Shown piece by piece: positions 1-21,213 of a stretch of DNA of 21,213 bases. The translations under genes were made by a program, and so were the position numbers. Source of the stretch: a virus; the IMG/VR virus record IMGVR_UViG_3300020465_000112, positions 1 to 21,213 of that record; one strand, written 5' to 3'. Positions within the stretch are counted from its first letter, which is position 1. Every line of letters starts with the position of its first letter. The notes under the pieces were generated by a model that was not told the origin of the DNA, did no database searches, and saw nothing but the letters and a program-made list of their open reading frames with translations.

Positions 1-83
1 ACGCAACGAGTGAGATACTTAGACAAGGTGCAGATTTCCTACAAACTAACAACAATTCACCCCAAATCCAACGAGGTTATTAA
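1..83 (+). CDS. C-terminal end of an upstream gene (partial)
   Basis: Reading from base 3, an open frame runs in from the left edge and stops with TAA two bases before the next ATG. The visible tail is 26 residues, beginning ATSEILRQGADFL and ending in a polar, Asn/Gln-rich stretch. The tight junction with the next gene and the GAGGT within its last codons, well placed for that gene, fit a real gene end in an operon. The product cannot be recognised from this much. The other forward frame open here runs past the next gene's start and is less likely. Confidence 0.45.
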   Translation, partial: ATSEILRQGADFLQTNNNSPQIQRGY

Positions 84-85
84 TC

Positions 86-280
86 ATGTCACTACAATCT
101 GATTACGAATTTGAAAACAATCACAGGAAGATTGACCTCTATGAGTATCTAACTGAAGATGAATTAGAGTCAGTTACTAACATTTTTCTCGAAGCATTAG
201 CAAGGGAAGAGGGTATCACTCCAGACATATTTGAGATAGAAACTAACATTTTAGTCGAACCAGTTTACTTTAATAATTAA
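86..280 (+). CDS. small acidic hypothetical protein
   Basis: A 64-residue acidic protein with no membrane segment and no motif I recognise. It is rich in Glu/Asp with a predicted helical core (LTEDELESVTNIFLEALA). The start is supported by GAGGT at 73-77, eight bases before the ATG, and by the upstream frame ending two bases earlier. It opens a train of tiny same-strand genes running to 1160, a common arrangement in cyanophage accessory regions. Function unknown. Confidence 0.7.
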   Translation: MSLQSDYEFENNHRKIDLYEYLTEDELESVTNIFLEALAREEGITPDIFEIETNILVEPVYFNN

Positions 281-282
281 CA

Positions 283-414
283 ATGAACAGACCTGATTTG
301 CCCCCTATACTGAATACGAAAGAGTATCAATCTCTCGTAGATAAGTATAAATTAGAAGAAGAAAAGCAACGTAAATATTGTTATAAACCTTATCGTACTT
401 TACAGAATTACTAA
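283..414 (+). CDS. 43-residue hypothetical protein
   Basis: ATG two bases after the previous stop, 43 codons. The protein starts MNRPDLPPILNTKEY and has a charged middle (KYKLEEEKQRK) and a Tyr-rich end (CYKPYRTLQNY). There is no Shine-Dalgarno sequence, as for several neighbours, so translation probably relies on coupling to the upstream gene. The support is the tiling: the ORF fills the gap between two neighbouring ORFs exactly, with 2-nt spacers on both sides. Function unknown. Confidence 0.5.
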   Translation: MNRPDLPPILNTKEYQSLVDKYKLEEEKQRKYCYKPYRTLQNY

Positions 415-416
415 CT

Positions 417-566
417 ATGTGTTACGGAAATCTAAGAAACAAATTAACACCTTATTCCAAAAGTCGTAAGGAAAAGGTAATACAAACTATGCAAGAACAT
501 GATCCTAGTTTGTATAAAGAAATCATCCGTTATTTGCAGGATGGTAATTACTACAACCCTCTCTAA
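417..566 (+). CDS. 49-residue basic hypothetical protein
   Basis: ATG two bases after the preceding TAA. The N-terminal half is basic (RNKLTPYSKSRKEKV) and the second half reads as an amphipathic helix followed by an Asn/Tyr-rich tail (DGNYYNPL). The ORF sits between its neighbours with no overlap. If it is real, the longer ATG at 499 for the next gene is excluded, because that would overlap this gene by 68 nt. No family recognised. Confidence 0.5.
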   Translation: MCYGNLRNKLTPYSKSRKEKVIQTMQEHDPSLYKEIIRYLQDGNYYNPL

Positions 567-576
567 ATTACACCCC

Positions 577-777
577 ATGAATATTAACGAACTCGAAAGA
601 TTACAAGAGCAAGCAGTTAACTTATGCGAACTAATTGAAGACATAAGTGAAGATTACTGTGACAATAATCTGGTTAGTGGTGAACAATTCTATGTAATGT
701 TACGTGCGTTAGTTGATTGTAAACTGAAAGAATTTCCATTTGATTTTGATACTTTTGAGGAGGAGATTGATGACTAA
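577..777 (+). CDS. small acidic hypothetical protein
   Basis: A 66-residue acidic protein (MNINELERLQEQ...) with helical N-terminal and central segments and an Asp/Glu/Phe-rich tail (FPFDFDTFEEEIDD). The frame is open back to an ATG at 499, but that start would run deep into the preceding ORF and adds an uncharacteristic leader, so the ATG at 577 is preferred. The last 8 nt overlap the next gene, whose Shine-Dalgarno lies inside this coding region, implying translational coupling. Function unknown. Confidence 0.7.
   Translation: MNINELERLQEQAVNLCELIEDISEDYCDNNLVSGEQFYVMLRALVDCKLKEFPFDFDTFEEEIDD
758..765 (+). promoter_or_regulatory. Strong Shine-Dalgarno deciding the start at 770
   Basis: GAGGAGGA lies inside the end of the preceding gene and ends a few bases before the ATG at 770. 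It is the strongest ribosome binding site in the small-gene cluster. It favours 770 over the in-frame ATG at 740, which has no comparable site. Confidence 0.6.
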
Positions 778-982
778 AAGTAAGAAAACACAAGCACAAT
801 TATTAGAAGAAATTAGTTACAAACTGACTGTAATTATAGATCAGTTAGGTAACATTTTAGATTATCAACCGCCAGTAGAAGATGATAATCTAGAGGAGCA
901 ATATCCAGAACAAGTTAATAACAATAGAGGTGATTATTCTTCGTTATTTGGTGTAATTAGAGAGGATGATTTAGATGCTTAA
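770..982 (+). CDS. 70-residue acidic hypothetical protein
   Basis: Starts MTKSKKTQAQLLEEISYKL and has a basic leader, a helical segment (residues about 9-30) and a long acidic, Asn-rich C terminus. The start at 770 overlaps the previous stop by 8 nt and is preceded by a strong GAGGAGGA. The in-frame ATG at 740 would add a Leu/Arg leader and lacks such a site. The gene end overlaps the next start by 8 nt, the same geometry as at its own start. No recognised family; a soluble regulatory or host-takeover peptide is possible but not shown. Confidence 0.7.
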   Translation: MTKSKKTQAQLLEEISYKLTVIIDQLGNILDYQPPVEDDNLEEQYPEQVNNNRGDYSSLFGVIREDDLDA

Positions 983-1160
983 GTGTATACAAGATGGATA
1001 CAATTTACTCTTCTGGGTATTCGTTATTATATGCTTATATGGGAGTGGTAATAGTCAACAATTAGAAGAGGATTACACATCAGTAAGTAATAACAATATA
1101 GAGGTAATAAGGACAGAAAGTAATACTGAGTGGGGCAGTATTACAGACCCACGTTATTAA
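975..1160 (+). CDS. small single-pass membrane protein
   Basis: A 61-residue protein with one hydrophobic segment at residues about 11-23 (LLFWVFVIICLYG) followed by a polar, acidic Ser/Asn/Glu-rich tail. This looks like a single membrane helix or an uncleaved signal anchor. The Cys in VIIC is not a good lipobox because the preceding residue is Ile. AGAGG at 961-965 sits nine bases ahead of the ATG, and the start overlaps the previous stop by 8 nt. It is the last gene of the tiny-gene train and is followed 38 nt later by a terminator. Function unknown. Confidence 0.65.
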   Translation: MLKCIQDGYNLLFWVFVIICLYGSGNSQQLEEDYTSVSNNNIEVIRTESNTEWGSITDPRY

Positions 1161-1197
1161 CAAACCTGTGGAAAACTATTGTACTAAATGTTAATGA

Positions 1198-1221
1198 AGA
1201 TCCTTTAATTAGGGTCTTTTT
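1198..1221 (+). terminator. Intrinsic terminator after the small-gene cluster
   Basis: AGATCC at 1198-1203 pairs with GGGTCT at 1212-1217 (six pairs, one G-U) around an 8-nt loop, and a run of five T follows at 1217-1221. It lies 38 nt after the last small gene and shares the GGGTCTTTTT half with the stronger terminator at 3736-3758. Confidence 0.65.
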
Positions 1222-1269
1222 AGTATCAATTAATACACAAATCATTTAAATAACTATTAAAAATGGTCA

Positions 1270-1277
1270 TATAAATA
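1270..1277 (+). promoter_or_regulatory. Candidate late promoter TATAAATA
   Basis: TATAAATA matches the T4 late promoter core and the NATAAATA form reported for cyanophages. No sizeable gene follows for more than 360 bp; the first downstream ATG of interest is the 21-codon ORF at 1309. The octamer is AT-rich, so a chance match is possible. Confidence 0.35.
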
Positions 1278-1308
1278 GGGTTGCCTTGTTTATATCTTTT
1301 CCACAAGT

Positions 1309-1374
1309 ATGTGTAAAAAGTGTATAAAAAGGGGGAAAAGGTTGTGGAATAAGTTGTTAATAACTGTTGTGTAA
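1309..1374 (+). CDS. possible 21-residue CxxC micro-ORF
   Basis: Begins MCKKCIKRGKR and ends LLITVV: a CxxC pair, a strongly basic stretch and a hydrophobic tail. It has no Shine-Dalgarno, but its ATG lies 31 nt past the TATAAATA octamer, close to the 29-nt spacing at gp25. It overlaps two of the DnaA-box-like sites. At this length chance is a serious alternative. Confidence 0.15.
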   Translation: MCKKCIKRGKRLWNKLLITVV

Positions 1375-1445
1375 TTGTGTTTTTAATTGATAGTTTAAGT
1401 GTTGTAATAAGTGGTGAATTAATGATAGTTTTTGTAGTGATCTAA

Positions 1446-1475
1446 GCGAGCGTAGTATAACACGAGCGAGCGAGG
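1446..1475. repeat. GCGAGCG short repeats
   Basis: GCGAGCG occurs at 1446-1452 and again at 1466-1472, the second inside the longer run GAGCGAGCGAG at 1464-1474. The 30-bp block is a GC-rich island in very AT-rich DNA. Its right edge (CGAGG at 1471-1475) can pair with CCTCG at 1486-1490. Purpose unknown; a protein-binding site is one possibility. Confidence 0.35.
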
Positions 1476-1528
1476 ATTACAAGACCCTCGGTAACATTTT
1501 GTAGCACTAATACCAAACCAGTTCAGTA

Positions 1529-1556
1529 TAAACTAGAACCATATAGTTTAGGTTCT
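1529..1556 (+). promoter_or_regulatory. Two interlocking, mutually exclusive inverted repeats
   Basis: TAAACTA (1529-1535) is the reverse complement of TAGTTTA (1544-1550), and AGAACC (1535-1540) is the reverse complement of GGTTCT (1551-1556). The arms alternate, so in RNA or extruded DNA only one hairpin can form fully. The element ends 28 bp upstream of the sigma-70 -35 box, so it would not be in that promoter's transcript. It may act as a DNA operator or in read-through RNA. Confidence 0.3.
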
Positions 1557-1584
1557 TATATAATAACAAACAGACACACAGTAC

Positions 1585-1613
1585 TTGACAGATAGTGGGT
1601 TTATTTGTATAAT
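1585..1613 (+). promoter_or_regulatory. Consensus sigma-70 promoter
   Basis: TTGACA at 1585-1590 and TATAAT at 1608-1613 with a 17-bp spacer, a perfect bacterial consensus. It lies 29 bp ahead of the ATG at 1643 and should be read by the unmodified host RNA polymerase, as expected for early phage genes. Confidence 0.8.
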
Positions 1614-1642
1614 AATAGTAACACTTTCTATGACCTAATCTG

Positions 1643-1816
1643 ATGACAGTTCTTTACAATCAGGCAGTTAAAAAGAAGACCAGAATAACACTTGAAGTAG
1701 AGACACTAAATGACTTTAATCCGCACCAAATTGACTGGAGAAAAGTATTACAATTAGATGACAATGAAACCGTAGAAAGTTATACTGAAGAACTGGATAT
1801 TCCATGCGTATGGTAA
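1643..1816 (+). CDS. 57-residue early-type hypothetical protein
   Basis: Starts MTVLYNQAVKKKTRITLEVE and carries LNDFNPHQIDWRKVL in the middle and an acidic EELDIPCVW end. It resembles, from memory, small conserved hypothetical proteins of cyanophage early regions, though no function is known to me. There is no Shine-Dalgarno; the first ATG downstream of the -10 box, at 1630, encodes only two residues before a stop, so 1643 is the sensible start. The consensus promoter at 1585-1613 lies directly upstream, making this the clearest early gene in the window. Confidence 0.65.
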   Translation: MTVLYNQAVKKKTRITLEVETLNDFNPHQIDWRKVLQLDDNETVESYTEELDIPCVW

Positions 1817-1905
1817 CAGTGTAGACAGTCAAATCTGTGAGGAGTTGTTGTTACTTATGGGGGACCTCTAAAGTGTACCTATAGTGTAGAATCGTATTAC
1901 CTAAA

Positions 1906-2034
1906 ATGTCAAACAGTCCTGCACAGTTTGTATCAGTTAACTTCGCCAATTTTCTGCTAGATAGTGCATCTAATGGCACCGAAATCTTAGCGGTATTAGA
2001 TGATCTTTATGAGGTGCAATCTACCCCCTTATAA
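1906..2034 (+). CDS. 42-residue hypothetical protein
   Basis: Reads MSNSPAQFVSVNFANFLLDS, then a Ser/Asn/Gly turn and an amphipathic segment (TEILAVLDDLYEV). Codon choice and composition look coding. It is 89 nt downstream of the previous gene and probably shares its transcript from the 1585 promoter. There is no Shine-Dalgarno and no recognised family. Confidence 0.5.
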   Translation: MSNSPAQFVSVNFANFLLDSASNGTEILAVLDDLYEVQSTPL

Positions 2035-2054
2035 GTAACACAAATATAACAGTG

Positions 2055-2088
2055 ATTACCCCTTAGTTGTTGACAGTTAAGGGGTGAT
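2055..2088 (+). promoter_or_regulatory. Hairpin covering the -35 box and a possible ribosome binding site
   Basis: ATTACCCCTTA (2055-2065) pairs with TAAGGGGTGAT (2078-2088) over 11 positions, one of them G-U, around a 12-nt loop. The loop contains the TTGACA -35 box. The 3' arm contains AAGGGG, a possible Shine-Dalgarno for the ATG at 2098. As DNA it could be an operator, as RNA a translational lock. No T tract follows, so it is not an intrinsic terminator. Confidence 0.5.
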
Positions 2089-2099
2089 AATGTTATAAT
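2070..2099 (+). promoter_or_regulatory. Sigma-70 promoter with 18-bp spacer
   Basis: TTGACA at 2070-2075 and TATAAT at 2094-2099, both perfect hexamers with an 18-bp spacer. Transcription would begin near 2106, leaving a leader of about 180 nt before the gene at 2289. The -10 box overlaps the ATG of a 24-codon ORF, so the promoter and that ORF cannot serve one another. Confidence 0.7.
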
Positions 2100-2172
2100 G
2101 TTAAATGATGCGTATTGGCAGTTATTTGCGCCTTATGTGTTATGCGGCGGCGTTGCGATGCCCGTGGCTTAA
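2098..2172 (+). CDS. possible 24-residue hydrophobic micro-protein
   Basis: MLNDAYWQLFAPYVLC followed by GGVAMPVA. The product would be a short hydrophobic peptide. Its codons are unusually GC-rich at third positions (GCG, TGC, GGC, GTG, CCC), unlike most of the phage genes here. AAGGGG at 2079-2084 is a possible Shine-Dalgarno. It would have to be translated from a transcript started upstream, because the -10 box at 2094-2099 overlaps its start codon. The GC-rich block could instead belong to a structured RNA. Confidence 0.25.
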   Translation: MLNDAYWQLFAPYVLCGGVAMPVA

Positions 2173-2288
2173 AACGGATAGAGACCCTAACCTACAGAGG
2201 TGACAATTCGAGATGTATATATAAAAATCTTCGAAATTTTTTTTGACCTTTTTAGGTTTCTATATAAAAAAATCCCCCCATATTTTTC

Positions 2289-2519
2289 ATGGACAATACC
2301 ACTTATCACATCTATGCAAAAGATAGAGTGTTATATTGTAATTTGGATGAAGATGAGTTTGAAGAAAAATGGGAGTTATTGCAAGTTATGGTAGGGTTGC
2401 TCAAAACAGAATATACCGAAAGAGATTTGTCATATATTAAACTAGGACCAAAGTGCGGAGTGGGTGGACCAGGTAGAGTTATTCAGAAAACGCCCATGTG
2501 GGAAGAAGATTCGTATTGA
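2289..2519 (+). CDS. conserved cyanophage-type small hypothetical protein
   Basis: A 76-residue acidic protein. The N-terminal half (TTYHIYAKDRVLYCNLDEDE, then FEEKWELLQ and VGLLKTEY) resembles, from memory, a short protein seen repeatedly in T4-like cyanophages. The C-terminal part has a Gly-rich turn (CGVGGPGR) and ends EEDSY. It has no Shine-Dalgarno; an AT-rich leader with a run of C lies just ahead. A GTG-started ORF from 2200 overlaps it in another frame and is judged spurious. Probably expressed early from the promoter at 2070. Function unknown. Confidence 0.7.
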   Translation: MDNTTYHIYAKDRVLYCNLDEDEFEEKWELLQVMVGLLKTEYTERDLSYIKLGPKCGVGGPGRVIQKTPMWEEDSY

Positions 2520-2538
2520 CCGCCCTTGGGATTTTTTA

Positions 2539-2567
2539 TTGACATACTACATAAAATACACTATAAT
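2539..2567 (+). promoter_or_regulatory. Consensus sigma-70 promoter
   Basis: TTGACA at 2539-2544 and TATAAT at 2562-2567 with a 17-bp spacer, again a perfect consensus. It sits 23 bp ahead of the glycosyltransferase-like gene and would drive 2591-3731 down to the terminator at 3736. Confidence 0.8.
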
Positions 2568-2590
2568 TGAAATGAAGGTATTAAAAAATT

Positions 2591-3391
2591 ATGGCAAAAG
2601 GATTTACTGTTAAAGCTGCTAGTCCCAAAGCAAAAGCAAAAGACGAATGGGATATAGATGCAATCAAAGCAAGAATGAAAGGTAAAGCAATTGTCTTTTG
2701 CCTACCTGGTAGAGGAGTATCATATACTTACTTAAAGAATTTCGTACAACTATGTTTTGACATGGTTCAGAATCAGATGAGTATTCAGATATCTCAGGAT
2801 TACTCATCAATGGTAAACTTTGCAAGATGTAAGTGTCTTGGAGCAAATGTATTACGTGGTAAAGATCAGATTCCTTGGGACGGGAAATTAAACTACGATT
2901 ATCAATTATGGATTGACTCGGATATTGTCTTTGACACAAACAAATTCTGGCAGTTATGCGATCTTGCATGTCCCGCAGAAGCAGAGAACGAAGATGGTTC
3001 TATAGACGATGACAAGTGCCGTAAGATCACTGCTGGTTGGTATGCTACTGAGGACGGCAAGACAACCTCTGTTGCACATTGGTTAGATGAAGAGGACTTC
3101 CGCAAGAATGGTGGAGTTATGAACCATGAGACTGTGGAATCGATCAGTAAGCGTAAGAAACCTTTCACTGTAGATTACACAGGTTTTGGTTGGGTTATGA
3201 TTAAGCACGGCGTATTTGAACAACTTCCTTATCCTTGGTTTGCTCCAAAGATGCAAGTATTCGAATCAGGTGCAGTTCAAGATATGTGCGGCGAAGACGT
3301 ATCGTTCTGTCTTGACTGTATTGAGGAAGGCATGGATATTTGGTGCGATCCTCGTATTCGTGTAGGGCACGAAAAAACTCGTGTTATCTAA
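2591..3391 (+). CDS. glycosyltransferase-like protein (GT-A type)
   Basis: A 266-residue soluble protein with the layout of a nucleotide-sugar glycosyltransferase: a basic N-terminal leader, a first beta-strand/loop (AIVFCLPGRG, residues 33-42) expected to bind the nucleotide, the metal-binding DxD-type motif in LWIDSDIVF (109-111), a GED motif at 234-236 of the kind that supplies the catalytic base, and a late GHEK (His260) that could be a metal ligand. Similar genes, annotated as glycosyltransferases, occur in marine T4-like phages. The substrate is unknown; candidates are virion proteins, DNA bases or host surface glycans. It has its own promoter and is joined to the next gene by TAATG. 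Seven of about ten Arg codons are CGN, unlike the AGA-dominated structural genes. The assignment rests on motifs. Confidence 0.65.
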   Translation: MAKGFTVKAASPKAKAKDEWDIDAIKARMKGKAIVFCLPGRGVSYTYLKNFVQLCFDMVQNQMSIQISQDYSSMVNFARCKCLGANVLRGKDQIPWDGKLNYDYQLWIDSDIVFDTNKFWQLCDLACPAEAENEDGSIDDDKCRKITAGWYATEDGKTTSVAHWLDEEDFRKNGGVMNHETVESISKRKKPFTVDYTGFGWVMIKHGVFEQLPYPWFAPKMQVFESGAVQDMCGEDVSFCLDCIEEGMDIWCDPRIRVGHEKTRVI

Positions 3392-3576
3392 TGGAAAAGA
3401 ATCTACAGAAATGGGCAGATTCGCATTTGCCCAATAAGACTTCAGAAGACCTTTGGGATCTCCAAGCAGCGATTCTCACCGAATTGTCTCGTAGGGATGA
3501 TGTACAATATCAGGTGCGTGTCTCGAAGGAATCTTTAGATAACAAATTTAAACAACTACGTATAGGAACAACTTAA
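3391..3576 (+). CDS. 61-residue hypothetical protein
   Basis: Starts MEKNLQKWADSHLPNKTSED and reads as two helices (WDLQAAILTELSRRD and KESLDNKFKQL). The start codon overlaps the glycosyltransferase stop in a TAATG, showing translational coupling. The in-frame ATG at 3340 lies inside the upstream gene and is not favoured. The end overlaps the next gene in a second TAATG. No known family. Confidence 0.7.
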   Translation: MEKNLQKWADSHLPNKTSEDLWDLQAAILTELSRRDDVQYQVRVSKESLDNKFKQLRIGTT

Positions 3577-3731
3577 TGCCAGTTAAAACAAAACAAGGAT
3601 CATGGGGCGCAACAGAGTTCGTTGAATCGACCCCAAAAAAATCTCGACAGGGAAATGGAAAACATACCAAGTATGCGGCAACCTCTCGTAACTCGGCTCG
3701 TAAGAAATACCGAGGACAAGGCAAAACATAA
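3576..3731 (+). CDS. 51-residue basic cyanophage protein
   Basis: A small, strongly basic protein starting MPVKTKQGSWGATEFVESTP, with a Lys/Arg/Gly/Asn-rich second half (KKSRQGNGKHTKY, RKKYRGQGKT). It resembles, from memory, a short basic protein recurrent in T4-like cyanophages. The composition suggests nucleic-acid binding, which is inference only. It begins in a TAATG overlap with the previous gene and ends four bases before the terminator stem, so it closes this operon. Confidence 0.65.
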   Translation: MPVKTKQGSWGATEFVESTPKKSRQGNGKHTKYAATSRNSARKKYRGQGKT

Positions 3732-3735
3732 TTAC

Positions 3736-3758
3736 AAGACCCGTTAAGGGTCTTTTTT
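3736..3758 (+). terminator. Strong intrinsic terminator
   Basis: AAGACCC (3736-3742), five-base loop GTTAA, GGGTCTT (3748-3754), with the T run continuing to 3758. The stem is seven perfect pairs. It separates the glycosyltransferase operon from the late structural genes. Confidence 0.9.
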
Positions 3759-3811
3759 ATTGCGTTTCAGAGACACTTATATGCCCCTAGAAGGATTGTT
3801 TACTACGTTTT

Positions 3812-4039
3812 ATGAATATTCGTATAAGTGCTATTATAACTAATGTTAGTATCGTTAATTTTGGCGAAAAAATGGAAAACTCTAATAAGAAAATGCTTCG
3901 AGAAATAGCAAATGACCAATTAACACCTAAGAAATACGATTTTAAAGTCCAAAATGACCTATATGAGAAGAGAAAAGATGATTTTGAGGAAGATGGACTA
4001 GATTATGACATCGATTCTATACCTCTTGCAGAATTTTAG
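3812..4039 (+). CDS. small acidic hypothetical protein, start uncertain
   Basis: A 75-codon frame, acidic towards the C terminus (KRKDDFEEDGLDYDIDSIPL). The first 20 codons give a hydrophobic, Ile-rich leader unlike the charged remainder. An internal ATG at 3872 (MENSNKKMLREIANDQ, 55 residues) may be the true start. Neither start has a clear Shine-Dalgarno; AAGGA at 3791-3795 is too far from 3812. The gene stands alone between the terminator and the late promoter ahead of gp25. Function unknown. Confidence 0.5.
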   Translation: MNIRISAIITNVSIVNFGEKMENSNKKMLREIANDQLTPKKYDFKVQNDLYEKRKDDFEEDGLDYDIDSIPLAEF

Positions 4040-4051
4040 TATATAAACCTT

Positions 4052-4059
4052 AATAAATA
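4052..4059 (+). promoter_or_regulatory. Late promoter AATAAATA ahead of gp25
   Basis: AATAAATA within CTTAATAAATAAA fits the NATAAATA late promoter of T4-like cyanophages. It lies 29 bp before the gp25 start. Nearly the same string (TTTAATAAATAAA) precedes gp8, which supports a functional site. Confidence 0.65.
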
Positions 4060-4088
4060 AATTATAATTGTAATATCTTCCACATTCC

Positions 4089-4496
4089 ATGCCTTTAGAG
4101 AGGGTAAATAACGGTTTTAAAGACCTTAGTATGAGTTTTCAGGCAAATCCTTTGTCTAAAGACTTGATTGCGCTGAAAAATACTAACGCAATTGCTCGAT
4201 CAATAAAAAATATAGTATTTACCCTACCTGGAGAAAAATGGTTTAATGAAGATTTTGGTTCTAGGATTACAGCAAGTTTATTTGAGAATATAAATGATGT
4301 TACTGCGAATATTATTGTCGATGAAATTACTTCATCAATCACTAGATATGAACCAAGAGTAGAATTGATAGGTGAAGGTGTAAAAGCATTCCCTGATTAT
4401 GATAATAATACCTTTGATGTCATCATTGTATATACAATTATTGGGACAGATGTTCCTCCACAGCAATTAGAATTCGTTTTAGAATCAAACAGGTAA
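4089..4496 (+). CDS. 25: gp25-like baseplate wedge protein
   Basis: Baseplate wedge subunit of the GPW/gp25 family, which sits at the base of the sheath and helps start sheath polymerisation. At 135 residues it is almost the same length as T4 gp25 (132). Family hallmarks are visible: FTLPGEK (44-50) followed by the conserved FG (56-57), and the EPR motif (YEPRVEL, 87-93), the residues used to join gp25 with gp6 and sheath in contractile systems. No Shine-Dalgarno is seen; the late promoter lies 29 bp upstream. Four bases separate it from gp6, the same partnership as in other contractile injection machines. Confidence 0.9.
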   Translation: MPLERVNNGFKDLSMSFQANPLSKDLIALKNTNAIARSIKNIVFTLPGEKWFNEDFGSRITASLFENINDVTANIIVDEITSSITRYEPRVELIGEGVKAFPDYDNNTFDVIIVYTIIGTDVPPQQLEFVLESNR

Positions 4497-4500
4497 TAAA

Positions 4501-6426
4501 ATGCCACTAGTTAATTTCTCAAATCTGGATTTTGACCAGATAAAGACAACTCTGAAGGATTATCTTCAGACAAATGCAAATTTTACGGATTATGACTTCG
4601 AAGGATCTAATCTTTCGACTGTTATTGACCTGTTGGCATACAATACTTACATAACTTCATACAATGCTAACATGGTTAGTAATGAGGTATTCATCGATAG
4701 TGCAAGTTTAAGGGAAAATATAGTATCTTTAGCAAGAAATATTGGATATTTACCTCGCTCAAGGAAAGCATCACGTTCATCTATCAGTTTTTTCATTAAT
4801 ACAAGTAATATTGTACCCCAACCTTCTGTTATAACCCTTAAAAAAGGTGCTGTAGCTACCACTGCAGGTGCTTTTGGTAATCAATCTTATGTTTTTTCAA
4901 TTTTAGAAGATATTTCTGTCCCAGTTTACAATAATGTTGCTAATTTTACTGATATTCAGATATATGAGGGTACTCTTTTAAATACTAACTTCACTTATAG
5001 CACTCGAAATCCAACTCAGAAGTTTATTTTGCAAAATATTGGTATTGATACTGATTTAATTGCTGTAAATGTTAAAAGTAACGAACAAGCAACGGCAAAA
5101 ACAAAATATTCTGCTCAAAATAGTCTTTTTGATGTTCATGGAGAATCAAAAATCTATTATTTGCAAGAAATAGAATCTGAAAGGTATCAAATCTTTTTTG
5201 GAGACGGTGTTTTTGGAAAACCACTTGAAGAAGGCAATTTTGTTGATATAGATTACATTGTTTCTAACGGTGATACAGGAAATGGCGTTGCTCAGATGAC
5301 TTTTGCGGGAAATTTAATCTATGAAAGGAATGCAATCACCTATAAAGTGACTTCTGGCATCTCTTTGGTAACAACTAATTCATTTTCCACTGGTGGAGAG
5401 AATATTGAGTCTGTTGAGTCGATTAGAAAGTTTGCTCCAAGGATATATGCATCACAAAATAGAGCAGTTTCTGCTGCAGACTACGAATCATTGATTCCAG
5501 CGAAAATTTATCCCGAAACTGAGTCAATTTCCGTTTTTGGAGGTGAAGAATTAAATCCTCCTCAATATGGAAAGGTGTTTATTAGCATAAAACCAAGAAC
5601 TGGTGATTTTTTACCCAATCTTATTAAAGAAAACATCAGATTGAAGTTAAAGAAGTATGCTGTAGCAGGAATTGTTCCAGAAATCTTAGATCTTAAGTAT
5701 CTTTATCTTGAAATTACCTCAAAAATCTATTATAACTCAAATCTTGCCCAAACTGGTGCTTCTGTAACTTCTATAGTTGAAAATAATGCAAATAAGTACG
5801 CTGAATCAACTGAGTTAAATAGATATGGAGCGAGATTTAAGTATAGTAAGTTTTTAGGTATAGTTGATCAAAGTCATGATGCGATTACTTCAAATATTAC
5901 AACAGTAACTATGAGAAGGGACTTGAGAGTTGTATTAAATAAGATTTCTGAATATTCTATTGGATTTGGTAATCAATTCCATATTAAGAGTATGAGTGGA
6001 TTTAATATTAAGTCTACAGGATTTACTATTGATGGTATTACTCAACCTGTATATATTTCAGACATTCCTAATAGAACTAGAGTAACTGGATCTCTTTTCT
6101 TATTTACTGTACCTAGTGTAAATTCAGTAAGTCCTACAATTGTAAGGAGAAATGTTGGTACTATTAATTACCAATCTGGAATAATTACATTAAACCCAAT
6201 TACTATCAGATCTGGAAAAATAAAAGATGGTCAATCTATTATTGAGTTATCAGTACCTCCTAGATCAAATGATGTTATTGGATTACAGGATTTGTATTTG
6301 CAACTAGATATAGGAGGTAGTATATTTGATCCAATCGTGGATGAAATATCTTCTGGACTTGATCCTTCAGGATCTAATTATATTGTTAGCTCAAGTTACA
6401 TGAACGGAGCATTAGTAAGAGTATAA
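4501..6426 (+). CDS. 6: gp6-like baseplate wedge protein
   Basis: Homologue of T4 gp6 (baseplate J family), the wedge subunit that dimerises to form the continuous ring of the inner baseplate. Length 641 residues against 660 in T4. The N-terminal part carries the conserved block DYDFEGSN (about 27-34) ... DLLAYNTYI, then NMVSNEVFIDSASLRE and GYLPRSRKA. Further along are FFGDGVFGK (232-240) and RAVSAADYESL (321-331), characteristic of baseplate J proteins. It starts four bases after gp25 and ends one base before the giant gene, so all three are probably translated from one late transcript. Arg codons are almost all AGA/AGG. Confidence 0.92.
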   Translation: MPLVNFSNLDFDQIKTTLKDYLQTNANFTDYDFEGSNLSTVIDLLAYNTYITSYNANMVSNEVFIDSASLRENIVSLARNIGYLPRSRKASRSSISFFINTSNIVPQPSVITLKKGAVATTAGAFGNQSYVFSILEDISVPVYNNVANFTDIQIYEGTLLNTNFTYSTRNPTQKFILQNIGIDTDLIAVNVKSNEQATAKTKYSAQNSLFDVHGESKIYYLQEIESERYQIFFGDGVFGKPLEEGNFVDIDYIVSNGDTGNGVAQMTFAGNLIYERNAITYKVTSGISLVTTNSFSTGGENIESVESIRKFAPRIYASQNRAVSAADYESLIPAKIYPETESISVFGGEELNPPQYGKVFISIKPRTGDFLPNLIKENIRLKLKKYAVAGIVPEILDLKYLYLEITSKIYYNSNLAQTGASVTSIVENNANKYAESTELNRYGARFKYSKFLGIVDQSHDAITSNITTVTMRRDLRVVLNKISEYSIGFGNQFHIKSMSGFNIKSTGFTIDGITQPVYISDIPNRTRVTGSLFLFTVPSVNSVSPTIVRRNVGTINYQSGIITLNPITIRSGKIKDGQSIIELSVPPRSNDVIGLQDLYLQLDIGGSIFDPIVDEISSGLDPSGSNYIVSSSYMNGALVRV

Positions 6427-6427
6427 A

Positions 6428-9400
6428 ATGGCAGAAAAAAGAGTTCACTTTCAGAACATAGTTGAGAATCAACTTCCAACATATGTACAGACAGAATTTC
6501 CTTTAGTTTCGGATTTTCTTAAAAGTTACTATGTTTCGCAAGAATTTCAGGGTGCTCCTGTTGACTTGATTCAAAATATTGATGATTATACAAAAATTGA
6601 TAATTTAACTAATTTAACAGAACATGTTGGATTGGGTTCTGATATTAATTTTGCTGCTAATACAATTTCTGTAGATTTATCTAATTATCCTGCAGGAACT
6701 GAAGGTTTTCCTGATGCTTATGGTCTATTAAAGATTGATGATGAGATAATTACATATAAATCAAAGGATTCTTCTAATTTTAAAGATTGTGTTAGAGGAT
6801 TTAGTGGAATTTCTTCATATAGAGCAGCAGATCGTCCAGATCAACTAGTTTTTGACTCTACAATTGCTGATAAGCATGAAAAAGGAACTAAGATAGAAAA
6901 TTTAAGCAATCTTTTTCTTAAAGATTTTTTAGTAAAGACAAAACATCAACTTTTACCAGGATTTGAAGAAAGAAAATTACATAAAGATATAAATCATAAT
7001 ATTTTTATTAAAAATGCGACAGATTTTTATAGAAGTAAGGGAACGGACGGTGCTTTTGAGATTTTATTTAAAGCTTTATATAATGAACCTGTAGAAATTA
7101 TAAGACCAAGAGAATTTCTCTTTACTCCATCTAATGCACATTATTTAATCACAAATGATTTTTGTGTTGAGGGTGTTGAAGGAAATCCAATGGAATTGGA
7201 AAATGCAACATTATTCCAAGATAAGTATGGTGATCCAACATTCATTGAGAAGGCATATGCACCTATTACTAATGTAGAGGTTATTAGTCCTGGTATTACT
7301 GGAATAGCAAAGACATATTATAAAATTAGTTTAGATGCGGGATATAATAGAGATTCTAGAGTACAGGGAGCAACTTATGGTGAATTTGTTGTTCATCCAA
7401 AAACTAGATTAATTGGTGGTGTCTCTGTAGGTGCTACTATATTTGATGTAGATTCAACTGTTGGATTTCCATATTCAGGTGAATTATCTGTAGTTTATAA
7501 TGATACTACATCAGGAATTGTTTCTTATTCCTCAAAGAATTTAAATCAATTTTTTGATTGCACAAATGTAACTGGTATTATTGAAGATTCTGAAGACGTT
7601 GGAATAAACACTTATTGCTATGCTGCTTCTAATACTGGTGATGGAAGCACTGTTAAAGTAAGAGTAACTTCTGTATTGAATGATTTTGCTTTTGGTGCAA
7701 GTAATAGATATTACTCTCATAATGATGTTGCAGAAATTAAAACTTTAGGTGTTAAAGATAATACTTTTAAGGGTCGTGCTTGGTTTTATAACGTTGCATC
7801 TCAGTATAATGTTAAAAGTATAGAATTGATTGATTCTTCAGATAAAACCTATCTTGTTACTTTAGAAACGGTACATTCATTTAGAGTGGGTGATAATGTA
7901 GCACTTACTGGTACTGATAAGATAGAAAAACCAATTTCTATCATAAGTGAGATTAAATCAACAAAATCCTTTATTGTTAAGGGTCAAGGAGATCTTACTA
8001 CTACTGATAGTTACACTGTTAATAGAAAACTCCTAAAATCAATATCAAACACCTATCCAGAGTCTTCTAGATTTATTACAAACGTACAAAATACTTATAA
8101 GCAAGGAAATGACTTTTTAGTTGCATCTCCTTCTATACCAACATATAATTCACAACCACTTAACGTTTCTGATCAAACTATTCATCTTAATGGGCAATTT
8201 ACTGCAGGTGGTGCATGGCAAATTACAACCACTAAAGATCATGGTTTTTATACAGGAGATGCTGTTTATTATACTCCAGAAAAGGTAGAAGAGACTTATG
8301 TTGACTCTTTTGGTGATACTAAGAAAAGAGTTGTAACTTATACTTATTTGTGGGATGAAGGTTTATACTTTATAAAGAGATTAGATGCCCAAACAATAAG
8401 ACTTGCTAAGAGTTTAACAGATATTTCGAATGGTAATTTTATTGAGCTTGCAAATACTGTAACTGTTAAAGATAATAAAATTGAACCTTATAAGTTTAAC
8501 AAAAAAACATTAGAATCGCAAAGAATTTTAAGATCTATTCATCAACCAGTAACAGATTCGACTATAACCAAAACTAGACCTGGTCGTACTGGAATTTTAA
8601 TTAATGGTGTTGAGGTACAAAACTATAAAGGAAAGCAGGTTGTATATTCTGGAAAAATAGAAGAACTTGAAGTATTAGCACCAGGAGATGATTATGATGT
8701 TATGAATCCTCCTCTTTTAAGTATTGGTGATAATACGGGAATTGGAGCAACAGGAAATGTTGATATAGTTGGAAATTTAAAGAGTATTCAAGTTAAAGAT
8801 ACTGGATTTGATTATAGACAAACTCCTACTATAACAATTACTGGTGGTAATGGTGATGGAGCAACTGCTCGTCCAAATATGAAGTTGGTTGATCATAATC
8901 CAACTTTTAATGCACAAAGTGTGAATGATATTGGTATTGGTGCTACTCAATCAATAATTGGGTTTACAACTTTCCATAAATTTAGAAATAATGAACCAGT
9001 ATATTATAGAACTGGAGGGCAAGATGGATTAGTTGGTCTTTCTACTAATTCATTATATTATGTCCATGTTGTTGATGAATTTTTAATTAAATTAATGCCT
9101 ACACAAGGAGATGCTATTGTAGGAATTAATACTATGGTTATAACTGATTATGGAGTAGGAAGGCAAAGTTTAGAAACAGTACATCAGAAACTTGTTTTAG
9201 ATTCTGTCAATATTGTCAATTCAGGAAGTGGGTATGCATATAAAAAGAGAACTACAACAACAGCAGGAATTGATACTTCTGCAAATCTTATTACCATTAA
9301 CAATCATGGATATAAATCTGGTGAAATTGTAAATTATACGACAGAAAATCCATATGTTGATAATCGTCTTTCTGGAGTTGGAACATTTTCTCAAGTAATT

Positions 9401-12400
9401 GCAGGTCTTAGTAGTAGTACTGATTATTATGTAACTGTAATTGATGATAATAACTTTAAATTATCTCAAGTAGGTATAGCAACTATTGATAAAACAATTT
9501 ATTATGATACTCAACAATTTATTGATTTAGAATCCGTTGGTTCTGGATATCATTGCTTTAATTATCCTAGTATTAATGTTTCTATATCAGGATTAGTTGG
9601 AATATCAACTGTAGAACGTGTTGGTGTATCTACCGTTGATTTTCAGGCTAAACTCCAACCAATCTTTAGAGGTTCTGTTCAGGGAGTACATATGAAGACA
9701 AATGGTATTGGATATGGATCCTCTACCATAATGGATAATGTTAGACAACCTTCTTTAGGACTTTCTTTTGGAGATAGATGCCAATTAGCATGTGAAGTTA
9801 TTGATGGTGCTCTTACTGAGGTTATAGTAATTAATAGAGGTAATAATTATATTTCTCCCCCTGATATTCTAGTACAAGATCGTGCAGGTTCTGGTCGTGG
9901 AGCAGTAGTTGTACCAATTATTAGTGAAGGTCAAGTTATAGAAGTTAAAGTTTTAAGTGGTGGTACTGAATATAGTCAGCAAAATACAGTTGCTTTTTCT
10001 GTATCACCTGGAGGAGGTTGTGAGCTTAAAGCGTCTCTTCAAAACTGGCGTGTAAATTTAGTAGGAAAGCACTTTAATCAGTTTACCTTAGATGATGGGT
10101 TTATGACTGAGGGATGGGAAGGTAGAGGACTTCAGTATACTCATTTATATGCTCCTAGAGTACTTAGAGAATCAATATATGCAACTGATCAAGATGGTAA
10201 TAAATTATATGGTCAAAAGGATTTAACCAAGAAGAATGGGTCTGAAGTATCCTCTACGGGTCATTCTCCTATCATTGGATGGGCATATGATGGAAACCCA
10301 ATTTATGGTCCATATGGATATGCGGATAGAAGAGGTGGTGTAGTTACTCAGATGAAATCTGGGTATAAATTGAATCTCAAGAAAGATAGACCTTCTACAG
10401 TATTTTTCCCTGAAGGATTCTTTATTGAGGATTATACTTATACACCAGTAAGTGATGATTCTGTTCTTGATGAAAATAATGGAAGATTTTGTATTACTCC
10501 AGAATATCCAGATGGAACTTATGCTTATTTTGCAACAGTGGATACTGCTGCAGCATCTGCTGGTCCTTTCTTAGAATATAGAGAACCAAAATTTCCATAT
10601 TTGATTGGTGATGCTTATCATTCAATACCTAATAAATTTAATCTTGATAAAGATTCAAGTCAAGATGCTTTTGATTTTAGTGAAGGTAATTGGTTTAGAA
10701 ATACAGAACCTTATAATTTAATCGAAGAAAATCTTACATATAAGTATGCTTATATACCAAATAAATTATCTCAAAAAATTGATATTCTTTCTACTAGTAG
10801 AGGTGTAGTTGATTATGTTGGTGTTAGTAGTGGTGGAAGAAATTATAGAGTTAATGATGAAGTAGTATTTGATAATGCTGATACTGCAGCAGTTAGACAG
10901 GGTTCAAGACTCACAAATGTTGTTGGTGTATTAGCTTTAGAAATGGATCCTAATGCAGGAGCAAAAGCTAGAGTTGCAACGCTTGAGGGTGCTGTTATTG
11001 ATAATGTAAGTGTTGCAAAAAGTAGTATTAGTGGTGTTGAAGTTTATCCCGCAAATACAACTGATGGTAGATATATTCTTTGGGCAGAGAATCCTCATAA
11101 CTTTGATGTTAAAGATACAGTTACACTTACTGGATTTTCTACTACATCTTCTTTAATTGAAGGATCTTATGAGGTAGGAATTCCTACTAGTCACTTTAGA
11201 TTAGTTGGTATAGGAACTAGCACTGTTGGAGTAGGATCTACTGGAGCAACTGGAATAGTTACTCATTTTAGAATAAGTGGAGATCTTTCATATCCTACTA
11301 TTAGAGAAAATGATATTCTTGGAATTGGTACTGAAAGAATTAAAGTATTAAATGTAGATCCACAAACATCTAGAATTAGAGTAATGAGAGCAGTTGATGG
11401 TACAGTAGGTATCTCTCATACAACAAGTACTCCCATTTATGATGATCCAAGGAAATTAATTATTAATGCTGGATTTAAATCAACAACAGAAGGTAAAGTA
11501 AATAAGCAACTTTATTTTGATCCAACATATCACGTTGGAGTAGGAACTAGTGTCGGAGTTGGTATAGGATCAACTGTTTATTTTGATGATACTAAAGCGG
11601 GACTTGGTATAACATACGCCTTTATCCCAACTAGATCATTATACATTGAGAATCATGGATATGAACAGGATGATCAATTAACATATTCTCCTGGTGATGG
11701 TGATGGTATAGTTGCTGCTGCTACAACAACTGAAATACAAGGATCTGTCTATTTTGATGGATATGATGATTATATGACTAGTACTGAAAGTAGTTACTCT
11801 ATAAATGGAAGTACTAATTTTACTGTAGAAGCATGGGTATTTCCACAATGGGCTAATTTAAGTCAAATATTTAATTTATCTGTTGGTAGTGCTTCTAATA
11901 TAGGATTGACTTTGGGATCTACTAATCCTGGTGATATAAGACTTTTAGTAGAAGCAGATAATGGCGGTGACTTACTTGATATCACAACTGGAGCAAGTCT
12001 TGTTCCTGTAGGACAATGGACTCACGTTGCGGTAAGTTTATCTGGTACTGCTGGAAAGATCTTTATTAATGGTGTAGTAGAGGCAAGTGGTACTCTAAGT
12101 GGTACAAGAACACATACAGGAACTGTAGTTCATATAGGTGCTCATAAGACTGCTGCATCGCAGGATAGGTATTTTAGAGGAAAACTTTCTAATCTTAGAT
12201 ATACAGTTGGAGAGGCAGTTTACACATCTGCATTTACACCACCAGTATTACCAACAACCACTAGTAGTCAGGCAGCAACTGTTGCTAAGGTAAAACTCTT
12301 ATGTTGTAAGTCTCAGGTATCTGCTGCTTCTACTGTAGTTGGTGCTGGTATTAGTGTATTTGGTGATACTATAGCAACTGGTGCTAGTCCTGCATTCGAA

Positions 12401-15400
12401 ATATGGGCAGGTACTGGTACTACATTAACTAATGGTGAGACCGTTTATGCTAATAGAATATCTAAAGATTTACTTGGAATTTCTACATGCAAACTCTTTA
12501 TTAATGAAGCAGGGAATTGGGTTGGTATTGCAAGTACACAAAAACATTCTTCTACTCTATTCTTTACTGGAATAGGAACAGGAACTTATCATAGTTTTAA
12601 TACTAATTTTACTCCTATTACTTGTGAAGTTAGAAGAAATCTGGTAACGGTATCTACTGCAGGTACACATGGATTAGTAATAGATGATAATGTAATTGTT
12701 GAGGTTAATCCTGCTAATACTGGAATTGTTACTGTAAAATATAATGATTATAATAGAAAACTTACTTTAGATGCCAAATCCTTTACTGCATCTGGAATAA
12801 CTTCTTCTACTAATACTATTACCATAACTGATCATGGATTTGCTCTAGGTCAGAAAATTATTCATACTGCAACCACTCCTACATATGGATTAACTGATAA
12901 TGGAGTTTACTATACAGTCCCAATTGATAATAACAACTTTAAATTATGTAATACTTATTATAATGCCACTAGATTTAAGCCTATTGTTGTTGGAATAGGA
13001 ACAAGTGCTTCTGCAGGTACTATTAATCCAGTAAATCCACCAATAAAGGTATATAAAGATTCTGTTCTTTCTTTTGATCTTTCAGATTCATCTTTAGCGT
13101 ATAGTAAAGGATCAATATCTTATCCTGCATTTGATTTCCAATTATATGCGGATAGTGCTTGTGTAAAAGAATGGAATAAAAATCCTAGTACTGAAGAATT
13201 TCAAGTTAAGAAATCAGGAAGAGTTGGTATAGATGCTGATGCTAAATTAGAATTGACGGTTGATAAGTATTTACCAGAAACTCTTTATTATAGATTGGTT
13301 CCTGTATTCGAAAATGATCTTCCACCAGAGAAAGAAGAAATTGATGTAGATAAGGATATTCTTAATAATCATGAAATTAATAGATTTGATAGTGTTTATG
13401 ATGGACAATATGGTGTTCGTGTTGGTGTTGGTTCTACAAATACATTTACATATACTGTAGCAGATAATCCAGAAAAAGTATCCTATGCTGGTACTACTTC
13501 TGTTTTATCTTATACAACAAATGCATCAGGTGCAATGGGCGCAGTAAATGCATTTGAGGTTACTGATGGTGGAGGTAATTATTACTCTATTCCTGGTGTA
13601 AGTACTGTTACATCTGCAGATGGTAAGTATTGTATAGCAGAAGCATCTAGTCAAAGTATTGGTAAAATTACTAAGTCTGAAATTAGAAATATGGGATTCA
13701 ATTTCCCCTCTGACCCAACACTAGAACCTAGTGTTGCATTACCTCTAATAGTATCAATAAAAGAATTTGCTCGTGTTGAGAGTGTTGGAATTGCATCTGC
13801 AGGAAGAGGATATTCTAGTCCACCAAATTTACGTATTTTTGATGGTAAAACAGAAAAGTACCATGATGAATTTAGAGCTAAGTATAATCTTAAAGAACAA
13901 AAAGTAACTATTTTAGAAAATGTTACTGGTATTCATAATGTTACTCCTTATATTATTCCTACAGAAAATACTAATGGTGTAGGAATTTCTACAGTTGGAT
14001 TTAATAGTACAACTAAAGATGTAACTCTTACTTTATCTGTAGGATTTACTACTTCAGGAACTTTCCCCTTTGCATTAGGTGATAAAATTATAGTTGAGAA
14101 TGTAAGTGTAGGATTAGGTTCTACTGGAACTGGATACAATTCAGCAGATTATAATTTTAAACTATTTACTGTAAATGCAGTTGATGAAAATATTGGAGGA
14201 ATTGGAACTATTGCATATAGTCTTTTAGAACAATTAGATGATGGAGAAACTCCTGGAGTTTATGATGGACCTAGTTCTGCAGGAAGAGTTGTTCCTCAGA
14301 AACATTTCCCTATCTTTAATATTTCGGTTAAACCTGCTGATTATTTCCAAGGAGAAGAAGTAACATCAACTAATCAATTTGGAGAACCAATAAGTGGTAT
14401 GGTTGATAGATGGGATAGAAAAGTTGGATTATTGAAGATATCCACTATTGATAAATTCCAAAAAGATAAGGTTATTCTTGGAAGTGCATCTCATGTTCAT
14501 GGACGTGCTAATAGCATAGAAACTTATCCCGCAGATTTAAATTATGGTGCTTTTAGTAAGAGATTCCACGGTTGGGAAACAGATTCTGGAGTATTAAATT
14601 ATTCTTTACAGAAAATAGAAGATAGTCTTTATTATCAAAATTTCTCATATTCCGTAAAATCTAAAATTGATTATGATACTTGGAAGAATCCAGTTAGTAC
14701 TTTAAATCATACTTTAGGGTTTAGAAAATTCTCTGATCTTCAAATAGAATCTCAAGTTGATGAAGGGGAATTAACTGTAGGATTATCTACCGAAGTAACC
14801 TCTGTTAATGCAGTTCATGATTTATTTTCTTCTGTTAGTATGCATTCTGTATCAGACTTTGATTTAGTTAAAGAAAATTCTAGAAATGGTTCTGCTGGAC
14901 TTATATCAGATGAAGTAATATTTGAAAATAGAATTCTTAGTGATTATGCAGAATCTCAAAGTAATAGGGTTCTTACTATAGATGATATGAGTGGTACATT
15001 TAATAGTAATCCTAGAGCAACAGTTTATAGTATAGTTGATACATTTACATTATCTGAACATAGAGCAAAGAAATATTTTGCATTAATTAAAGACCAAAGA
15101 TATACGGGACAAAGACAATTAATGATAGTTGATCTTATGCATGATGGTACTTTTGGTTATATTAACCAATATGCAAAGATTGATAATGTTTATGATTTAG
15201 GTACATTTGATTTCCAAATTTCTGGTACAGAAGGTCAAGTATTATTCTACCCAACAAGATTTAAGAAGAATGATTATTATGTTACCACTTTAGCATATAA
15301 TTTAGATGATAATTATCTTGGTATAGGTACCACAAGTCTTGGGTGTGTTTATATTGATTCTACTAGTACAAAAGTTTCAGCTGCAACAACACAAACTACA

Positions 15401-18400
15401 GTTGTAGGTTTTGGTACAACATATCGTTCTGCTAAGATTTTAGTTAGTGTAACACCCGATGCTGGTGGAGATGGAGAGACTATTAATAGTGAAGATTGGG
15501 AATTTGAAGAAATTAATTTACTTCATGACGGGAGTGAGGTGGATATTTTAGAATATGGTGAAATGGTTACTAATTCAGCAAATGTTGCTCAAGGATTTGG
15601 AACATATTCTGCTTATATTCAAAGTGGTACCGTTAAACTTGATTTCCATCCAAATGCTGGAATTGGAACCACTTGTATAGTTAATACTATGCAAGTAGCA
15701 ATTGGAAATACTACTACTGGAATTGGAACTGTTAGTATGAAACATGCTCTTCTTGAAGCAAGAGCAAATACAATTGCTTCTTCTGGATCTCCTATTCCTG
15801 TTGGTATCGCAAGTTTCCCAACTCAATTTAACCCTGAGACTGATGGTTATGATGGTGCTTATGTTTTAGTCCAAGCTACTGATACTACAAATAATGAACA
15901 TCAATTATCAGAATTCTTTGTTTTAGAAGATTATAGTGAAGAAAGTGGAATAGGAACTGCCTATGATACTGAATGGGCAAATATAGAAACTCTTTCAGGA
16001 TTGGGTACTATTGGAAGTAGATTACAAAAGAATCAAGGTGGTGTTTCTTACTGTGAAATTACATTTACACCGAATGCAAATATTGGATGTCAAGTTAATA
16101 CTTATATGAATGCATTGAAGATTCAGGATGATGATAAAGATACTATTGAGTTTAATAACGGTACTATTGAAACAAATAATGGTACTTACAGAGGTACTCT
16201 TAATGATATTAAGAGAGATTTCCCATTAACTCATAATAATGAGGAAATCTTTAATAGAGACTTTGTTGGTAATGCTTCTACTGTTGTAAGTGTAGGATCA
16301 AGTACTATAACCCTACCAAATCACTTCTTTGTTAGTGGTGAGAAGGTTGAGTACATTCATGCTGGTATAGGTGCTACACAGGCAATTGGAATCGCTTCTA
16401 CATCCTTTGTAGGGATTGGTACGACTACTAAGGTACCTGGTGAGGTATATGTAATTAAGATTAATGAGGATACTATTAAGTTAGCATCTAGTGCTGAAAA
16501 TGCTCTTAAAGTAATACCAGAAGCATTAAACATTACTAGTGTTGGTATTGGTTCATCTCATAGGTTTATATCAACTAATCAGAACTCTAAAGTTGTTTTA
16601 GCTCTTGATAATGTTATTCAGTCACCAGTTGTTGCAACAGCAGTTACTTCTCATCTTTCTAATATTGTATTTACTACTGATGATATTTTCTACTTCAGTG
16701 GAATTACTTCATTCTTTGCTGAAGATTTAGTTAGACTTGGTGCTGGTACTACTGGTGAAATTGTACAAATTACAGAAATTGGTGTTGGTGTATCTAATGG
16801 TATTAGAGTTGATAGAGGATGGATGGGAACACCTCTTGCAGGATATTCTACTGATACTGTTGTAACTAAGGTTGATGGTGCTTACAATATTGTTCAGAAC
16901 ACTTTAAACTTTGTTGATGCTCCAGTTGGAAATACTCCAATGAGCAGTGATACTAATTATCCAGATGATAGAGATTGGACTGGTATTTCTACTGGATATA
17001 GTTTCCAAGGTAGGATGTTTATGCGTTCTGGAATTACTGGTGGAACGAATGAAGCATATTATTCAAATTACATCATTGATAATATTTCTAATGAATTTAA
17101 TGGTATTAGAAATAACTTTGATTTAAAAGTAAATGGATCAAATTTTGCAGGAATATCTACAGGTGGTTTAATTCTAATTAACAGTGTAGTTCAGGGAAGA
17201 GGAGAAACCTATGATTATACAGTTGAGGATTCTTCTGGAATTACTACTATTTCCTTTGTAGGAAATGCAAGGACAATTAAGAATGATATAGGTATATCAA
17301 CATTCCCAGTTGGTGGTATTGTAGTTTCTGTAGGTTCTACTGAAGGATTTGGATATCAACCATTGATTTCTGCTGGTGCAACTGCAGTCGTTTCTTCTGG
17401 TGGAACAATTGCATCTATTAGTATTGGTAATAGTGGTTCTGGATATAGAACAGGAATTCAAACAGTAAATGTTGGAATTAGTTCACAAGGTTTAGATGCA
17501 ACTTACTTTACTGGTATTGCTACTGCAATAATCAATAATGGTTATATTACAGGTATTAGTTCAGTTAGTGGAATTGGTACATTGGCATTATACAGTCAAT
17601 CAAGTCCTCCTCTTATAAAGATTGAGGCACCACTTTCTTACTCAAATATGCCATTGATCTATAGTTCTGAATCAGTATCTGGAGTAGGATCAACTGCAAC
17701 TATTGATGTTGTTGTTGGGCAAGGATCTAGTGTAATTTCATATACACTTAAGAATCTTGGTTATGGATATGGTAATGGTGAAATTCTAACTGTACCTGTT
17801 GGTGGATATACTGGTATTCCAACAACTGCTGATTTTGGATCTAAAGAGTTCCAACTTACAATTGATAAAGTATTTAATGATGCAATGACTGCATGGAACT
17901 TTGGTGAATTAGATATGATTGATAAGATAGAAGATTTATTTGATAATAGTACTACTACATTCCAATTAAAGAAAAATGGTGCTGTTCTTTCAATATTATC
18001 TGCTAAAGGATCTAAGATTAATGTACAAGATTGTCTCCTTATATTTGTAAATGATATACTTCAAATTCCAGGTAAAGCATATGAGTTTAATGGAGGAAGT
18101 TTATTAAGATTTACAGAAGCACCTAAAGAAGGTGATACTTGTAAAATTATGTTCTATAAAGGAACTGCTACTGTTGATGTTAATGATGTAGAAGTACTTG
18201 AGACAGTTAAACCAGGTGACGATATTATTATTGGATGGGATCCTGGTATTGAGGGTCAATTTAGTTATATGCAAGAAGAAGAAAGAGAAACGGCAAGAGT
18301 TGATTCTACGGATACTATTACTACAACTCCATACTTTGGTCCTGGTAATACTCAAGATGAAGCCCTTTTAAGACCTGTTGTTTGGGTTCGTCAAACTGAA

Positions 18401-19528
18401 GATAGAATTATTAATGATAAAGAAGTTGGTAAGGATAGAGAAATTTATGAACCAACCATTTACCCTGCTGCTTATGTTATTAAGACCGTTGGAATTGGAT
18501 CAACTGAAATTTATGTAGATAATATTAGACCATTCTTTGATCCTGATAATGAAAGTGGTATTAGTCTTAATTTCCAAGATAAGATTGCTTTCATTGGTCA
18601 AGAGAATAAGACAGGTGCTGCTGCAACTGCTGTAGTTTCTGGTCTTGGAACTATATCTTCTGTTGTAATATCTGATGGTGGTGCTGGATATAGTACTGCA
18701 ACGGTAAGTATTGGTAATACTATGATGGGTGGTGTTGGTATTGGTACGACCACAACTGCTTTTGCATCAGTTACAATTGGTGCTGCTGGAACTATAACTG
18801 GTATTGCTATTACAAATCCTGGTTATGGATATACAACTGATAGTCCTCCACAAGTTCTTATTTCTCCTCCTGCGGTAGTTGATGAAGTTAATTCAATAAA
18901 CAGTTATGAAGGTGATAATGGTGTAATTGTTGGATTTGGAACTACTACTAGCAATCAAATTATGTTTGATCTTCATATTCCATATGATTCTGAATTGAGA
19001 AATACCACTCGTGTTGCAACCGCAGTAAGTCTTAGTTCTTTGGCTAGTGGTGATTACTTTGTTGTTAATAACTCTAATGTTGGTGTTGCAACCACATCTA
19101 TGATTTCCTTAGATGGTTCCAGTACACTTGGAATAGCAACTCACTTTGTTGATACTGTTTATAAAGTAACTGCTGCTGTCAGCATATCAACATCAGTTTC
19201 TGGTGTGTCTACATATGTTAGAAGGGTTACAGTAGGAGTTGGATCAACTCCATCTGGATGGTATGGAACTGTTGGGGTTAGAACTTCTGATTTCTATGGT
19301 GATTATAGTTGGGGATTAATTACTTTACCTTCGAGAGCTGGTATTAATTCATTCCAAGCATACAATCAAGGTGGAATTGGAGTTGCTCAAAGTAGTTATG
19401 TATCTGGTAATTATGCAGGAGTAGGTCGTCCAGTTGGAATCGTTACTATTGCCCCTGCTACTGGTATACACACTTCTGCTATAGTTCAAAGGTTTAAACC
19501 TCTGAAATATAAAAACTATACGTCATAA
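6428..19528 (+). CDS. giant gp7-equivalent baseplate/appendage protein
   Basis: A 4366-residue structural protein in the gp7 position, against 1032 residues for T4 gp7. Residues about 199-224 (DFYRSKGTD...LFKALYNEPVEI) match, from memory, the C-terminal wedge segment of T4 gp7 (DFYSTKGIE...LFKVLYNEEVEI). Visible order: wedge-binding head (1-300); repeated HxF-x-x-GD modules (from about 480 to 2150, again at about 3298); repeated G-x-GY modules (14 seen); a YHYH-like domain (about 1275-1375); a LamG/concanavalin-like domain (about 1772-1942) followed by a KLLCC motif; a conserved QKIEDSLYYQNFSYS block (about 2727); three tandem beta-domains (about 2870-3235); a NDILQIPG/FYKGTATVDV module (about 3820-4035); and a Gly/Ser/Thr-rich tail. 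Tandem GIGT/VGVGST strings suggest trimeric beta-structure. It starts one base after gp6. Probable role: wedge component extended into a host-facing appendage. Confidence 0.85.
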   Translation: MAEKRVHFQNIVENQLPTYVQTEFPLVSDFLKSYYVSQEFQGAPVDLIQNIDDYTKIDNLTNLTEHVGLGSDINFAANTISVDLSNYPAGTEGFPDAYGLLKIDDEIITYKSKDSSNFKDCVRGFSGISSYRAADRPDQLVFDSTIADKHEKGTKIENLSNLFLKDFLVKTKHQLLPGFEERKLHKDINHNIFIKNATDFYRSKGTDGAFEILFKALYNEPVEIIRPREFLFTPSNAHYLITNDFCVEGVEGNPMELENATLFQDKYGDPTFIEKAYAPITNVEVISPGITGIAKTYYKISLDAGYNRDSRVQGATYGEFVVHPKTRLIGGVSVGATIFDVDSTVGFPYSGELSVVYNDTTSGIVSYSSKNLNQFFDCTNVTGIIEDSEDVGINTYCYAASNTGDGSTVKVRVTSVLNDFAFGASNRYYSHNDVAEIKTLGVKDNTFKGRAWFYNVASQYNVKSIELIDSSDKTYLVTLETVHSFRVGDNVALTGTDKIEKPISIISEIKSTKSFIVKGQGDLTTTDSYTVNRKLLKSISNTYPESSRFITNVQNTYKQGNDFLVASPSIPTYNSQPLNVSDQTIHLNGQFTAGGAWQITTTKDHGFYTGDAVYYTPEKVEETYVDSFGDTKKRVVTYTYLWDEGLYFIKRLDAQTIRLAKSLTDISNGNFIELANTVTVKDNKIEPYKFNKKTLESQRILRSIHQPVTDSTITKTRPGRTGILINGVEVQNYKGKQVVYSGKIEELEVLAPGDDYDVMNPPLLSIGDNTGIGATGNVDIVGNLKSIQVKDTGFDYRQTPTITITGGNGDGATARPNMKLVDHNPTFNAQSVNDIGIGATQSIIGFTTFHKFRNNEPVYYRTGGQDGLVGLSTNSLYYVHVVDEFLIKLMPTQGDAIVGINTMVITDYGVGRQSLETVHQKLVLDSVNIVNSGSGYAYKKRTTTTAGIDTSANLITINNHGYKSGEIVNYTTENPYVDNRLSGVGTFSQVIAGLSSSTDYYVTVIDDNNFKLSQVGIATIDKTIYYDTQQFIDLESVGSGYHCFNYPSINVSISGLVGISTVERVGVSTVDFQAKLQPIFRGSVQGVHMKTNGIGYGSSTIMDNVRQPSLGLSFGDRCQLACEVIDGALTEVIVINRGNNYISPPDILVQDRAGSGRGAVVVPIISEGQVIEVKVLSGGTEYSQQNTVAFSVSPGGGCELKASLQNWRVNLVGKHFNQFTLDDGFMTEGWEGRGLQYTHLYAPRVLRESIYATDQDGNKLYGQKDLTKKNGSEVSSTGHSPIIGWAYDGNPIYGPYGYADRRGGVVTQMKSGYKLNLKKDRPSTVFFPEGFFIEDYTYTPVSDDSVLDENNGRFCITPEYPDGTYAYFATVDTAAASAGPFLEYREPKFPYLIGDAYHSIPNKFNLDKDSSQDAFDFSEGNWFRNTEPYNLIEENLTYKYAYIPNKLSQKIDILSTSRGVVDYVGVSSGGRNYRVNDEVVFDNADTAAVRQGSRLTNVVGVLALEMDPNAGAKARVATLEGAVIDNVSVAKSSISGVEVYPANTTDGRYILWAENPHNFDVKDTVTLTGFSTTSSLIEGSYEVGIPTSHFRLVGIGTSTVGVGSTGATGIVTHFRISGDLSYPTIRENDILGIGTERIKVLNVDPQTSRIRVMRAVDGTVGISHTTSTPIYDDPRKLIINAGFKSTTEGKVNKQLYFDPTYHVGVGTSVGVGIGSTVYFDDTKAGLGITYAFIPTRSLYIENHGYEQDDQLTYSPGDGDGIVAAATTTEIQGSVYFDGYDDYMTSTESSYSINGSTNFTVEAWVFPQWANLSQIFNLSVGSASNIGLTLGSTNPGDIRLLVEADNGGDLLDITTGASLVPVGQWTHVAVSLSGTAGKIFINGVVEASGTLSGTRTHTGTVVHIGAHKTAASQDRYFRGKLSNLRYTVGEAVYTSAFTPPVLPTTTSSQAATVAKVKLLCCKSQVSAASTVVGAGISVFGDTIATGASPAFEIWAGTGTTLTNGETVYANRISKDLLGISTCKLFINEAGNWVGIASTQKHSSTLFFTGIGTGTYHSFNTNFTPITCEVRRNLVTVSTAGTHGLVIDDNVIVEVNPANTGIVTVKYNDYNRKLTLDAKSFTASGITSSTNTITITDHGFALGQKIIHTATTPTYGLTDNGVYYTVPIDNNNFKLCNTYYNATRFKPIVVGIGTSASAGTINPVNPPIKVYKDSVLSFDLSDSSLAYSKGSISYPAFDFQLYADSACVKEWNKNPSTEEFQVKKSGRVGIDADAKLELTVDKYLPETLYYRLVPVFENDLPPEKEEIDVDKDILNNHEINRFDSVYDGQYGVRVGVGSTNTFTYTVADNPEKVSYAGTTSVLSYTTNASGAMGAVNAFEVTDGGGNYYSIPGVSTVTSADGKYCIAEASSQSIGKITKSEIRNMGFNFPSDPTLEPSVALPLIVSIKEFARVESVGIASAGRGYSSPPNLRIFDGKTEKYHDEFRAKYNLKEQKVTILENVTGIHNVTPYIIPTENTNGVGISTVGFNSTTKDVTLTLSVGFTTSGTFPFALGDKIIVENVSVGLGSTGTGYNSADYNFKLFTVNAVDENIGGIGTIAYSLLEQLDDGETPGVYDGPSSAGRVVPQKHFPIFNISVKPADYFQGEEVTSTNQFGEPISGMVDRWDRKVGLLKISTIDKFQKDKVILGSASHVHGRANSIETYPADLNYGAFSKRFHGWETDSGVLNYSLQKIEDSLYYQNFSYSVKSKIDYDTWKNPVSTLNHTLGFRKFSDLQIESQVDEGELTVGLSTEVTSVNAVHDLFSSVSMHSVSDFDLVKENSRNGSAGLISDEVIFENRILSDYAESQSNRVLTIDDMSGTFNSNPRATVYSIVDTFTLSEHRAKKYFALIKDQRYTGQRQLMIVDLMHDGTFGYINQYAKIDNVYDLGTFDFQISGTEGQVLFYPTRFKKNDYYVTTLAYNLDDNYLGIGTTSLGCVYIDSTSTKVSAATTQTTVVGFGTTYRSAKILVSVTPDAGGDGETINSEDWEFEEINLLHDGSEVDILEYGEMVTNSANVAQGFGTYSAYIQSGTVKLDFHPNAGIGTTCIVNTMQVAIGNTTTGIGTVSMKHALLEARANTIASSGSPIPVGIASFPTQFNPETDGYDGAYVLVQATDTTNNEHQLSEFFVLEDYSEESGIGTAYDTEWANIETLSGLGTIGSRLQKNQGGVSYCEITFTPNANIGCQVNTYMNALKIQDDDKDTIEFNNGTIETNNGTYRGTLNDIKRDFPLTHNNEEIFNRDFVGNASTVVSVGSSTITLPNHFFVSGEKVEYIHAGIGATQAIGIASTSFVGIGTTTKVPGEVYVIKINEDTIKLASSAENALKVIPEALNITSVGIGSSHRFISTNQNSKVVLALDNVIQSPVVATAVTSHLSNIVFTTDDIFYFSGITSFFAEDLVRLGAGTTGEIVQITEIGVGVSNGIRVDRGWMGTPLAGYSTDTVVTKVDGAYNIVQNTLNFVDAPVGNTPMSSDTNYPDDRDWTGISTGYSFQGRMFMRSGITGGTNEAYYSNYIIDNISNEFNGIRNNFDLKVNGSNFAGISTGGLILINSVVQGRGETYDYTVEDSSGITTISFVGNARTIKNDIGISTFPVGGIVVSVGSTEGFGYQPLISAGATAVVSSGGTIASISIGNSGSGYRTGIQTVNVGISSQGLDATYFTGIATAIINNGYITGISSVSGIGTLALYSQSSPPLIKIEAPLSYSNMPLIYSSESVSGVGSTATIDVVVGQGSSVISYTLKNLGYGYGNGEILTVPVGGYTGIPTTADFGSKEFQLTIDKVFNDAMTAWNFGELDMIDKIEDLFDNSTTTFQLKKNGAVLSILSAKGSKINVQDCLLIFVNDILQIPGKAYEFNGGSLLRFTEAPKEGDTCKIMFYKGTATVDVNDVEVLETVKPGDDIIIGWDPGIEGQFSYMQEEERETARVDSTDTITTTPYFGPGNTQDEALLRPVVWVRQTEDRIINDKEVGKDREIYEPTIYPAAYVIKTVGIGSTEIYVDNIRPFFDPDNESGISLNFQDKIAFIGQENKTGAAATAVVSGLGTISSVVISDGGAGYSTATVSIGNTMMGGVGIGTTTTAFASVTIGAAGTITGIAITNPGYGYTTDSPPQVLISPPAVVDEVNSINSYEGDNGVIVGFGTTTSNQIMFDLHIPYDSELRNTTRVATAVSLSSLASGDYFVVNNSNVGVATTSMISLDGSSTLGIATHFVDTVYKVTAAVSISTSVSGVSTYVRRVTVGVGSTPSGWYGTVGVRTSDFYGDYSWGLITLPSRAGINSFQAYNQGGIGVAQSSYVSGNYAGVGRPVGIVTIAPATGIHTSAIVQRFKPLKYKNYTS

Positions 19529-19533
19529 TCTTT

Positions 19534-19541
19534 AATAAATA
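19534..19541 (+). promoter_or_regulatory. Late promoter AATAAATA ahead of gp8
   Basis: AATAAATA within TTTAATAAATAAA, 23 bp before the gp8 ATG. It nearly repeats the element before gp25 and would give gp8 and downstream genes a late transcript independent of the 13-kb gene. Confidence 0.65.
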
Positions 19542-19564
19542 AAGAAAAATAACTGTCAAATATA

Positions 19565-21115
19565 ATGTCTGCAATTATAACTGACCAAATTAGAATATTG
19601 AATGCGTCAAATTTTGTTGCTGGTGTAGCTACTGCAACTAAATCGTATTATTCATTTGTAGGACTTCCAAACCCTACAGACATTCAATCTGATTGGGATA
19701 CAAGTCCACCATCTCCTAAAGATAATTTCTCGGAGCAGAATGACTATTGGGATACTATGATTGCATTAAAGAAAATTAATGCAGACGATGTTAGACAGGT
19801 TGTTCCAAAGAGAGAATGGTCATCAGGAACAACATATGATATGTATCGTGGAGATATTAGTAGATCAAATCCTGCAAAGGTTTCAGGTGCTACTAACTTA
19901 TATTCTGCAACATATTTTGTTCTTAATGAAGATTATAGGGTTTATGAATGTCTTCAGAATGGTACAAATCCTGATAATCCAAATGGCAGACCTTCATTAG
20001 ATCAACCGTTATTTACTGATTTAGAACCAAGAGCTGCTGGAAGTAGTGGTGATGGATATATTTGGAAATATCTTTTTACTATTAAACCTACTGATATTAT
20101 TAAATTCCAATCTACTGATTTTATTCCTGTTCCTGTAGAATGGAATACTAGCGCACTTAATGCTCCTGTAAGAAATAATGCAGTAGATGGATCTATTAAA
20201 ATTGTAACTGTTACTGATCGTGGTATTGGTATTGGAACCGCAAATAGAACTTATACAAAGGTTCCTATTAGGGGTGATGGTGATGGTGCTGAATGTACTA
20301 TAATTGTTGATGCAGACCAACAAGTCGATACAGTAACTGTTTCTAGTCAAGGTTCTGGATATACATACGGTAATGTGGACTTAATTGCTGGTGGAGTTCC
20401 TACAGGAACTAGTATACCAAAATTTGATGTGATTGTACCTCCTCAAGGAGGACATGGTTCTGATATCTATCAGGAATTGGGTGCCATGAATGTTATGATG
20501 TATTCTAGAATTGAAAATGATGTAGAAAATCCCGATTTTATAACAGGGAACCAAATTGCTAGAGTTGGTATTTGTGAGAATCCATTATCAACTGGACAAG
20601 CACTTTTAACTGTTGATAAAGCAAGTGTTTTAGGTGCTATTAGATTAACGGGAACTGGTTATAGTACAGCAACATTCACTGCTGATTCTTATTTTGAGCA
20701 AACTATTGCTACTGGTAGTACTGCAGTTGGAAGAGTTGTAAATTATGATCCTGTAACTGGTGTATTAAAGTATTGGCGAGATAGAACTCTTGCAGGATTT
20801 AATACTGTTGGAACTGCACAAACTAACCCAACATGGGGATTTCATTTAAATGGTTTTACTAATGCCCCAACTGGAGATGGTAATTTAACTATTGTACCAT
20901 CAACTGGGTCTAATTTGGCAATTGCTACCGCATTTTCTGGTATCTCTACATCAATAAATAGTAAAACATATTACCTTGGTCAAGATTTTACCAACGGTTT
21001 ATCTGGTCCTGAAGTTAAAAAGTATTCAGGAAGTATAATATATGTTGATAATAGACCTGCAATTATCAGGTCTGTGAACCAAAAAGAAGACATTAAAGTC
21101 GTTTTGCAATTTTAA
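19565..21115 (+). CDS. 8: gp8-like baseplate wedge protein
   Basis: Homologue of T4 gp8, the wedge protein that binds gp7 and gp10. Recognisable blocks, compared from memory with T4: VVPKREW (79-85; T4 VIPRRDW), GDGYIWKYLFTI (162-173; T4 GDGYVWEYLFEI), and the C-terminal SIIYVDNRPAII (490-501; T4 EMIYMENRPPII) with a matching last beta strand. At 516 residues it is about 180 longer than T4 gp8 (334). The extra length lies between the second block and the end, and contains two copies of the G-x-GY repeat found in the giant protein (QGSGYTYG near 260, TGTGYSTA near 363). No Shine-Dalgarno; expression is probably from the late promoter 23 bp upstream. Confidence 0.9.
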   Translation: MSAIITDQIRILNASNFVAGVATATKSYYSFVGLPNPTDIQSDWDTSPPSPKDNFSEQNDYWDTMIALKKINADDVRQVVPKREWSSGTTYDMYRGDISRSNPAKVSGATNLYSATYFVLNEDYRVYECLQNGTNPDNPNGRPSLDQPLFTDLEPRAAGSSGDGYIWKYLFTIKPTDIIKFQSTDFIPVPVEWNTSALNAPVRNNAVDGSIKIVTVTDRGIGIGTANRTYTKVPIRGDGDGAECTIIVDADQQVDTVTVSSQGSGYTYGNVDLIAGGVPTGTSIPKFDVIVPPQGGHGSDIYQELGAMNVMMYSRIENDVENPDFITGNQIARVGICENPLSTGQALLTVDKASVLGAIRLTGTGYSTATFTADSYFEQTIATGSTAVGRVVNYDPVTGVLKYWRDRTLAGFNTVGTAQTNPTWGFHLNGFTNAPTGDGNLTIVPSTGSNLAIATAFSGISTSINSKTYYLGQDFTNGLSGPEVKKYSGSIIYVDNRPAIIRSVNQKEDIKVVLQF

Positions 21116-21121
21116 AGGACT

Positions 21122-21213
21122 ATGCCAGTATCAACAAATCTTAACGTATCGCCATATTTTGACGACTTTCAGGCAGATGACGATTTTGCAAAAGTCCTGT
21201 TTAAACCTGGATA
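21122..21213 (+). CDS. DUF4815-like virion structural protein (N-terminal fragment)
   Basis: Starts MPVSTNLNVSPYFDDFQADD and continues to the window edge (30 full codons). This N terminus is typical of a DUF4815-containing structural protein placed after gp8 in marine T4-like phages. AAAGGA at 21114-21119 is a good Shine-Dalgarno, and the ATG is six bases after the gp8 stop. By position it should be another baseplate or tail-fibre-linked component. The rest lies outside the window. Confidence 0.7.
   Translation, partial: MPVSTNLNVSPYFDDFQADDDFAKVLFKPG

Follow-up and report, generated by a model that had tools for sequence, protein, structure and literature searches.

Conserved DnaA boxes of the cyanobacterial type cluster ahead of baseplate gene 25 in some T4-like cyanophages

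The intergenic gap and its features

The window, by which we mean the whole 21,213-base virus record that was analyzed, represents part of the genome of a T4-like cyanophage (Kyanoviridae), and its closest annotated relatives belong to the same family. The gap under study (positions 1161-1642) begins just after a small upstream ORF (975-1160) and lies where small, early-type ORFs give way to baseplate genes. To its right lies a gene of the PHROG-1574 family (2591-3391), which has a weak match to glycosyltransferases and served as the anchor gene for our comparison of loci. The genes for gp25 (at 4089) and gp6 (at 4501) are located farther downstream. The position of gp7 is occupied by a single ORF of 4366 amino acids (6428-19528) between gp6 and a gp8-like gene; the annotation at this place in relatives is baseplate wedge initiator (gp7). 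A further baseplate wedge protein (at 19565) comes after it.

Four sites in the gap resemble the DnaA box of cyanobacteria. Box 1 (1167-1175, minus strand) and box 2 (1297-1305, plus strand) are exact copies of TTTTCCACA, and they are the only exact copies in the 21 kb window. Box 3 (TTTTACACA, 1310-1318) and box 4 (TATTCCACA, 1343-1351), both on the minus strand, each carry one mismatch. Boxes 2 and 3 converge across 4 bp to give a dyad of 22 bp (TTTTCCACA-AGTA-TGTGTAAAA), a spacing class that is common among relatives, and the start of box 2 is separated from that of box 4 by 46 bp, which is near the next step of the spacing series detailed below. The original prediction had listed these two exact and two one-mismatch sites; all four were confirmed, and the evidence for them is stronger than was first seen, with the reservation that box 3 is degenerate and weak as a full site. 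It had also described flanking copies of GTTATTAAC (1153-1161) and its reverse complement, GTTAATAAC (1356-1364). This part failed. The left copy coincides in part with the end of the ORF at 975-1160, stop codon included, and three relatives (L009, L013, and L018) have a changed right copy or none; the pair was therefore rejected as part of the element.

The number of one-mismatch motifs in the window as a whole is ordinary (12 found versus 9.4 expected), i.e., there is no window-wide enrichment. The best 200-bp cluster score, however, is 6 and falls at the boxes, whereas shuffled sequences reached 4 at most; the score of 6 was matched by none of 300 shuffles of the whole window and by none of 2000 shuffles of the gap. 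Because the window-wide count is unexceptional and the shuffles never reach 6, the significance rests on the clustering of the sites. The cluster of cyanobacterial DnaA boxes in this gap is real.

The least stable 100-bp duplex of the window (1177-1276) is found between boxes 1 and 2 and is a candidate unwinding segment. Its instability is at the 100th percentile of the window; the counterpart in S-SM2 is at the 99.8th percentile genome-wide, and five others are at the 94th-99th. As intergenic DNA is generally AT-rich and the segment was selected as the weakest close to the boxes, we regard the weak duplex as mild support only. An intrinsic terminator-like hairpin on the plus strand (1199-1221; GATCCT-TTAATT-AGGGTC, then TTTTT) closes the operon of small upstream ORFs, and its stem varies in sequence while retaining its pairing in four relatives (L018, L013, L009, and L008). 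On the same strand, TATAAATA (1270-1277) matches NATAAATA, the late-promoter motif of T4 and S-PM2 (PMC2984593). At this locus, the motif is retained in near relatives and absent from S-SM2 and S-PM2; its function is uncertain.

A leftward sigma-70-type promoter with an extended -10 element (TTGTAA-17-TATACT; 1454-1482, minus strand) is directed across the DnaA boxes. The promoter element aligns in 36 sequences, including those of S-SM2, S-SCSM1, Bellamy, and MITS9220M01, and many of the aligned elements have TTGACA-17/18-TATAAT-like hexamers on the minus strand. The longer conserved stretch at 1434-1497 (GTGATCTAAGCGAGC...TATAACAC...TGTCAA) looks like a leftward sigma-70 promoter whose transcript start is conserved. 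It is also present in phages without DnaA boxes, and the window has no leftward gene for this promoter to serve. A rightward consensus sigma-70 promoter (TTGACA-17-TATAAT; 1585-1613, plus strand) recurs in relatives, and further rightward consensus promoters are located at 2070-2099 and 2539 (both plus strand). A conserved non-coding element (2120-2255, plus strand) lies about 0.8 kb to the right of the boxes, flanked by the promoter at 2070-2099 and by AT-rich A-tracts. Its 11-bp core, CCTAACCTACA (2186-2196), is invariant in 22 diverse aligned cyanophage sequences, and in most genomes the element has a single location, upstream of gene 25. The candidacy of 2106-2252 as a structured small RNA was rejected, given no Rfam match, a folding z-score of -0.58, and no consensus fold.

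Location, conservation, and phasing of the boxes

By means of the anchor gene, we collected 80 homologous IMG/VR loci along with annotated phages, and 51 loci with non-redundant upstream DNA were kept. The 94.5 kb upstream of the anchor gene contain 82 copies of TTTTCCACA, distributed over 31 of the 51 loci; the 111 kb downstream contain 1. For the reversed motif in the same loci, the respective counts are 6 and 3. Separately, we observed in the window (1161-1450) and homologous loci an 8-mer (AAGTGTTA/TAACACTT) that is strongly over-represented upstream of the anchor gene, with 85 copies in 41 of the 51 loci (9.6 expected), and that GTGTTAATAAC is present in some box spacers.

Fourteen complete or near-complete cyanophage genomes, assembled from pieces (Bellamy without its last 5 kb), were scanned for clusters, defined as at least two exact copies of TTTTCCACA within 60 bp. 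Seven clusters were found in six genomes: one each in S-SM2, P-TIM68, Syn9, S-PM2, and S-SM1, and two in DSL-LC03, where up to seven boxes occupy one intergenic gap. The Syn9 cluster is at about 52.57 kb and that of S-PM2 at about 19.24 kb. All seven precede gene 25 by 2.1-7.7 kb; none occur elsewhere in the 14 genomes. When the 1259 other permutations of the motif's letters (1260 in total) were treated in the same way, none clustered there in more than one genome. Twelve more records, seven of them overlapping the 14, agree with this pattern. Thus, where the sampled Kyanoviridae have clusters, they have them upstream of baseplate gene 25 only. No such cluster exists in the other eight genomes (MITS9220M01, Bellamy, S-SCSM1, P-SSM4, P-HM1, S-B05, S-CAM9, and P-SSM2), although the gap in S-SCSM1 contains one exact and one near box; because of these eight, the boxes cannot be a universal requirement in the Kyanoviridae. 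In S-PM2, a DnaA-box triplet (19177-19264; positions 7178-7265 of locus L344) overlaps an annotated tRNA-Asn (19177-19249) and the start of a tRNA-Leu (19252-19333).

The gap was aligned with that of six relatives (L003, L005, L008, L009, L013, and L018). Boxes 1, 2, and 4 are 100% identical in all six, versus 66% identity for the remainder of the gap, and box 3 is 85% conserved. In the lineage of the window, therefore, the boxes are conserved beyond their surroundings, box 3 less so than the others. According to the original prediction, equal density of the motif elsewhere or a lack of conservation in relatives would have refuted it; neither applies, as the motif is concentrated upstream of the anchor gene and gene 25 and three of the four boxes are invariant in these relatives.

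The spacing of the boxes is also constrained. A scan of IMG/VR for convergent pairs of the form TTTTCCACA-N(4-30)-TGTGGAAAA returned at least 120 stretches. In 64 of 92 of these, Kyanoviridae genomes are matched by at least two ORFs, and 51 have a conserved element of this locus; about 28 (L460, L465, L467, L468, L476, and others) have fewer than two such ORFs. A complete scan for a permuted control pair, TTTCTCACA...TGTGAGAAA, found 37 stretches versus the at least 120 for the DnaA pair. Many of the 37 are copies of a few sequences, and 9 have two or more Kyanoviridae-matching ORFs.

Sixty-five stretches classed as cyanophage were reduced to 62 independent contexts for the analysis of phasing. 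Their convergent spacers are 4-5 bp (17 contexts), 12-16 bp (32), or 25-27 bp (13), with no others. The circular resultant is 0.90 at a period of about 11 bp, and not one of 20,000 uniform random draws was as strong. At the anchored loci, tandem pairs are 20-22 or 31-33 bp apart, and divergent pairs are mostly 63-64 or 74-75 bp apart. In other viruses, the pairs displayed no such phasing. Facing boxes thus sit at helically phased distances. Spacer length is kept and spacer sequence is not, as expected if selection favors a protein that binds along a single face of the helix. We caution that independence among related sequences is incomplete and that coverage of IMG/VR was partial.

The probable binder and the possible roles of the array

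The 9-mer TTTTCCACA matches the DnaA box published for cyanobacteria (PMC4674748) at every position. Among picocyanobacteria, the 38.5 kb of DNA upstream of dnaN contain 106 copies of TTCCACA, versus 3 downstream. Further, a search of 19 phage records plus three contigs with PF08299 detected no DnaA domain IV, whereas ten control genomes were positive. The exact box match, the related host boxes upstream of dnaN, and the lack of a DnaA domain in the phages searched make host DnaA the likeliest binder. We consider such binding likely, but it is inferred from sequence and there are no binding data. The DnaA-box-like identity put forward in the original prediction is strongly supported: given the published identity of the box, the host boxes upstream of dnaN, the shared location, the phasing, and the conservation, these are very probably cyanobacterial DnaA-box sites forming a functional cluster, with DnaA binding again an inference.

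The same prediction had suggested an origin, a DnaA sink, or a DnaA-controlled early/late switch, and sequence does not settle this choice. We favor a role in initiation without excluding the other two. Specifically, we propose that the array is an assembly site for host DnaA and, most plausibly, part of the phage replication origin; DnaA binding and origin activity are both inferred, and the proposal may as easily prove wrong as right. That initiating phage replication is the main role of the array is a judgment in which our confidence falls just short of even, there being no binding, coverage, or transcript data. In the envisioned mechanism, host DnaA would bind the boxes after infection and oligomerize across the phased array; the adjacent weak duplex would then open, aided by transcription from the neighboring promoters; and the phage's own T4-type replisome would load at the opened duplex. 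The sites, their conservation, locus specificity, and phasing, the weak duplex, and the promoter sequences are shown; binding, opening, and loading are inferred.

In favor of the origin reading are the weak duplex beside the boxes and the conserved leftward promoter that crosses them. Against it, T4-like cyanophages carry T4-type replisome genes (PMC2984593), and a review of T4 gives R-loop starts and leaves DnaA unmentioned (PMC3016281). The scarcity of hosts with exact 9-mers upstream of dnaN also weighs against an origin that depends on DnaA: exact TTWTCCACA is present in just 16 of 79 picocyanobacterial dnaN-upstream regions. On the supporting side, Syn9 is predicted to have one theta origin, the only such prediction noted in a review that leaves its position unstated (PMC2984593). 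Cumulative GC skew, the calculation of which had been proposed with the original prediction, is uninformative: its rise is monotonic in each of the four genomes examined, without an origin signal, and it was dropped as a mark of the origin.

Another possibility is that the array is a sink or modulator of DnaA. Multiplying phage arrays would titrate host DnaA or alter its nucleotide state and so stop host re-initiation, and they would not start phage replication; such a model works like E. coli datA or DARS. Several boxes of the high-affinity type per genome, multiplied by genome copies, would suit this role, a patchy presence is what one would expect of a helpful but dispensable trait, and phased pairs fit a structured DnaA complex. 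Nevertheless, the array always lies at a single position, with conserved promoters and a weak duplex next to it, none of which a sink needs, and a sink works only once replication is already under way. We deem this model unlikely. Equally improbable, in our estimation, is a DnaA-controlled transcription switch at the border of early-type ORFs and baseplate genes, in which DnaA on the boxes would repress or activate leftward transcription from the promoter at 1482-1454, rightward transcription from that at 1585-1613, or the late-promoter-like TATAAATA. In its favor, the boxes are within 130 bp of the conserved leftward promoter and adjoin TATAAATA. However, MITS9220M01 and Bellamy keep the leftward promoter element yet have no boxes, the number of boxes and their distance from the promoters vary widely, and NATAAATA is not retained in S-SM2 or S-PM2.

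The boxes could instead be bound by an unrecognized phage protein that shares the specificity of DnaA. There are no binding data to rule this out, and a protein of another fold would escape the PF08299 search. But the boxes are identical to the host DnaA box, no DnaA domain was found in the phages searched, and the variable numbers, orientations, and helical-turn spacings suit DnaA, which binds as a monomer, better than a repressor with a fixed operator; we consider this explanation very unlikely. Finally, the cluster could be an artifact of chance or composition in AT-rich intergenic DNA. The absence of window-wide enrichment of the one-mismatch motif is in keeping with this idea, but the shuffles, the permutation control, the conservation, and the phasing contradict it and all but exclude it.

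The initiation reading, which we continue to prefer, can be extended to a bolder one: a large group of lytic T4-type cyanophages would start their own replication with host DnaA, at phased arrays that lie next to two conserved features, a leftward promoter and a DNA element, and lineages without boxes would have lost or replaced their dependence on DnaA. This is slightly more doubtful than the initiation role itself, and we incline somewhat against it. T4-type phages are thought to start replication without DnaA, and our literature search, which was partial in coverage, found nothing linking T4-like cyanophages, DnaA boxes, and a replication origin. How replication starts in marine T4-like cyanophages is an open question, and the array provides a precise, conserved locus at which to address it in the cultured phages Syn9, S-PM2, S-SM1, S-SM2, P-TIM68, and DSL-LC03. 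Its patchy presence (6 of 14 genomes; 31 of 51 loci) offers a natural comparison between phages with and without the array. If host DnaA does bind the array, T4-type phages would be directly tied to the replication cycle of their hosts.

Relation to known systems

T4 itself has an origin near gene 25, oriF or ori(uvsY), which lies between uvsY and gene 25 (PMC3016281; annotation of NC_000866). Like the cyanophage locus, it combines a promoter with a weak duplex near gene 25 of a T4-type phage; unlike the cyanophage array, it uses a MotA-dependent promoter and an R-loop. Cyanophages are without motA (PMC2984593), and sigma-70-type promoters are present at the locus described here. The oriF region of T4 has no DnaA-box cluster and one 9-mer in 10 kb. 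In the 14 cyanophage genomes, homologs of T4 UvsW, and of UvsY where detected, are 35-72 kb from gene 25. Because the UvsW homologs are 36-72 kb from gene 25, the cyanophage gap is not syntenic with T4 oriF. The idea that a helicase upstream of the gap is T4 UvsW, and hence that the gap is the oriF locus, was refuted, as this helicase is not an ortholog of UvsW.

Some extrachromosomal replicons, both phages and plasmids, recruit host DnaA through boxes in their origins; P1 oriR is one case. Origins of this type need a Rep-type initiator or the host replisome, whereas the cyanophages considered here have a T4-type replisome. The datA and DARS loci of E. coli are short, chromosomal, non-coding stretches in which a few DnaA boxes keep a defined orientation and spacing; to our knowledge, there is no viral example of either.

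The cyanobacterial oriC, located next to dnaN in Synechococcus elongatus PCC 7942, Anabaena PCC 7120, and Cyanothece ATCC 51142 (PMC4674748), has the same 9-mer, TTTTCCACA, as the phage array, likewise in several copies on both strands of AT-rich non-coding DNA. The phage array differs in residing in the genome of a lytic phage, away from any dnaN or dnaA, in the strict helical classes of its convergent pairs, and in having no experimental data on origin activity or binding. By analogy, the cyanophage array may resemble a bacterial DnaA-box array in the way that it works.
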